Positions 1 through 64,000 of a DNA stretch of 64,000 bases are shown in pieces. The stretch spans positions 620,001 through 684,000 of the forward strand of contig JAIETZ010000004.1 of NCBI GenBank assembly GCA_019744775.1, in the 5' to 3' direction. Numbering within the stretch: the stretch's first letter is position 1; each line of letters opens with the position of its first letter. The notes under the pieces were generated by a model. The model saw only the letters and a list, made by a program, of their open reading frames with translations, was not told the DNA's origin and did no database searches. A program made the position numbers and the translations under genes. This DNA comes from Candidatus Obscuribacterales bacterium. GTDB taxonomy: Bacteria > Cyanobacteriota > Vampirovibrionia > Obscuribacterales > Obscuribacteraceae.

Positions 1-333
1 CTCTGTAAGCACATTACCGACGCAAATCATCGCAATTGGATCTAGTGGTTTTGTCTTAGCCAAAGCGTGGGCTTTGGTTACAGCTAAATCCATTTTGCCT
101 TCGGCCAACAAAATGCTTGGCTCCATTGTGTCGGCTTGTCGCAAAATTTCCGGCGAATCCAGCGTTGCAGATTTCGCTGACTTAGTTTCTCTTTCGTCTG
201 AGAGTTTAGCTTCCGGCTGGGCAATCGTCATGTAAAAGGCAAGACACATCACAGCGCCAAAGACGACCTGCCAACTGACAGCACTCTTAAAAACGGAACC
301 TAGTTGTAGCGACTCAGCTCTTGCCAAAGACAC
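1..333 (-). CDS. TPR-like membrane-anchored protein, N-terminal part
   Basis: Only the first 111 codons lie in the window; the rest runs off the left edge. I place the start at a GTG inside the end of holB, so the two genes overlap by about 20 nt and are probably translationally coupled. The N-terminus is a short polar stretch followed by one hydrophobic segment (about residues 17-36, VSWQVVFGAVMCLAFYM), consistent with a signal anchor. After a charged linker comes an alanine/leucine helical region (LLAEGKMDLAVTKAHALAKT) that reads like the start of a TPR array. Function is unknown. The frame is open to the window edge. The exact start is uncertain, since another GTG lies one codon upstream. 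Confidence 0.6.
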   Translation of the reverse strand, partial: MSLARAESLQLGSVFKSAVSWQVVFGAVMCLAFYMTIAQPEAKLSDERETKSAKSATLDSPEILRQADTMEPSILLAEGKMDLAVTKAHALAKTKPLDPIAMICVGNVLTE

Positions 334-1285
334 CACTCCCGAAACAGTCCTGACGAAGCTTTCTTAAGCATAGCGCAAAGTAGTCGGAAGCCGCCTTGGA
401 TGATACGTAATGATCAAGTTGTTGTTTCGTTTTATCAGCAAGATCGAGCAAGCTTTTGAGATAGGAGGCATAGGCCGGCATTTTAATTGCAGCATCTTTG
501 AAGGTTTCAATTTCCTTCGCCACTACCTGGTCAATAATGTCGGCCAGCGGCAGTTCCACTTCGTCGCTTATTGCCTGTGCCGACTTTGCCCAATTGAGCC
601 CGGTCCAAACACGGCGGGATTTGGGATCATTAATCGGCAATGCGCCGATAAATTTTTGCATCTGTTGAGCTTGTTCGAGAGTCAGACTACCTAAAGCAGT
701 GCCGCTATCCGGCTGATTCATTAAGTTAAGAACCTGACAGCGACTGACTATTGTCGGTAATACGTCCTCAAAATGATCTGCAAATAGCACAAATACCGTA
801 CTAGCCGGTGGCTCTTCAATTGTCTTAAGCAGCGCATTGGCAGCTGGTCTGTGCAGAATTTCCTCAGACGCATCAGGAATAACAACCACTCTGAAGTAGT
901 CGGACGTTTTGGTGAGCTCGGAAGCCAAAATCCTGGCCTTTTCTACAGCTATCTTGCCGGATTTAGTATCTTCGCCTGCAAGTTGAACAAAAGCCTGTGG
1001 ATGCTCATTTTTGAGTATCCATGAGCAGTTTTGACAAAGCTTGTGAGTATCTTCGCCGGATGTATCGAACAGACCATAGCGAAAGGCGCATGAGCCGAGC
1101 TTTTCCTTGTCATGCGCATGGCAATTCAGATAACAAGCAAGCTGCCTGCTTAACTGCCACTTATCCTCCCTGGCACGACCGCTCAGAAGATAGGCGTGTG
1201 CCAATTTCCCACGGCTCACGGCTGCCTTAAGGACAGTTGCCACGAGACGCTGACCATGCCAGAGTGACTGACTGAAAATTTCCAT
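314..1285 (-). CDS. holB: DNA polymerase III delta' subunit (clamp loader)
   Basis: A 323-residue delta'-type clamp-loader subunit, which with DnaX and delta opens the beta clamp on primed DNA. Visible hallmarks are a cysteine cluster in the first third (CxxH..C...CxxC, residues about 53-87) matching the zinc module of the DnaX/HolB AAA+ family, the ALLKTIEEPP motif and the SRC sensor motif (IVSRCQVL). The P-loop position (LLSGRAREDKWQ) lacks a canonical GxxxxGKT, as is usual for delta', which does not hydrolyse ATP. It is followed directly by the TPR-like gene with overlapping ends. The upstream side faces purA across about 225 bp containing a promoter for purA. Confidence 0.85.
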   Translation of the reverse strand: MEIFSQSLWHGQRLVATVLKAAVSRGKLAHAYLLSGRAREDKWQLSRQLACYLNCHAHDKEKLGSCAFRYGLFDTSGEDTHKLCQNCSWILKNEHPQAFVQLAGEDTKSGKIAVEKARILASELTKTSDYFRVVVIPDASEEILHRPAANALLKTIEEPPASTVFVLFADHFEDVLPTIVSRCQVLNLMNQPDSGTALGSLTLEQAQQMQKFIGALPINDPKSRRVWTGLNWAKSAQAISDEVELPLADIIDQVVAKEIETFKDAAIKMPAYASYLKSLLDLADKTKQQLDHYVSSKAASDYFALCLRKLRQDCFGSGVFGKS

Positions 1286-1355
1286 GACCCAAGTGTACGA
1301 GCTGCAGGCTGCAAATTAAGTAAAAAAGCTTAATGCCCTGAAAAGCCCTATTCCT

Positions 1356-1384
1356 TTGACATCAACAGGTTCCTGACCTAGACT
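1356..1384 (+). promoter_or_regulatory. Predicted sigma70-type promoter of purA
   Basis: A perfect TTGACA -35 hexamer (1356-1361) is followed by a 17-bp spacer and TAGACT (1379-1384) as the -10. Transcription would begin near 1391, leaving a leader of about 120 nt before the TTG start of purA. No riboswitch-like structure was evident in that leader. The remaining holB-purA spacer shows no other feature. Confidence 0.55.
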
Positions 1385-1511
1385 ATCTGAGGTCTAAAAA
1401 GACCAGTAATTTGATGCCCAGCGCACGGCTTTCAGCCGATATGCTGACAAAGGCAGGGATAAAAGCTGGTGTTTTTTAGACTGAAGAGAACTAAACACAG
1501 AGGCAACAGCT

Positions 1512-2846
1512 TTGGCAAACGTAATAGTCGTTGGCGCACAATTTGGTGACGAGGGTAAGGCTAAGGTCACGGACCTTCTTTCTCGGAACGCCGACATAGT
1601 AGTCCGTTATCAGGGTGGCGCAAATGCCGGTCACACCGTTGTTGTTGACGGCGACACATTTAAGTTCCACTTGATTCCTTCAGGAATTTTGTACAAAGGA
1701 AAGACCTGCGTTTTGGGACCAGGCATGGTCATTGATCCCAAAGCATTCGTCAAAGAAGTAAAAGGACTGACTGACCGGGGACTCGATGATTCCGGTTTGA
1801 AGGTGTCCAACACTGCTCATGTCACAATGCCTTATCACCTTGCCATTGACGCAGCCGATGAAGAGTCTCGCGGTGATCACAAGATCGGCACCACCAAGCG
1901 CGGCATTGGACCAACTTACGCCGACAAATGTGCTCGTTCGGGAATTCGCGTTGAAGACCTGCTCGACAAAGATATCTTGCGCAGCAAACTCGAATGGCTT
2001 GTTCCAAAGAAAAACGTCATTCTTGAACGCATGTACAATTTGCCACCATTTGATATTGATGCCGTTTACAACGAGTACCTCGAGTACGGTAAACAAATGG
2101 CAAAATACGTCTGCGACACATCAGCCATTATTTTCAATGCCGTTCAAGAGCGTAAAAATATTTTGTTTGAAGGCGCCCAAGGTACTCTGCTAGATCTCGA
2201 TCACGGCAGCTATCCATACGTTACAAGTTCCAACCCATCAGCGGGCGGTGCCTGTACCGGTGCCGGTATTGGACCAACAATTATCGACAGAGTAATTGGC
2301 GTATCCAAAGCCTTCATGACTCGCGTAGGTGAAGGTCCTTTCCCAACTGAACAAGAAGGCAAGATTGGTGAGGCTTTGCGTCAAGTAGGCAAAGCTTGGG
2401 CAGAAGTCGGTGTTACAACCGGTCGCCCGAGACGTTGCGGATGGTTCGATACGGTAATCGGACGCTATGCAGTGCGCATCAACGGCTTGGATTGTTTGGC
2501 AATTACAAAGCTGGATGTCCTCGACGAATTTGATGAGATTCAAGTTTGCGTGGGCTACCGCGACAAGCAATCGGGACAAGTATTGAAGAATATTTCTTCA
2601 TTAGCCGGTGCTTTCAGACATGCTGAGCCTATCTACGAAACATTCAAAGGTTGGAAAGAATCGACAAGCGAATGTCGCAGCTTCAAGGATTTGCCGAAGC
2701 AAGCTCAGCGCTATCTCGATTTCATCGCCAGCGAATTGGAAGTTCCAGTTGCAATAGTTAGCGTTGGACCAATGCGTGATCAAACAATCATCATTGAAGA
2801 TCCAATTCACGGACCGAAGCGCGTACTTACACACGTAAATAACTAG
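1512..2846 (+). CDS. purA: Adenylosuccinate synthetase
   Basis: PurA joins IMP and aspartate with GTP hydrolysis to make adenylosuccinate, the first committed step to AMP, in the cytoplasm. The 444-residue protein has the usual family length. The N-terminus carries the GTP-binding [11 protein letters not shown] loop with the catalytic Asp, followed by the [12 protein letters not shown] region; later it shows [11 protein letters not shown], the GAQGTLLD loop and the GWFDTV segment. The start is a TTG codon preceded by a weak AGAGG. The start fits because the family begins only a few residues before the [10 protein letters not shown] motif. Transcribed from the promoter upstream and ended by a strong hairpin just downstream, so it is probably monocistronic. 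Confidence 0.97.
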
Positions 2847-2876
2847 TCCGGAAAGCGAAACTTCAAGAACAAAAAA

Positions 2877-2900
2877 ACGGATGGATTTTATTCCATCCGT
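2877..2900. terminator. Bidirectional intrinsic terminator
   Basis: A perfect 9-bp stem (ACGGATGGA / TCCATCCGT) with a 6-nt loop is flanked by an A-run on the left and a T-run on the right. It can therefore stop transcription of purA on the plus strand and of the convergent phasin-like gene on the minus strand. Confidence 0.85.
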
Positions 2901-2923
2901 TTTTGGTTTTTAGACAAGCGCTT

Positions 2924-3334
2924 TTACTTATTGCGGCGCTTTGCTTTTCTGGAAGCTGTTGTACCAGAACCTTCTGCACCTTCGCTGCCGTCGCACAATG
3001 TTTCTTCTAAGTGCTCCAAGCGCTCGTTCAATTCTTCCAAATCTTCACGAGTCATCAAGCCGAACTCTTTGATTGCTTTCTTTATAGAAGCTGTGATTTG
3101 TACTTCAAGAGTTCCTTTACGCTTGTTTACTTCTTCAGTAAACGACTTAAGGCTCTTTTCAATTGATTCTGTTTTGTCTTTGCCCTTAATTTCCAGGTCA
3201 TCCATCAATTCATGACCAACCTTGATCAAATCCTCAAGAGCTTCATTCAAAGCTGATTTGACTCTTTCCACATTTGTAGAAGCGCCGACTCCTGTTAGGA
3301 CTGCCTTTTTGAGAAGTTTTGTTCTTTCGCTCAT
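2924..3334 (-). CDS. Phasin-like coiled-coil protein
   Basis: A 136-residue charged, helical protein. The start chosen is the ATG preceded by AGAGGTAGG, which gives MSERTKLLKKAVLTGVGAS; a longer reading exists but lacks a good ribosome site. The N-terminal LLKKAVLTGVGA followed by long amphipathic helices and the C-terminal MTREDLEELNERLEHLEE heptad helix resemble the PhaF/PhaI phasin superfamily, which coats polyhydroxyalkanoate granules or acts as a regulator. The tail is Ser/Gly then Lys/Arg rich (SRKAKRRNK). PHA association is inference, modestly supported by the 3-hydroxyacyl-CoA dehydrogenase further along. It could equally be a generic coiled-coil protein. It ends at the shared terminator with purA. 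Confidence 0.6.
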   Translation of the reverse strand: MSERTKLLKKAVLTGVGASTNVERVKSALNEALEDLIKVGHELMDDLEIKGKDKTESIEKSLKSFTEEVNKRKGTLEVQITASIKKAIKEFGLMTREDLEELNERLEHLEETLCDGSEGAEGSGTTASRKAKRRNK

Positions 3335-3565
3335 GGTCCTACCTCTTGTGTAAAAATGCTTTTGTGATTTTAGACTCTCAATTTTCACCCGTGAGTTACC
3401 AACAGGTAAAATCTGACCGACTATTTGCTCCTTTGTACTTTGCCGGAGCAATTACTGCATTAAAATTACCCTTACTGTAAACGAGTTGATCTGACAACTC
3501 GGAGCAAATTCTCTCAGGAAGCGCAACCAAGCGTTTGGCGAAGCTTAATAAACAAGGAGAACCCC

Positions 3566-5281
3566 GTGTCGAAACCGAAACAATGGCGTCTAGCAATGTC
3601 CGCATTGTTATCATCACTTGTCTTGCTTAGCTCTTTCGGAGCAAATCAAGCGCAAGCACAATCTGATGACAATCGAAAACCAAAATTAGTCGTAATGATT
3701 GTTGCCGACCAACTTTCCTACGATTACTTAGCCAGGTATCGTGACAAGTTTGGCGCCGGTGGTCTTCGCTACCTGATTGACAACGGAGCAAACTTTACAA
3801 ATTGTCGTTTTCGCCAGCTGACAAGCCACACCGCATGTGGTGACACAATCATTTCAACAGGAGCCTATCCGTGGGCAACAGGAATTATTGCCGATGATTG
3901 GTTTGACAGACGCAAAGGCAAGGAAGTATCAGCCACTGCCGACGATCAAGCAACAATAGTCGGTGGACAAGGACTTGGTGCATCGGCCAAAGCAATGCTG
4001 GGCACCACAATTGGCGATCAAATGAAACTCGCCACCAACGGTAGATCAAGAGTTGTCACCGTTTCTATCGGAGAGCGTCCGGCAGTATTTTTAGCCGGTC
4101 GTTTGGCTGATGAAGCTTACTGGTGGGACACGCGTAGCGGCAGTTTCGTCACGTCGAGTCAGTACAGCCGCAGCCTTCCTTCATGGGCGCAATCTTTCAA
4201 CAATCAGCGCTTTGCCGATAAATATTTCGGACAGACCTGGCAGCGTCTCTTAAATGAGACACAATATTCTGCTTCCAGCCGCGATGACTACACCTACGAA
4301 AAACCACTTCCAGGTGACGGCAAACAATTCCCACATGTAATTACAGGTGGTGCAACTGGTCCTTCGGAAAAGTTCTACTCAACTTTTGCTATGACACCAT
4401 TTGCTAATCAGATGGTTTCAGATTTCGCCAAAGAAGCAATTGATAAAGAAGGACTCGGTCAACGTCCCGATCCGGATCTAATCGCTATCAACTTCGGTGC
4501 CGGTGAAGGTCTTGGCGAACACTTTGGTCCTTACAGCCAAGAAGTGCAAGATCTCGTGCTCCGCCTAGATCAGACTCTGGCAAATTTGTTCCAAACCATT
4601 GACCAAAAGGTCGGTCTGGATAAGTGCTTAATTGTTCTCACAGCAGATCACGGCATTGCACCGATACCTGAATTCCTCAAGGAGAAAGGGCTTGATGCAG
4701 GACGTATTGACCCTAAAGCCTTCAAGACATTGGTTGATTCGGCACTTGATGCCAAATTAGGCGCCGATGATTGGGTTGAATCGTTTGTGCCACCAAATGT
4801 CTACTTGAACCTGAACGCAATTGACAGACAGAAATATCGCCAACCCGATGTTGAAGCTGTGGCAGCTAAAATTGCTCGCTCCGTGCCCGGTGTTGGTGAT
4901 GTCTACACAGCAGTGCAGTTTTTCATGAACCAAGTACCATCAGGCCCATTAGCAGATGCCGTTCGCAAGAACTACTTCTGGGGACGCTCCGGCGAATTAG
5001 TTGTTATAACCAAGCCAGGCTGGATCTTCTCGTCTGAACAAAACGGAACTGAGAAAGGTTCGCCATATGCCTATGACACTCAAGTACCGCTCATCATAAG
5101 CGGTTTTGGTATCAAAGGCGGAAGCTATGCCACTACTGCCTCACCGGCAGACATTGCGCCAACGGTGGCAGCAATACTCGGCATAGATCAACCATCACTT
5201 GCTGAAGGTCGTGCATTGTCCGAGTCTCTTGGACAAATGTTTGGACCACCAAAACCAAGATCTTTGGCTAATCAGCAGTAG
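3566..5281 (+). CDS. Secreted PafA-type alkaline phosphatase / phosphodiesterase
   Basis: A 571-residue exported phosphomonoesterase of the alkaline phosphatase superfamily. The GTG start follows AAGGAG. Residues 1-32 form a signal peptide ending near AQA. The mature part starts with a metal-binding DQLSYDYLARY motif and then SHTACGD, where the threonine aligns with the nucleophile of PafA-like enzymes (which use Thr rather than Ser). It continues with YPWATGIIADDWFDR and a later metal site LTADHGIAP. This arrangement resembles phosphate-irrepressible PafA rather than PhoA. It would release phosphate from organic phosphomonoesters outside the cytoplasmic membrane. It lies just upstream of polA with a 27-nt gap; no pho box was identified. 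Substrate range cannot be read from the sequence. Confidence 0.8.
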   Translation: MSKPKQWRLAMSALLSSLVLLSSFGANQAQAQSDDNRKPKLVVMIVADQLSYDYLARYRDKFGAGGLRYLIDNGANFTNCRFRQLTSHTACGDTIISTGAYPWATGIIADDWFDRRKGKEVSATADDQATIVGGQGLGASAKAMLGTTIGDQMKLATNGRSRVVTVSIGERPAVFLAGRLADEAYWWDTRSGSFVTSSQYSRSLPSWAQSFNNQRFADKYFGQTWQRLLNETQYSASSRDDYTYEKPLPGDGKQFPHVITGGATGPSEKFYSTFAMTPFANQMVSDFAKEAIDKEGLGQRPDPDLIAINFGAGEGLGEHFGPYSQEVQDLVLRLDQTLANLFQTIDQKVGLDKCLIVLTADHGIAPIPEFLKEKGLDAGRIDPKAFKTLVDSALDAKLGADDWVESFVPPNVYLNLNAIDRQKYRQPDVEAVAAKIARSVPGVGDVYTAVQFFMNQVPSGPLADAVRKNYFWGRSGELVVITKPGWIFSSEQNGTEKGSPYAYDTQVPLIISGFGIKGGSYATTASPADIAPTVAAILGIDQPSLAEGRALSESLGQMFGPPKPRSLANQQ

Positions 5282-5308
5282 AACACTTAGAGCATAGAGG
5301 GAAACGAA

Positions 5309-8272
5309 ATGTCCGAGAAGCAGAGCAAGAGCTGCCAAGAGCAGGTCGCAGCGGCGCGAACAGCGAACTGCGAGCAGCCAAGCGCAGGCGAGGCTTCGCG
5401 AGCCGGAGCGTTATTAGTCCTAGTTGATGGCAGCGCGCTGGCATTTCGTTCCTTCTATGCTCTTTTTACATCCGGATTAAGAAAGGCAGACGGAACAGCA
5501 ACCTGGGCGGTATACGGCTTCCTTAACTCAATATTTGATCTATTAGAGACACGCAAACCGGACATGGTTGCTGTCTGCTTCGACTTGGCAGAACCAACTT
5601 TTAGACACAAAGAATACGAAGACTACAAAGCAAACAGAGCTGAAATGCCTGATGATTTGGCCACACAGTGGCCGATGATCAAAGAGGCAGTGGAATACTT
5701 AGACATTCCTATTCTTGAAAAACCCGGCTTTGAAGCTGACGACATCATCGGCACATTGGCTCGCATTGCCGAGCAAAAGAAAATGAATGTGCAAATTCTT
5801 ACAGGCGACCAAGATGCTTTTCAATTGCTTGATGGACACATTCAAGTATTGATGCCTGGCAAAAATGGTCTTGCTACTTTTGGTCGCGGAGAAGTTTTTG
5901 AAAAACTTTCTGTATGGCCAGAACAAATTGTCGACTATAAAGCCCTCTGCGGCGACTCTTCGGACAACATTCCTGGCGTGCGTGGAATAGGACCCAAGAC
6001 AGCAGTTCAACTTTTAACTGAATTCCAGACATTGGAAAATGTCTATGCAAATATCGACAAGATAAAGTCCAAATCAGTACAGCAAAAACTAATAGACGGC
6101 AAGGATAGCGCCTTTGCCAGCCAAAACCTGGCAACTATTCGCTTAGATGTCGATATAGACATTGACTTTGAAAAGCTCAAAGTCACTATGCCTAAAGTTG
6201 AGACTTTGGCAAATGGTCTAAAAGAATTCGAATTCAAAAACATGCTGAAGCGCCTGCCAAAAATTTTGGCATCATTCAATAACGGCGTAGAACCTGTAAT
6301 TGATGAATCCCTTTTGACCATGGGCACTGTGCAAACCAAACCTGCTAAAACAAATGGCGACGCAGCATCAGTCGCACCTCAAGGACAGCAACTCACGTTG
6401 GGAGTTGTGTCAACAGATGCCCCTGAACCAATAATAGTAACGACGGAGTCTCAGTTAGAAGATCTCATAAAGCAATTAAGCAAACAAGAAGTAATAAGTG
6501 TTGATTTAGAAACAACAGGACTTGCTTCACTAGACACGCAAATTGTCGGATATGCATTTGCCTGGGCAGATGAAGCACGCATGAAAGACTGCCGCGTTTC
6601 AAGCTCCAAGGAAAATTGGGATATTCAAACAGCCTATGTGCCCGTTCGCCACTTCGGCTCTCATCAGCTGCCGCAAGAATTGGTTTCAGCCAAACTCAAA
6701 CCAATTCTTGAAGATCAAAAGATCGGCAAAGTTGCTCAAAATGCCAAATACGAAATGAATGTCTTGTCTTTGGATGGTATTAAGTTTGGACCTGTATGTT
6801 TCGATCCATTGCTTGCCAGCTATATTGTCGACCCTGATGAAAAGCACGGGCTAAAAGACCAAGCTGAGCGAATCCTTGGACATCAGATGGTAAAAATAGC
6901 CGAGCTAATAGGCACCGGCAAAAAGCAATTGACGATGGAGCAAGTGCCGATATCACAAGCTGCACCGTATGCTGCCGATGACGCCCGGATGACCTTGGAA
7001 CTGGCGCGCTATTACAGTGCCACTCTCAATCCAACTCAGTTCAAATTGCTGACGGAAATGGATATGCCATTGGCGGCAGTACTGGCAAAAATGGAACAGA
7101 ATGGTGTTGCCCTGGACTTAGGTTATCTAGGTCTATTCTCCATGGAATTAACGCAAGACTTATCGCGTTTAGAACTGGAAATTTTTGAAGATGCCGGACA
7201 TTCTTTCAACATCAATTCTCCACAGCAATTACAAAAAGTCCTTTTTGAAGAGCTTAAACTGCCGGCTAAGTCAAAAACGAAATCCGGTTATTCAACTGAT
7301 GCCAGCGTTCTTGAATCACTAAAAAACGAACACCCCATCATCAGTAAGTTGATGGACTTCAGGCAAATGTCTAAATTGCGCTCAACTTACGTTGATGCTT
7401 TGCCGCGTCAGGTAAGCCCGCGCGATAAACGCCTGCATGGAGATTTCAATCAAACAGGAACAAGCACTGGGCGCCTGTCCAGCTCTAATCCAAATTTGCA
7501 GAATATTCCCATCCGCACGGAACTAGGCCGTCGAATTCGACGTGCATTCATTCCGGCAAGTGACTCAAATGTTTTGATATCGGCTGACTACAGCCAAATT
7601 GAGTTGCGATTACTTGCACACATGTGCGGAGATGAAATACTTCTTGATGCCTTCAAAAAGGACGAAGACATTCATTCACGTACTGCCGCAGAAATCTTCG
7701 ATAAGGAAATAAATGCCGTTGATTCGGACATGCGTCGAGTCGGCAAAACAATCAACTTCTCGCTCATCTATCAGCAGGGAGCTTACTCAACAGGCTTAGA
7801 TCTCGGCGTTACAACGAAAGAAGCTCAAGCATTTATCGACAAGTACTTCAGCCGTTATCCCAAAGTACGCAAATATCTAACGGACTCAATTGAAGACGCT
7901 CGCAGCAAAGGCTATGCAGAAACAATCTGGGGTCGCAAACGTTATTTCCGTAATCTCAACGACAGAAATGACATGATCCGCAAAGCTGAAGAACGTGCCG
8001 CCTGCAATGCACCTCTGCAAGGAAGCGCTGCCGACCTTATGAAGTTAGCGATGATTGATCTCGACAAAGAGCTGACGAAACGCCAGCTCAAAACGAAGCT
8101 CATTCTTCAAGTACACGACGAACTCGTCCTTGATGTGCCCAAAGACGAAGTCGATGAAGTAACCAAGATTGTTCGCGAAGCCATGTCGGTAAAGACAATC
8201 AACGGCGAAAAATTCCGAGTGCCTTTAAAGGTAGATATCCGTTCCGGTAAAAATTGGATGGAAGCTAAATAA
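5309..8272 (+). CDS. polA: DNA polymerase I with intact proofreading domain
   Basis: 987 residues, long for the family because of an unusual N-terminal extension of about 34 residues. The 5'-nuclease domain starts with LVDGSALAFRSFYALF, preceded in normal PolA by only a few residues. The 3'-5' exonuclease keeps its acidic residues (VDLETTG near 397, YAADDAR near 555). The polymerase domain has motif A DYSQIELR (about 757), motif B RRVGKTINFSLIYQ and motif C VHDELVLD (about 933). The start ATG follows AGAGGG. No ATG, GTG or TTG lies between the extension and the first domain, so the extension must be translated. It is encoded by a copy of the dispersed leader repeat. Roles are Okazaki fragment maturation and repair. 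Confidence 0.97.
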   Translation: MSEKQSKSCQEQVAAARTANCEQPSAGEASRAGALLVLVDGSALAFRSFYALFTSGLRKADGTATWAVYGFLNSIFDLLETRKPDMVAVCFDLAEPTFRHKEYEDYKANRAEMPDDLATQWPMIKEAVEYLDIPILEKPGFEADDIIGTLARIAEQKKMNVQILTGDQDAFQLLDGHIQVLMPGKNGLATFGRGEVFEKLSVWPEQIVDYKALCGDSSDNIPGVRGIGPKTAVQLLTEFQTLENVYANIDKIKSKSVQQKLIDGKDSAFASQNLATIRLDVDIDIDFEKLKVTMPKVETLANGLKEFEFKNMLKRLPKILASFNNGVEPVIDESLLTMGTVQTKPAKTNGDAASVAPQGQQLTLGVVSTDAPEPIIVTTESQLEDLIKQLSKQEVISVDLETTGLASLDTQIVGYAFAWADEARMKDCRVSSSKENWDIQTAYVPVRHFGSHQLPQELVSAKLKPILEDQKIGKVAQNAKYEMNVLSLDGIKFGPVCFDPLLASYIVDPDEKHGLKDQAERILGHQMVKIAELIGTGKKQLTMEQVPISQAAPYAADDARMTLELARYYSATLNPTQFKLLTEMDMPLAAVLAKMEQNGVALDLGYLGLFSMELTQDLSRLELEIFEDAGHSFNINSPQQLQKVLFEELKLPAKSKTKSGYSTDASVLESLKNEHPIISKLMDFRQMSKLRSTYVDALPRQVSPRDKRLHGDFNQTGTSTGRLSSSNPNLQNIPIRTELGRRIRRAFIPASDSNVLISADYSQIELRLLAHMCGDEILLDAFKKDEDIHSRTAAEIFDKEINAVDSDMRRVGKTINFSLIYQQGAYSTGLDLGVTTKEAQAFIDKYFSRYPKVRKYLTDSIEDARSKGYAETIWGRKRYFRNLNDRNDMIRKAEERAACNAPLQGSAADLMKLAMIDLDKELTKRQLKTKLILQVHDELVLDVPKDEVDEVTKIVREAMSVKTINGEKFRVPLKVDIRSGKNWMEAK
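5316..5413 (+). repeat. Leader repeat copy 1, in frame inside polA
   Basis: One of seven dispersed copies. It carries the 5' hairpin (GCTGC...GCAGC, loop ending GAGCAGG), a second small hairpin (CTG-CGAG-CAG), an AAGCGCAGGCGAGG tract and the terminal GCCGGAGCGTTA. It lies entirely within the polA reading frame and adds about 33 residues rich in Ala, Ser, Gln and Glu before the 5'-nuclease domain. In the other gene-proximal copies the same sequence sits upstream of the start codon. Confidence 0.8.
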
Positions 8273-8274
8273 GG

Positions 8275-8643
8275 CTAAGAGGATTTTTTGCCTGACTTTC
8301 TGCCTTTTGACGATTTGCGCCCTTTAGTTGATTTCCGTCCTTTGCGAACGTAAGCTTTTGCTGGTGGCTTTTTAGCCCTTTTGCTGTCTTTGCCGGTGCC
8401 CAGTCTTCTGCGAGTTCTTGCTGCAGACTTACCAACTGACTTACGTGATTTCTTCTTAGCAGCTGCCGATTTCCTTCTGCCTGACCCTGACTTTTCTCCC
8501 CTGCCGAATTCCTCATTTACAGTGGCCCGAGCTATACCCTTAGCCCTTTTCTCGCTCATCCCCTTTTTCTTATAATCTTCGGCAATGTGGTCTGCCTGTC
8601 TTTCCTGCTTATCTGTGTATTTGGTCTTGCTTCCTCTAGGCAT
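8275..8643 (-). CDS. Small basic protein: plasmid-stabilization-like head, histone H1-like tail
   Basis: 122 residues. The first 55 residues (MPRGSKTKYTDKQERQADHI, then EDYKKKG...RAKGIARATVNEEFG) match what is usually annotated as a plasmid stabilization or ChaB-like protein in many chromosomes. The remaining 65 residues are a low-complexity Lys/Arg/Ser/Ala tail (GRKSTKGRKSSKGRKSGKKSS) like histone H1-type proteins, which suggests nucleic-acid binding. The ATG follows AGGATGTGACAA. It converges on polA with only two bases between the stop codons. The family name should not be read as evidence of a plasmid; the true function is unknown. Confidence 0.7.
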   Translation of the reverse strand: MPRGSKTKYTDKQERQADHIAEDYKKKGMSEKRAKGIARATVNEEFGRGEKSGSGRRKSAAAKKKSRKSVGKSAARTRRRLGTGKDSKRAKKPPAKAYVRKGRKSTKGRKSSKGRKSGKKSS

Positions 8644-8724
8644 TTGTCACATCCTATTTAACGTATGTTGGCAGATGAAAAACCCTATCCCTAGGTTCCC
8701 GATCATTAAGAACCGAGAAACCAA

Positions 8725-8781
8725 GCCCCACGCTCATTTTGGGGCGAAAGATTAAATTGTCAAGAAGTACGTTTAATCTTT
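8725..8781. promoter_or_regulatory. Two adjacent inverted repeats in a divergent spacer
   Basis: The 239-bp divergent spacer between the basic protein gene and the LRV gene holds a 6-bp hairpin GCCCCA/TGGGGC (8725-8745). Immediately after it comes a perfect 10-bp inverted repeat AAAGATTAAA/TTTAATCTTT with a 15-nt loop (8747-8781). There is no T-run, so a terminator is unlikely. Either could be an operator or a leader structure. The remainder of the spacer shows no gene. Confidence 0.35.
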
Positions 8782-8882
8782 TCTTTATAGTGGTAAATAA
8801 GGAAATAAGGGTCTGTCTCGGCGAGTTTAATAGCGGGCAGACTGTTGCGTTCAGACACAACAGTCAAAGGGAGTATTGGCAG

Positions 8883-9344
8883 ATGCAGGAAGGTAAGCGG
8901 GTCACAGCATCGGCATTAAGTAGCCAGGAAACGGAAAAAGCACAAGTCAGAACACAAGAAACAACACCGGACATTACAATCCGCGCGTTGCGAGTGCGCT
9001 ACATTGTGGCAGGTAATCCCAACACACCAAAAGAAGTGTTGGCAAAACTTGCATTTGATGAATTGGAAAACATTCGCAGGCGCGTGGCAGAAAATCCGCG
9101 CACACCTGTTGAATCACTATCTGCACTAGCACACGACGGCAAAGCCGACGTGCGCTTAGCTGTTGCGGAAAATCCCAACGTACCGGAGCATTTGCTTGAG
9201 CAATTAGCTTTTGATGAAGATGCCGATGTACGTTATGGCGTAGCAGAAAATCCCTATATCCCAGCGCAAATACTTGAGCGCTTGTCCGAAGACGACAATC
9301 CATATGTAGCATTTCGCGCTCGCAAGACTTTGTCACTTCTGTAA
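8883..9344 (+). CDS. Leucine-rich-repeat-variant (LRV) domain protein
   Basis: 153 residues from an ATG preceded by AAAGGGAG. After a 40-residue polar head, the protein consists of four helical repeats of about 24 residues with the signature (V/A)AxNPxxPxxxLxxLAxDxxxxVR (for example VAENPRTPVESLSALAHD and VAENPNVPEHLLEQLAFD). This is the LRV type of HEAT-like solenoid, first described in an Azotobacter protein. Such repeats serve as binding scaffolds. There is no signal peptide or membrane segment, so it is probably cytoplasmic. Partner unknown. An upstream in-frame start exists but would lie inside the inverted-repeat region and lacks a ribosome site. Confidence 0.75.
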   Translation: MQEGKRVTASALSSQETEKAQVRTQETTPDITIRALRVRYIVAGNPNTPKEVLAKLAFDELENIRRRVAENPRTPVESLSALAHDGKADVRLAVAENPNVPEHLLEQLAFDEDADVRYGVAENPYIPAQILERLSEDDNPYVAFRARKTLSLL

Positions 9345-9360
9345 CTTAAATTTTCCTCTG

Positions 9361-9385
9361 TATGGGCGCATTGCATGCGCCCGTA
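9361..9385. terminator. Convergent-gene 3' hairpin
   Basis: A GC-rich stem GGGCGCAT/ATGCGCCC with a 3-nt loop, extendable by three weaker pairs, sits between the convergent LRV and permease genes. The downstream T-run is poor on both strands, so it may stabilise 3' ends or act with Rho rather than be a classical terminator. Confidence 0.5.
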
Positions 9386-10756
9386 TCATTTGGCAGCATT
9401 AAGTTTGCTGTGCTTCCTGCCATAGAAGAAGTAGATTAGAAGTCCTAGCGGACAAGTGACTGCATAGACTTTCAACACCAACGGATTGAGGTTGAAAGCA
9501 AGAATTGTGCAACCGAGCGCACCTAGTACGCCAACGAGCGGGCTGACTATTTTCAAACGCATTGCGCCTATGCAAACACAGATAAAGGCAACCAGTGTTC
9601 CTAAAACCATGATGTCTGAAACATCTTCGAATGGGACAAAACCTGCGCACAGTCCAACGATTGCTCCGTTCAAGAGAATTCCGAAACTTGGATTGCCTTT
9701 GTGCACTTTCTTAAATATCGGCGGAAGTAGACCATCTTCAGCCATGTTGCGGAAGATTCTTGGTCCGCCCATACAAAGTACGAGCAATACGTTGAAGATA
9801 CCCAATACAGCTCCGACTGCGATTAATGTACCAGCCCAGCCTTCGCCGGAAGCAATAAGCAATGAAGCAAGCGGTGCAGAGGCTTCGCTGCCTTTAAATA
9901 ATGGATTGATGTGTCCGTCTAAAAATACCGGCGCTAGTCCAACAGCGATGGCCATAACGACCACATAGAGCAAAGCAACCAGCCCGATACACAAATAAGT
10001 AGAGACTTTTGTATCTCTCAAACTTCTTGATTCACGAGCAAATGTATAAAGAGCGTCAAATCCGACGTAAGGGAAAACAGCAATTGCTGCACCTTGCAAA
10101 ACACCTTGCCACCCAAGTGGAGCAAATGGCTGCCAGAGAGCCAAGTTGATGTGCTTGAGTCCAGCGCCTATGAATACTACAAGCAAGGCACACTTCAAAC
10201 ATACAAGCAAGAAATTCAATTTGGCGGATTTACTTACCCCACCAAATATCAAGATCATTGTCACCACCGCAACAACACCCATGGCGACGACGTTGCAACC
10301 AAATTCAAAATGGTCACCTGTATGCACGGGTCCCATCAAATAAGGAGGTAATGTGTACTTGAGCGCTTTTTGTAGGTACGCACTCCAGCCTATGGCGACA
10401 GCAGATGCACCAAAGCTGTATTCAAGGAACAAACCGAAAGCGACGATCCAAGCAATTATTTCGCCTATTGAGTGATAGACATATGAATAAGCGGAGACCC
10501 CTTGCGGAACGACGCGTGAAAAACGTTCGTAGCAAATTCCAACAAACAAGAAAACTAAACCGGTAATTACAAATGACAAAATTCCTGCCGGACCAGCTTT
10601 TTCTGCAATGCGTCCAGGCATTACGAAAATTCCGGCGCCGATTGTCGCGCCAATTCCCAAAGCCGTCAGCATCAACCAACCTAAATGTTTAGGTGTGTCA
10701 TCCGCTGAAAGTCCTGGCGGTTGGGCCGGAATTCTTCTCATTAACGATGATGTCAT
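9386..10756 (-). CDS. APC-superfamily amino-acid permease
   Basis: A 456-residue inner-membrane transporter of the amino acid-polyamine-organocation superfamily. It is close in look to the cationic amino-acid (CAT/YfnA) branch. The first membrane segment has the family motif GIGATIGAGIFVMPG, and the third region has GVSAYSYVYHSIGE. Roughly 12 hydrophobic segments can be counted, and the length is typical. It is a proton- or exchange-driven carrier; the substrate cannot be assigned. The ATG follows AGGAAA, which lies immediately downstream of a copy of the leader repeat, so its mRNA leader would contain that element. Confidence 0.85.
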   Translation of the reverse strand: MTSSLMRRIPAQPPGLSADDTPKHLGWLMLTALGIGATIGAGIFVMPGRIAEKAGPAGILSFVITGLVFLFVGICYERFSRVVPQGVSAYSYVYHSIGEIIAWIVAFGLFLEYSFGASAVAIGWSAYLQKALKYTLPPYLMGPVHTGDHFEFGCNVVAMGVVAVVTMILIFGGVSKSAKLNFLLVCLKCALLVVFIGAGLKHINLALWQPFAPLGWQGVLQGAAIAVFPYVGFDALYTFARESRSLRDTKVSTYLCIGLVALLYVVVMAIAVGLAPVFLDGHINPLFKGSEASAPLASLLIASGEGWAGTLIAVGAVLGIFNVLLVLCMGGPRIFRNMAEDGLLPPIFKKVHKGNPSFGILLNGAIVGLCAGFVPFEDVSDIMVLGTLVAFICVCIGAMRLKIVSPLVGVLGALGCTILAFNLNPLVLKVYAVTCPLGLLIYFFYGRKHSKLNAAK

Positions 10757-10771
10757 TGCCGATTTCCTATG

Positions 10772-10906
10772 TAATGCTCCGGCTTCGTTTCACTTCGCCT
10801 TCGCTTGCCATCCGACTGTAGCGCTTCGCTCGACTGCGACCTGCTCACCGCAGCTCTTGTCTCACTTCTCGTGGGGCTTTGCCGCTCCGCATCTCCGGCT
10901 TGTTCG
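10772..10906 (-). repeat. Leader repeat copy 2, upstream of the permease
   Basis: Read on the minus strand it shows the 5' hairpin GCTGCGG-TGAGCAGG-TCGCAGT, the second hairpin GTC-GGAT-GGC, a GCGAAGGCGAAG tract and the end GCCGGAGCATTA. The ribosome site and ATG of the permease follow within about 20 nt. The 5' part also repeats a GCCGGAGATGCGGAGCGG block. The rest of this 203-bp divergent spacer must also hold the promoter of the 3-hydroxyacyl-CoA dehydrogenase gene, which I could not place. Confidence 0.8.
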
Positions 10907-10959
10907 TAAAAATGCTAGCATAGCTAGGCATTAGGAACTGTTTTGGAAGAGGATTTTCA

Positions 10960-12204
10960 ATGAAGATTCAAAGAGCGGCTGTTATTGGCGCAGGCACAAT
11001 GGGGGCTGGCATTGCCCAGGTTTTATCGCAAGCCGGAATTGAAGTTATCCTCAAGGATGTTAAGCAAGAGTTTATCGACAAAGGAATAATGCGCATCAAA
11101 CGAATGTACGAATCCCGCGTCAAAAAAGAAGTTTTGACCCAAGCCGAAGCTGATTACTTATTGGGGTTGATCAAAGGAACAACAAGCTTCAATGCTTTCA
11201 AAGATGTTGATTTGGTTATTGAGGCAGCCCTGGAAGAAATAAATGTCAAGCTGGATATATTCAAACAGCTCGATGCCATTTGCCCAAGTCATGCAATTTT
11301 GGCAAGCAACACCTCAGCACTTTCAGTTTCTGAAATTGCCGCTTGCACAAAGAGACCTGAGAAAGTCGTCGGCATGCACTTTTTCAACCCAGCGCAAACA
11401 ATGAAACTTGTAGAAGTTATTCCCGGTTTGAAAACATCCAAAGACACAGTTGCTGCGGTATCTGATCTTTGTCGCGAATTGAAAAAGATCCCGGTTACCG
11501 TTCAAGAATGTCCGGGTTTCCTCGTCAACAGATTGCTATTTCCCTATTTAAATGAAGCACTGTATGTTGCCGAAGAAGGCATTGCATCGCTTGATGAAGT
11601 GGACAGACTTGTTGTCGAATTTGGTATGCCAATGGGTCCTTATACATTGTTGGATATGACCGGCATTGATATTTGTGCCAACGTCAACAATTTCCTCTAC
11701 GACCAATACGGTCCACGTTTTGAACCGGCGCAGTTGATCAACAAATTAGTTGCATCGGGCTTCAAGGGACAAAAGAGTGGAGCAGGCTTCTTCATTCATG
11801 ATCCAAATCAAGTTCCGAAAAAAGACGAGCCTAAAAAGGTAAATCCGGAATTGGCAAAAATTCTCAAGTCAATCAACGAGAATAAAAAGCCGGTTGCTGA
11901 CCCACGTCCATTTGATGTTTATCGCGTCATTCTTCCTATGTTCAATGAAGCAATTTACGCCATTCAAGAACAAGTCGTGGTTCCCGGCGATGTTGATGTA
12001 GCTATGCAATGGGGCTGCGGCATGACCAAGGGGCTTCTAACAATTGCCGAGCACAAGGGACTGGAGTGGTGCCTCAAGGAGCTTAAGTCATACGAGAAAA
12101 TCCATGGCGAAAGATTCCGTCCAGCCTGGCTCTTGAGCAAGTTGGTCAATGCCGGTATTCATGATTTCACACAACTCAATGCCACACCAGCCGCGGTGCG
12201 CTAA
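10960..12204 (+). CDS. 3-hydroxyacyl-CoA (3-hydroxybutyryl-CoA) dehydrogenase
   Basis: 414 residues. The N-terminal Rossmann domain opens with IGAGTMGAGIAQVLSQAG and contains NTSALSVSEIA and the catalytic region VGMHFFNPAQTMKLVEVI, including the conserved His. It is followed by two copies of the C-terminal helical domain (PGFLVNRLLFPYLNEA near 185, then a second near 315-410), so it is longer than the single-domain 282-residue Hbd type. It interconverts 3-hydroxyacyl-CoA and 3-ketoacyl-CoA with NAD(H) in fatty-acid or PHB metabolism. No hydratase or thiolase neighbour is present to decide between these. The next gene begins inside its stop codon (TAATG). Confidence 0.88.
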   Translation: MKIQRAAVIGAGTMGAGIAQVLSQAGIEVILKDVKQEFIDKGIMRIKRMYESRVKKEVLTQAEADYLLGLIKGTTSFNAFKDVDLVIEAALEEINVKLDIFKQLDAICPSHAILASNTSALSVSEIAACTKRPEKVVGMHFFNPAQTMKLVEVIPGLKTSKDTVAAVSDLCRELKKIPVTVQECPGFLVNRLLFPYLNEALYVAEEGIASLDEVDRLVVEFGMPMGPYTLLDMTGIDICANVNNFLYDQYGPRFEPAQLINKLVASGFKGQKSGAGFFIHDPNQVPKKDEPKKVNPELAKILKSINENKKPVADPRPFDVYRVILPMFNEAIYAIQEQVVVPGDVDVAMQWGCGMTKGLLTIAEHKGLEWCLKELKSYEKIHGERFRPAWLLSKLVNAGIHDFTQLNATPAAVR

Positions 12205-13217
12205 TGCTGTTTCGTTGGGTTGCCACTTTTCTCATTATCTGGTTTATCTACCACGTTAGATCAGTATTCCCACCGTTTATCGTCGGCGGCATACTTGCAT
12301 ACTTGTTATTACCGCTTGTGCAGAACTTATCGACGTCCTTAAAGATAAAACCAACTCAAGCAGTTGCCATCGTCTATCTTCTAGGCGCAGTTGTTCTCAT
12401 CATATCCGGATGGTTCTTCCTGCCGCTCTTGTCCGAACAGTGTGTTGCTCTGGCTATGCACCGTCAAGAAATTATCACCAACATCGTTAGGCAAGCAGCC
12501 GAAACATTCAGCCTGCAATTAGATGTGGACACAACGGCCAATCAAATTATTGCCAATATTGAAGAAAGCTTCGGCAAACCAGAAGAGATAGTGCATATTG
12601 GCGGTCTTTTGTCTCACGGCTTGCTGGGAATTCTTGTTTGTGTTGTATCTTCCATCTACTTCATCATCGATAAAGAACGCGTCGGTAATTTTGCTATACG
12701 TTTTCTGCCTGCAGATAAGCGAGAGCAAGTTGTGAATTTGTCCGGGCAGATAAACCAAATGATGAGCAATTACGTAAAAGGACAATTGATGCTTATCATC
12801 ATCATGTCCAGCATTGCTTGGGTATTTCTGCACTTTGTTATTCATCTAAAATACGCGCTTGTAATTGCTTTGATAAGCGGCTTTTTGGAAATCATCCCAG
12901 TACTTGGTCCTATCATTGCCACGACAATTGCCGCTCTTGTCGGACTGGCTCAATTTGGCGTGATGGCAGCATTAGGTATAATTGGTTACTATACTCTTGC
13001 TCGTTGGTTTGAAGACTACGTCATTGTGCCGAAGATAATTGGGCACGCAGTCGAGCTTCATCCACTTATCGTTATTTTTGCTGTTTTATGCGGTGAAGTA
13101 ATGGCAGGAGCCCTGGGCATGCTAATTGCTATTCCTGTAGCTGCCTGCTTCAAACTAATTCTTGAGTCAATAACACATCCGGCAAAACTAGCCCAGGATG
13201 CTCGCGAGTCTAGCTAA
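12204..13217 (+). CDS. AI-2E family (PerM/YdiK-like) membrane protein
   Basis: 337 residues with about eight membrane segments in the pattern of the AI-2E/UPF0118 family: paired N-terminal helices (WVATFLIIWFIYHV, PPFIVGGILAYLLLPL) and a large soluble loop (about 85-145). It also has the diagnostic SGFLEIIPVLGPIIA region (about residue 225) and the late VIVPKIIGHAVELHPL motif. Proposed roles in the family include export of autoinducer or organic molecules and Na+/H+ exchange; none can be selected here. The ATG overlaps the stop of the dehydrogenase by one base, indicating coupled translation. Its stop shares a CTAA with the convergent antiporter gene. Confidence 0.82.
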   Translation: MLFRWVATFLIIWFIYHVRSVFPPFIVGGILAYLLLPLVQNLSTSLKIKPTQAVAIVYLLGAVVLIISGWFFLPLLSEQCVALAMHRQEIITNIVRQAAETFSLQLDVDTTANQIIANIEESFGKPEEIVHIGGLLSHGLLGILVCVVSSIYFIIDKERVGNFAIRFLPADKREQVVNLSGQINQMMSNYVKGQLMLIIIMSSIAWVFLHFVIHLKYALVIALISGFLEIIPVLGPIIATTIAALVGLAQFGVMAALGIIGYYTLARWFEDYVIVPKIIGHAVELHPLIVIFAVLCGEVMAGALGMLIAIPVAACFKLILESITHPAKLAQDARESS

Positions 13218-14224
13218 TCTCTTAGTCCTAAGAACAAGAGAAGACCAATTGTTAGGGTATAAGCTATAGCACCCATCATCAAATGTTGTGGTTTCAGCCT
13301 GTTGGCTTTCATAAGCCAACAGAAAGTACTGCAGCTAAGAAGAGCGACTATTCCGGTTAAAGTGGTGCCATTATCGAGGTGCCAGTCGGTAAAGGCCATG
13401 CCAAAGGCAACAGGAATACAGCTCTGAAATACAAGCGCCCCTGTAATATTACCCAAAGCAAGAGTGTCCTTGCCACTACGCGACCAGAGGAAACTATTTA
13501 TTTTCTCCGGCAGTTCAGTGGCAATGGGAGCAAGTATTAGAGAAAGCAAAACAGCCGGTGTGCCCAGTCCAACAGCTAATTTTTCAACATAATTGACGAA
13601 TAAATAGGCACCACCGGTGATACCAAGTATACCGGCTACGACTTGCGGAATTATTACAGTTAAACGCTCTGGTTTCTCTTGCAATATCTTGGCAAAGTGA
13701 AGGTGTTCCGGGGCAGCTCCAACCTCACCTTCATGCCTGAAAGTTTTATATATGTATACCCCATATATCAGCAAAAGTCCGGCAGCGAGAAATGCGCGAA
13801 TCTCGTGAGGCAGATGAAATATGCTCGCAGCAATTGCAATTGAGTAGGAGAGGATAAAGAAGGCAAAATCACGTGTGATTATAGTGCTGTTGGCCTTTAC
13901 GTGATTTTCTCGACGCCCTTTCTTGGCATAGGACCAGATAGTAAAACCACAAAGCGCTAAGGTCAGAGTAGACAGCATGAAAGGAGCGCCCGCAATAGCT
14001 CCTATGCCAACTTCTTCGCCGTGACGGGTATTAAAGAAAGCCACCGAGACAAAGGGAATAAGCGTTTCAGGCATGGCTGTTCCGACAGCGGCAAAAACGC
14101 TGCCAACAACACCCTCACTGACATTCAGACGCTGCCCGAGCCACTCAATTCCATTAGTAAATACCTCGGCCGAAACGAGGATTATGACGAGGGCAATAAT
14201 TAGGAAAGCCGTCTCTAGTAACAT
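13214..14224 (-). CDS. Sodium/calcium-type cation antiporter (CaCA family)
   Basis: 336 residues, about ten membrane segments. Both alpha-repeats that form the ion site are visible: VFAAVGTAMPETLIPF (about 46-61, with acidic Glu) and LILAPIATELPEKINS (about 230-245). The GTAMPE and ATELPE motifs are equivalent to the G(T/N)S.PE motif of YrbG and NCX proteins. It would exchange Ca2+ or another divalent ion for Na+ or H+ across the inner membrane. It is unlinked in function to its convergent neighbour. Confidence 0.85.
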   Translation of the reverse strand: MLLETAFLIIALVIILVSAEVFTNGIEWLGQRLNVSEGVVGSVFAAVGTAMPETLIPFVSVAFFNTRHGEEVGIGAIAGAPFMLSTLTLALCGFTIWSYAKKGRRENHVKANSTIITRDFAFFILSYSIAIAASIFHLPHEIRAFLAAGLLLIYGVYIYKTFRHEGEVGAAPEHLHFAKILQEKPERLTVIIPQVVAGILGITGGAYLFVNYVEKLAVGLGTPAVLLSLILAPIATELPEKINSFLWSRSGKDTLALGNITGALVFQSCIPVAFGMAFTDWHLDNGTTLTGIVALLSCSTFCWLMKANRLKPQHLMMGAIAYTLTIGLLLFLGLRD

Positions 14225-14297
14225 TTGCCCACTAATTCACGTTGCACCAATCGACTTATGTTAACATGCCTTGGTTGTAGGACTATGCGGGGGCATT

Positions 14298-14582
14298 ATG
14301 CTGACAGCGGAAACAGTTGAGCATGTGGCAAAGCTGGCCAGACTGGCATTGACCGAGGACGAGAAGAAGCTTTACGCAGAGCAGCTCAGCAAAATTATTG
14401 ACTACTTTGATGAACTGAAGGCAGTCAATACCGACGGCGTCGAACCGATGGCGCACGCACTTAATATTGTCAACGTTTTGCGTGAAGACGTGGTGAAAAC
14501 CCCACCAGGCAGGGACTTATTACTTAAAAATGCGCCGGATCAGGAAAATGGCTATTTCAAAGTTCCTAAAATTGGTGAATAA
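14298..14582 (+). CDS. gatC: Glutamyl-tRNA(Gln)/aspartyl-tRNA(Asn) amidotransferase subunit C
   Basis: 94 residues. GatC wraps around GatA and GatB in the complex that converts Glu-tRNA(Gln) or Asp-tRNA(Asn) to the amide form. The protein starts MLTAETVEHVAKLARLALTE, and the centre has YFDELKAVNTDGVEPMAHAL; both are diagnostic. The ATG follows a GGGGG stretch; an upstream in-frame start is possible but extends past the family norm. gatA and gatB are not in the window, so gatC stands alone ahead of pyrG. It is separated from pyrG by a copy of the leader repeat. Confidence 0.92.
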   Translation: MLTAETVEHVAKLARLALTEDEKKLYAEQLSKIIDYFDELKAVNTDGVEPMAHALNIVNVLREDVVKTPPGRDLLLKNAPDQENGYFKVPKIGE

Positions 14583-14606
14583 TAATTGAGTTACTGAGCT
14601 AGACCA

Positions 14607-14719
14607 GAAGCCGAACAAGAGCAAGCGGAGCAAGAGCGGCGATGAGCCGGTCGCCGCGAAGCTAACAGGCAGAGCCGGATGGCTAGTGAAGATGTAGCGA
14701 TAGCGGAATCGGAACGTTA
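14607..14719 (+). repeat. Leader repeat copy 3, upstream of pyrG
   Basis: The best preserved copy. It has a perfect 7-bp hairpin GCGGCGA-TGAGCCGG-TCGCCGC (14636-14657), a second hairpin GCC-GGAT-GGC (14674-14683), a purine-rich tract and a terminal GGAACGTTA. AAAGGAG and the pyrG ATG follow directly. The leading portion GAAGCCGAACAAGAGCAAG is also seen in other copies. Confidence 0.85.
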
Positions 14720-14720
14720 A

Positions 14721-17974
<3,254 letters not shown>

Positions 17975-18075
17975 TCTTCCTCCAACAATAATATTGGCCA
18001 ATACTAATTGCAGAAGCCTAAGGCGTCCATTGGGGAGATCCCCACGCACGACTGATTCACTGATTAAATCTGGAA

Positions 18076-18765
18076 TTAAATGTTGGAGTCAGCGACAACC
18101 ACAATATTGCCGCCCTTATTTTTGGCGGAAACAAGTGCGTCGTAGGCAACTTCTAAAAGTTCTTGCGGTTGGTTGGAATGGCGCGGATAACTTGCCACAG
18201 CCAAAGTAGCAGTAATAGTTATCGCTTTGCCGCTTACCGGATCTTTAATATCCAACATGTTTATTTTGCGCCTGATTCTTTCAGCAACGGAGACTGCTGC
18301 TTCCACATCTGTCTCGTGCAGAACGGCAACTAATTCTTCGCCGCCCCAACGCGCAGGCATATCAATTTCTCTTACTGAATTTTGCAATGTTTTTGCTACT
18401 TCAATAAGTACTTCGTCACCTTTTTCGTAACCGGCACGGCTGTTAACTTCGCGCAAGTGATCAATATCTATAAGCAAAAGCGACAAGCTGTAGCCGAGGC
18501 GCACAGCGCGCTTTAACGAATGCGTCAAATGCTCTTTAAAGATGTGTCTATTAGGCAATGAGGTCAAATTATCTTTGCCCATCAATTCTTCCAAGCGCGC
18601 CTCAGCGTTGGCCAACTGATTTTTCAGTTGATCAATTTCCCTGTCCTTTTCACGCAAGACGCGATCAAGCTGCAAATTCTCCGACTGAAGAGAACGCACT
18701 TGTCCTTCTTGAGCTTTTGCTTGACCATGAAAACGTTGGAACATGTTATTTATTCGGACCCTCAT
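18076..18765 (-). CDS. Soluble coiled-coil GGDEF diguanylate cyclase
   Basis: 229 residues from the ATG after GAGAGG. An N-terminal coiled coil (about 1-65, ENLQLDRVLREKDREIDQLK) leads into a GGDEF domain (DNLTSLPNRHIFKEHL onward). The active-site signature reads GGEEL, a functional variant, preceded five residues earlier by REID, which fits the RxxD product-inhibition site. The metal-binding Asp lies in LLIDIDHL. It should make cyclic di-GMP from two GTP and be feedback inhibited. It has no sensor or membrane domain, so dimerisation through the coiled coil is the likely control. It shares the strand with the upstream exported-protein gene, separated by about 170 bp in which I see nothing else. 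Confidence 0.88.
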   Translation of the reverse strand: MRVRINNMFQRFHGQAKAQEGQVRSLQSENLQLDRVLREKDREIDQLKNQLANAEARLEELMGKDNLTSLPNRHIFKEHLTHSLKRAVRLGYSLSLLLIDIDHLREVNSRAGYEKGDEVLIEVAKTLQNSVREIDMPARWGGEELVAVLHETDVEAAVSVAERIRRKINMLDIKDPVSGKAITITATLAVASYPRHSNQPQELLEVAYDALVSAKNKGGNIVVVADSNI

Positions 18766-18938
18766 TTGGAACCTCTCGCCACTCACAGCGCTTTTGAGGA
18801 ACTTCTGAAAACGGCTTCGGGAGACGGTTTTGCGTTGCTGTCACCGACACTTATCTCGTTTGCGATTGCTATATTAGCTGCATTTAGGATTTAATGCCAG
18901 CAATGATGGGGGGTTTCACGCAACAATTAATGATATTG

Positions 18939-20033
18939 CTAGTTTATCGGCACTCGCATTAATTCATTACGTTTTGAGCGGTCTAGAAGCACTAGAGAAT
19001 ACTTGCGTTTTGCTCTACTTATAGGGAAAGAAAGCGTTGCCCGCCCCGTTGTGCCCTGGGCCACATGCTTTCCAAAAGGCAAATAATTTCCATAGAGTGT
19101 CGGGAAATTTTTCTCTTCGTAGTCATCAACTACGGCAATGTCAAAAAAGCTCACTTCTTTGTTAGAGCGATTGTCAATTGTCAAATCAATGGTCATTTGC
19201 TTTGCGTTATCGTCACCTATAGGACTTTTACCATACGTGACTTTGCCAGTCTTAATACTTACCCCCGGTATTCCCTTTGGTTTCACAGCAGAAGGAATAG
19301 CTTCCGGATTAAATCCGGGCAGAGTAATTTGTTCAGCAATAGTTAGACGAATTGGATCGCCAGGATAAATAGAGGCAATTTTTCCTTTTCGCTTTAGTGC
19401 AGCCAACATACCAACAGTTGCACCAGCAGTTGCACCAACACCGATGGAGATTCCATAGGTGGAAATTGCGAGTGGAATTGATCCTAATTCAGCAGAAAGT
19501 ATTGCACCGCCCACTGCACCATAACCTACATGAGCAGCATCAACCGCCAAAATTTTGGCCACTGCTTTCAATTGATTATCACGCGTGGAAAATTTTACCG
19601 GAGTAGGCAAATCAACTTCATAGCCGTTTTCACTTAAAAGCTTATCGAAAGTTACTTCAACGTATCCACTTCGTCCTAAGCGTCGTTGTTTTTTTGAATC
19701 GGAAACTATTCCATGCAAATGCCAGCCACCAGGCATCAATACCTTTTGTCCGTCTTTTACATCCACGCAAACTTTGGCAAAAATTTCATCGCCCTTGCTG
19801 CTTAATTCAGAATTCAAATTGCAGGAAAGTCGCAGTGCAACATTTGTGCCTTTGGGCACAGTTTGAACAACACCATCAAGAAAAGGATAATCCTTCGCTG
19901 ATTGTGTTTGTTCAACGCTTCCCTTGAGCTTTGTGCCTTCCGTAATAGGCTCGCTTGTATTTTCGTCTGCTTGAACAGGCAGAGCCAAAACAAAACTTAC
20001 AGAAATGATTAGCCAGCTGCGAGCGCTAAGCAC
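18939..20033 (-). CDS. Exported protein of unknown function
   Basis: 364 residues from a GTG preceded by AGGAGA, giving a clean signal peptide (SWLIISVSFVLALPVQADE). A longer GTG start exists 16 codons upstream but adds charged residues before the signal. The first half has a segment GTNVALRLSCNLNSELSSKG followed by LMPGGWHLHGIVSD, a beta-rich layout like conjugation/TrbI-like or DUF-type envelope domains. A glycine-rich hydrophobic segment (about 180-220, GVGATAGATVGMLAAL) could span a membrane. The C-terminal third looks like an immunoglobulin-type beta domain. I do not recognise a family; envelope location is the only safe inference. Confidence 0.6.
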   Translation of the reverse strand: MLSARSWLIISVSFVLALPVQADENTSEPITEGTKLKGSVEQTQSAKDYPFLDGVVQTVPKGTNVALRLSCNLNSELSSKGDEIFAKVCVDVKDGQKVLMPGGWHLHGIVSDSKKQRRLGRSGYVEVTFDKLLSENGYEVDLPTPVKFSTRDNQLKAVAKILAVDAAHVGYGAVGGAILSAELGSIPLAISTYGISIGVGATAGATVGMLAALKRKGKIASIYPGDPIRLTIAEQITLPGFNPEAIPSAVKPKGIPGVSIKTGKVTYGKSPIGDDNAKQMTIDLTIDNRSNKEVSFFDIAVVDDYEEKNFPTLYGNYLPFGKHVAQGTTGRATLSFPISRAKRKYSLVLLDRSKRNELMRVPIN

Positions 20034-20140
20034 TGAAATTCTCCTGGTTGCAATGAGAATATATCGCCGATATCTTAACACGGTAGGTCATCTTGTTCAT
20101 GACAACAATGCTTGACAACCAGCCGTTGAGGGTAAATCGT

Positions 20141-20869
20141 TTACAGCTTTTTGGTGAGAAGTGCTTTTAGCTGTTCCCACCATTCCATCGAGCCGCCAGA
20201 GCCCCCCGATGAAGTTGCTGCCTGCCCAGCGGCTGTTTTTTTACCGCCTTTGGTATCGGATTGGGCAGATTGAATCTTGATCTTCATTTCCAGAGCCTTG
20301 GCTTCGGTATTTTTGGGATCTACGCGCAAAGCTGCCTGAACTTCCGTCAAAGCAATAGTGCGCCAGCCTTTTGCCAAAAAGACTTCAGCCATCATCACAT
20401 GGCAACGTGGATCAGTAGGCAAAAGTCTCAAGGCTTCCTTGGTTGCCGTCTCAGCGTCGGGTATGCGCCCATTTTTCAAAAGCTCTTCTGCACGAGCCAA
20501 ATGCTTTTCCGCCCACTTAATATTTGAACCGACTTCGAATTTCTGGGACATTTGGGAACTACCAATAGTCGCTATTGGGCTGACAAAATTGTCCGACATA
20601 GGATTTGCAGCTTTTGCCGCCTGGCGCTCCTTAACAAGTATGCGCATGGCATCATATTCAGCCCTTCTGGTGGCGTCGCTGACGACTTCATGTGCTCTTG
20701 TTACGCGGGCGAATTGTTCTTGAGCATGCGCGCGCTTTTGAGCGTCGTTTGGAAAGCGGTCTGGGTGCAATTTCTTGGCCAGGCGAATATATGCCTTGCG
20801 AATATCTTCAGGCGAGGCTTTCTCGTCTACCTCTAAAGTTGCATAGTGGTCTTCTTCAAATTCTTGCAT
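20141..20869 (-). CDS. DnaJ-domain protein with TPR C-terminus
   Basis: 242 residues. The N-terminal J-domain (about 6-72) contains the HPD motif in KKLHPDRFPND that activates DnaK ATPase. It lacks the Gly/Phe region and zinc fingers of DnaJ, so this is a type III co-chaperone. After a linker, residues about 125-200 form TPR-like helices (AEELLKNGRIPDAETATKEA, HVMMAEVFLAKGWRTIALTE). A Lys/Ser/Gly-rich segment precedes the end. It is divergent from clpB across a 313-bp spacer. The pairing with a disaggregase is suggestive of a shared chaperone role but is inference. No CIRCE element was found between them. Confidence 0.8.
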   Translation of the reverse strand: MQEFEEDHYATLEVDEKASPEDIRKAYIRLAKKLHPDRFPNDAQKRAHAQEQFARVTRAHEVVSDATRRAEYDAMRILVKERQAAKAANPMSDNFVSPIATIGSSQMSQKFEVGSNIKWAEKHLARAEELLKNGRIPDAETATKEALRLLPTDPRCHVMMAEVFLAKGWRTIALTEVQAALRVDPKNTEAKALEMKIKIQSAQSDTKGGKKTAAGQAATSSGGSGGSMEWWEQLKALLTKKL

Positions 20870-21060
20870 TGACTTGAATTAGCGGCTGGCCTTGGGGAAG
20901 CCGAACCAAGAGCAAAATTGCTCTTAATCTCAGCTACTAACCATAATACCGCTATGGACAAACAAATTCCGCTTAACGGCTGTGCTTGAAAAGTGAATGC
21001 CCTAAATATTTATGAAAAGTTAGTTGGTTGTAATAAAGAGCTGATAAGTTGTCTTTATGG
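20870..21060. other. Divergent dnaJ-like/clpB spacer with a palindrome
   Basis: This part of the spacer holds a perfect 16-nt palindrome AGAGCAAAATTGCTCT (20909-20924). It is preceded by GAAGCCGAACCAAGAGCAA, which resembles the first 19 nt of the leader repeat and may be a truncated copy. There is no CIRCE operator and no convincing promoter pair; a TTGAAA occurs at 20986 without a good -10. Confidence 0.3.
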
Positions 21061-21164
21061 GGAACAAGAAGCGTAGCAAGAGCGCCGGTGAGGCGGTCGC
21101 TGCGAAGCGAACCAGGGTTGCTGGACAGCTAACGAAAGTGAAGCGAAGCGAAACTGGCGCGTTA
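21061..21164 (+). repeat. Leader repeat copy 4, upstream of clpB
   Basis: Starts GGAACAAGAAGCGTAGC, then the 5' hairpin GCGCCGG-TGAGGCGG-TCGCTGC (one C-C mismatch, two G-U pairs). The second hairpin is GCT-GGAC-AGC (21120-21129), which preserves pairing by a compensatory change relative to GCC-GGAT-GGC elsewhere. A GTGAAGCGAAGCGAA tract and GGCGCGTTA end the copy, 18 nt before the clpB ATG. Confidence 0.85.
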
Positions 21165-21182
21165 CATCAAAGTAGGTAAGCT

Positions 21183-23831
21183 ATGAACTTAGAGCGATTT
21201 ACACATAAGGCCCAAGAAGCAGTTACTAATTGCCGCGCAATATTGTCCCGTTACGGGCAGAGTCAAGTGACTCCCGAGCACTTGCTTCTATCTCTGCTCG
21301 AACAAAACGAGGGACTTGCGCCCAAAATTTTGGAACGCCTCAAAGTAAATCCGGAAATCATCACCGAGGCAGTGACAAGATATTTGCAGAGCCAACCGAA
21401 GGGGTCCTCAATATCGCAAGCGAAAGATGAGCTCCATGTGTCCGCCCGCTTGATGTCGGTATTGGAAGACGCCAACAAAGAAGCGGAACGTCTCAAAGAT
21501 CAATTTATCAGCGTAGAACACCTCATGTTGGCGCTGGCTGAGAATAAGAAAGATCAAGCTGGTGCAATTCTTGAAAAACACGGCATAACCAAAAACAAAA
21601 TCCTGGAAGTCTTAAGTTCGATTCGCGGCAACCAATCCGTAACGAGCCAAGATCCTGAAGCAACTTATGAAGCGTTGCAGCGCTACGGACGAGATCTGAC
21701 AAAAGCTGCCGAACAAGGCAAGCTTGATCCTGTTATCGGTCGCGATGACGAAGTAAGACGCGTCATGCAGGTTTTGTCCCGCCGCACAAAAAACAATCCG
21801 GTTTTGGTTGGCGAACCTGGCGTCGGTAAAACAGCAATTGTCGAAGGACTTGCCCAACGTATAACCAAAGGTGATGTGCCTGAGGGTCTGAAAAACAAAA
21901 AACTCGTTTCGCTGGATATGGGAGCACTCATTGCCGGAGCTAAATTCCGTGGTGAATTTGAGGAGCGCCTGAAGGCAGTTCTCAAAGAAGTTATCGACAG
22001 CAATGGTGGCATTATTCTCTTTATTGACGAATTGCACACCGTTGTGGGTGCCGGCTCATCAGGTGAAGGCTCCATGGATGCCGGCAATTTGCTGAAACCA
22101 CCTTTAGCTCGTGGCGAGTTGCACTGCATAGGCGCGACAACCGTTGATGAATATCGCAAGCATATCGAGAAGGATCCCGCGCTTGAACGCCGTTTTCAGA
22201 TGGTCAATGTAGACGAGCCGGGTGTCGAGGAAACAATTTCCATATTACGCGGTTTAAAACAACGTTATGAAGTGCATCACGGTGTGCGCATTAAAGACTC
22301 AGCACTAGTTGCTGCTGCAGTTCTTTCGCATCGCTACATCACCGACCGTTTCCTGCCGGATAAAGCAATCGACCTAATTGATGAATCAGCCGCAAAAATG
22401 CGCATTGAAATCGATTCTATGCCGGCTGAACTCGACGAGATGGAAAGAAGACGCATTCAGTTAGAAATTGAACGCGAAGCCCTGAAGAAAGAAAAAGACG
22501 CTCAGTCAAAAGAGCGCCTGGAAAAACTCGAGCGGGAACTTGCCGAAATGCAAGAAGAAGCGGAAGTTCTTCGCGCGCGTTGGCAATCGGAAAAAGAAGC
22601 TCTACAGCGAATTCAGACTATTAAGGCCGATATTGAATCAACGCAAATTCAAATTGAGCAAGCCGAGCGCGTGACCGATTTAGCCAAAGCTGCCGAATTG
22701 AAATACGGCAAACTGACTGAATTAGAAAAACAGCTCAAGTCTGAAGAGGAAATCTTCAACAAGAAGAAGGGTCCAAGACTTCTTTCAGAAGAAGTAACAG
22801 AAGACGACATTGCTGAAATCGTCTCTAAATGGACAGGCATTCCTGTAACCAAGTTGATGGAAGGCGAAGTGCAAAAACTTCTCAAATTAGAAGAGCATTT
22901 GCACAAGCGCGTAATTGGACAAGAAGAAGCAATTTCCGTCGTCTCCAACGCCGTTCGTCGTGCACGCGCAGGTCTGCAAGACCCTAAGCGTCCTATTGGT
23001 AGTTTCCTGTTTTTAGGACCAACAGGCGTTGGCAAAACAGAACTTGCCAAAGCACTGGCAGAGTTTCTCTTTGACGACGAACAAGCAATTGTACGCATTG
23101 ATATGTCTGAATATCAGGAAAGACACACAGTGGCTCGTCTAATCGGCGCACCACCTGGATACATCGGCTTTGACGAAGGCGGTCAATTAACAGAAGCCGT
23201 GCGCCGCCGCGCGTATACTTGCGTTCTTTTCGATGAAATTGAAAAGGCTCACCCTGATGTGTTCAACGTGCTTCTGCAAGTTCTCGATGAAGGACATTTG
23301 ACCGATTCCAAAGGTCGCAAGGTGGACTTCAAGAACACAATCATCATCATGACCTCCAACATAGGCAGCCAGTATATCCTCGACTATCAGGTTAGAGCAG
23401 CAGTTGACGGTGATGACCATTACCCGCAAATGAAAGAAAGGGTAATGGAAGCATTGCGCGAACATTTCCGTCCAGAATTCCTCAACCGCATAGATGAAAC
23501 CGTTGTCTTCCATGCTTTAACAGCCGAGCAACTGAAGAAAATTGTCGATCTGCAATTGCATATTCTCAACAAGCGCATTGCTGATAGAAAAATTGAACTC
23601 CAGACAACAGAAACTGCTCGCGACTGGCTGGCTCGCATTGGTTACGACCCTGTGTTTGGGGCCCGTCCGCTTAAGCGCTTGATTCAAAAAGAAATTGAGA
23701 ATCCGTTGGCGCTCAAGCTTCTGGAAGGTCAGTTTGCCGACGGAGATACAATTGAGGTTGATTCAGACGGCAAAAGTGAAGATCTTATCTTCCGAAAGAC
23801 CTCTGAGCTTGTCTCGCAAAGCAAACACTAA
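21183..23831 (+). CDS. clpB: ATP-dependent disaggregase ClpB
   Basis: 882 residues, standard for ClpB. The Clp N-domain pair comes first ([20 protein letters not shown]). The first AAA+ module has Walker [10 protein letters not shown] near 209, and the long coiled-coil middle domain (about 410-520) that separates ClpB from ClpA/ClpC is present. The second AAA+ module has [10 protein letters not shown] near 611 and the substrate-threading GYIGFDEGG loop. It solubilises protein aggregates together with DnaK in the cytoplasm. The ATG follows AAAGTAGGTAAG. A leader repeat copy lies in the presumed 5' untranslated region. It ends with a CTAA overlap with the convergent SDR gene. Confidence 0.97.
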
Positions 23832-25336
23832 TTAACCCTTTCCGGTCCGGTAAGCAAAGGTTTTGCCGTAGCAGAGGCAATGCCCTTAAGCATGCCATTA
23901 AAGATCAGATTGTGTAATGGCAAAACAGAAAACCAATACAGTATTCCCTCCAGCCCGGCAGGCAGGAACTTAGCGATCTGCCTTATCCGGGTCACACCCG
24001 GCGTTGCTGTTTCCAGTTCAAATTCCAAGACGGCTTGCCCCGGCAATTTCATCTCGGCAATCAAAACAAGTGATTTATTTTTTTGCACTTGTTTCACACG
24101 CCAAAAATCAAGGGCATCGCCGGTTCTCAGATCAACTAAATCACGCCTACCGCGCCTAAGCCCAACCCCGCCGAGCAACTTATCAATCAGTCCACGCAAC
24201 GCCCAGAGCCAATCAGCATAGTAGTAGCCGGTGACTCCACCCAATTGCACAATCGGCTGCCAGGCTTCCTCCGCTGTGCAACCGACCGTGACAAAACGCT
24301 CGTCGACAAGCAAGGTACCGCCGGCCCACTCAGGGTCATCCGGCATGCACCATTCTGAAGGTCTTATTGTTCCGGCATCAGTCCAATGACTTTCGATTTG
24401 TTGGTGCTGCAAACGATTGATAGCAAGATCAATAGCCTCTTTAGCGGTCAATAATCTTTGCGGCAAAAGATCGCGAATATCGTTGTTGATACAAATCGTC
24501 GGATTTCGTAAACCCTCAGCTAGCGGGCGAGCAATATAAGCCGGCACCGGTGTGACCAGGTGAATCCAATACGAAGAAAGACGCGGCGTGAAAACCGGCA
24601 CAGAAATAATTATCCTGGGTCTTAGTCCTGCCCGCTCGGCATAAATACACATTAAGTCCTTGTAGGTAAGTATTTCCGGGCCACCAATATCAAAAGTCGC
24701 GCCAAAAGTCGCTTCGTTGTCCAGACAGCCAATTAAATAGTGCAGGACATTCCTGATGGAAATTGGTTGAGACCTTGTGTGCACCCAGCGAGGAGTAACC
24801 ATTATGGGCAAACGATCGACCAGATAGCGCAATATTTCAAATGACGCACTTCCCGAACCAATAATCATAGCCGCTCTAAGGATCGTCACCGGCGTTGCGC
24901 CGGAACCAAGTATATGTGCGACTTCGGCCCTTGAGCTAAGGTGTTTGCTTAAGTTGTCGGACTCTTCTCCCAGTCCACCCAGATAAATAATTTGCCTGAG
25001 GTGAGACTTCCCACATGCCTCGGCCATGTTAAGAGCAGCAACCCTATCGGCATGAGCGAAATCATGATTTAACGGATTCATCGAATGCACAAGGTAATAG
25101 ACATGAGTGCAATCAGCAATCGCCTTTTCCACTGCCTCCTTGTCTTTCATATCCAGCTGAACCAATTCCAAATTAGGGTGCATCGCCCATGGACGAGAAA
25201 GCAATTTATCCAATGAGCGCGACGTGGCCTTTACAAAGTATCCGGCATTTAAAAGCCTGGGCACCAGCCGGCTGCCCACATAACCGGTTGCGCCGCTCAC
25301 CAAGACTTTCACTGGCGCCGCTTTCAGCTCAGACAT
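23828..25336 (-). CDS. SDR NAD(P)-binding protein fused to DUF2867
   Basis: 502 residues. Residues 8-300 are an atypical short-chain dehydrogenase fold with the nucleotide motif [17 protein letters not shown]. In place of a YxxxK active site the middle shows [15 protein letters not shown], typical of the NmrA/NAD(P)H-binding group. From about residue 340 a DUF2867 domain follows ([20 protein letters not shown] onward), a fold related to lipid-binding START-like proteins. Such fusions are widespread in bacteria and are annotated as oxidoreductases without a known substrate. It is convergent with clpB and unlinked in function. Confidence 0.8.
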
Positions 25337-25498
25337 TTAATCAACCTTTCAGCAACCCGCCTAAAACATTTACCGAGCTGCATTCAGCTTCACACTTACT
25401 TATTTTAACTGTCACCCTTTAGCAGCTTCTAAACTTTATGCGAAAGATTGCTGATTATTAGCACGGCTAAAGCCTTCATTTGCCTTATTAAGCTAATA

Positions 25499-26626
25499 AT
25501 GCAAGACTTAACTTCTATGGCAATTAAGATTGGATCGCTAACTCTCAATAGCAGAGTCTACGTGCCGCCGATGGCCGGCGTCACGGACATTGTCTATCGT
25601 TCTGTAGTTAGATTAGTCGACCCCAATTGCCTGATGTCCACCGAAATGGTTTCCAGCCGTGCTCTAATGCACCAGAAGGACACCAGGCTGATGGACCTTG
25701 ATACGGCAGAGCATCCTATAGGCATTCAGATATTTGGTCATGAGCCGGACGTAATGGCACAAGCTGCAGCGCGCGCACAGGCAAAAGGTGCTGATTTTGT
25801 GGACATCAACATGGGCTGCCCTGTCCCCAAAATCACCAAAGGCAAAGACGGTTGCGCGCTCATGAAAGAGCCTGATCTTGCTCGCGATATCATTCGCGAA
25901 GTAAGACAAGCAATTAGTATTCCTCTAAGCGTTAAATTCCGTCTTGGCTGGGACGACAACTCGCGTAATGCAGTTGAGTTTGGACGCATGGTTGAAGAAG
26001 CAGGCGGCGACGCAGTTACTGTACACGGCAGAACGCGTTCACAATTTTATTCCGGACAAGCCGATTGGCATGCCATAGGTGAAGTCAAAAAGGCGCTATC
26101 TGTCCCAGTTTTCGGTAATGGTGACGTATTTGATCCAACTGACGCAGCACGCCTATTGGAAATAACAGGTGCCGATGGAGTAGCTGTTGCACGCGGCAGC
26201 CTAGGCAATCCATGGCTCATTCCACGCATCACCAAATTCATTGATACAGGGATTCTCGAAGATACGCCAAATGACATAGATAAGTTGATTACGGCTTACA
26301 TCCATTGCATTAACCTCATCATGTACAAAGGCGAGAGAGTTGGCACCAACGAGTCACGCAAGCACATGATCAATTACACGAAGGGCATCCACAAGAGTGC
26401 GTCATTCCGAAACAGACTTACGCAAATAACAACAGCAGTAGAAGCCCATCAAGTGCTTTCCGAACTTGCTTTTCAGACCGAAGGGAAAGAAGGACTGGAA
26501 CGGTTTTTACGCGGCACCGAAAATCCAATGTATTTCACATACAGCGAAAATGTAGGACAACGCTATCGTGATGGTGGAAAATCTTTCCACACACCTGTGC
26601 AAGCTAATCTTGCAGTTGTTACTTAG
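25499..26626 (+). CDS. dusB: tRNA-dihydrouridine synthase
   Basis: About 375 residues; reduces selected uridines in tRNA D-loops using FMN and NADPH. The TIM-barrel begins VYVPPMAGVTDIVYR. The catalytic Cys is in DINMGCPVPK, followed by VKFRLGWDD, TVHGRTRSQFYSG and GNGDVFDPTDA with GADGVAVARGSLGNPW for FMN phosphate binding; this set fits the DusB subgroup. Three starts are possible. I take the ATG giving MQDLTSMAIKIG, but the next ATG (MAIKIG, 25517) is as good since neither has a strong ribosome site. The 162-bp spacer before it shows nothing recognisable. The 3' end overlaps a small convergent gene by 8 nt. Confidence 0.93.
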   Translation: MQDLTSMAIKIGSLTLNSRVYVPPMAGVTDIVYRSVVRLVDPNCLMSTEMVSSRALMHQKDTRLMDLDTAEHPIGIQIFGHEPDVMAQAAARAQAKGADFVDINMGCPVPKITKGKDGCALMKEPDLARDIIREVRQAISIPLSVKFRLGWDDNSRNAVEFGRMVEEAGGDAVTVHGRTRSQFYSGQADWHAIGEVKKALSVPVFGNGDVFDPTDAARLLEITGADGVAVARGSLGNPWLIPRITKFIDTGILEDTPNDIDKLITAYIHCINLIMYKGERVGTNESRKHMINYTKGIHKSASFRNRLTQITTAVEAHQVLSELAFQTEGKEGLERFLRGTENPMYFTYSENVGQRYRDGGKSFHTPVQANLAVVT

Positions 26627-26831
26627 TACCGAAAATCAGAATAATTTCGAAGATGGCGAACATGTAGGCAAACGGCACGGCGATAGTCGAAAACATTTCA
26701 ACGCCCCAGTCGAGATCTGCACCATCTTTCCAATCGCAGTACCAGAGGACGCCATTCCAGAAAGGCAAACGCCACCAGCCCATCAGTCCTGCCATGGCGG
26801 CGAATAATAGAATTACGTGCCAGAAATTCAT
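26619..26831 (-). CDS. Small two-helix membrane protein
   Basis: 70 residues from an ATG with GAGG ten bases upstream. It has two hydrophobic helices (about 4-22 and 46-68) separated by a Trp/Asp-rich hairpin (WNGVLWYCDWKDGADLDWG). There is no recognised family. I treat it as real because of the coherent two-helix design and the usable ribosome site, but coding status is unproven. It lies downstream of the rpoZ terminator on the same strand, so it needs its own promoter. Confidence 0.5.
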   Translation of the reverse strand: MNFWHVILLFAAMAGLMGWWRLPFWNGVLWYCDWKDGADLDWGVEMFSTIAVPFAYMFAIFEIILIFGTK

Positions 26832-26890
26832 TGCCTAAAGCCTCTTTCGTGGCAGAAGTATAAGTTCAAGCTTGCTTCATAGCAAGCAAA

Positions 26891-26922
26891 AAGACGGGCT
26901 TAAATCAATTTAAGCCCGTCTT
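26891..26922 (-). terminator. Intrinsic terminator of gmk-rpoZ
   Basis: A perfect 15-bp stem (AAGACGGGCTTAAAT and its complement) with a 2-nt gap at the centre is followed on the minus strand by TTTTTGC. It sits about 30 nt after the rpoZ stop. On the plus strand there is no T-run, so it acts for the minus-strand operon. Confidence 0.9.
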
Positions 26923-26952
26923 CAGTGGGGAAGTTACGAAAGTATTCCGTAA

Positions 26953-27171
26953 CTAATAAGGACGATAGATGCTTCCGCTTGGAGAAATGAGAATTGTGCC
27001 ATCTCCTTCAGCAGCGACCATTTGCAGAGCTTGGATAACTGCGTTTGTTACCTTTTGCTGCTCGCGTGTCTCATTCTTGATTTGCTTGGCGCGCTGAGCA
27101 ACCTTGAGCACTAGCTCGTAGCGGTTCTCATGCTTATCCAAAAGTCTATCTAGGATTCTTGTTGTATTCAT
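26953..27171 (-). CDS. rpoZ: RNA polymerase omega subunit
   Basis: 72 residues. Omega binds and stabilises the beta' subunit. The segment DKHENRYELVLKVAQRAKQI matches the conserved core of omega (NRYxLVxxxAxRARQL), and the downstream VTNAVIQALQMVAAEG corresponds to the helix with the KPVxxAxxEI position, here diverged. It lies two bases after gmk on the same strand, the conserved gmk-rpoZ arrangement, which supports the call. It ends at a strong terminator. Confidence 0.85.
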   Translation of the reverse strand: MNTTRILDRLLDKHENRYELVLKVAQRAKQIKNETREQQKVTNAVIQALQMVAAEGDGTILISPSGSIYRPY

Positions 27172-27173
27172 TT

Positions 27174-27767
27174 TCAGCCTAAACTGTGGGAATCAACTAT
27201 TTTACTACGTTCATGCTTGACTATGCTAATAAGTTTGGCCACAGCATCTTCTAAATTGTCATTAACAACTTCATAGTGAAACTCGTGTTTTTGGGTCAAT
27301 TCCTGGCTGGCTTTAGCCAAACGCAGGGCAATTTTCTCCGGCGTTTCAGTGGCGCGCCCTCTAAGACGCGACTCTAATTCTTCAAACGAAGGCGGTGACA
27401 AGAAGATGAGCAGGGCGGTCGGGCAGCATTTCTTTATTTGCATTGCCCCCTGAACTTCAATCTCCAGAATGACATCTAGTCCCGCTTTCAGCTGTTCATC
27501 AACCCATTTTTTTGGTGTTCCATAGCAGGCGCCGGCAAATTCAGCCCACTCAAGCACAGTGTTTTGCTTGACCAAATCTTCAAATTTAGCCTTGTCAACA
27601 AAGAAATAGTCGACACCTTCTACTTCGCCTGCCCGTTTTTCTCTGGTTGTAAGCGAAACTGACTTAACGACGTTAGGCACATCAGCCAAAATGCGCTGCA
27701 CGACAGTACCCTTACCAACGCCCGATGGGCCGGTAATTACAACTATCTTGCCTTGGGGAACTGCCAT
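27174..27767 (-). CDS. gmk: Guanylate kinase
   Basis: 197 residues; phosphorylates GMP to GDP with ATP. The P-loop is TGPSGVGKGTV near residue 12. The GMP-binding region is SLTTREKRAGEVEGVDYFF with VLEWAEFAGACYGTP, and the lid contains RLRGRATETPEKIALRL. It heads the gmk-rpoZ operon, whose stop and start are separated by two bases. The 69-bp divergent spacer to rqcH must hold promoters for both directions; I could not pick convincing hexamers. Confidence 0.96.
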   Translation of the reverse strand: MAVPQGKIVVITGPSGVGKGTVVQRILADVPNVVKSVSLTTREKRAGEVEGVDYFFVDKAKFEDLVKQNTVLEWAEFAGACYGTPKKWVDEQLKAGLDVILEIEVQGAMQIKKCCPTALLIFLSPPSFEELESRLRGRATETPEKIALRLAKASQELTQKHEFHYEVVNDNLEDAVAKLISIVKHERSKIVDSHSLG

Positions 27768-27836
27768 GGAAGTCCTGTTGCGTTACTATTTGGTGAAGTC
27801 CTACCATTAAACCCGAGAGAGCCGAAGAGATCAAAC

Positions 27837-29567
27837 ATGCAAGCTGTTGATGCTCTAACACTAAAAGCTGTTGTCGAAGAATTGAAGCTTCTTCTAACCA
27901 AGGCCAGGCTCGATAAAAGCCAGCAAACTGCTCGCGACGAGCTGTGCTTAACCTTTCGTCAGACAAGTGGGCAACAGCACCTCCTTTTATCAGCCAATAC
28001 GGCGATGGGTAGAATCTGCTTACTTGAGAAGGCCAAGACTTCCAAATTAAAGAGTCAATCTGCATTTGGTCTAGCTCTTAAAAAACATCTCGTCAGTGCA
28101 CAATTACTTTCCATTTCGGCAGTTGACGGCGAAAGAATTGTTGATCTCGTTTTTTCTTCCGTTGATGAACTTGGCTCCAGAAGCACGAAAGTTTTAACCG
28201 TTGAAATAATGGGCAAGCACAGCAATCTTATTTTTTGGGACAAGGAATCAGAAAAGATAATTGCCGCATCTCACAATGTCACCGCAGCAATGTCCTCCAA
28301 GCGAGAGATTGCCTCAGGTCTTCGCTATGTAAGACCGCCCAAGCAAAACAAACTGAACATCTTCTGCACGAATTTTGAGGAAGTAGCAAAAGCTGTAGAC
28401 AGTGCAGAGACAGTCGACGAAGATTTTCTGTTAAGCAAATTTTCTGGACTCGGGCGTCCATTAGCCGAAGAGTTAGCAAGTCAACTCAATGAATCAGAGG
28501 ACAAGTCCAATCAGCTCTGGAAAATGCTTAAGCAAATTCAAAAACTGGAAAACACAAAACCAGCCATGAGACTGGACCTAACTAAGTACAGCATATTCAG
28601 CTGGTCACATAACGGCGATGACATTGACCAATGGCAGGAATTCAAAAGTGCAAACGAATTAGTCGCAACCTACTACCAACAGCTAGAAGACAGAGTCAGT
28701 TTCAATCAGGCGCGAGAAGAACTTCGCTCACTAATAAGAACTGAGGAAAAAAGACTTTCCTCAAGATTGGCAGTCTCTGTTGATCAGCGCGATTCAGCTG
28801 CTGGATACGAAACACACAAACAATACGGAGATCTGCTTTTAGCCAATATCGCCAACATCACAGTGGGGCAGGAAGAAGTAACTGTCAGCAATTTCTACGC
28901 CGATGATCAACCGACAACAATAGCACTGGATCCAAGTTTATCGCCAAGCCAAAATGCGCAAGTCAAATACAAACTTTTCTCGAAGAACAAAGCTCGGTTT
29001 GAAGCAGCAGAAAAACATATCGGTCAAACAAGTGGACGCCTAGCAGTCCTAAAGCAATGTCTTGCAGATCTCGGCGAAGCCCTAACGAGAGATGATGTAG
29101 ATTTGGTCAAAGCGAATTTTGCCGGTCGGGATCCAACTCAATCGAAAATATTGAACAAAGATGCCGCCGGCGGAAAACCAATAATGTTCGGATCGTCAGA
29201 TGGAGTAACTATTCTTGTTGGTCGCAACCGCAAAGAAAACGAACTTATTCTTTCGAATGCCAAGCCTCACGAGATTTGGCTGCACGTGCTTGGTTCTCCG
29301 GGAAGCCATGTTCTAATTCGTTTGACGTCGAACAAAACAGAACCTCCGGCAAACACTTTGAAAGAAGCAGCTTACGCCGCCGCCTATTTCTCCAAGGCAA
29401 AAACATCCGGAATAACTCGGGTTACTTATACTCAGTGCCGATATGTCAAAAAACTGGGACCGGCAGGTGTCGTCAGTTATGAGAAAGAAAAGACAGTAGA
29501 AGTAGACCTTGCCGACAAGATGCCGCAAGGACTAAAAGACGAAATTGTGAAAAGGCAAATGAGTTAG
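27837..29567 (+). CDS. rqcH: RqcH/NFACT-family ribosome quality-control protein
   Basis: 576 residues from an ATG that gives the usual family N-terminus (MQAVDALTLKAVVEELKLLL). RqcH binds stalled 50S subunits and adds C-terminal alanine tails with Ala-tRNA; older annotations call it fibronectin-binding protein. The NFACT-N domain is followed by a coiled-coil stretch (about 290-420), and the NFACT-R domain is clear near 470-530: VGRNRKENELILSNAKPHEIWLH, read in two parts, then GSPGSHVLIR. In the N-terminal domain the conserved Asp-Arg pair appears as Glu-Arg (GERIVDLVF), a possible active-site variation. The stop overlaps lexA by TTAG. Confidence 0.9.
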   Translation: MQAVDALTLKAVVEELKLLLTKARLDKSQQTARDELCLTFRQTSGQQHLLLSANTAMGRICLLEKAKTSKLKSQSAFGLALKKHLVSAQLLSISAVDGERIVDLVFSSVDELGSRSTKVLTVEIMGKHSNLIFWDKESEKIIAASHNVTAAMSSKREIASGLRYVRPPKQNKLNIFCTNFEEVAKAVDSAETVDEDFLLSKFSGLGRPLAEELASQLNESEDKSNQLWKMLKQIQKLENTKPAMRLDLTKYSIFSWSHNGDDIDQWQEFKSANELVATYYQQLEDRVSFNQAREELRSLIRTEEKRLSSRLAVSVDQRDSAAGYETHKQYGDLLLANIANITVGQEEVTVSNFYADDQPTTIALDPSLSPSQNAQVKYKLFSKNKARFEAAEKHIGQTSGRLAVLKQCLADLGEALTRDDVDLVKANFAGRDPTQSKILNKDAAGGKPIMFGSSDGVTILVGRNRKENELILSNAKPHEIWLHVLGSPGSHVLIRLTSNKTEPPANTLKEAAYAAAYFSKAKTSGITRVTYTQCRYVKKLGPAGVVSYEKEKTVEVDLADKMPQGLKDEIVKRQMS

Positions 29568-30229
29568 GACATTTTACGGAAAAGTCCGACCACTACGCCT
29601 TTGATGTTCATTTCCTGAGTGCTCGGAACATAGATTGGTTCCATGTCCTTGTTAGCCGGCTGCAAGCGATAGCGTCCTTTTTCTTTGTAGAAACGCTTCA
29701 GAGTGGCCGTGTCATCATCAAGTACTGCCACAACTATTTCGCCATTTGTCGGTGAAGGATTCGGCTTCACAATAACGAAGTCGCCATCAAAGATGCCTTC
29801 TTCAATCATCGACTCACCTTTTACCTTCAAGGCAAAACAACCACTACCGGCATAACGACTCTCTACTTCCAAATATTCATCTGTTTCCAGTGCATCAATA
29901 GGATTACCGGCGGCAATAGTTCCCGCCATCGGAAGTCCTTTAGTAATAGGCATAACTGAAGCTGGTTTCGATTGACGCTTGCTATTAATCGAAATCGGTT
30001 CTGAGGAACCACCAATAACGCGCAGCGATCTATTTAGTCCCGGCTCCCACTGCACTAGCCCCTTTTTCTTTAGGGCCGCTACATGCTGGTGAACCGTCAT
30101 GCGATTTCTTAAGCCCATTGCCTGGGCCAACTCAGCCAATGTGGGTGGGTATCCTTGCTGTTCGGTCAAACTAGTAATTAATTTCAAAACCTCGCCCTGA
30201 CGGGGCGGCAACTGTTCAGTGATATTCAT
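29564..30229 (-). CDS. lexA: LexA repressor
   Basis: 221 residues. LexA represses SOS genes and self-cleaves when RecA filaments form. The N-terminal winged-helix (about 1-70, LAELAQAMGLRNRMTVHQHV) is joined by a long linker to the S24 peptidase domain. The Ala102-Gly103 cleavage site (MAGTIAAG), nucleophile Ser140 (KGESMIEEG) and general-base Lys178 (TATLKRF) are all present, so autocleavage should be intact. It lies downstream of a strong predicted promoter whose -10 overlaps an inverted repeat, suggesting autoregulation. It is convergent with rqcH. Confidence 0.96.
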   Translation of the reverse strand: MNITEQLPPRQGEVLKLITSLTEQQGYPPTLAELAQAMGLRNRMTVHQHVAALKKKGLVQWEPGLNRSLRVIGGSSEPISINSKRQSKPASVMPITKGLPMAGTIAAGNPIDALETDEYLEVESRYAGSGCFALKVKGESMIEEGIFDGDFVIVKPNPSPTNGEIVVAVLDDDTATLKRFYKEKGRYRLQPANKDMEPIYVPSTQEMNIKGVVVGLFRKMS

Positions 30230-30295
30230 TTTTGTCCTAACTAGTCCCTTATCTATCTGAAATTTCGAGTCGGGCTTTAAGAATCCTATAGATCC

Positions 30296-30331
30296 ATACG
30301 TAAGTATAGTACCAAGCAGATCGGTTGTCTA
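30296..30331 (-). promoter_or_regulatory. Predicted lexA promoter with overlapping operator-like repeat
   Basis: On the minus strand TAGACA (-35, 30326-30331), a 17-bp spacer and TATACT (-10, 30303-30308) match the sigma70 consensus at five of six positions each. The -10 is embedded in ATAC-N4-GTAT (30296-30307), an inverted repeat that could be the LexA autoregulatory operator. It does not match the well-known E. coli or B. subtilis SOS boxes, so operator identity is inference. Confidence 0.55.
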
Positions 30332-30340
30332 GTATCCCTT

Positions 30341-30430
30341 TACAAGAAGCGAAGCAAGGGCGGCGATAGAGCCGTCCGCTGCGCAACATAGGTGGCAGTG
30401 CCGGAGGCAGCGGAGGCGAAGTGGAACGTA
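30341..30430 (+). repeat. Leader repeat copy 5, between lexA and arginase
   Basis: The plus-strand copy starts ACAAGAAGCGAAGCAAGG. It has the 5' hairpin GCGGCGA / CCGCTGC with one bulge, the second hairpin GCC-GGA-GGC, and a shortened GGAGGCGAAGTGGAACGTA end. Unlike the other copies it does not precede a start codon: its 3' end faces the stop codon of the arginase gene, and it lies just upstream of the lexA promoter in opposite orientation. Confidence 0.75.
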
Positions 30431-30454
30431 GACGACACTAAATGTGTCGTCGGG

Positions 30455-31411
30455 CTACAACAATGTCTTACCTAAGCAATGCTCGAGAAGTTCAACTGTT
30501 ACATGAGCAGATCTGCTTCTGTCATCGAGTGCTGGGTTCAGTTCAACAACATCAATTGAGCGAATGAGTTTGGAAATGTAGAGCATCTCCAAAGCAAGGC
30601 GCATTTCGCGGAAGTTGACTCCGCCGACAGCCGGCGTGCTCACACCAGGTGCAATATCTGGGTCCATTACATCGATATCTAATGAGACGTGCAAACCTGC
30701 GACATCCTTGCCGGCAATTTGCAATGCGCGTTCCATGATATTTTCCACGCCATGACGATCAATATCACTCATCGTGAAGGCCTTGATGCCGACTTCTGCA
30801 ATTATTTTGCGTTCGCCTGGATCGAGATCACGAATTCCAACAAGGACTGTTTTAGAAGGATCAAGTTTCGGCGCAAAACCAAGCAAGTCAACGAGTCTTT
30901 TATCGCCGCGACCAAGACTTACAGCCAATCCCATGCCATGGACGTTACCGCTTGGAGAAGTTTCCGGCGTATTGATATCGCCATGCGCATCAAACCAAAT
31001 AAGTCCAAATGATTGCTTTTGCTCACGATAAAAACGAGATGCTCCGGCAATTGAGCCGACTGCAAGACTGTGGTCGCCGCCTAAAGCGATAGCAATGGAA
31101 CCGTCTTGCAGGCTTGCTGTAACTTCGTCAGCCAAGGACAAAGACACTTGTCCAATTTCCGGCACACATTTGGCAGGCATATTCTTTTCCCACCAACAAA
31201 CACTGTGAGGAACATCAATATCAACTTGGCGACTGATGTCATAGCCTAAGTCAGAAATCCGCTCGACAAGACCGGCTACTTTCAGGGCTGCCGGACCCAT
31301 ACTCGCTCCGCGATGCTTGCCACCCATATATAACGGGGCTGACAGTAAAGCCACGCTCTGACGATGGGGGTTCGCTTCTTTTGAAGCGTCTTGCCTCTTA
31401 GTTACCTGCAC
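30455..31411 (-). CDS. rocF: Arginase-type ureohydrolase
   Basis: About 318 residues from a GTG preceded by GAGGATAA; a longer TTG reading lacks a good ribosome site. The binuclear Mn2+ ligands are visible: GGDHSLAVG, FDAHGDINTPETSPSGNVHG and SLDIDVMDPD. The NTPETSPSGN stretch fits arginase (arginine to ornithine and urea) better than agmatinase, and VSTPAVGGVNFREM is typical. The C-terminus has VVELNPALD. It is cytoplasmic and would start arginine catabolism or feed polyamine/proline synthesis. No urease or ornithine genes are adjacent. The start remains uncertain. Confidence 0.88.
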   Translation of the reverse strand: MQVTKRQDASKEANPHRQSVALLSAPLYMGGKHRGASMGPAALKVAGLVERISDLGYDISRQVDIDVPHSVCWWEKNMPAKCVPEIGQVSLSLADEVTASLQDGSIAIALGGDHSLAVGSIAGASRFYREQKQSFGLIWFDAHGDINTPETSPSGNVHGMGLAVSLGRGDKRLVDLLGFAPKLDPSKTVLVGIRDLDPGERKIIAEVGIKAFTMSDIDRHGVENIMERALQIAGKDVAGLHVSLDIDVMDPDIAPGVSTPAVGGVNFREMRLALEMLYISKLIRSIDVVELNPALDDRSRSAHVTVELLEHCLGKTLL

Positions 31412-31615
31412 AAAATTATCCTCACAATGCGGCTTGACATGCGCCGCCCATTTCAAACGGGTACCTGGGCTTTACAAAAAGGCACACAGGCTGCCCTATT
31501 TAACCAGGTTTTGCCTATCTCCTAGTGTATAATTTGCCTAAGTTTTTGTCTTGCCAACTTTCTAATTTGGCCACGGCAAAGTGTTTGTACTATCTCAAAG
31601 AGGAAGTGAAAAGTG

Positions 31616-31993
31616 ATGGAGGATAGACTGGTGCTCAAGCCCCTGATGAAACTATTTTTTATCGCCAAGGCAGCTGTAGAGGTCGGTCGTGAACGACTTG
31701 AAGATTGTCTCGATGCCGTCACCTCCAGAGCTACCGAATATAAGTCTTACGGTAGTGAGCACATGAAGCATTCTCGCGACATTGCTCAAGAATATGCCTA
31801 CGAACTGGGTCAGCAAATCTGGCACCGTTCAGAAGTTTTGGAAAGTCAATTTCGTGAAAGAATCCGCAGACAAGTTGCCGACTTTTCGTTGGGCGCTCTG
31901 GGCGATTCAACCGAAATCAACGAGCTTAGAGCAGAGATAGCCACTCTGCGTGCTGAAATTGCAGACCTCAAGTCAATGCGCTCTGCCGTCTAA
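31616..31993 (+). CDS. Small helical protein, phasin-like
   Basis: 125 residues from the ATG following AGAGGAAG. The N-terminal amphipathic helix KPLMKLFFIAKAAVEVGRER is followed by helical, charged sequence. It ends in a leucine-type coiled coil (INELRAEIATLRAEIADLKS). This layout recalls phasins and the other phasin-like gene near 3 kb, but sequence similarity is weak and no function is assigned. A TATAAT lies 88 bp upstream (31528-31533). The 3' end overlaps the start of ubiB by 44 nt, so the two are probably co-expressed. Confidence 0.55.
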   Translation: MEDRLVLKPLMKLFFIAKAAVEVGRERLEDCLDAVTSRATEYKSYGSEHMKHSRDIAQEYAYELGQQIWHRSEVLESQFRERIRRQVADFSLGALGDSTEINELRAEIATLRAEIADLKSMRSAV

Positions 31994-33344
31994 TACCACG
32001 GCAATCAACAGTTACGATCCGCAAAAAGCGGATCTAGCCGTTCAGCATTTTTTGCTCGAAAAGCGCAGCTATCAACTGCTCTCTGTTTTTGCGCGCTTCT
32101 TAGCTCTATCAATGACCGATAAAGTAGCAACTGTCGACGAAGCAGCCAGAGCAAGACGCGTTCGCCAATTGCTTGCCGAACTTGGTCCATCCTTCGTAAA
32201 ACTAGGGCAGTTTATGTCTTGCCGCAAAGATATATTGCCGGAAAAGCTTGCCGCTGAACTTTCTCTCTTGGAAGACAGTCTGTCTCCGATGAGTTACGAG
32301 GAGGTGAAATCTGTAATTGAATCGGAATTAGGCACATCGCCGGAATTTTTGTTTAAAACTTTTACCAAAGAGCCTTTTGCTGCCGCAAGTATCGGACAGG
32401 TCCATCATGCAGTATTGAAAAACGGCACGGAAGTAGCCGTCAAAGTGCAAAGACAAAATCTCTCCTCAGTTTTCTATCGCGATCTTGGTTATATGCGCCT
32501 ATTGTCCAATTTCTTGGCCAAACTGGGACAGCTAAATAAGAGTCGTTTCTGGACAAATGTCTCCGACGAGTTCGGCAAGCATGTGTTTGCAGAAATGAAT
32601 TACTTAGAAGAAGGCCGCAATGCCGATCGCCTACGTAAGGATTTCCGGCTGGATACGGAAATAATTATTCCGCGCATTTACTGGAAGTACACAAGCAAAC
32701 GTGTTCTGACCCTGGATTACACCCCTGGGATAAAAATAAGTGCCGTGGACGAACTCACTCAAGCCGGCATCGACACTAACAAGCTGGCCAATTTGCTGGT
32801 GAAATTTTACGCGGGACAAATACTCAAAACAGGATTTTTCCATGCCGATCCCCATGCAGGAAATTTGGCAGCCAATTCAAATGGAGAACTAATTGTTTAC
32901 GACTTTGGCATGACCAGTGAAATCAAACAGTCAGATAAGAATGCAATAGAGACATGCATTACGGCACTTGCGCAAAAAGATAGCGCCAACCTATACCGAG
33001 GTTTACACAATCTCGGTATTGCCCGCCAGAAAGAGATGACGCCTGAATTGAAACAAATTTTCGATAGTCTGCTGTCTTATTTTTCCGGTGGCGATTTAAC
33101 CGACATTGACTGGCAGGCTATTGAAAAGCAACTCGATGACCTCATTGAGGGCCAGTCATTCTACCTGCCACCCAATTTGACGTATCTGATAAAAACAGTA
33201 AGCTCGTTAGAGGGCATTATTCGCAACCTCAAACCCAATTTCAATTTCCGCAGAGCTTTACAACCCTCATTACAAACCTGGTTATTCAATTTGCTGACCC
33301 AGGGGCGGATTCCAACCTCGGAAACGGCTTCTCTTTGCAAATAA
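31950..33344 (+). CDS. ubiB: UbiB/AarF (ABC1) atypical kinase-like protein
   Basis: About 464 residues from a GTG. It carries all hallmarks of the UbiB family: the KxGQ-type motif in FVKLGQFMSCRKDILP, the Ala-rich nucleotide loop AAASIGQVHHA, EVAVKVQR with the catalytic-type Lys, FHADPHAGNL and the metal-binding YDFGM. Members are atypical ATPases needed for ubiquinone or plastoquinone-type lipid metabolism and sit at the membrane. There is no C-terminal two-helix anchor as in E. coli UbiB; the tail is short. Which isoprenoid quinone is made here cannot be told. The start overlaps the preceding small gene, and a TTG nine bases later is another candidate. Confidence 0.9.
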   Translation: MLKLQTSSQCALPSNTTAINSYDPQKADLAVQHFLLEKRSYQLLSVFARFLALSMTDKVATVDEAARARRVRQLLAELGPSFVKLGQFMSCRKDILPEKLAAELSLLEDSLSPMSYEEVKSVIESELGTSPEFLFKTFTKEPFAAASIGQVHHAVLKNGTEVAVKVQRQNLSSVFYRDLGYMRLLSNFLAKLGQLNKSRFWTNVSDEFGKHVFAEMNYLEEGRNADRLRKDFRLDTEIIIPRIYWKYTSKRVLTLDYTPGIKISAVDELTQAGIDTNKLANLLVKFYAGQILKTGFFHADPHAGNLAANSNGELIVYDFGMTSEIKQSDKNAIETCITALAQKDSANLYRGLHNLGIARQKEMTPELKQIFDSLLSYFSGGDLTDIDWQAIEKQLDDLIEGQSFYLPPNLTYLIKTVSSLEGIIRNLKPNFNFRRALQPSLQTWLFNLLTQGRIPTSETASLCK

Positions 33345-33480
33345 ATTTAAGAATTGTCCATCATCTGGAAGATTTTGATTGGAACTGCGCGCATGTGGGC
33401 AATAATTATTTGGCGGGAGTCATATTGCCTTCCTGCTTTTACAGAGGCAAGACTCGGAATTCGGGAGTGAACAAGCCGAA

Positions 33481-34239
33481 ATGTTGAAATGGCGAGCTGC
33501 CGCTATTACTAATGCTGGTTGCCAGCGTGAACGCAACGAAGACAACTACTACGTGAGCCCCGACACGAGGGTATTCGTTGTTGCCGACGGAATGGGCGGA
33601 GCCGTAGGCGGCGCCAGAGCGTCTCAACTTGCCGTTGAAGCCATCCAAGAACTTTGGAACGAAAAACCCCCGCACGAGAACGATTTACAAGCTATCTCCA
33701 ACTGGCTCGAAGAAGCCGTGGCCCGCGCCAATCATGCAGTTTTCCAAGCCGGCAAGAAAGACGCGTCTGTGCACGGTATGGGCACTACTGTGGTCGTGGG
33801 TGTGCAGTCGACAGACGATCACCTGCAAATCGCCCACGTAGGCGACTCACGCGCGTATCTCATGCGCAATAGCAAGCCGAAGCTGTTGACGACCGATCAC
33901 TCGGTTGTACAAGAAATGGTACGTGCCGGTCGCTTAACCGAAGAACAAGCCCGCATCAATCCTTACAAAAATCTCATAACTCGCTGTTTGGGTCATGAAC
34001 CGGAAGTAGAAGTTGACCAAACGCCAGTAGATCTGCGTCCGTCTGACTGGATTTTGCTCTGCACTGATGGTCTTTCTACCGTTTTGCGTGACGAACAGAT
34101 TTCTGCCGCAATTGAAAAAGATGCTGATCCCCAAGAAGTTTGCGATCAGCTAGTGAAACTAACATTGGACGGCGGCGCTCCTGATAACGTTACTGTAGTT
34201 GCTATTCAATACATGGATAAGAACTCCAGCGGCAAATAA
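33481..34239 (+). CDS. PP2C-family Ser/Thr protein phosphatase
   Basis: 252 residues, a single PppA/Stp1-type PPM domain. Metal-binding acids appear in RERNEDNYYVS, VVADGMGG, HVGDSRAYL, CTDGLS and the final DGGAPDNVTVV, so it should be active as a Mn2+/Mg2+ phosphatase. It has no membrane segment. It starts with GGGAG upstream. It is followed by an FHA gene and a kinase, a classical writer-reader-eraser set, so it probably dephosphorylates targets of that kinase. The 136 bp before it contain a small TTGCCT/AGGCAA hairpin and no clear promoter. Confidence 0.93.
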   Translation: MLKWRAAAITNAGCQRERNEDNYYVSPDTRVFVVADGMGGAVGGARASQLAVEAIQELWNEKPPHENDLQAISNWLEEAVARANHAVFQAGKKDASVHGMGTTVVVGVQSTDDHLQIAHVGDSRAYLMRNSKPKLLTTDHSVVQEMVRAGRLTEEQARINPYKNLITRCLGHEPEVEVDQTPVDLRPSDWILLCTDGLSTVLRDEQISAAIEKDADPQEVCDQLVKLTLDGGAPDNVTVVAIQYMDKNSSGK

Positions 34240-34243
34240 TTGC

Positions 34244-34383
34244 AAAGCCGAGTAAGCGAAGGTGAAACTGAAGCTGATCAACAAAGAAGCTGAGCAAGCG
34301 TTGCGAGGAGCAATGCGCAGCGAAGCGAGCAACGAATGCCGGATGGCTAAGCGCAGGTGTAGCGAAGCGAAGCCGGAGCGTTA
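34244..34383 (+). repeat. Leader repeat copy 6, upstream of the FHA gene
   Basis: The longest copy, filling nearly the whole gap between the PP2C and FHA genes. Its 5' hairpin differs from the common one: GCGTTGC-GAGGA-GCAATGC (34298-34316). The second hairpin GCC-GGAT-GGC, GCGCAGGTGTAGCGAAGCGAAG tract (read in parts) and GCCGGAGCGTTA end match the others. The ATG lies three bases after the copy, so GGAG inside the repeat is the only plausible ribosome site. Confidence 0.85.
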
Positions 34384-34386
34384 TAT

Positions 34387-34716
34387 ATGACGCACCAGAA
34401 GACAATCCCCTTAGGCGGCGCGCAACTGGTAAACAAGGCTACCAGTGAAAGTTTCGTGCTTGAAAGATCTGTTCTAAAAATAGGTAGAGACGAAGGTAAC
34501 GATCTGGCCTTGCCTGACGATACTTATGTGTCGCGTCACCATGCATGGGTACTCCATATGCGTGGCAGCTGGTGGGTAGAAGACTTGGGCTCAACCAATG
34601 GTACGACCCTAAACGGAAAATCGCTGGAAGAGCGCAAGCAATTAGCTCCAGGTGATGCGATAAAGATTGGACGAACTGAATTGTTTTTTGAGTTGAGTCA
34701 GGGATCCGATGTATAG
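34387..34716 (+). CDS. FHA-domain phosphothreonine-binding protein
   Basis: 109 residues, essentially a lone forkhead-associated domain. The phosphothreonine-binding residues are clear: KIGRDEGNDL, SRHHAWV and STNGTTLNG, ending with IKIGRTELFFEL. It would bind phosphorylated kinase or substrates and so tether partners. Its ribosome site is supplied by the end of the leader repeat. Its stop overlaps the kinase start by 8 nt, indicating translational coupling with the kinase. Confidence 0.92.
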   Translation: MTHQKTIPLGGAQLVNKATSESFVLERSVLKIGRDEGNDLALPDDTYVSRHHAWVLHMRGSWWVEDLGSTNGTTLNGKSLEERKQLAPGDAIKIGRTELFFELSQGSDV

Positions 34717-36496
34717 TTCGCTGCCTACCTTATCCCATGTGCGTCAATTAGGCACTGGCCCTTATTCAAAAGTATTTTTAGCAAAAGACGAATCAGGCAA
34801 AAATCAATTTGCCTTGAAATATTTGACCGTAGAAAACTTTCCAGAAGACATGCAAGCTTTGATTGCTCACCACTTTGAGCAGAGAATAGAGAAGTCCAGC
34901 AAGCTCCAGCACGAAAACATCGTAAACACAATTGGTTTTTACGCTGACAAAAAAAGCAGCATTATGGAGTTCATACAAGGACAAAACTTGCGGCGCTACA
35001 TTCTTTCAAAAGGTGGGCGCTTGCGCACTGATTCTGTTATATCGCTTATCGAATCGCTGAGTAATACTCTGAGCCTCGCTCACAAAGACGGCTATCTCCA
35101 CCTTGATCTCAAGCCGGAAAACATCTTTATCGAGACAAACGGCATAATAAAATTATCCGACTTTGCCTTTGTTCCAAGACCCTTTTTCTCAGGTAGCCTG
35201 ACAGGAGCCGACGAATCGTTCTATCCTCCCAGCCCATATAGCTCACCGGAGGAACTAGCCGATGAACCAGTGGGTAAAGCAAGTGATGTTTTTTCACTCG
35301 CTGTTCTTATCTATGAGGCACTAACCGGCTTTTTGCCATTCAATGTCAATCCGGCACAGTTAACATGGCAAGCATTGATTTCCGCTGAAACAAGACCTTT
35401 TCCTAACGACAACAGTGCATTCAGCAAAGCTACTCAAACGACACTTGCACGTGCTCTTCACCGCGACATCAACCAACGATGCGATTCGATTGAAGAATTT
35501 AGAAGCGATCTTATAGCCGCCCTACAAGGGGCCAAAATGGCGGCACTTGTTTCAGTGCCGAATGTTCCTGCACCAGGAACTCCTACAATAAGAGAAAACG
35601 CACGTCCGGAACAACGGATCAAACTCATTTCCGTTTTCGGCGAACGCGGCGAAGACGCCGGACAGTTTCTAGAGTTGAGTGGTATTGCCACCGGACCAGG
35701 TCAAATCATTGCCGGCGATGTACTTTCCCGACGCGTCAGCGTGTTTTCGAAGAACGGCAAATGGCTATTTAACTTAAAGAGCCGTCCTGAAAACACCGGT
35801 AAAAAGCCTACTGTTACCGCCACCGGTGGATTATTCAGTAGTCCGGCATATGTTTGTGCCGATGACAGCGGGATTATTTACGCAACCGACTCGAGCGACC
35901 ACTACATTCGTCTATATGATCGTCAAGGCTTCTTTATCAAAGATGTGCTTAACCACCCGGGTAAAGATGGTGGATTGCAGGGAATTGCTTGTGATCTGAA
36001 AGGTCATCTATACGTTTGCGATGTAGATAATAATGCAGTGCAAGTACTTAGTTCGGCGACAGGCAATTGGATGCGCAGCATCGGCAGTCGCGGTAGCGGC
36101 CCGGGACAAATGCAGTATCCGGCAGGACTTACTCTAGACAAGAAAGGCAACGTCTATGTTGTCGATTATTCCTTATCCAGAGTATCCGTCTTCAGCAATG
36201 ATGGACGACCATTAACGACGCTAGGGAAAAAGGGCAGTGGTCCAGGGGAATTTAATGTACCTCGAGACGTTGCCATTGATCGCCACGGCAATATATTTGT
36301 TTGTGATTCGCTTAATCACCGCATTCAAGTCTTTGCATCAGATGGTCGCTTCCTGTATTCTTTTGGTGGATCAGGTCGGGAGCAAGGACACTTTTTAGGT
36401 CCAAGCAGCTTGGCTATTGATCCTGAAAAACAGATCATGTACGTAGCTGACCGCGGCAACAACAGAATTCAAATATTTGAATTGCCACGCGAGTAA
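34709..36496 (+). CDS. Ser/Thr protein kinase with C-terminal NHL beta-propeller
   Basis: 595 residues. The kinase domain (about 5-270) has a glycine loop GTGPYSKVFLAK, the ATP-binding Lys in FALKYL, the catalytic loop HLDLKPEN (about 131) and the metal Asp in SDFAF, where DFG has become DFA. SPYSSPEE takes the APE place. The arginine of HRD is absent, which suggests activation without activation-loop phosphorylation. From about 300 to 595 there are around six NHL repeats (SGIATGPGQIIAGD, GIACDLKGHLYVCD, VAIDRHGNIFVCD, LAIDPEKQIMYVAD) forming a propeller. There is no membrane segment between the two, unlike mycobacterial PknD. The gene is coupled to the FHA gene. Confidence 0.9.
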   Translation: MYSSLPTLSHVRQLGTGPYSKVFLAKDESGKNQFALKYLTVENFPEDMQALIAHHFEQRIEKSSKLQHENIVNTIGFYADKKSSIMEFIQGQNLRRYILSKGGRLRTDSVISLIESLSNTLSLAHKDGYLHLDLKPENIFIETNGIIKLSDFAFVPRPFFSGSLTGADESFYPPSPYSSPEELADEPVGKASDVFSLAVLIYEALTGFLPFNVNPAQLTWQALISAETRPFPNDNSAFSKATQTTLARALHRDINQRCDSIEEFRSDLIAALQGAKMAALVSVPNVPAPGTPTIRENARPEQRIKLISVFGERGEDAGQFLELSGIATGPGQIIAGDVLSRRVSVFSKNGKWLFNLKSRPENTGKKPTVTATGGLFSSPAYVCADDSGIIYATDSSDHYIRLYDRQGFFIKDVLNHPGKDGGLQGIACDLKGHLYVCDVDNNAVQVLSSATGNWMRSIGSRGSGPGQMQYPAGLTLDKKGNVYVVDYSLSRVSVFSNDGRPLTTLGKKGSGPGEFNVPRDVAIDRHGNIFVCDSLNHRIQVFASDGRFLYSFGGSGREQGHFLGPSSLAIDPEKQIMYVADRGNNRIQIFELPRE

Positions 36497-36512
36497 AGGG
36501 TTCAATTTATCT

Positions 36513-37109
36513 ATGCCGCATCTAGTTCTCGCCTCAGCATCGCCAAGACGATTAGACCTGCTCAACGGTCTGAAATTGGATTTTGAAGTAATCGCCAGCA
36601 ACGTCGATGAGACCATACACGACGGTGCCCATCCGCGGCAAACCGTTTTGGAATTGGCGGAAAGAAAAGCACGATTTGTAGCCGACAATATTAAAAACCA
36701 CAACGACAGCTGTGTTGTTCTGGGAGCAGACACGATTGTTGTAATTGACAAAGAAATTCTGGGCAAACCGGACAACGAAGAACATGCGCGAGAAATGCTT
36801 GCCAAATTGTCTGGTAGAGAACATGAAGTTTATACAGGAGTAGCTCTTGTATGCTTACCGTCAAACAGAGTTTTAAGCGATGCGGTCAAATCTAAAGTTC
36901 GATTCAAGCAATTGGACAAAAGAGAAATCGACGCGCTGATTGCCAGTGGCGAAACCATGGATAAAGCAGGAGCCTACGCGCTGCAAGGCATGGCTGCTGC
37001 TTTTGTGGAAAAGATTGACGGCTGCGTTACCAATATAATCGGTCTTCCTTTAACGACGACGACCAATCTTTTGAGGCAAGCGGGAATCCCCGTTTTTGAT
37101 TTGACGTGA
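36513..37109 (+). CDS. maf: Maf-family nucleotide pyrophosphatase
   Basis: 198 residues. Maf proteins hydrolyse non-canonical or specific NTPs (dTTP/UTP in the YhdE group) to monophosphates, and overexpression can block septation. The start MPHLVLASASPRRLDLL is the classical Maf N-terminus, followed by NVDETIHDG, LGADTIVV and GKAGAYALQG-like DKAGAYALQG. The ATG 16 bp after the kinase stop is chosen; a longer reading would enter the kinase gene. The last 4 nt overlap the next gene (GTGA). Confidence 0.93.
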   Translation: MPHLVLASASPRRLDLLNGLKLDFEVIASNVDETIHDGAHPRQTVLELAERKARFVADNIKNHNDSCVVLGADTIVVIDKEILGKPDNEEHAREMLAKLSGREHEVYTGVALVCLPSNRVLSDAVKSKVRFKQLDKREIDALIASGETMDKAGAYALQGMAAAFVEKIDGCVTNIIGLPLTTTTNLLRQAGIPVFDLT

Positions 37110-38290
37110 CCTTTCCAATTTTCGAACACCTGCATCAATACCTTTCAGAAAAAGGCACTCTTAAAGGCGCCTGTATTGGTTGGCACTGCCATCTGACGGA
37201 GTTAACTGAAATTGCTGTTTCAGCCGTAATAAGTCTGGGTGCCGAGTTGCATTTAAGTGAATGCAATGCAAGTACGACAGATTTAGCTTCCGTCGAACGC
37301 ATGCGCAAAGCAGGAGCAAATGTGTATCTCGGGCAAAACTCCGCCGACAAAGTGCTGGATGCAAAACCAATTGTAATTTCGGATACGGGATTTCATCTCA
37401 CCAGTCAGTATTTGGGTCTCAATGCTAACTGGCTCTATGGCGGCTGCGAGATTACCACTAGTGGTATCACTAAACTGCGCAAGCTAATTTTGCCGATTCC
37501 TGTTTTTAACCTCAATGACACTACTCTAAAGTCAACCATTGAAAATTTTCATGGTGTCGGTGACGGACTTATCGAAGCGCTCACTAAACTCGGAAAGAAT
37601 TTCAAAAGCTGCAACGTTGCGGTCTTTGGCTATGGTCAAGTTGGAGCCGGCTGTGCGCACTATCTCAGAGAAGCAGGATCTCTCGTATCAGTCGTGGAAG
37701 TAGATTCCGTGCGGGCACTAAAGGCACACTATGACGGCTTCCTGCTGCAAACACAACAAGAAGCGCTTAAGGGTAGCGAGCTTATAATCACGGCATCCGG
37801 AAAACCTAGTCTTTTATCCGCGGATGACTGGCAACTAGCAAAAGACGGTGTCCTAATTGCCAATGTCGGTCACTTCGCAGACGAACTAGATTTACCCTCA
37901 TTAGCAAATATTGCTGAGAAAACACTGATCTCTGCGACGCTTGCTGAATATCTCATAGACAAGGGATCGAGCGCATATAAGGGCGAACCCAAAAGGATAT
38001 ACGTCGCCACTGAAGGACATCCAGTCAATGTCGTGCTCTTAACAGGCTCGGAAGAGCCCACTCTCATACACTTAGCTACCGAAGTATTAGCTCTGGCACA
38101 CTTGATTGAGCTTAACCAAAATGGTCAAAAGCTGGCGCCTGGCGAAAACGCCCTACCCAGGCAAATCGAAGAACTGGCAAGCCTTTTGGCGCTTAGGTCC
38201 TTAAATTTAAGCTACAATTCAGGATCGACTACTCATGAAAACAAGCAAAAGCTCGACAGAGACTTGGAAAGCAGCAGTCAAACGTGTTAA
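37106..38290 (+). CDS. Divergent adenosylhomocysteinase-like NAD-binding protein
   Basis: 394 residues from a GTG overlapping the maf stop. The fold of S-adenosylhomocysteine hydrolase is recognisable: CEITTSGITKL, PVFNLNDTTLKSTIENFHG and the Rossmann motif AVFGYGQVGAGCAHYLREAG with EVDSVRALKAHYDGF, then EGHPVNVVL. Compared with the canonical enzyme the segment around the catalytic Lys keeps the Lys but changes the nearby Asp to Glu (TIEN for KFDN) and the Cys loop to GVGD. The C-terminal Lys-Tyr tail that completes the neighbouring NAD site is missing. It may act on a related thioether nucleoside or be regulatory. Catalysis on SAH is uncertain. Confidence 0.7.
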   Translation: MTFPIFEHLHQYLSEKGTLKGACIGWHCHLTELTEIAVSAVISLGAELHLSECNASTTDLASVERMRKAGANVYLGQNSADKVLDAKPIVISDTGFHLTSQYLGLNANWLYGGCEITTSGITKLRKLILPIPVFNLNDTTLKSTIENFHGVGDGLIEALTKLGKNFKSCNVAVFGYGQVGAGCAHYLREAGSLVSVVEVDSVRALKAHYDGFLLQTQQEALKGSELIITASGKPSLLSADDWQLAKDGVLIANVGHFADELDLPSLANIAEKTLISATLAEYLIDKGSSAYKGEPKRIYVATEGHPVNVVLLTGSEEPTLIHLATEVLALAHLIELNQNGQKLAPGENALPRQIEELASLLALRSLNLSYNSGSTTHENKQKLDRDLESSSQTC

Positions 38291-38321
38291 ATTCTACTCT
38301 GACAAGTTTAGGACTTCATCA

Positions 38322-39764
38322 ATGCTCATACGGATTTGGTCATTATCGACTGCCCTCGTTGTTGTCTCCGGCATTCTTACCGGCATAGCAACTCCTGTCG
38401 CCTTTGCCGACGACAGTGAAGAGTCGATGGAGAGTATTTGGGCTGATGAATCGCAGCACAACAAACCAGCTGCGCCGAAGAAAGATTTAAAAAGTGCACC
38501 AGTAGCGCCGTCCACAGCCGAACCAGAAAACAAACCGGCCGTAAAAGAAAATGTTCAAGCGATTGAACCAACAAACCCTCCGGCAATATTTGTACCGGCC
38601 ATTCCGGAACAGAAAGAAGATCAACCCTCTGTAAAAGAAACGGCCGAGACTGCACCTGTACCGAGTGCGGCACCACAGCAAAATGCACCACAGCAAAATG
38701 CACAACCGACTATTCAAGGCGATCTTACCGAACCTGCAAAGCCTGCACCATCAGCAACAGCACCGCTGTCAAAACTTGACGAATTCACAGGTAGCCATTT
38801 CATCAAACAAGGTGGCTGGCCAGGCGTGGGTCCGTTTCACAGACAAGCCGGCGCTGATGATGTTTTCGTAGACGAAGCAGGCAATAATTTAGACTTGCAT
38901 TTAGCCGGAGGGCGCATTGCTCAAGCAACTTTCAATTTGGTCAACAAAGGTGCTACCTATGATGACTTCTTGGATTTGCAAGTCGCTTCAGAATTTTTGC
39001 TTGAAGGTCTCAATGTAAAACCAAAAACGATTTTGGAATTCAACCAACAATTAGAAGATGCCAAAGACGGTTTGCTCAACCAATCCAATACAAGTCCAAT
39101 TACAATCAATGCCGGACGCTACATCACCACTGTAAATAAACAGGGTACAGGTGACGGCAAATTTTCATATGTCATAAGCGTCGTCTCCAAAGATGCCAGT
39201 CCGGATGTGTTGAAAGAGCACTCCAAAGAAGCCAAAGAACAACCGGGTCGTTTCAGCTTCTTGAATAAGGGAAACAAATCAACCGACTTTATCATCAGAC
39301 AAAACCAGGAGAAAACAGCGTCTCCATCAAATAACGAGCTGACGGAAACATTTTCCAAAACAATTCAATCGTGGCAAGACATCAAAAAAATTGCCGTGCG
39401 CCAGCGCAAAACTGAGGAGTTGTCTCAAGTACTTCACGGCAATGCCTTGATTCGTCAGACAGACGCTATTAAGTGGCTGTCTGTGAATCACAAGTATTAC
39501 GATATGAATCCCAAGGGCGCAACTATTGACCATTTCAGTGAACTAGTTCCCGGACAAAAATATGCCGTGTTTGTTGAAATAAAAGAAATCAGCAAATTGA
39601 TGGATGATGCTACAGGGCAAGTAATAAAGGAACAAGACGACAACTACAAGGTCAATTACACGCTCGAGAAAAAAGACGGGCAGTGGTTCATAACAGACTC
39701 TAAAATAGTGGACAAGTCCAGCACACCATCGGCATCCCATCCTCAGGGCAAGTCCAGCAGATAA
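38322..39764 (+). CDS. Exported protein with Pro/Ala-rich linker
   Basis: 480 residues from an ATG with AGGA upstream. Residues 1-30 are a signal peptide (IWSLSTALVVVSGILTG, cleavage near AFADD). A long low-complexity linker rich in Pro, Ala, Glu and Gln (about 40-165) contains a tandem PQQNA duplication. From about 170 to the end lies a folded domain of unknown type (GGWPGVGPFHRQAGADDVFV onward), with a C-terminal beta-rich portion ending in a Ser-rich tail. A longer start exists that overlaps the previous gene but would put 29 residues before the signal peptide. It is first in a run of three exported proteins. Confidence 0.65.
   Translation: MLIRIWSLSTALVVVSGILTGIATPVAFADDSEESMESIWADESQHNKPAAPKKDLKSAPVAPSTAEPENKPAVKENVQAIEPTNPPAIFVPAIPEQKEDQPSVKETAETAPVPSAAPQQNAPQQNAQPTIQGDLTEPAKPAPSATAPLSKLDEFTGSHFIKQGGWPGVGPFHRQAGADDVFVDEAGNNLDLHLAGGRIAQATFNLVNKGATYDDFLDLQVASEFLLEGLNVKPKTILEFNQQLEDAKDGLLNQSNTSPITINAGRYITTVNKQGTGDGKFSYVISVVSKDASPDVLKEHSKEAKEQPGRFSFLNKGNKSTDFIIRQNQEKTASPSNNELTETFSKTIQSWQDIKKIAVRQRKTEELSQVLHGNALIRQTDAIKWLSVNHKYYDMNPKGATIDHFSELVPGQKYAVFVEIKEISKLMDDATGQVIKEQDDNYKVNYTLEKKDGQWFITDSKIVDKSSTPSASHPQGKSSR
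38671..38700 (+). repeat. 15-bp perfect tandem duplication
   Basis: CACCACAGCAAAATG occurs twice back to back within the linker of the exported protein, encoding PQQNA-PQQNA. It is a recent slippage product and a possible source of length variation between strains. Confidence 0.9.
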
Positions 39765-39771
39765 GCAACCA

Positions 39772-41370
39772 ATGAAATCTAAGTCGCGTTTAGTTTGTCT
39801 GTTAAAACCCCTTATTGCACTAAGCGCTGTTCTCGTATTTTGCCAATTGTCTTCAAGTTCGGCGACTAACACTAGCGATCCAACTCCACGCTTGAATGAA
39901 GCACAGATGGATAAGGCTTGGATAGGACCCATTGTTGATGGTGAAAACAGAACCGTTCGCCCAGAAGCAATGATCAAGGTGGATGACTCGCTGTATTTTC
40001 TTGATCCTGACTCAATCTATCAAGTAAGCATAAGCAGCCTCCATCGATCAGACAAAATTGTAGTTAACAGATTCACGCCGGCAGGCAATCGCATTGAATG
40101 GCTTCCTATTGCCGAATTCAATAATTTCGTCTATTACCCACCCCGCAAGAGCCTTGTCATTCTAGATAAATCAGGCGACTTATTTGAATTTACACTTCCT
40201 GATAAGAGGTGGCATGTTTTCCGCGCCTTTAAATCTATAGGCAGCAAACCGGATCCAGACTATGTCGACTTAGCTTGCAACGGCACAAACATTTGCTTAC
40301 TTGATCCGGAGCGCAATCAAATTTGGCTGAGCAAACCAGGCAATGCACCGATGCAAACAAGCTTCCATGAAGTTTTGCCCTGGCGCGTTCAACCTGGAGA
40401 CGTTTTTGTTGGCGATGGCATTGCCATGTCGATTGTTGATTATCCTTATGTGTTGAAATACAACGGCAACATCGTCAGATACTCCGGTAGCAAGGACAAT
40501 CCGGAACAAAAGCTCATTTGGAAAGGCATTAAGAAAATGCGCCCGTCGCGCATGACTATGTCCAACGAGTCGCCTATCTACATTGTTGAACGAGAAAACA
40601 ACCGAGTGCTTGCCGTAGATAAGGAAACGGGCAATACCAAGCAGTTTACTTTCCCAGGCAAATCGGATTTACGTGGCGTACTTGCTCAATCATATGGATT
40701 TTGGATAATCGATGGCGACAAACTTATTTACCGCAGCTTAAAAGCAGGCGCAAAACCCAGCAGTCTCTTCAACCCCAAACGCATTGATCCTCGTCTGGAC
40801 GGATTGCAATTACCTATTGCCGGGGTACGCCTACCCAGACATGCCGGAGTATTTCCCGGCGCGCGCAGACTTTATAGATTCGGGGTTCACAAGGGAGTCG
40901 ACTTCTTTAGCGAAACAGGCTGCTCCACACATGTTGTCTATGGCACAAAAGTCATGGCGGCCGACGGTGGCAAGGTAACGCGTGCCGACGCGCACTTCCA
41001 CGATATGTCGCCGGCTAAGTATTTAAAAGTCGAACAAGAGTGCCACAAGACACACCAGAGCTCAGAAGTGAATGAAGATCTTTTCCGAGGCTGCCAAGTT
41101 TGGATAGATCATGGCGACGGACTTCTGACACGATACGCACATTTGAGTAAAATTAGGGACGGTCTGAAATCAAATGATTTCGCGGAAGCAGGAACATTAC
41201 TTGGCTACGTAGGAGTATCGGGAACGGGTGAAAATCCAAGCGGCAAACTTATTCATCCTCACCTACACTTTGAAGTTTGGCTAGACGGTAAATATTTGGG
41301 TTGGGGTCTCAATCCAGCGGAAACACGGGGAGTTTACGAGGACATATTTGGAGTCGGCTGCAAGCGCTAG
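39772..41370 (+). CDS. Exported M23 (LytM-type) peptidase with propeller-like N-domain
   Basis: 532 residues. A signal peptide (about 1-30, LIALSAVLVFCQLSSSSA) is followed by some 310 residues of beta-strand repeats (VDDSLYFLDPDS, YYPPRKSLVILDKSGDLFEF, PIYIVERENNRVLAVDKE) that look like a beta-propeller. The C-terminal M23 domain has zinc ligands in GVHKGVDFF (about 372) and HPHLHFEVW (about 497), and IDHGDGLLTRYAHL between them. All metal ligands seem present, so it may be an active endopeptidase on peptidoglycan cross-links rather than an EnvC-like activator. Two extra Cys-rich insertions are visible. It lies 7 nt after the preceding exported-protein gene. Confidence 0.8.
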   Translation: MKSKSRLVCLLKPLIALSAVLVFCQLSSSSATNTSDPTPRLNEAQMDKAWIGPIVDGENRTVRPEAMIKVDDSLYFLDPDSIYQVSISSLHRSDKIVVNRFTPAGNRIEWLPIAEFNNFVYYPPRKSLVILDKSGDLFEFTLPDKRWHVFRAFKSIGSKPDPDYVDLACNGTNICLLDPERNQIWLSKPGNAPMQTSFHEVLPWRVQPGDVFVGDGIAMSIVDYPYVLKYNGNIVRYSGSKDNPEQKLIWKGIKKMRPSRMTMSNESPIYIVERENNRVLAVDKETGNTKQFTFPGKSDLRGVLAQSYGFWIIDGDKLIYRSLKAGAKPSSLFNPKRIDPRLDGLQLPIAGVRLPRHAGVFPGARRLYRFGVHKGVDFFSETGCSTHVVYGTKVMAADGGKVTRADAHFHDMSPAKYLKVEQECHKTHQSSEVNEDLFRGCQVWIDHGDGLLTRYAHLSKIRDGLKSNDFAEAGTLLGYVGVSGTGENPSGKLIHPHLHFEVWLDGKYLGWGLNPAETRGVYEDIFGVGCKR

Positions 41371-41391
41371 ACACCAAAAAGGGGAGGGGTC

Positions 41392-43401
41392 TTGAAATAC
41401 TTAGGTTCAGCACAGCGTCTTATGGCAAGTCTTTTGGCAACTTCGATCGCCATATCCGTTTTGGCAAGTCCGTGCCTTGCAGCAAAAGGACACGACAAGG
41501 ACAACGCCAAAGGCAATAAAATATCCTCGTCAAAAAAAGCAAATCTCATCGCCCAAGCCGCTAAGGCAAACCAAGAATTTAGTCCTGCTTTGATAAGCGT
41601 TCTAAAAGACATTTCCAAGGCATTGCCCGAATCAAGCGATTACAACAACTTGAGTGACGCCAAACAAAAAGCCGTGGCCGGTCTGGCTATCAATGTACTG
41701 CAAACAGCACTGTCAAATCCCCAATTGACTTTCAACAGAATAATTAGCGCAGAGGACAAGGCAAAAGCAGAAAATTCGATGTCTGCTGAGACTTGGGACT
41801 CAGGCGAAATTGTTGTCCGCCAGGGAAACGATCCTCAAGGTGCGACAACTCATGCGGTGGCATCCTGCATCTGGGCGAAAAAAGCTAACGGATTACTAAA
41901 CCTAACCATAGCCGGCAACTCCAACGAAATTGTTGATGGTCAAAAACTTGGCGAATTCATTTTTGTAGTATCAGGCAGATCCGGCATTGAAAGCGGATTT
42001 GATATTCAAAGCCAAACAGGCGTGAATTATTGGATTGGCAAACTATCGCAGTTTGTCGCCGATACAGCCGGTATGCCGACAAGCCAAATAAGCGCTCAAC
42101 CAGAGCAAACTGTCCAAAGTACTGCAAGAGCAACCCAGGCTCCAAGTGAACCTGCAGAAAATGTAAGTACGCCTGCGGCAGAAGCAACTCCTGAGGAAAA
42201 GAAGGACACTAGTGAACCAAAGTCCGAGGCACCAATTAATAAAAGCTCAACGGCAGAAACAACCACACCAATAGCTACAAAGCCAATACAAGTTGACACA
42301 GACGGAAAAGCGCCGAGACGCAGTTACCTTTTGCTAAAAGCACCATCCCTAAAAAAAACCAAAGCTGAAACCAAACCGCAAACCAAAGCAGAGGCACCTA
42401 GTAACGAGCTAAAACAAGTTACGGAAACAACGCAAATTGCGCAAACCACAAACACTTCAACCATTCAACCTCAGGCAATTGAGACCAAGAAGGAAGAAGT
42501 AGTAGTGACAACAACCCAGGAATCTCAGTCAACGCCTACGATCCAGGAAGCAACAACAGAAACAATTGTCAAAGAAACAGTGGCAATGGCAGGGATGCAG
42601 CCAAAGCGAATTGTTCCTCAAGTAGAAGTCGGACCGTCGCTCGATGCAATTTTAGTGACACCTGACAAGGCGCAAGCCGGACAACTAATTACTATTTCCG
42701 TCGTCAATGCCAGACTCGTTCCCGAATCAGGCGTTGATGTCGAATTCAACGGAACTGTTTTGACAACAGGAGCAACTGGTCAGATTCAGTACTTGGTACC
42801 GGAAGATTCCACTCCGGGTCCGACACTAAAAGTAGCCATTGCCGGAAGGCAATTAGCGACTACAAAAGTTGTGCACATACTGCAACCACTTTCTACACCA
42901 AGTGAGCCTCAACAGCCTCATGTGGATCGTGTGACCAACAATGCATCAAAGTTTGACACAGTAACCATTCAAGGTCATAACTTCACTGGTCAAGCGGGCA
43001 ATTTGATAGTAACAATTGACGGCAAATGGGATGCACAAATCCTTTCCACATCACCATTAGAATTGAAAATTCTTGTTCCGGAAGACGTTCCTGCCGGGCA
43101 ACATTCCATTTCTGTTACAAATGCCGGCTTGAAAAGCAATGCCGCTCTTTTCAGTTTGATTTCATTGCAGGTTGCACCTGATGCTCGACCTGGGCAAGTG
43201 CCGACGAAATTGATTGTTAGAGCACTGGGCACAGCCAAGCCCGTTGCTGTTCATTTGCGCAATAACACGCCCAATATCATCACAATAGTGAAGGGCAATG
43301 ACTTGAGAATTAAAACTCCAGGCGGCAAGGACAATTCCATTGCAGTTTCAGTTCGCCTCAAACAACGCGGCAATTACAACATTCAAGCGTCTATCGAATA
43401 A
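41392..43401 (+). CDS. Exported IPT/TIG-domain protein
   Basis: 669 residues from a TTG preceded by a very strong GGGGAGGGG. A signal peptide ends near CLAAKG. Residues 40-230 are a helical then beta domain of unknown type. About 235-400 is a low-complexity Thr/Pro/Glu/Lys linker (ETTQIAQTTNTSTIQPQ). Two IPT/TIG immunoglobulin-like domains follow (about 420-510 and 515-585; TVTIQGHNFTGQAGNLIVT and VPAGQHSISVTNAG are typical). A short beta tail ends the protein. It is probably a surface or periplasmic structural or binding protein. It is last of the three-gene exported set, 21 nt after the M23 gene. Confidence 0.72.
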   Translation: MKYLGSAQRLMASLLATSIAISVLASPCLAAKGHDKDNAKGNKISSSKKANLIAQAAKANQEFSPALISVLKDISKALPESSDYNNLSDAKQKAVAGLAINVLQTALSNPQLTFNRIISAEDKAKAENSMSAETWDSGEIVVRQGNDPQGATTHAVASCIWAKKANGLLNLTIAGNSNEIVDGQKLGEFIFVVSGRSGIESGFDIQSQTGVNYWIGKLSQFVADTAGMPTSQISAQPEQTVQSTARATQAPSEPAENVSTPAAEATPEEKKDTSEPKSEAPINKSSTAETTTPIATKPIQVDTDGKAPRRSYLLLKAPSLKKTKAETKPQTKAEAPSNELKQVTETTQIAQTTNTSTIQPQAIETKKEEVVVTTTQESQSTPTIQEATTETIVKETVAMAGMQPKRIVPQVEVGPSLDAILVTPDKAQAGQLITISVVNARLVPESGVDVEFNGTVLTTGATGQIQYLVPEDSTPGPTLKVAIAGRQLATTKVVHILQPLSTPSEPQQPHVDRVTNNASKFDTVTIQGHNFTGQAGNLIVTIDGKWDAQILSTSPLELKILVPEDVPAGQHSISVTNAGLKSNAALFSLISLQVAPDARPGQVPTKLIVRALGTAKPVAVHLRNNTPNIITIVKGNDLRIKTPGGKDNSIAVSVRLKQRGNYNIQASIE

Positions 43402-43406
43402 TCCAA

Positions 43407-44639
43407 CTAGATTAGTTCCATCAATTCCAGCGCCAAAATATTCCAGCTTATAAACTGCGGTGCCCAAAGAGGCTTGCCTGTTTCCGCATCGTAGTTTTCC
43501 GTAAGCGTACCAATTTGCTCGAGCGCCCTGGTCATAGTGCCCAAGACTCGGATAGAAACATCTTTTGCTTCGTCCTTTAAACCATAATGTTTTAGCCCTC
43601 TGACAGCTAAAACATTCGGCAACACCCACATTGGACCCTGCCAATTGGATACCATGGCTCGCCCATAGAGTCCTCGATAGGCTTGATTGTATAACCTATC
43701 CGAATGCGCCAGCGAGGCAATCCCTGTCGGTCTCAAGAAATGATCGCTATTGAGCATGTACTTTTCTATTACGGACATGGCTCGATCAACAGGTGCCAGT
43801 CCGGCCATTACCGGACAAAGCGATGTCCAACTAAGAATTTTTACCGGTCGTCCAAGCTTTGGATCGAGATTGAAGTAAATACCGCTTTGTTCGTCCCACA
43901 AGAATTTTTCAATGAGCTCACTCTGGTGCGCTGCTTTTTTCTCATACTCATCGCTCAAGGAAGTATCGCCCGAGTGGCGGCACAACTCGGCAAATGCCTT
44001 ATATTCCAAAGTCATGTAGACATTTAGATCAACGGACAATAATCGCCCATCAGGAAAATCGACATGCGAGATATTTTCTTCCTTGGCGGCCGGTCCGGGA
44101 AATATTAGGGACAGATTGTTGTCGACGCCGCTTTCCAAAACATTACGCCAGTGAAAAAGTCCGGATTTGTCGCGTCTACGGCACTCAAAATAATCAAGGA
44201 AATGCTTTAGGGAATCAAGAGTATCAGCGCTTACGTCCGTCGATGGAAAATTTCTGCAGGCATGCGCCAATGCCTGGCAGAGAAACGGCTTACAATGATC
44301 ACCCAGATCCCAAAATTTTCCAGGCGTCACTGTTCTTGGTACATGACCATCGAATGTCTTAACCGTCAGAAAGTTCCTAACAATATCTGATGCCAAATCT
44401 TTGTCGTTAAGGTATTTTGAAGCCTGGGAAAAGAAGCAAGCATCCCAATCGTACATTTGCATGTAATGTCCAATTGAGGTGCGGTTGCACTCATCGGTAT
44501 GGTCATCGGCACCCGGCTCAATGCCATAAGAAGGTGTGACAAACCTGTAGGCTAATTGCCCGAAAGGCGCGTGGATACAGCCTTCCGCCCGTTCAAGAAG
44601 GAACGATTTTAACTTTTCCTGAAGAACCACCTTCATCAT
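43407..44639 (-). CDS. GH63/trehalase-like (alpha/alpha)6 glycoside hydrolase
   Basis: 410 residues without a signal peptide. The (alpha/alpha)6-barrel signature segments of the GH63/GH37/MGH-type group are visible: HYMQMYDWDACFFSQA near the N-terminus (the general-acid Asp region), FWDLGDHCKPF, YFECRRRDKSGLFHW, and NWQGPMWVLPNVLAVRGLKH near the end, equivalent to the GPVWP..NYL motif. Candidate substrates are glucosylglycerate/mannosylglycerate or short alpha-glucosides; these cannot be separated here. It is oriented opposite to its neighbours, and the short 31-bp gap to the divergent BtuF-like gene must contain promoters for both or overlap coding sequence. Confidence 0.68.
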   Translation of the reverse strand: MMKVVLQEKLKSFLLERAEGCIHAPFGQLAYRFVTPSYGIEPGADDHTDECNRTSIGHYMQMYDWDACFFSQASKYLNDKDLASDIVRNFLTVKTFDGHVPRTVTPGKFWDLGDHCKPFLCQALAHACRNFPSTDVSADTLDSLKHFLDYFECRRRDKSGLFHWRNVLESGVDNNLSLIFPGPAAKEENISHVDFPDGRLLSVDLNVYMTLEYKAFAELCRHSGDTSLSDEYEKKAAHQSELIEKFLWDEQSGIYFNLDPKLGRPVKILSWTSLCPVMAGLAPVDRAMSVIEKYMLNSDHFLRPTGIASLAHSDRLYNQAYRGLYGRAMVSNWQGPMWVLPNVLAVRGLKHYGLKDEAKDVSIRVLGTMTRALEQIGTLTENYDAETGKPLWAPQFISWNILALELMELI

Positions 44640-44670
44640 CCAACCCCTAATAGTGCTAGGCTAGTCTACT

Positions 44671-45615
44671 ATGAAAGATTCATCCACCCCCCGAATTGTT
44701 TCCACTATAGCCAGCGCGACAGAAATTGTTTGCGCTATGGGACTAGGCAAATATCTAGTCGGCATTTCCCACGAATGTGACTATCCAGCGGAAATTAAAG
44801 GGCTGCCTGTGGTAACTCAACCGCGCATCAATATTCATGTCTCCAGCTTGGAAATAGACAAGCAAGTGCGCAACATAGTCAAAGACGCTTTGAGCGTCTA
44901 TCAAGTAGACAGCAAAAAATTAGCGGAACTAAAACCAACTCACATTATCACTCAGGACCAATGTGATGTTTGCGCCGTTAGCATTAAGGACGTCGAATCA
45001 GCGATGTGCGAATTGACCGGAATAGACTGCCAGGTCATTTCGCTTAAACCAAATTGCTTGGCTGATTTCTTCGATGATTTGCACAAGGTGGGACACGTCC
45101 TGAATGCCGAAGACAAATCTACGCACCTAGCCAATGTCGTCACAGAACGAATGAACGCCATTAAGAATAGAGCTAGCAAATTGCCCAAGCCAACAGTAGC
45201 GACAATCGAATGGATCGAGCCACTGATGGTGTCGGGTAATTGGATGCCGGAACTAGTTGATATGGCTGGCGGTATATCCGCCTTTGGCGAAGCCGGTAAG
45301 CACTCCCCGTCTATTGAATTTCGTGAACTCATAGCAAAAGATCCGGATTTCATTCTCGTCAATCCATGTGGTTTTTCTATTGAGCGCACACTGGAAGAAA
45401 TGCATTTACTACAAAACCAGCCTCGCTGGCATGAACTAAAAGCAGTGAAGGCAAACAAAGTTTTTGTACTCGACGGCAATCAATATTTCAATCGTCCAGG
45501 TCCAAGATTGGTGGAATCATTGGAAATACTGGCAGAAATAATTCATCCGGAAACTTTTCAGTTCGATCATCAAGAAACCGGTTGGCTCATACCAACTAAG
45601 CCCATGCGTGCATGA
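44671..45615 (+). CDS. BtuF-like cobalamin/iron-complex-binding protein without signal peptide
   Basis: 314 residues of the periplasmic-binding-protein class III fold. The N-terminus is RIVSTIASATEIVCAMGLGKYLVGISHECDY (read in parts), matching the BtuF/helical-backbone metal receptor core, and the end has VFVLDGNQYFNRPGPRLVES. The frame is closed by a stop two codons upstream of the ATG, so no signal peptide or lipobox can be present. The protein is therefore cytoplasmic, unlike ABC-transporter receptors. A CDVC pair (DQCDVCAVS) stands out. No permease or ATPase gene is adjacent. The 3' end overlaps ruvC by 46 nt. Confidence 0.75.
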   Translation: MKDSSTPRIVSTIASATEIVCAMGLGKYLVGISHECDYPAEIKGLPVVTQPRINIHVSSLEIDKQVRNIVKDALSVYQVDSKKLAELKPTHIITQDQCDVCAVSIKDVESAMCELTGIDCQVISLKPNCLADFFDDLHKVGHVLNAEDKSTHLANVVTERMNAIKNRASKLPKPTVATIEWIEPLMVSGNWMPELVDMAGGISAFGEAGKHSPSIEFRELIAKDPDFILVNPCGFSIERTLEEMHLLQNQPRWHELKAVKANKVFVLDGNQYFNRPGPRLVESLEILAEIIHPETFQFDHQETGWLIPTKPMRA

Positions 45616-46067
45616 CAAATAGCAATGGCTAAGGCATCGGCCGCGTCATCGGGCTTGATAACTTCTTCGTGGTTAAGCAACCTGGCAACCATTTCTTGGA
45701 TTTCTCGCTTTTCCGCGCGCCCGAAGCCGGTCAGATTTAGCTTCACCTGTTGAGGAGTGTATTCCGCAAGCTTTTTCCCTGCGCTGGCAATTGCTTCCAA
45801 TATGACGCCGCGGGCCTGGGAGACAGGCACTAATGTCTTGGCATTCTTAAAGAAGAAAATCGCTTCAACCGCAATCACATCGGGGTCATACTTTTCTATA
45901 AGACTAAGCAGATCCGAGCGAATCATCACCAAACGGTCGCCTGCGGACATTTGTTTGCTCGTGGAAATGACTCCAGCGGCAATACAGCGTAAGTCGTTTA
46001 TGCCGAGCCAATCAATAACGCCATAACCGACGGTTGCAGTGCCTGGATCGATACCCATGATTCGCAT
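45570..46067 (-). CDS. ruvC: Holliday junction resolvase RuvC
   Basis: 165 residues, standard length, from the ATG giving MRIMGIDPGTATVGYGVI. RuvC cuts Holliday junctions as a dimer with RuvAB. The four catalytic acids are visible: Asp in GIDPG, Glu in IAVEAIFF, and the pair in KPDDAADALAIAICH. KNAKTLVPVSQARGVIL is the conserved DNA-binding region. A longer start would add ten residues and is less likely. The 3' end runs 46 nt into the convergent BtuF-like gene. RuvA and RuvB are not in the window. Confidence 0.94.
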   Translation of the reverse strand: MRIMGIDPGTATVGYGVIDWLGINDLRCIAAGVISTSKQMSAGDRLVMIRSDLLSLIEKYDPDVIAVEAIFFFKNAKTLVPVSQARGVILEAIASAGKKLAEYTPQQVKLNLTGFGRAEKREIQEMVARLLNHEEVIKPDDAADALAIAICHARMGLVGMSQPVS

Positions 46068-46192
46068 AAGAGATGTAACCCATCGAATGTATGGCACTAG
46101 TCTACACTGCTTGATAACCTACTTTGCCCATACTTAAGCCAGACCAAAAATGCTAAGCTTGGGGGACTTCGCCCTTTATATAGATAGCGGTC

Positions 46193-47857
46193 ATGCCTGC
46201 CTTGATTCAACAATCAGAGCCAATTGCAAACAGCGAACAAGACTACAACGAAGGGTCGGCGCAGGGGTTTCTTACGCGCTATGGACTTTTGGAAAAATGG
46301 CCTATTGCCTTTGGCTTTGGCGCGATTTTTGGACTGTCGACGCCTGGCTTTGATATTTGGTTTCTAGCCTGGGTCGGACTTGTGCCCTTGCTTTTGCTTA
46401 TTCAAGGCTGCAGACAGAAACGTGAGGCGGCAATTGTCGGCTTCAGTTTCGGTATGGGCTATTACCTAACAGCGATGCGTTGGTTTCTCGGGCTGCATCC
46501 TCTCAATTGGCTTTCACTAAATGATTTGCTTTCCGTGCAAGCTGCAGCTGCTGTCTGGATAATTGCCGCTGCGCACCAAGCACTGCTAATTACAGCTTTT
46601 GCCTTTTGTGTTTTTACAATCCCCATGCGCGCAAGTTTCTTGCCCTATCACCTGCGCCCCTACTATCCATATCTTTTGTCAGTGCCGGTGCTGTGGATCT
46701 TTTTCATGTGGGTGGTCGGACATTTAGAAGCCTATTTGGGAACACCGGTTGTAGAAGTTGCGTACAGTCAGTTTCAACAATTGGAACTAATCCAAATTTG
46801 CAAATTGGGTGGCAGCCAACTCCTTGATTTCCTAATTGTCTTAACCAACTGCGCAATTGCACTTTTGATCATGGAATACACCAGGCTCGTGCCAAAACTT
46901 GGCCAGCGTATCGACAGACTGGCACCACGCGGCGGCGCCATTTTCGATTTGGTCTTAATTGTCACAGCAATTGCGATTGCTTTTTCCTGGGGCAGAAGTG
47001 AACTTGTCCGCTCGACCGACAGCACGCGCCTAGCATCAAGTGCTGCCAGTGAATACACGCCATCAGTCATAACTTGTGCATTGCAAGGCAATTTAAATAT
47101 TGAAGATGAACGCATGGGCACGACAACGCCGGAAGGTGTAGCTCAACGTTATGCAGATCTGGCTCATGGCATTGGTGCCGGCTTGGTAGTGTTACCCGAA
47201 GGCGTTATCACGCCAACACAAGCACGCCAGGGAATGCTCGCCGCCAAATTATTCGATGTAGCCAAATACGAGAAGAAAGAAGTCATAACAGGTAGCGTTG
47301 AAGCGATAAAAGACAGTTATGTAAATGGTGTCCGCGTAATTTCGACAGACAAGAACACCTTGCAGTCAAGCCTCTATGTCAAACGGCGCCTGGTACCATT
47401 TGGAGAGTTTTATCCGCAAACACCTCTGGATGCATTGATTCCAAGCCAAGTCAAAAATCTAATGCTCGGTCATCAAGGCGGATTCGTGGCAGCACAAAAA
47501 CTGCAGCTTCTAAATTCTCTCTGGGGCAAAATCGGTGCATCAATTTGCGTGGAAGTAATTTATCCCAAACTAATTGCTAATGAAGTGAGATCGGGAGCAA
47601 GTTTGTTGGTAAATGTCTCCAACCTTGCCTGGTTCCACAATTCGCCATTAAACAAACAAATACTTGCCGCAGCCGTTATGCGCTCCGTAGAAAACGGCAG
47701 ATACATGGTGCTTGCCACAAACACCGGCATATCGGCAATTATTGATCCGGCAGGAGTTATCACTACTCAATCATTTGCCGGCAAGAAAGGCATAATTTTA
47801 AATCCAGTCCGCTTCCTGTACAACAATACCCCTTTCAGCAAAATGTGGTGGCTATGA
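46193..47857 (+). CDS. lnt: Apolipoprotein N-acyltransferase
   Basis: 554 residues. Lnt adds the third acyl chain to lipoproteins at the periplasmic face of the inner membrane, so its presence argues for a diderm cell. About seven membrane helices lead into a nitrilase-type domain with the catalytic triad: Glu in VVLPEGVI (about 334), Lys in KRRLVPFGEFYP (about 396) and Cys in ASICVEVIYP (about 450). An extended N-terminus of about 35 residues precedes the first helix. The stop overlaps the next ATG (ATGA), so the DUF192 gene is co-translated. A candidate TATATAGAT lies just before the start. Confidence 0.92.
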   Translation: MPALIQQSEPIANSEQDYNEGSAQGFLTRYGLLEKWPIAFGFGAIFGLSTPGFDIWFLAWVGLVPLLLLIQGCRQKREAAIVGFSFGMGYYLTAMRWFLGLHPLNWLSLNDLLSVQAAAAVWIIAAAHQALLITAFAFCVFTIPMRASFLPYHLRPYYPYLLSVPVLWIFFMWVVGHLEAYLGTPVVEVAYSQFQQLELIQICKLGGSQLLDFLIVLTNCAIALLIMEYTRLVPKLGQRIDRLAPRGGAIFDLVLIVTAIAIAFSWGRSELVRSTDSTRLASSAASEYTPSVITCALQGNLNIEDERMGTTTPEGVAQRYADLAHGIGAGLVVLPEGVITPTQARQGMLAAKLFDVAKYEKKEVITGSVEAIKDSYVNGVRVISTDKNTLQSSLYVKRRLVPFGEFYPQTPLDALIPSQVKNLMLGHQGGFVAAQKLQLLNSLWGKIGASICVEVIYPKLIANEVRSGASLLVNVSNLAWFHNSPLNKQILAAAVMRSVENGRYMVLATNTGISAIIDPAGVITTQSFAGKKGIILNPVRFLYNNTPFSKMWWL

Positions 47858-48327
47858 CCAGAAATATGCTCAAGTTTTCCGTTCTCTCTTTGACTATCTG
47901 TACCGTAATGGGACTTTCAGTCAGCTTTGCCAACGGAAAGGCGAAAATGCCGATGGTGGACATTGCCGGTAAAGCAAAAGTAACTCTTGAAGTTGCAGAT
48001 ACAGAGCCTAAAATTACGCGTGGCTTGATGTACAGAACATCACTGGCACCTGATGCTGGAATGGTATTTCTCTTTCGCCCCAATCGCGAAGTCAACTTCT
48101 GGATGTATCACACGTTAATTCCGCTAGACATGCTCTTTGTACATAACGGCAAAGTCGTGAAGCTAATTGCCGACGTGCAACCTTGCAAATCAGAAAACCC
48201 CAGCGACTGCGCAACTTACCCCGGCGGACGTGGTGTATTTGTCTCAGAGGTCATTGAACTTGCTGCCGGTTATGCCAAACAACACGACTTAAAAGAAGGC
48301 GATACAGTTACCTTTAACTTGCCTTGA
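47854..48327 (+). CDS. Exported DUF192 protein
   Basis: 157 residues with an N-terminal signal peptide (LSLTICTVMGLSVSFANG). The rest is a DUF192 domain: TRGLMYRTSLAPDAGMVFLF, then the conserved VNFWMYHTLIPLDMLFV and the final VIELAAGYAKQHDLKEGD. The biochemical role of the family is unknown. Two cysteines (QPCKSENPSDC) could form a disulfide outside the cytoplasm. It is coupled to lnt by an ATGA overlap; its stop lies 14 nt inside the convergent murJ end. Confidence 0.88.
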   Translation: MTRNMLKFSVLSLTICTVMGLSVSFANGKAKMPMVDIAGKAKVTLEVADTEPKITRGLMYRTSLAPDAGMVFLFRPNREVNFWMYHTLIPLDMLFVHNGKVVKLIADVQPCKSENPSDCATYPGGRGVFVSEVIELAAGYAKQHDLKEGDTVTFNLP

Positions 48328-49981
48328 TAAGCTTCAGGCGTTTTGCCAGCATCATGGGCTCTTCCAGGCGGAAGGCTAAGCAAATGCCCAGGTAGGATAC
48401 TAGCGCGCAGACTCCGGCAATGGATAAGCGTATAAGCAAGCCGAACCAACTTCCGGCAAGGAATTCCTGCGGAATCAAAGTCAGCGAGAACCAGGCCGCT
48501 GCGCCACAGCCGGCGGAAGCTAATAGCATTACGATAACAGGCTGAATTAATTGCATGGTGCCCACATGCCCAATTTTCTTGCGCAAGAGCCAGCTAAGCA
48601 TGATGAAGTTGAATACAGTTGTGAGCGTCGTGGACAAGGCAATACCTGCTAAGCCCATAGGACCAACTAAAGCCCAATTGATCACTAGGTGGACGAAGAT
48701 AGCCATTAGCCCCACGTGATAAGGAGTTTTCGAATCATGGTGGGCATAGAAGACACGCGTCATCAAATCGCGCGCAACATAGAAGAAAATTGAAGGCACC
48801 AAGTAGATAAGGGCGACTGTGACAAGCTCGGTTGATTCGCGACTAAAGTGACCGCGCTGGAAAAGCAGTTGGATGATTGGTTCAGGTATAGCTAAGAGCA
48901 ATGCGGCTGCGGGTAGAGCCAAAAACCACAAGAATCGTAGCGCGCGTCTCAGTTCGACTTTTAGATCATCAACTTTTTTGGCGGCGACCTGTTCAGTAAA
49001 TCGCGGCAAAATTGGAACAAGCATGGCTGTTAAAAGCACACCAAGAATAAGCTGAATCAGTCTATTCGCATTTACCAAGGCGGTAAAAGAACCTTCGGCT
49101 AATTGCGAGATGAAAAATACATCGACATAAATGTTCAATTGTCCGACTGAAGTTGAGATTACAGCCGGCCACAGCATAGAGCCGTATTTGGCTAGCTCAG
49201 GTTCAGCTTTTGTAGAAAAGGCAATTTTGGCTGACTTAAGCGTGCCGGGTAATTGAGCAATTAATTGTCCTACAGCACCAATGAGGGTACCGACTGCCAG
49301 ACACAAACCACCCATGGTTGGTTGCAAGAAGTAGACGGCAAAGATTATTGCCAAACTGGCAATTGCCGGCGACAGCGAAGGCCACATGAAGCGACCATAG
49401 ACATTCAATACGCCGTAGGAAATGCCAACTAGTCCGGCTATTACAATCAAAGGCACCATGATTTGCAATTGCAAAACAGTCTCGTGCCAAAGCGCTTCCC
49501 TGTAATCAGCCGAGTGACCGGCAGCAGGCGCAATGAGGGCAACCAACTGGGGAGCAAAGACAAATACCAACGCAGCAATGGCAAGCAAACCAAGAAAAGT
49601 CAAAAGAAATACTTGTCCAATTAGGACACCGATACTTTTGTCGTCTTTGCGTGGTGTAAGAATTGCGACTGTTGCGGAATGGAAAGGTCCACCCAATCCA
49701 CCAAACAGGATGAGGATGTTGCCCGTAAGAATATATGCGATGTTATAGGCATCAGCAGTGAGCGATGTGCCGAATTCCTTGAGGACAACAACATCTCTCG
49801 CCAGACCGGCAAACTTTGCAGCAATAGTAAGCAAGGCAACAAGTCCAAAAACTTTTCCGAGACTTGGTCCTTTTTTCTTTTCTTGTAGCGCTGTTTCTTC
49901 TAATAGCTCGATGCCGTCGGCCATGCGACTGCTATCGCCGTCTCCGACAAAAACCTCAGGTGGATTATTGTCTTGCGGCAC
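48314..49981 (-). CDS. murJ: Lipid II flippase MurJ
   Basis: 555 residues, 14 predicted membrane helices, MOP-superfamily fold. MurJ moves undecaprenyl-linked peptidoglycan precursor to the outer face of the inner membrane. Visible motifs are AGLARDVVVLKEFGTSLTAD, SGRMF-region equivalents, and the central arginine-bearing FTALVNANRLIQLILGVLLT. A 45-residue cytoplasmic head precedes the first helix. It is the last gene of the rsmH-ftsL-ftsI-murJ run; its GTG start overlaps the ftsI stop by 17 nt, so translation is coupled. Confidence 0.93.
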   Translation of the reverse strand: MPQDNNPPEVFVGDGDSSRMADGIELLEETALQEKKKGPSLGKVFGLVALLTIAAKFAGLARDVVVLKEFGTSLTADAYNIAYILTGNILILFGGLGGPFHSATVAILTPRKDDKSIGVLIGQVFLLTFLGLLAIAALVFVFAPQLVALIAPAAGHSADYREALWHETVLQLQIMVPLIVIAGLVGISYGVLNVYGRFMWPSLSPAIASLAIIFAVYFLQPTMGGLCLAVGTLIGAVGQLIAQLPGTLKSAKIAFSTKAEPELAKYGSMLWPAVISTSVGQLNIYVDVFFISQLAEGSFTALVNANRLIQLILGVLLTAMLVPILPRFTEQVAAKKVDDLKVELRRALRFLWFLALPAAALLLAIPEPIIQLLFQRGHFSRESTELVTVALIYLVPSIFFYVARDLMTRVFYAHHDSKTPYHVGLMAIFVHLVINWALVGPMGLAGIALSTTLTTVFNFIMLSWLLRKKIGHVGTMQLIQPVIVMLLASAGCGAAAWFSLTLIPQEFLAGSWFGLLIRLSIAGVCALVSYLGICLAFRLEEPMMLAKRLKLIKAS

Positions 49982-51866
49982 TTTCTTCCTTAGGCTTGGC
50001 AGACTTGGACATTTCGGCTGCTTCTTTGGCTGTTACTTCACCAGCATACTTTACAGATGGAGGAAGAGAGGCTTGTCCGGCGCTAGTTTTGCCACCAATA
50101 GTGACGTTCTTGCTTGGCGGAATACCCAAGTAACGGGCAGCTTCCATACATATCGAGTTAAATACAGGACCGGCAATTGTGTTGCCCCAACGTCCATCGG
50201 TTTGTGGGCTATCTACGACAACAAGACACAAGAGCTGAGGCGCCTCTGCAGGCAAATAACCGATAAAGGAAGCAACCGTTGCTCCTGCAACATACCCCCT
50301 GCCGCCATCAATTGATTTCTGTGCAGTACCAGTTTTGCCGGCGACGCGATAGCCCGGCACTTGGCCGGCCATCTGTGTTCCTCCGGCAATATTTTCTGCC
50401 AGCAAGTATGAAATTGTCTGTGCTGTTTCTTTGGAAATAACGCTGCGCCTATTTGGCTCAGTCCACTTTTCCGTGACACCAGTTTTTGGATCATACACGC
50501 GCCTAATTATGTGCGGTGCCACCCATGTACCGTTATTAGCAACAGCTCCAACGGCAGCAACCAATTGCAGAGGAGTTACAGCTACTGCACCTTGCCCAAA
50601 ACCCGTAGCAGCAGAGTCAATGGGACGCCAGTATTTATGATCAAGCAATAGTCCGGCTGATTCAGCGGAAAGATCGACACCAGTTTTCTGCCCTATGCCG
50701 AATTCGCGAAGCTTCCTGTGAAACTGCTGCGGGCTCATTGTTAGTGCAACTTGAGCAGCAGCAATATTGCTTGAGTGTATAAAGAGGTGCAATAGATCTA
50801 TTGCACCGTGTCCACCCTTTTCGTGATTGTGAATGGTGCGGTTGCCAATCTGCAATGTTCCATTATCAACAAAGGTGCTGTCCGGTCTAATTGTGCCAAG
50901 ATCAAGAGCGGAAGCGACGGTTAATACCTTGAAGGTCGAACCAGGTTCATACACATCAACCATGGACCAGTTTTTTCTTACTTGGTTGGAATATTTTGAA
51001 TATTCGTTGGGATCGTAATTTGGATAATTGGCCCAGGCTAAAATTTCGCCGGATTGCGGATTGGTCATGATGACAGTGCCGCGTAAAGCATGCGAGTGCG
51101 TACACATCGCACCAAGTTCCTTCTCTGCCAAATGTTGCAAGTAATTATCAATTGTAAGTTCAATTTGCCGACCTAATGGTGGTGTTATTTCCATGACCGG
51201 TTTGGAATCGGCAGCCAACATAATTGGATGTCCGTGTCCGTCCAATTGCTGTTTGTGCATGTCACCTATATTCTTCAAGGTGCCTTCACCGACTTGCTCC
51301 ACACCACCTTGACCGTTGGTATCCATATTGACGAATCCCAAGACATGGGCTGCCAACTTTCCCTCAGGATAGTGACGGAAAGCTCTTGGGTGTATATCTA
51401 TACCGGTCCAATTGAGCGCTTGCAGTTCATCAACTTCCTCACGTCCCAAGTGACGGGCCAATGTGATTACCGGATAGCCGGCTGTCAGCTGATGCTTGAC
51501 CTTTTCCGGCTCAAGATGCGTGATTGTGGCAAGAGTTGTCGCAGCTTCATCAACACTTGCCTTAATAAGCGTGGGGTGGACATACACATCATAACGAGTG
51601 GTATCAATTGCCAAAGGCAAGCCGTGTCTATCTGTAATTGCTCCTCTATGAATGAGCAAATTACTTTGCTGGCGCTGCACTTCTGCCTTGCGAGTTAATT
51701 CCCCACCTTTAAAAATCTGCAGGTAGTACAGACGACCCATAATAGCTAAGCCGCCCAAGAGCAAAAGCACTTGCACAAAGCGCAAGCGCGACAAAGGCCA
51801 GCGTCCCTGGCGATTTGAGTTCTGGGTGCGCCTTTTTCTGGGGAAATCGCTTACTGATCCAGGCAT
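49965..51866 (-). CDS. ftsI: Division transpeptidase, class B PBP (FtsI/PBP3-type)
   Basis: 633 residues. One N-terminal membrane helix (about 27-48, VQVLLLLGGLAIMGRLYYL) is followed by a pedestal domain and a transpeptidase domain with all three motifs: nucleophile STFK (EPGSTFKVL, about 308), SSNIAA, and KTGTAQ (about 510). It cross-links septal peptidoglycan in the divisome with FtsW. There is no PASTA domain. The C-terminal tail of about 60 residues is Ala/Lys/Ser rich. It follows the FtsL-like gene by 11 nt. Position after rsmH and ftsL favours FtsI over the elongasome PBP2. Confidence 0.93.
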   Translation of the reverse strand: MPGSVSDFPRKRRTQNSNRQGRWPLSRLRFVQVLLLLGGLAIMGRLYYLQIFKGGELTRKAEVQRQQSNLLIHRGAITDRHGLPLAIDTTRYDVYVHPTLIKASVDEAATTLATITHLEPEKVKHQLTAGYPVITLARHLGREEVDELQALNWTGIDIHPRAFRHYPEGKLAAHVLGFVNMDTNGQGGVEQVGEGTLKNIGDMHKQQLDGHGHPIMLAADSKPVMEITPPLGRQIELTIDNYLQHLAEKELGAMCTHSHALRGTVIMTNPQSGEILAWANYPNYDPNEYSKYSNQVRKNWSMVDVYEPGSTFKVLTVASALDLGTIRPDSTFVDNGTLQIGNRTIHNHEKGGHGAIDLLHLFIHSSNIAAAQVALTMSPQQFHRKLREFGIGQKTGVDLSAESAGLLLDHKYWRPIDSAATGFGQGAVAVTPLQLVAAVGAVANNGTWVAPHIIRRVYDPKTGVTEKWTEPNRRSVISKETAQTISYLLAENIAGGTQMAGQVPGYRVAGKTGTAQKSIDGGRGYVAGATVASFIGYLPAEAPQLLCLVVVDSPQTDGRWGNTIAGPVFNSICMEAARYLGIPPSKNVTIGGKTSAGQASLPPSVKYAGEVTAKEAAEMSKSAKPKEESAARQ

Positions 51867-51877
51867 CTGTGCCCTGT

Positions 51878-52360
51878 TTAATAGCCTGACATTACTGGCA
51901 GGTGGTGCTTACGTGGTTCAAACTGCACCATTGCCGGCGGTAACACTTCTTTGACGATCATCACCTGTTCAGGGACACGCAAAGCTTTGCGTGCTGAAAC
52001 GGAATCGGCAATACCTTGGAATGAAATCACTCGCAAAAGTTGAGCGGAAAGTTCTGTGTTTTGCTCACTCAAGCGGCGTGCTTGTTCTTGCAACTTGCTT
52101 ACTTCGGTTGAAGCAGCGACATCAAAGCCGTAACCTAAAATTGCCAATCCGCATAATGCCATGAGAGCTGTGCGCAGAGTCTTATTGATGCGCACGGGCC
52201 ACGGAATCTGACGCGACTTCGGCTGACTGATAAATACCGGAGCTAAATGTGTTGGTCTAACTCGCTCTACTTGCGGAGCATGGGCCAGCGACGAGGCTGG
52301 TGCCGGATATATGTTCGCTCTCTGATTGAGGCTGATTTGCGCAGATCTTAAACTCTGCAT
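51878..52360 (-). CDS. ftsL: FtsL-like divisome protein
   Basis: 160 residues: a basic, disordered N-terminus, one membrane helix (about 65-86, RTALMALCGLAILGYGFDVA) and a periplasmic coiled coil (KLQEQARRLSEQNTELSAQLL). The layout and place between rsmH and ftsI are what defines FtsL; sequence similarity is naturally low, so the call rests mainly on context. The protein is longer at its N-terminus than E. coli FtsL. It bridges FtsQ/FtsB and FtsI/FtsW. It is 9 nt after rsmH. Confidence 0.65.
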   Translation of the reverse strand: MQSLRSAQISLNQRANIYPAPASSLAHAPQVERVRPTHLAPVFISQPKSRQIPWPVRINKTLRTALMALCGLAILGYGFDVAASTEVSKLQEQARRLSEQNTELSAQLLRVISFQGIADSVSARKALRVPEQVMIVKEVLPPAMVQFEPRKHHLPVMSGY

Positions 52361-52369
52361 ATATATCCC

Positions 52370-53323
52370 CTAATGATTTTCCTGGGAGACCAATTTTTCT
52401 CCAGCCCGTAGTTTAGCACTACGTGCCCGGGGATTGGCAAGTACTTCTTTAATATCAGCCACAATCGGTTTGCGGGTGATTACAAGTAATTCGGATCGCT
52501 TGGTGCACGTACATACAGGTTGCCGAGGGGGGCATATACAATTGAGTGCGGACTCCTTGAAAATTTGCTTAACTATGCGGTCTTCAAGGCTGTGAAATGT
52601 AATGACCACAAAGCGTGCTCCGGGAGCAAGAAGCTCGATACCTTTGCGCAGGAAGGATTTCAAGTTGCCAAGCTCATCATTGACTTCAATACGCAGCGCT
52701 TGAAAAGTTCGTGTAGCTGGGTGCGATTCATCAAATTTGGATGGGCGAACACAACCACGAACAAGCTCTGCCAACTCAAGTGTATTTTTGAATGGACGGT
52801 TTTCAACAATCCTCTTGGCGATTCTTCTGCTGTGTCTTTCTTCGCCATAAATGAAAATGATCTCAGCCAATTCTTTCTCTGAATAGCTGTTGACAATCTT
52901 TTCGGCAGTCAACGTTTGAGTTTGATCCATGCGCATGTCCAACGGTCCATCGCGCAAAAAACTAAATCCACGATCCGCGTCGTCTAATTGACGAGATGAA
53001 ACACCAAGGTCTGCAAGAATGCCACCGGTAATTTTTGATTCGCCGGCTTGCTCCAAAACTGATTCAATATCGCTGTAATTTGCGTGAAACAAATTCGCTT
53101 GACCGGAAATTTTTTCTTTGAGCAATGACAGAGTTTGATTGTCGCGATCAATGCCGATGAATTTGCCGTCGCCATTTAACCGTTTGATCATTTCCTGCAA
53201 ATGCCCGCCATAGCCGGCCGTTGCATCCACCCAGACTTTGCCCGGATGAAGGTTGAGCTGCTCCATTGCCTGATCAAGCATGACGGGCACATGGTTAAAA
53301 ACTGGCAATTTACTTTCGTTCAT
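52370..53323 (-). CDS. rsmH: 16S rRNA (cytosine-1402 N4) methyltransferase
   Basis: 317 residues, formerly MraW. It methylates C1402 in the ribosomal P site using SAM. Family signatures are HVPVMLDQAMEQLNL at the start, VDATAGYGGHLQEM for SAM binding, ILADLGVSSRQLDDADRGFSF, and HSLEDRIVKQIF near the end with CPPRQPVCTC. It leads the conserved rsmH-ftsL-ftsI order of the dcw cluster; mraZ is not found upstream, its place being taken by the Zn-ribbon membrane protein. Confidence 0.96.
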   Translation of the reverse strand: MNESKLPVFNHVPVMLDQAMEQLNLHPGKVWVDATAGYGGHLQEMIKRLNGDGKFIGIDRDNQTLSLLKEKISGQANLFHANYSDIESVLEQAGESKITGGILADLGVSSRQLDDADRGFSFLRDGPLDMRMDQTQTLTAEKIVNSYSEKELAEIIFIYGEERHSRRIAKRIVENRPFKNTLELAELVRGCVRPSKFDESHPATRTFQALRIEVNDELGNLKSFLRKGIELLAPGARFVVITFHSLEDRIVKQIFKESALNCICPPRQPVCTCTKRSELLVITRKPIVADIKEVLANPRARSAKLRAGEKLVSQENH

Positions 53324-53351
53324 TGCCTAAGAATAAACCACTTAGCTGTGG

Positions 53352-53822
53352 TTAGTTGTGACGGTGATTTAGAAAATCAAAATCCCAACAGCAAATATAG
53401 ACAATTTGCAAGCTGAGCAAAGCGGCAATGGGGCTAACCAGCCACCCATACTGGTGGCACCAGCTTAGCTCGTCCTTATAAATACCACAGGCGGTTAGTA
53501 AGTTCAGGATCAATACAGGCAACAAGGACAAAATAACAATTGTCGTCAATTGCGAAGCTGTTGCCGTAGTACCAGCCCAATGCCAACGATAGCCATCCCA
53601 CCAAAATGTGGGGGCAACTTTCCAGCCGAGATCATTCGCCGGATAGAGATAGCGTCCGCCTTTTAGAGGCACAAACATGCGTTTGCAGCAGTTGCACTTG
53701 AATGTTTCTGTAAGACCATATGGCTCAACCACACCACCGGCACAACGAGGACATGGATAATTCTGGCTCAGCGTAATGATTTGCTGCCGGAAAGAAATAT
53801 GCTGCGATGAGGGATGGAACAT
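53352..53822 (-). CDS. Zn-ribbon membrane protein upstream of rsmH
   Basis: About 156 residues from an ATG; a longer TTG reading is possible. A zinc-ribbon of two pairs (CPRCAGG...CNCCKRMF, about residues 25-47) is followed by GGRYLYPANDLGWKVAPTFWWDGYRWHW. Two C-terminal membrane helices (about 88-113 and 126-150) follow. I recall a conserved cyanobacterial hypothetical protein with the same FGLTETFKC..GGRYLxPA..WWDGxRWH design, which supports the suggested affiliation, but this is from memory only. It is 28 nt upstream of rsmH on the same strand and may belong to that operon. Function unknown. Confidence 0.65.
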   Translation of the reverse strand: MFHPSSQHISFRQQIITLSQNYPCPRCAGGVVEPYGLTETFKCNCCKRMFVPLKGGRYLYPANDLGWKVAPTFWWDGYRWHWAGTTATASQLTTIVILSLLPVLILNLLTACGIYKDELSWCHQYGWLVSPIAALLSLQIVYICCWDFDFLNHRHN

Positions 53823-54011
53823 AGCCGCTGTCCAGAACGGGGAAACCAGTTGGTGCCTTTGCAAACCCAGACACTTTTTACGCTACCTGTCATAGGTTAA
53901 ATACCCGGCAGACACCCCTAACCTTCGCCCTGTTGACAATCTTGACAAAATTTAATCTTCGCCCGAACCCGCAAAAGCACGATCCAGAGCCGTTTCACAG
54001 GTTTTTTACAC

Positions 54012-54848
54012 CTAGCTGAAGTAGGGGTCTCTGCGCGAGGCAGCAATAGCACCAATAGCGAGCATCATTTTGAAAAGTTGGCTGTAGTCTTCGTGAGTTA
54101 TCTCGACTTCGCGGTCAGCGACTCGTTTTACATAGGGTAAAAGCTCCGCCCCGTCAGCCATGACAGGATCAAACATCACAAGACTGAGTGTTGATGGGCT
54201 TTTCGGCTTAAACAACGTCCAGTTATTCTTGTTTTTCAAGGCTTCGCAGGATTCCGAACGAAGCTTGTCCAATACTTGTTTTACCGGCTTAAAAACAGCT
54301 GAATAACGCGATACTGCTTCTTTGACGGCAACACATGAGACATTGCCTAATAAGTCTTTGGCTTCGGTACAAACGGCATCATCGCCGGCAATCATTGCCA
54401 CTGGAATGTTGAAATGACCGGCTAATGCAGCATTTAGTCCCGTTTCGCCAACGGACACTCCATTGAGTTTTACATCGAGAAAAACCTGCGATCTGTAAGT
54501 GTGGCTCAATACACCGCGTGCTGTTCCTGCTTTGCTGTGATAGCCGACAAAGATAGCCGCATCAACGCCATCATCGACACCTGAAACCATAGAATATGGC
54601 TTCTGCCAGCCGGAAATAAGCTCAGCTGATTGATGCAGCAGTTCCGGCTTTAAATTACGCATATCGAAATGCGCGTCATTGACCAAAATTGACTTAGCAC
54701 CGGCAGCAATTGCCCCTTCAATTACGGCATTTGCCTCCTGGTGCATGATTTCTAATGCGCGCGGATAGCCAGGCTCGCCCGGCTGCGTTTGACTGGAGTG
54801 AACGATGCCATTACATCCTTCAAGATCAACAGACAAATAGACGCGCAT
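54012..54848 (-). CDS. M55-family D-aminopeptidase (DppA-like)
   Basis: 278 residues. The zinc-dependent DppA fold is evident from SVDLEGCNGI at the N-terminus (equivalent to the SxDMEG motif with Asp and Glu ligands), LVNDAHFDMRNL, VGYHSKAGTARG and NGVSVGETGLNAALAGH, which carries the Glu. It releases N-terminal D-amino acids such as D-Ala from peptides, probably for recycling of peptidoglycan fragments or D-Ala nutrition. There is no signal peptide, so it is cytoplasmic. The start lies downstream of a leader repeat copy. The 189-bp spacer on its 3' side contains two TTGACA boxes but no identifiable gene. Confidence 0.85.
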   Translation of the reverse strand: MRVYLSVDLEGCNGIVHSSQTQPGEPGYPRALEIMHQEANAVIEGAIAAGAKSILVNDAHFDMRNLKPELLHQSAELISGWQKPYSMVSGVDDGVDAAIFVGYHSKAGTARGVLSHTYRSQVFLDVKLNGVSVGETGLNAALAGHFNIPVAMIAGDDAVCTEAKDLLGNVSCVAVKEAVSRYSAVFKPVKQVLDKLRSESCEALKNKNNWTLFKPKSPSTLSLVMFDPVMADGAELLPYVKRVADREVEITHEDYSQLFKMMLAIGAIAASRRDPYFS

Positions 54849-54865
54849 TAAGAAGCCTTTCTCTT

Positions 54866-54976
54866 GTATGCTCCAGGCTCATTGCATTCGCCCTTCGCCA
54901 GCCATCCGGCTGTATTACGTTATTACGTTCCACTTCGGATTGCTCCTCGCAATCCTTCGCTTCACTATACTCCGTT
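54866..54976 (-). repeat. Leader repeat copy 7, upstream of the M55 peptidase
   Basis: Read on the minus strand: a perfect 7-bp hairpin GGATTGC-GAGGA-GCAATCC (plus positions 54937-54955) and the second hairpin GCC-GGAT-GGC. A GCGAAGGGCGAATG tract and a GGAGCATAC end follow. It shares the alternative 5' hairpin with copy 6, with two changed but still paired positions. The peptidase ATG follows 17 nt later. The remainder of this spacer up to dapF (54977-55112) holds a TATAAT at 55083-55088. Confidence 0.8.
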
Positions 54977-55112
54977 CTTAACCCAACATAAAATCAATTT
55001 TTAGCCACGAATTAGGAACAGCATTTAACATATTCCCGCTTAGCCATTTTTTACTCAAGGCGCCATGTCAAGGATATGCGTATATAATTTGGTAACTTAA
55101 GAGTAGACTTGG

Positions 55113-56045
55113 GTGGAAATGTCCCCAACCAATATAGCTGCCAAGCCTCAGACCCTTCTGCCGTTCACCAAAATGCACGGCTTGGGCAACGACTTTGTTT
55201 TGGTCCGCAAGGACGACCTGGCGGCCTTACAAACGGGCAAAGAGATTCTTGCCGATTGGCAGAATCAAGGAAGCAGCCTTGCTCGCACTTTATGCGACAG
55301 ACACTTCGGCATAGGTGCTGACGGTTTTATCTTGGTGAGTGAACCCAAAGACGAGAAGTGCGAAGTTGCTTGGACTTTTCTCAATAGCGACGGCTCTGCA
55401 TCTGATATGTGCGGCAATGGACTTAGATGCCTGGCGCTATTTCACAAGCTAGGCGATCAGCAAGAGACTAGTGATTTCTTTGTCGAGACAAATATTGGCG
55501 CGATGCCTGTGTCATTCAATGGAGCCGACAACATCACCATTGATCTCAAAGAACCAATTTTGCAGAGCAAGCAAATACCGTTTAGCGGTTCTACCGAACA
55601 AGCAGTCAAGCAAACTATCACTGCCGGTGGAAAATCATTTGTCGTTACTTGCGTGAGCATGGGTAATCCTCATTGTGTAATTTTTGCTCCATCAATTCCG
55701 AAAAATGAATACTTCAATTACGCACCACAGATTCAAGCCCTGAAGGAATTTCCAGAAGGCGTCAATGTTGAGTTTGTCGAAGTGGTAAATCGCAAAAAAG
55801 CGATAGTAAAAGTATTTGAGCGTGGAGCCGGACCGACATTGGCTTGCGCAACAGGAGCAGCAGCAACACTGGTTGCCGGCGTTCTTGAAGATAAGCTGGA
55901 TCGTCAAGCAACAATTGAACTTCCCGGTGGAAGTCTTTACGTTGAGTGGTCGACTTCCGACAATCACGTAAGGCTCACCGGACCTGCCACATTTGCCTTT
56001 AGTGGAGTCTTTGATATCGGCACAACTTCTTGGAGGAAAAGCTAA
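55113..56045 (+). CDS. dapF: Diaminopimelate epimerase
   Basis: 310 residues; converts LL- to meso-diaminopimelate for peptidoglycan and lysine. The two catalytic cysteines lie in SDMCGNGLRC (about 100) and ACATGAAATL (about 245). FTKMHGLGNDFVLV near the N-terminus and GNPHCVIF are diagnostic. A GTG start 11 bases after AAGAG is used; an ATG two codons later is equally possible. A TATAAT hexamer at 55083-55088 lies 24 bp upstream of the start without a clear -35. The stop overlaps the ftsQ ATG (TAATG), so dapF-ftsQ-crcB form one transcript. Confidence 0.96.
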   Translation: MEMSPTNIAAKPQTLLPFTKMHGLGNDFVLVRKDDLAALQTGKEILADWQNQGSSLARTLCDRHFGIGADGFILVSEPKDEKCEVAWTFLNSDGSASDMCGNGLRCLALFHKLGDQQETSDFFVETNIGAMPVSFNGADNITIDLKEPILQSKQIPFSGSTEQAVKQTITAGGKSFVVTCVSMGNPHCVIFAPSIPKNEYFNYAPQIQALKEFPEGVNVEFVEVVNRKKAIVKVFERGAGPTLACATGAAATLVAGVLEDKLDRQATIELPGGSLYVEWSTSDNHVRLTGPATFAFSGVFDIGTTSWRKS

Positions 56046-56977
56046 TGGACGCACCTCCGGAACATAACCCGACATACGCCGAACAAAGAAGAGATTGGAT
56101 GCGCAGCAGACGCGAAAGACGCAACCAAACAAGGTTGGCTCGCCTGCGCCGCCAAGTTTTACGCTATTTTCTCCTGAGCCTCTTATTGGCTGCCGGGATA
56201 AGCATATTTGCCTACGTCGGCTGGGCGCCAATGAATTTTGACAGAGACGTTGTGGTACACGGCAATCAAGTCGTTACAAGAGACCATCTGCGCACGGTGA
56301 TGGCTCCTTATATAGGGGTTCCACTTTATCGTCTGAATCCACAACCAATTGAGCAGTCTATAAAATCATTGGAAGCAGTACGTTTTGTATTCGTGCGCAG
56401 GTATTTGCTGCCACGTCCGCATTTAGCAGTTGAAATTTTAGAAGAATATCCTTGGGCAAGTTTTGCCACCGCTCCCGAATCACCCAATGAGGCCGTCATT
56501 GCGCAAACTGGAAAGCTTATTCCGGTTGCGAGATTCCCACTTATTGTCCAACCGGAATTAAGAGTCTTCGGTCAACGCGATTTAAAGCTCACGACAGAAA
56601 GTGTCACCCAATGGGCAACCTGGGCATCTTATATAGCTGCTCAAACAAATCAAAAGGTTGAGTTTTTCGATCTCAGACAATCTTCGGACATTCGAGCTCA
56701 ATCGGGCGATCTCTATCTTCGTTTGGGCACCGCCAACAACACTTTGACAAAGCGACTGGGCAGACTATCGTCTGTCATTCCTGAACTTGGACCAGTAAGA
56801 GACAAACTTGAATACATTGATCTAACAATAGACAACAACATTCCATTGAAAATTTGCTGCCACGGACACAATAAACTTGAGCGCATGCATCCGATGCCAT
56901 CATCGGCTCTTCAAGAACAAGTTGCCGAAGAGAAGCATCAGGAAACATCCAGCCGCCCAGGAAGTCCAACACTATAG
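56045..56977 (+). CDS. ftsQ: FtsQ/DivIB-type POTRA division protein
   Basis: 310 residues from an ATG within the dapF stop, with GGAGG upstream. A basic head (RRERRNQTRLARLRR) precedes one membrane helix (about 45-65). A POTRA domain (about 75-145, VHGNQVVTRDHLRTVM, then RYLLPRPHLAVEILEEYPWA) and an FtsQ-type C-terminal domain follow. FtsQ recruits FtsB/FtsL to the septum. It lies beside dapF rather than within the rsmH cluster, so the dcw genes are split. A tail of about 25 polar residues ends the protein. Confidence 0.82.
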   Translation: MDAPPEHNPTYAEQRRDWMRSRRERRNQTRLARLRRQVLRYFLLSLLLAAGISIFAYVGWAPMNFDRDVVVHGNQVVTRDHLRTVMAPYIGVPLYRLNPQPIEQSIKSLEAVRFVFVRRYLLPRPHLAVEILEEYPWASFATAPESPNEAVIAQTGKLIPVARFPLIVQPELRVFGQRDLKLTTESVTQWATWASYIAAQTNQKVEFFDLRQSSDIRAQSGDLYLRLGTANNTLTKRLGRLSSVIPELGPVRDKLEYIDLTIDNNIPLKICCHGHNKLERMHPMPSSALQEQVAEEKHQETSSRPGSPTL

Positions 56978-56979
56978 AA

Positions 56980-57360
56980 ATGCTTACCCATTTATTGTTA
57001 ATCGGTTCAGGTGGATTCATTGGCTCAGTGTGTCGCTATTTGCTGAGCCTGACCATTCAAAAAGCTTCTAACGGTCTGTTATTTCCATTAGGCACATTGT
57101 CTGTAAATCTAATCGGCTGCTTGCTAATTGGATTACTGGCAGGGCTTGCCGAATTTCGTGGATTGCTTTCACCGGAAGTACGCATGTTTCTTCTAATCGG
57201 CATTCTTGGCGGATTCACAACCTTTTCAACTTTTGGTTATGAGACCTATCAACTATTTAGAGACGGGCAAGCCCATTTCGCCGTGATAAATGTCTTCCTG
57301 TCAGTCGGATTAGGAATTTTAGGCGTATGGGCAGGATTTATTTTGGCAAGATCTATTTGA
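56980..57360 (+). CDS. crcB: Fluoride channel CrcB/Fluc
   Basis: 126 residues, four membrane helices, usual length. Conserved elements are GSGGFIGSVCRYLLS, the central GTLSVNLIGCLLIG with the pore Asn, and GILGGFTTFSTFGYE with the Phe pair and TFST Na+-site region. It exports fluoride passively as a dual-topology dimer. It starts two bases after ftsQ, so no separate fluoride riboswitch fits in front of it. The DUF190 gene follows by 10 nt, a frequent partner. Confidence 0.94.
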   Translation: MLTHLLLIGSGGFIGSVCRYLLSLTIQKASNGLLFPLGTLSVNLIGCLLIGLLAGLAEFRGLLSPEVRMFLLIGILGGFTTFSTFGYETYQLFRDGQAHFAVINVFLSVGLGILGVWAGFILARSI

Positions 57361-57370
57361 GGGACAGTAC

Positions 57371-57706
57371 ATGTTAGCCACAGAAGGTTATTTACTAAGA
57401 ATATTTATCGGCGAAAGCGACAAACAAGAAGGCCGTCCCTTATACGAGTGGATATTAGTTAAGGCAAAAGAACACGGTCTAAGTGGTGGCACCGTATTTC
57501 GCGGGATAGCCGGCTTCGGTGGAAGCAGCCAAATTCACACTGCAAAACTTTTGGAATTGTCTTCGGACTTGCCTATCGTAATTGAGATAGTTGATTCTTT
57601 GGAAAAAATTGACGCGTTTTTGCCTGTCATCGACGGAGCTATTCACGGAGGACTGGCTACTGTTGAAAAAGCCAATATACGCCTCTATAGAATGGGCAAA
57701 AAATAG
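57371..57706 (+). CDS. DUF190 (PII-like) protein
   Basis: 111 residues, a ferredoxin-like fold related to PII signal proteins: YLLRIFIGESDKQEGRPLYE, GLSGGTVFRGIAGFG and PIVIEIVDSLEKIDAFLP are the family core. It forms trimers in known structures; its role beside CrcB is unproven but the pairing recurs in many genomes. It ends exactly where the convergent lipoprotein gene ends, with adjacent stop codons. Confidence 0.9.
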   Translation: MLATEGYLLRIFIGESDKQEGRPLYEWILVKAKEHGLSGGTVFRGIAGFGGSSQIHTAKLLELSSDLPIVIEIVDSLEKIDAFLPVIDGAIHGGLATVEKANIRLYRMGKK

Positions 57707-58135
57707 TCAGTTTCCAAACGGGTAGGCATGTATCTGGAAGGAGCTGCCTTTCTTGTTTTTCCCAGTATTGATCGTAATACTGGCATAAGCAATTCCTTTT
57801 TTGATTACTACCACAGCATGAGTTGAAGTTTCAACTTGCTTAGGTTCGGCCTTCCAGCCATATTTGGACACTTGCGTCTTGTAGTACTTAGTGACCTTCG
57901 CTACCGAGTCCTTCGATTCAAGGTAGGCGGTGTAATTTATCGGCGTGTTTTCGTATTGCTCGCTTTTTTCGCAAGTTTTGGAGGTTACATTGGGATAAAT
58001 TGGAGCAGGAAAATCTTTGCACGAATCTTTTGCCGGAGTCAGATCGTATTTGGCATCTTCCGATAGTTTGCCTGTCTCCGAGCAAGCACAAAGCACAAGC
58101 ATAACCGCAATAGAAACTGTTGCAATTAAACGCAT
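57707..58135 (-). CDS. Putative lipoprotein
   Basis: 142 residues from the second ATG in the frame, which has GGGAG upstream. The signal peptide MRLIATVSIAVMLVLCACSE ends in a lipobox-like LCAC with a Cys for lipidation. The mature part has a conserved-looking KVTKYYKTQVSKYGWKAEPK segment and a Cys pair. It resembles small periplasmic domains of DUF type, but I do not recognise a family. Its start lies 10 nt inside the mazG 3' end, so the two are probably co-transcribed. Confidence 0.65.
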   Translation of the reverse strand: MRLIATVSIAVMLVLCACSETGKLSEDAKYDLTPAKDSCKDFPAPIYPNVTSKTCEKSEQYENTPINYTAYLESKDSVAKVTKYYKTQVSKYGWKAEPKQVETSTHAVVVIKKGIAYASITINTGKNKKGSSFQIHAYPFGN

Positions 58136-58908
58136 GCTTTTGCCTGCTCCCATAAAACTGCCAACTCCTTCTTGCTCAATTCCTTCAATGGCTTTTTGGT
58201 TATCTCTTCCATTTTACGGAAACGTTGTTTGAATTTATCCATAGCCAACAACAATGATTCTTCCGGATTCAAATTTTGCCAGCGCGCCACATTTACCAAT
58301 GTAAACAATACATCTCCCATTTCCAGATCGACATCTCTATCTCTCGGGCTGCCATCCGAATTGGCAATTGCTTCTTGAAGTTCAGTGAGTTCACTGTGCA
58401 CTTTTGCCCAGACTTCATCAATATCATTCCACTCAAAGCCTTGTTCAACCGCCTTCTCGGATATTTTTAAGGCTTGCAATAAAGCCGGCATGGTCGCAGG
58501 CACGCCATCAATAGCCGATACATTACCGGCTGCATTTTTCCTTTCCTGACGTTTTAACTCTTCCCACTGCACCTTGACTTGCTCGGCATTTTCAACCTTG
58601 GCTTCACCAAAGACGTGTGGGTGCCTATTTACAATTTTTTCGTTTATCGACTTTGCTATATCTTGGATATCAAATTCGCCGGCGTCCTCAGCCACCTGCG
58701 CATTCAAAACGACCTGCAGCAATAAGTCACCAAGTTCTTCTTTTAGCTTTGCCGGGCTGCCTTCATGAATGGCTTCCAGCACCTCATAGGCTTCCTCCAA
58801 CAGGTAACGAGCCAGCGTTCTGTGGGTCTGTTCGCGATCCCATGGACAGCCGTCGGGCGCGCGCAGCCGAGCAATAGTTTCAATAAATTCATCAATAGCT
58901 GATTTCAT
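58126..58908 (-). CDS. mazG: Nucleoside triphosphate pyrophosphohydrolase MazG
   Basis: 260 residues, the two-domain form. The N-terminal half has LRAPDGCPWDREQTHRTLAR, EEAYEVLEAI and LKEELGDLLLQVV, where the paired Glu/Asp bind Mg2+. The C-terminal half has a second VDLEMGDVLFTLVNVARW. MazG degrades all NTPs to monophosphates, can remove mutagenic nucleotides and in E. coli lowers ppGpp. It starts divergently from ugd across 115 bp with no recognised promoter, and runs into the lipoprotein gene. Confidence 0.95.
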   Translation of the reverse strand: MKSAIDEFIETIARLRAPDGCPWDREQTHRTLARYLLEEAYEVLEAIHEGSPAKLKEELGDLLLQVVLNAQVAEDAGEFDIQDIAKSINEKIVNRHPHVFGEAKVENAEQVKVQWEELKRQERKNAAGNVSAIDGVPATMPALLQALKISEKAVEQGFEWNDIDEVWAKVHSELTELQEAIANSDGSPRDRDVDLEMGDVLFTLVNVARWQNLNPEESLLLAMDKFKQRFRKMEEITKKPLKELSKKELAVLWEQAKACV

Positions 58909-59023
58909 GGCAACCTGAGTAGATCATCAAAGTAGAAGAGATCTAGTATTGTTATATCGGAGCTGTTTGTCCATAGGGGGCAGATTTCCAAGCGAACAAT
59001 GCTCTATTGGAAGGATATAACTC

Positions 59024-60430
59024 GTGCAAAAGGAATCTCTAAACGTCTGCGTAATAGGCGCCGGTTACGTAGGACTTGTGACAAGTTCGTGCTTAGCCTA
59101 TTTCGGCAACAAGGTGACTGCTGTTGAATCAAACAGAATGCGCTTAGAGAAGTTGCAAAAAGGCATCATTCCATTTTTTGAGCCGGGCGTTGAAGAACTT
59201 GTAAAACAGTGCACACAATCAGGCACTCTTGAATTCACTTCAGATATTGAAGCTGCCGTCAAAAAGGCAGATGTAATTTTTATTGCCGTTGGAACTCCAT
59301 CGCAACCAAACGGCGAACCGGATCTTTCACAAGTATCGCAAGCAGCCCGTTCAATTGGCGGGGCCCTTGATACCAATCACAAACGCTTAATCATCAATAA
59401 ATCCACTGTGCCTGTCGGCTCAGGCAACTGGGTAGAGATGCTCATCACCCAAGGCATTGAATCCATGCAAGCAGTGCCGGCTCGTGGCGCTCAAAAATCC
59501 TTGCCGCCGTTTTGTGTTGTAAGCAATCCGGAATTTCTGCGTGAAGGAACAGCAATCCACGATTCTCTTTATCCGGACCGTATCGTTGTAGGCGCCAGCG
59601 ACAAAGAATCGGTCGACACCATGAGACTTTTGTACAAACCAATACTTGATCAAAGTTTCACTGCACCAAAATTTGCGCCACGCCCAAAAGACTTGGCGGA
59701 AGTTCAGTTTATTTCAACGGATTTAGCAAGCGCTGAAATGATCAAGTATTCAGCCAACGCGTTTCTTGCTTTGAAAATAAGTTTCGCCAATGAAATCGCC
59801 AATATTTGCGAGAAGGTTGGAGCCGACGCCAGACAAGTGATGAAGGGAATCGGACTCGACAAACGAATCGGCAAACTCTTCCTCAATGCCGGTATTGGTT
59901 GGGGCGGCAGCTGCTTCAAAAAAGACATCAAGGCTCTTATTGAAGTTGCTCATGAATACAACAGCTCAACTTCGCTTCTGGAAGCAAGCATTTCTGTTAA
60001 CGACAGGCAGCGTCATATTCCAATCAGTAAATTGCAGGAAGCGCTGAAGATTATCAAAGGACGCACAATTGGCTTGATGGGACTTGCCTTCAAACCAAAT
60101 ACAGACGACTTGCGTGATGCACCAAGCATAACGATTGCGCATCAGTTATTGAAAATGGGCGCTCTTGTAAAAGCATATGATCCTGTTGCCAACGACAATT
60201 GTTTTCATGAACATCCGGAACTGGACATCGTCTACTGTCATGATTTGTCCGAGCTAGCGACCGGTTGCGACGCCTTAATTCTCGTCACTGAATGGGATGA
60301 ATTCCGCGATGCCGACTGGAATGAGATTGCCCACGTGATGAAAAAACCAATCATAATTGATGGGCGCAATATTTTGTCGGAAGAATTGCTTACACAAGCT
60401 GGTTTTACTTACAGGGGGATTGGTCATTGA
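59024..60430 (+). CDS. ugd: UDP-glucose 6-dehydrogenase
   Basis: 468 residues from a GTG. It oxidises UDP-glucose twice with NAD+ to UDP-glucuronate. The Rossmann start is [38 protein letters not shown] follows, the catalytic Cys lies in [14 protein letters not shown] (about 297), and [16 protein letters not shown] is in the UDP-binding domain. The next gene, a UDP-glucuronate decarboxylase, starts inside its stop codon (TTGA), so product is handed on to make UDP-xylose, for envelope polysaccharide. Confidence 0.96.
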
Positions 60431-61377
60431 GGATACTATTGACCGGAGCAGCCGGATTCATCGGTTCGCATTTGACGGAGCGGCTCTTAGAAGATGGTCA
60501 TTATGTTCTGGCAATGGACAATTTGATCACCGGCAAATACGAAAATATTGCCCATCATTCAAGCAATCCGAAATTTGAATTTATCCATCACAACGTCTCC
60601 AATCACATTCACATCATCGGTGATTTAGATTGGGTAATTCACTTCGCCAGTCCGGCAAGCCCTATAGACTATCTAAATCTGCCGATTGAAACGCTGAAAG
60701 TAAATTCGCTAGGCGCGCACAACACATTGGGTCTTGCCCGTTCCAAAAATGCTAAGTACTTTTTGGCGAGCACATCAGAAGTTTATGGAGATCCGTTAGT
60801 ACACCCACAACCGGAAACTTATTGGGGCAATGTAAACCCAATTGGTCCGCGCGGCGTTTACGATGAATCCAAACGCTTTGCCGAAGCCCTTACAATGGCC
60901 TATCAGCACAAGCACAAATTGGACTCAAGAATAATTCGCATCTTTAACTGCTACGGTCCGCGTCTCCGCTTCAACGATGGACGTGTTGTATCAAACTTCA
61001 TCCATCAAGCGTTGACCGGCAAACCAATCACCATTTACGGTGAGGGCAAACAAACACGCAGCTTCCAATATGTGTCTGACTTGGTTGATGGGATTGTGGC
61101 ATTAATGCCTGTCAAACATCATGAGCCGGTAAATCTCGGAAACCCCAAAGAATTCACAATGATCGAGCTTGCCAATCTGGTTAAGGAGTTAACCGGTTCC
61201 CAAAGCAAAATTGTCTACGAACCTTTGCCGGTGGATGATCCGCAACGCAGACTGCCTGACATTAGCAAAGCAAAAGCGCTTTTAAATTGGTCTCCCAAAA
61301 TTGACCTTCGCTCGGGACTAGAGAAGACTATTGCCTGGTACAGAAAAGAAATGTCCGAACCGGCTCTAAAAACATAG
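60427..61377 (+). CDS. uxs: UDP-glucuronate decarboxylase (UDP-xylose synthase)
   Basis: 316 residues of the extended SDR family. The TTG start overlaps the ugd stop. [19 protein letters not shown] binds [35 protein letters not shown] and [14 protein letters not shown], with the active-site YxxxK inside, are the UXS-specific motifs; [18 protein letters not shown] completes the set. It decarboxylates UDP-glucuronate made by the preceding gene. UXS and Arna-like decarboxylases are related, but the PASP and SEVYGDP pattern favours UXS. Confidence 0.92.
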
Positions 61378-61388
61378 AGGAGAAATCT

Positions 61389-62066
61389 GTGGATACTTGC
61401 TTGTCACTTTCGCCCACACAAGAACAAGTGATTAAGACTCTTGTTGAAAGAGTAAAAGAAAAAATGTCCGGCGACGGGTCAGGTCATGATTGGTGGCATG
61501 TTTACCGAGTCTGGCAGAACGCCATTGTCATAGGACAAGCAGAAGGCGCCGATATGTTTGTTGTACAAGCGGCAGCTTTGCTCCACGATATTGCCGACTG
61601 GAAGTTTAACAACGGTGACACAAAAGCAGGTGGACGCGTAGCTGGTCAATGGCTTAACGAGTTGGGCGTTGAAAGCGAAATCTGTGAAAAGGTCTCGGCA
61701 ATTATTGACGGGCTGTCTTTCAAAGGCGCCGGAGTCGATACAACAATGCCCACCCTTGAAGGCAAGGTCGTGCAAGACGCAGACAGACTAGAAGCAATCG
61801 GCGCCATGGGGATAGCGCGCACATTTGCTTATGGCGGACATAAGGGCCGCCCAATTTACGATCCGACAATTAATCCGGAAAAGCACGAGACTTTCGAGCA
61901 GTACAAAAATAGCAATGGTCCCTCGATCAACCACTTCTATGAGAAGCTGCTACTGGTAAAAGACCTGATCAGCACCAATCACGCAAAAAAATTAGCCAAA
62001 GCAAGGCATGAGTACATGGAAAACTTCTTGAAGCAATTCCTTGCCGAATGGGATGGACAGCGGTGA
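61389..62066 (+). CDS. HD-domain phosphohydrolase
   Basis: 225 residues from a GTG with GAGGAG upstream. The HD motifs are complete: GHDWWHVYRVW (first His), ALLHDIADW (HD) and VQDADRLEAIGAMGIART (Asp), which is the YedJ/YpgQ-like group of small nucleotide or phosphate-ester hydrolases. The substrate is unknown. It lies 11 nt after the UDP-xylose synthase and is probably in the same operon, though its role there is unclear. Confidence 0.88.
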   Translation: MDTCLSLSPTQEQVIKTLVERVKEKMSGDGSGHDWWHVYRVWQNAIVIGQAEGADMFVVQAAALLHDIADWKFNNGDTKAGGRVAGQWLNELGVESEICEKVSAIIDGLSFKGAGVDTTMPTLEGKVVQDADRLEAIGAMGIARTFAYGGHKGRPIYDPTINPEKHETFEQYKNSNGPSINHFYEKLLLVKDLISTNHAKKLAKARHEYMENFLKQFLAEWDGQR

Positions 62067-62084
62067 CGCTCATCAGAGCGTTAG

Positions 62085-63359
62085 TTATCTCAACATATCA
62101 ATAAGCCGTCGAGCATCAACTACTCCTTGGTGAGTGTTAGCATCATTCTCAATGGCTGTAATAAGCGTTGCATTGAGCAAGGTGTTGCCGCCTCTGAAGG
62201 ACTGACCCAAACTGGCAATTCCGGCACCAATAGCGCAGGAAGCAGACGTGCCTGTGAGATAGAAAAGTCCTCCATAGCGATCCATCGATAGAATTTGCTG
62301 TCCTGGTTCGTAAAACCAGACAGGGGGACCATAATTAGTAGCCATCTTGACCTTAAGATCGTTGTAAACGGAACCAACTAATATCAGCGTTCTGTCCTTC
62401 ACAGCCACATCGCCCAAGTTTCTGTTCTCGTGACTAGCAGGAGCAAAGACAAGCCCGTTACGGCAATAGAAAGTACTTAGCATGGCGTGAACCAAAGGGT
62501 GGTTGAGCAGCGACCATGTACCACTAGCCGGTGCTGCACCGATGACACAAATCTTGCAATCAGGAGCAAGTGTCATCATTGTGTCCAGCCCTATCAATAT
62601 ATTCCAGTCGTCTGTTCCCAAACCACTACCGCGACTGATGTTGATACCAAAAGCTGAAGCATATGGATTTACTCCGGCGAACAAAATCTTGTTGTTGGGT
62701 TGAGCAACTGGAATAGATGCCAACATTGTGCCATGTCCTTTAGGACTGACATCATCATTGAGATATGAAGCACCCCCAAGATAATCGCCACCGGCAAGTT
62801 TTCCCAGCAGATCAGCAGTATTACTAAATCCAGAGTCTAAAAATGCAATTCTTACAGGAGCAGTCCGCCCCAAGCTTTTCATCTGCGACCAAGCATTTGG
62901 GACATTGACGGCAGTGAGATATGCTCCTTGCGCAGGAAAGTACTGGTCGTTGTTTAGTCCCACCGGCATGCCGTAGCCAGAATTGGGCGTTGTGGTTGTG
63001 CCGGAACTCAACTGACGCCAGCCGGCATACCAATTCGGTTGCATGCCGACGAGCCCTTTTTGAGAGAGCAAATATGAGGCGTTTGCCATCGTATTGCCGC
63101 CCACCCCGATTTTTACCAACCTGACAAAAGATAGGTCTTGATACTTGATTAGCGAGCACCCGACTGACTTCAAGGTGTTAGAAAATACCGTCATGTCGGT
63201 GCCAAGAGCCGTCACTGCCAACAAAACACCTGCCTCATACGGATAACCGAAATAGCCACCACCAAAACTTGGCGGTGTTGAGACGTATTGTTGAGCATCA
63301 CCAGGCACACTTGCTGTGCTAATCAATGCTGCCAGTAAAAATGCAAATAGTTTCTTCAT
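62085..63359 (-). CDS. Exported subtilase-family (S8) serine protease
   Basis: 424 residues from an ATG with GAGG upstream. A signal peptide (LFAFLLAALISTASV) is followed by a short inhibitor-like propeptide region (about 40-115). The catalytic domain has Asp175 in IAFLDSGFS, His209 in KGHGTMLAS and Ser372 in TGTSASCAIGAG. The usual GTSMAxP is changed to GTSASCAIG, lacking the proline. An oxyanion Asn may be in APASHENRN. The triad seems complete, so activity is likely but altered. It is preceded by a small exported protein gene on the same strand. Confidence 0.75.
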   Translation of the reverse strand: MKKLFAFLLAALISTASVPGDAQQYVSTPPSFGGGYFGYPYEAGVLLAVTALGTDMTVFSNTLKSVGCSLIKYQDLSFVRLVKIGVGGNTMANASYLLSQKGLVGMQPNWYAGWRQLSSGTTTTPNSGYGMPVGLNNDQYFPAQGAYLTAVNVPNAWSQMKSLGRTAPVRIAFLDSGFSNTADLLGKLAGGDYLGGASYLNDDVSPKGHGTMLASIPVAQPNNKILFAGVNPYASAFGINISRGSGLGTDDWNILIGLDTMMTLAPDCKICVIGAAPASGTWSLLNHPLVHAMLSTFYCRNGLVFAPASHENRNLGDVAVKDRTLILVGSVYNDLKVKMATNYGPPVWFYEPGQQILSMDRYGGLFYLTGTSASCAIGAGIASLGQSFRGGNTLLNATLITAIENDANTHQGVVDARRLIDMLR

Positions 63360-63384
63360 CGGAACCTCGATCAATTTAACGTGT

Positions 63385-63726
63385 CTAGAATTTTTGCTGT
63401 TTTTGCTTTAGGCGAACCAGTCCATACATATTGGCTTTGTCGGTAGCTTTGGTGGAAAGATCTGTAACCGCGGCTTTGATACTTGCATCACTAGGATTGT
63501 CCGTTTGCAATGACAAGAAAAAGTGATAAGCATTCTGGCATTTCTGCTGATCTGAATATTGCTTAAAATTTGGCGTTAGTGGACCAACTACACCTGTCGA
63601 CGGAGGAGCCGACTCGATGAGATTGACCGGTGCAGATCCACCCTGGGCAAAAGCCGCCATGGATATTAGCGAAAGAATTGAAGCTGCCGCAGCTATATGA
63701 TGAGTCTTCAAATGATTAGATCTCAT
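63385..63726 (-). CDS. Small exported protein
   Basis: 113 residues from an ATG with GGGAG upstream. A signal peptide (IAAAASILSLISMAAFAQG) is followed by a proline-rich stretch and a helical domain (QKCQNAYHFFLSLQTDN, then AAVTDLSTKATDKANMYGLV). There is a single Cys. No family is recognised. It is 25 nt upstream of the subtilase, so the pair is probably co-transcribed; it could be a partner, substrate or inhibitor of the protease. The 162-bp spacer before it shows no other feature. Confidence 0.6.
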   Translation of the reverse strand: MRSNHLKTHHIAAAASILSLISMAAFAQGGSAPVNLIESAPPSTGVVGPLTPNFKQYSDQQKCQNAYHFFLSLQTDNPSDASIKAAVTDLSTKATDKANMYGLVRLKQKQQKF

Positions 63727-63888
63727 ACTTAACTCCCGAAAGTATTAGTCAGACTGTAGACATACCCTCGTAGAGAAGTACCTAACCGCATAAATACCTG
63801 TTCGACAGAGCGACGATCGCTAAAAGCCTGACAGTGAACAACTTTGAGGCTGCTGTTTAAACTTTATGTGTCTGGTTTATTAAACGGA

Positions 63889-64000
63889 TCAAGACGTCTG
63901 CTTGTGAGCACTTATTATTCTTGCTGCCTCCTCGAGCTTCTTTCTCGCTTCTTCCTTGTTGCCCATCTTCCAAAGCATCTCCGCATAGTCATTGAGAGTG
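63889..64000 (-). CDS. C-terminal end of a TPR-like protein
   Basis: Thirty-six codons and a stop of a minus-strand frame that continues beyond the right edge. The sequence TLNDYAEMLWKMGNKEEARK, then KLEEAARIISAHKQTS, has the helix spacing and small/aromatic residues of a TPR unit followed by a basic tail. Nothing more can be said from this fragment. Confidence 0.5.
   Translation of the reverse strand, partial: TLNDYAEMLWKMGNKEEARKKLEEAARIISAHKQTS

Follow-up and report, generated by a model that had tools for sequence, protein, structure and literature searches.

Several families of small structured repeats are dispersed through bacterial genomes, and the best described of them provide the closest comparisons for the element reported here. 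REP sequences are single palindromes of 20–40 bp with a GTAG or CGTC tag that are mobilised by RAYT, and together with BIMEs they are high-copy, intergenic palindromic repeats, sometimes located within genes, that plausibly act as RNA (PMC3733652). The repeat we describe is alike in these general respects but is ~98 nt long, forms three hairpins and is enriched before rather than after genes; by inspection it also lacks a GTAG or CGTC tag, having the terminal consensus AGAAGC...GAGCGTTA, and its genome contains no detectable Y1/RAYT transposase. The ERIC/IRU and YPAL elements of enterobacteria are similar in size (~100–130 bp) and also structured, are co-transcribed with their neighbours and have orientation-dependent effects (PMC2229807), whereas the present repeat shows neither a terminal inverted repeat nor TA at both ends and occurs in an unrelated lineage. 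Rickettsia palindromic elements are likewise dispersed and structured and also occur within the reading frame of conserved genes, as the present repeat does in polA, but they carry terminal inverted repeats and have numerous copies inside genes, compared with one established intragenic case here (PMC2229807). The CIR elements of Caulobacter and Brucella share an organization of two base-paired arms and a linker with no overall 5′–3′ pairing, and are set apart, by description, through a GANTC at the terminal loop and stops in all frames (PMC2229807). Of the features that define REP/RAYT and classical MITEs, the repeat lacks the single tagged palindrome, the accompanying RAYT and the terminal inverted repeats. 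No Rfam family exceeded its gathering threshold in the analysed DNA or over the elements of the scanned loci, and one copy searched separately had no match up to E = 10. A literature search, with most subscription journals outside its reach, recovered no earlier description. We class the repeat as a new form among the bacterial small dispersed structured repeats, to which REP, ERIC, RPE and CIR are alike in kind.

The DNA analysed (the window) is a stretch of 64,000 nt, C4:620001–684000, from a 4.1 Mb Candidatus Obscuribacterales genome in 13 contigs; these bacteria are little-known cyanobacteria that do not photosynthesize. A preliminary description had proposed a seven-base-pair hairpin at 14636–14657, and the sequence there is as it was quoted (GCGGCGATGAGCCGGTCGCCGC); it falls within a ~98-nt dispersed repeat whose copy at 14621–14719 (plus strand) lies upstream of pyrG (start codon 14730) and scores 101.7 bits (E = 3.6e-17) with R1, a covariance model built on 21 copies. 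A separate Shine-Dalgarno sequence native to pyrG, AAGGAG at 14720–14725, follows directly 3′ of the element. With R1, further copies were located in the window in frame at the N-terminus of polA (5316–5413, plus), upstream of an amino-acid permease gene (copy 10772–10869, minus, 98.5 bits; gene 9386–10756, minus), upstream of clpB (21067–21164, plus, 100.4 bits) and before an FHA-domain gene (34285–34383, plus, 101.1 bits), where the GGAG of the element is 8 nt upstream of the ATG at 34387. Two copies scored lower. One, at 30345–30454 (plus; 52.6 bits over 30345–30442), sits between lexA and an arginase-family gene, both assigned by Pfam, is antisense to both and carries a nested palindrome, GACGACACTAAATGTGTCGTC; the other, at 54866–54969 (minus, 50.5 bits), precedes a peptidase M55 gene of the same strand (Pfam).

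A BLAST search with positions 14600–14800 found 31 places in the source genome, and a whole-genome scan with R1 found at least 97 copies at E ≤ 0.01 and at least 110 at E ≤ 1. The copies that R1 located in extracted stretches number 108, itself a lower bound. Two congeneric genomes contained at least 72 and at least 103 copies, and the weak R1 matches in several further genera of the family were to a diverged form of ~86 nt that has the same first-hairpin architecture and ends in CGGAGCGCTT. A second model built from this form (R2) matched at least 21 of 50 genomes and at least 13 of 24 genera across the family, with at least 85 matches in the richest genome; in a draw of 146 genomes from the phylum, it matched the source genome and none of the 145 others. 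At the pyrG locus, the repeat is present in the same place in isolate D3_Bin_14 (98% PyrG protein identity) and absent from isolate SW_20 (74%). Phages and plasmids had no match to the repeat, and four IMG/VR pattern matches had no full-element match and appear to be coding; an origin from phages or plasmids was rejected.

Several further sequences were noted during this survey. Copies of a second subtype (CAGCGAGAACGAAG...GTGGAGCGTGG), in which the outer helix differs and is often AC/GU in place of GC/GC, occur at loci L055, L063, L068, L070, L072, L073, L075, L076 and L081. A further shared module resembling GGTAGCGAAGTAGCGACGAAGGAGCTACGGAGCGGACTTG lies near or inside some copies (L052:1501–1641, L083:1501–1794, L086:1501–1594 and L092:1501–1586). 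The orphan Rfam RNA poplar-1 (RF03041; for example L310:436–577, plus) was found in 22 of 40 relatives, at up to 12 per genome. It is multi-copy both in the present family and in a neighbouring one of the same order, and was not detected in the source genome. Several poplar-1 copies are close to contig ends, which suggests a link to repeats or mobile DNA.

The fold supported by our analyses begins, at pyrG, with a first hairpin of GAGCGGC (14634–14640) and GCCGGTC (14646–14652) around the loop GATGA (14641–14645), with a single G.G mismatch at 14636/14650. It is closed by two GC/GC helices, 14630–14631 with 14656–14657 and 14625–14626 with 14661–14662, between which lies a GNA/GAA 3x3 internal loop. 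The second hairpin, GCC GGAT GGC, is at 14674–14683 and varies among copies between GCC/GGC and GCT/AGC, and the third, at 14686–14715, combines GT/AC, GAT/ATC and GC/GC helices with GAA/GGA-type internal loops and contains the GGAA/GGAG segment at 14711–14714 (all on the plus strand). The consensus of the 5′ part is GC-GNA-GC-AA, the first hairpin with its GANGA loop, then GC-N-GC-GAA-GC and a variable linker; the 3′ part reads GCC-GGAN-GGC followed by GC-GAA-GGU-GAA-GCGAAGC-GAA-ACC-GGA-GC-GUUA. Each internal loop is 3x3 and has, on either side, a G in the first and an A in the third position (first G 72–97% and third A 80–99% over the six triplets), presumably the arrangement expected for sheared G.A pairs. 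Other unpaired parts, the GANGA loop and CCGGAGC, are conserved as well, and the GGAG columns at the 3′ end are 92–97% conserved. Folding of single sequences was not decisive, with z-scores from −3.6 to +1.1.

Many copies also contain a smaller second palindrome within a repeat loop, a module of the type AAGGAGA-hairpin-CGG with a mostly TAAAT loop (AAGGAGA-GACGACAC-TAAAT-GTGTCGTC-GG). Its arms also change in matched pairs, and its presence varies between orthologous copies. Besides the copy at 30345–30454 in the window, it was observed at L094:6226–6354, L050:1501–1625, L033:1501–1637 and L101:1501–1623.

The helices above are in a different register from the hairpin first proposed, GCGGCGA/TCGCCGC, and the two were compared, with 500 shuffles, on A1, an alignment of 21 copies made without regard to structure. 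In the proposed register, 89.8% of cells were standard pairs compared with 88.6% in shuffles, a value reached by 186 of the 500, and there were 4 double changes against 3.1 expected. In the alternative register, GA-G-CNNC/GNNG-G-UC around GANGA plus the two closing GC helices, 99.5% of cells were paired, which no shuffle reached, and 18 double changes were counted where 3.8 were expected. A phylogenetic test was then applied to 148 copies from the three species (98 columns), aligned without structure and placed on a tree, with 60 simulated null alignments that retain the tree and substitution counts; this was a custom R-scape-like script rather than R-scape itself. Five pairs exceeded all 60 nulls, 15-31, 18-28 and 17-29 in the first hairpin and 78-82 and 73-87 in the third, and most of the remaining variable pairs of the model ranked high. 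None of the seven pairs proposed at first was in the top 45, and three of them, 18-35, 22-31 and 19-34, were standard in just 49%, 61% and 80% of all copies. Covariation among the copies thus exceeds what their phylogeny accounts for, as is characteristic of a structured RNA or ssDNA.

Changes between species at the same site provided supporting evidence. Flanking sequence assigned an orthologous copy in the source genome to 36 of 89 copies located in stretches of the two congeners, and among usable pairs the model helices had 26 double changes and 12 one-sided changes that kept a pair and 12 changes that broke one; the first hairpin alone had 11, 0 and 2, respectively. These counts use model-based alignments and lean toward the model structure, unlike the 21-copy shuffle test and the 148-copy phylogenetic test. 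Examples include GAGCGGCGATGAGCCGGTC in the source genome versus GAGCTGCGATGAGCAGGTC in congener G001 (L095/L232), GCGTTGCGACATAGCAATGC versus GTGTTGCGACCGAGCAATAC in congener G002 (L036/L300), and GAGCGGC/GCCGGTC versus GGGTTGC/GCAATCC in the pyrG copy of G002. One-sided intermediates are few at orthologous sites. In several pairs with double changes the element is far more diverged than its flanks (85% versus 97% identity for L095/L232), which makes replacement by another copy likely; other orthologous elements are strongly kept, with 100/100 and 98/99 positions identical where the flanks have near 90% identity. Of the non-Watson-Crick pair cells, read on the purine-rich strand, more are G-U (59) than A-C (15). 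Strand-blind mutation would produce the two equally, so the constrained strand is the purine-rich strand as written here. G-U pairs make up ~1.5% of all pair cells, which is low for an RNA.

Together, these data strongly support a constraint on a folded nucleic acid, the general conclusion that the preliminary description drew from compensatory changes, although the stem, loop and pair table on which it relied differ from those found here. The stem strings it quoted are present at pyrG (14636–14657), at the permease (minus, 10772–10869), at polA, at clpB and at the 30-kb copy, but the accounting of pairs was incomplete (pair four at clpB is C-C) and the copy at 34285 (GCGTTGCGAGGAGCAATGCGC) does not form the stem. 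The 8-nt GAGC(C/A)GG loop does not hold either, as the clpB loop reads TGAGGCGG and that at 30 kb has 9 nt, and the bases taken for a conserved loop are the 3′ arm of the supported stem. At orthologous sites, one-sided changes broke the proposed stem as often as they kept it (15 each), and neither of two double changes kept it, for 17 breaks in total; this is the outcome that the preliminary description had itself named as refuting. Shuffles, phylogenetic covariation and orthologous-site changes all being against it, this register was rejected, an illustration of how a hairpin that is plausible by eye can be out of register, its supposed loop being in truth a conserved 3′ arm.

The genomic context of the copies, assessed with simple longest-ORF calls rather than annotation, was directional. 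In clear intergenic settings of the source genome, 36 copies were sense and 10 antisense between co-directional genes (p = 1.6e-4), 22 were in divergent spacers and 12 in convergent spacers, and 18 of the 22 in divergent spacers were nearer the gene to which they are sense. The congeners showed the same direction (17 sense and 5 antisense; 12 of 15 in divergent spacers), although for their non-orthologous copies alone the bias was not significant (11 and 5, p = 0.21). Start codons of downstream sense genes fell into two classes, one with a spacing of 2–6 nt from the element (17 copies) and one with 11 nt or more; none was at 7–10 nt. In the closer class the element’s own GGAG is ~8 nt before the start, placed as a Shine-Dalgarno sequence, and of the copies listed at 11–40 nt, 18 of 24 have a separate Shine-Dalgarno-like motif between element and start. 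Predicted accessibility of GGAG was not higher where such a role is possible (0.50 versus 0.62 unpaired by folding), and a decay of the fold among antisense copies was suggested without reaching significance (p = 0.14). The name ‘leader repeat’ given at first is accurate for some copies; others lie after genes, between or beside tRNA genes (L101, L050), antisense or inside coding sequence. Contexts were mixed, with no consistent position upstream of related genes, the named downstream genes being unrelated.

The coding case is polA, whose ORF begins MSEKQSKSCQEQVAAARTANCEQPSAGEASRAGA and reads the repeat in frame over about residues 3–35, ahead of the 5′–3′ exonuclease domain, whose first residue is 36. 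This in-frame N-terminal extension (window 5309–5413) is found in the source genome and in G002, where the frame is kept via a copy with an extra nested hairpin; in G001 the site is empty and a short different sequence is found there. A comparison of the window sites by two 20-kb queries showed that the pyrG site is occupied in all three genomes, that G001 also has empty permease and 30-kb sites and occupied clpB and 34-kb sites, and that in G002 the clpB and 34-kb sites are empty and the permease site is occupied. The empty sites are not clean, and their flanks are too diverged for identifying junctions or target-site duplications. By inspection, no terminal inverted repeats are visible, the ends AGAAGCG... 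and ...GGAGCGTTA having no complementarity to each other. The search for a mover covered PF01797 and PF00078: the Y1 transposase/RAYT model had no match in the source genome (~98% complete) and matched in five control genomes, and no reverse transcriptase was detectable in the source genome, on which grounds REP/RAYT-type or retro-mobility was rejected. With no candidate enzyme, no terminal inverted repeats and no clean empty site, the case for mobility is made by the occupancy differences alone.

We consider it probable that the repeat is a lineage-specific family of small (~85–100 nt), dispersed, non-autonomous elements whose fold is needed in single-stranded form, as transcript and/or ssDNA, and which are tolerated or used as leaders. 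On the purine-rich strand, three short hairpins would be connected through GNA/GNA internal loops. The fold is preserved by paired changes, presumably as a structure needed in the transcript and/or in ssDNA during spread; copies turn over between congeneric species and favour transcribed spacers in the sense direction. The 3′ end of the element (CCGGAGCGTTA) lies just upstream either of a start codon, with its GGAG spaced as a possible Shine-Dalgarno sequence, or of a native Shine-Dalgarno sequence. Host genes may tolerate or use such copies as folded 5′ leaders, since a GGAG is supplied at a suitable spacing or the native motif stays free. Counting against this explanation, the PF01797 and PF00078 searches gave no candidate transposase or reverse transcriptase, and the rarity of G-U would fit ssDNA or template-switch correction. 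The results above on fold integrity in antisense copies and on GGAG accessibility count against it as well. A further and rather speculative extension, which we hold to be unlikely, is that the repeat is a mobile structured RNA with its own ribosome-binding site, which spreads within an uncultured bacterial family, lands in the sense direction in transcribed spacers, replaces or buffers the Shine-Dalgarno sequence of dozens of housekeeping genes, and sets translation through its GNA/GNA-loop fold.

A fold needed solely as ssDNA, by a putative REP- or IS200-like transposase and with incidental effects on genes, is possible, if clearly less probable than the reading above. It would agree with the high copy number, the occupied and empty sites, the rarity of G-U and a fold preserved to a similar degree whether copies are leaders, 3′ or antisense, and GCGAAGC resembles a known hyperstable DNA mini-hairpin. 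It does not require the sense bias or the placement beside start codons, and the source genome has no Y1 transposase although the controls matched; a mover could be encoded in the ~2% that the assembly lacks. We regard as improbable a cis-regulatory RNA, whether riboswitch, thermometer or protein-bound leader, that would control the downstream genes as a regulon. Leader positions, the conserved GGAG within the third hairpin and the covariation point that way, but many copies follow genes, stand between tRNA genes, run antisense or lie within coding sequence, the named downstream genes are unrelated, occupancy varies among congeners, and there is no conserved ligand-like core. Quite improbable, in our judgement, is that no fold is selected and that decaying repeats are corrected at the DNA level as quasi-palindromes by replication template switching. 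Such correction could account for double changes exceeding one-sided kept changes at orthologous sites, most sharply in the first hairpin, and for almost perfect Watson-Crick pairing with very few G-U. Yet template switching treats the strands alike, whereas G-U exceeds A-C 4:1 on one strand; the unpaired GANGA loop, GNA triplets and CCGGAGC are conserved too; and divergence of the L095/L232 type points to copy replacement rather than correction in place.

Small dispersed repeats are common in bacteria, and covariation that fixes the fold, in combination with start-codon spacing that links a repeat to ribosome-binding sites, is seldom available. In each of three congeners, the family described here supplies ~100 natural variants, and diverged forms are available from a dozen genera. 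Such variants make it testable, both by sequence and by reporter, whether the constraint on such repeats acts at the level of RNA or of ssDNA.
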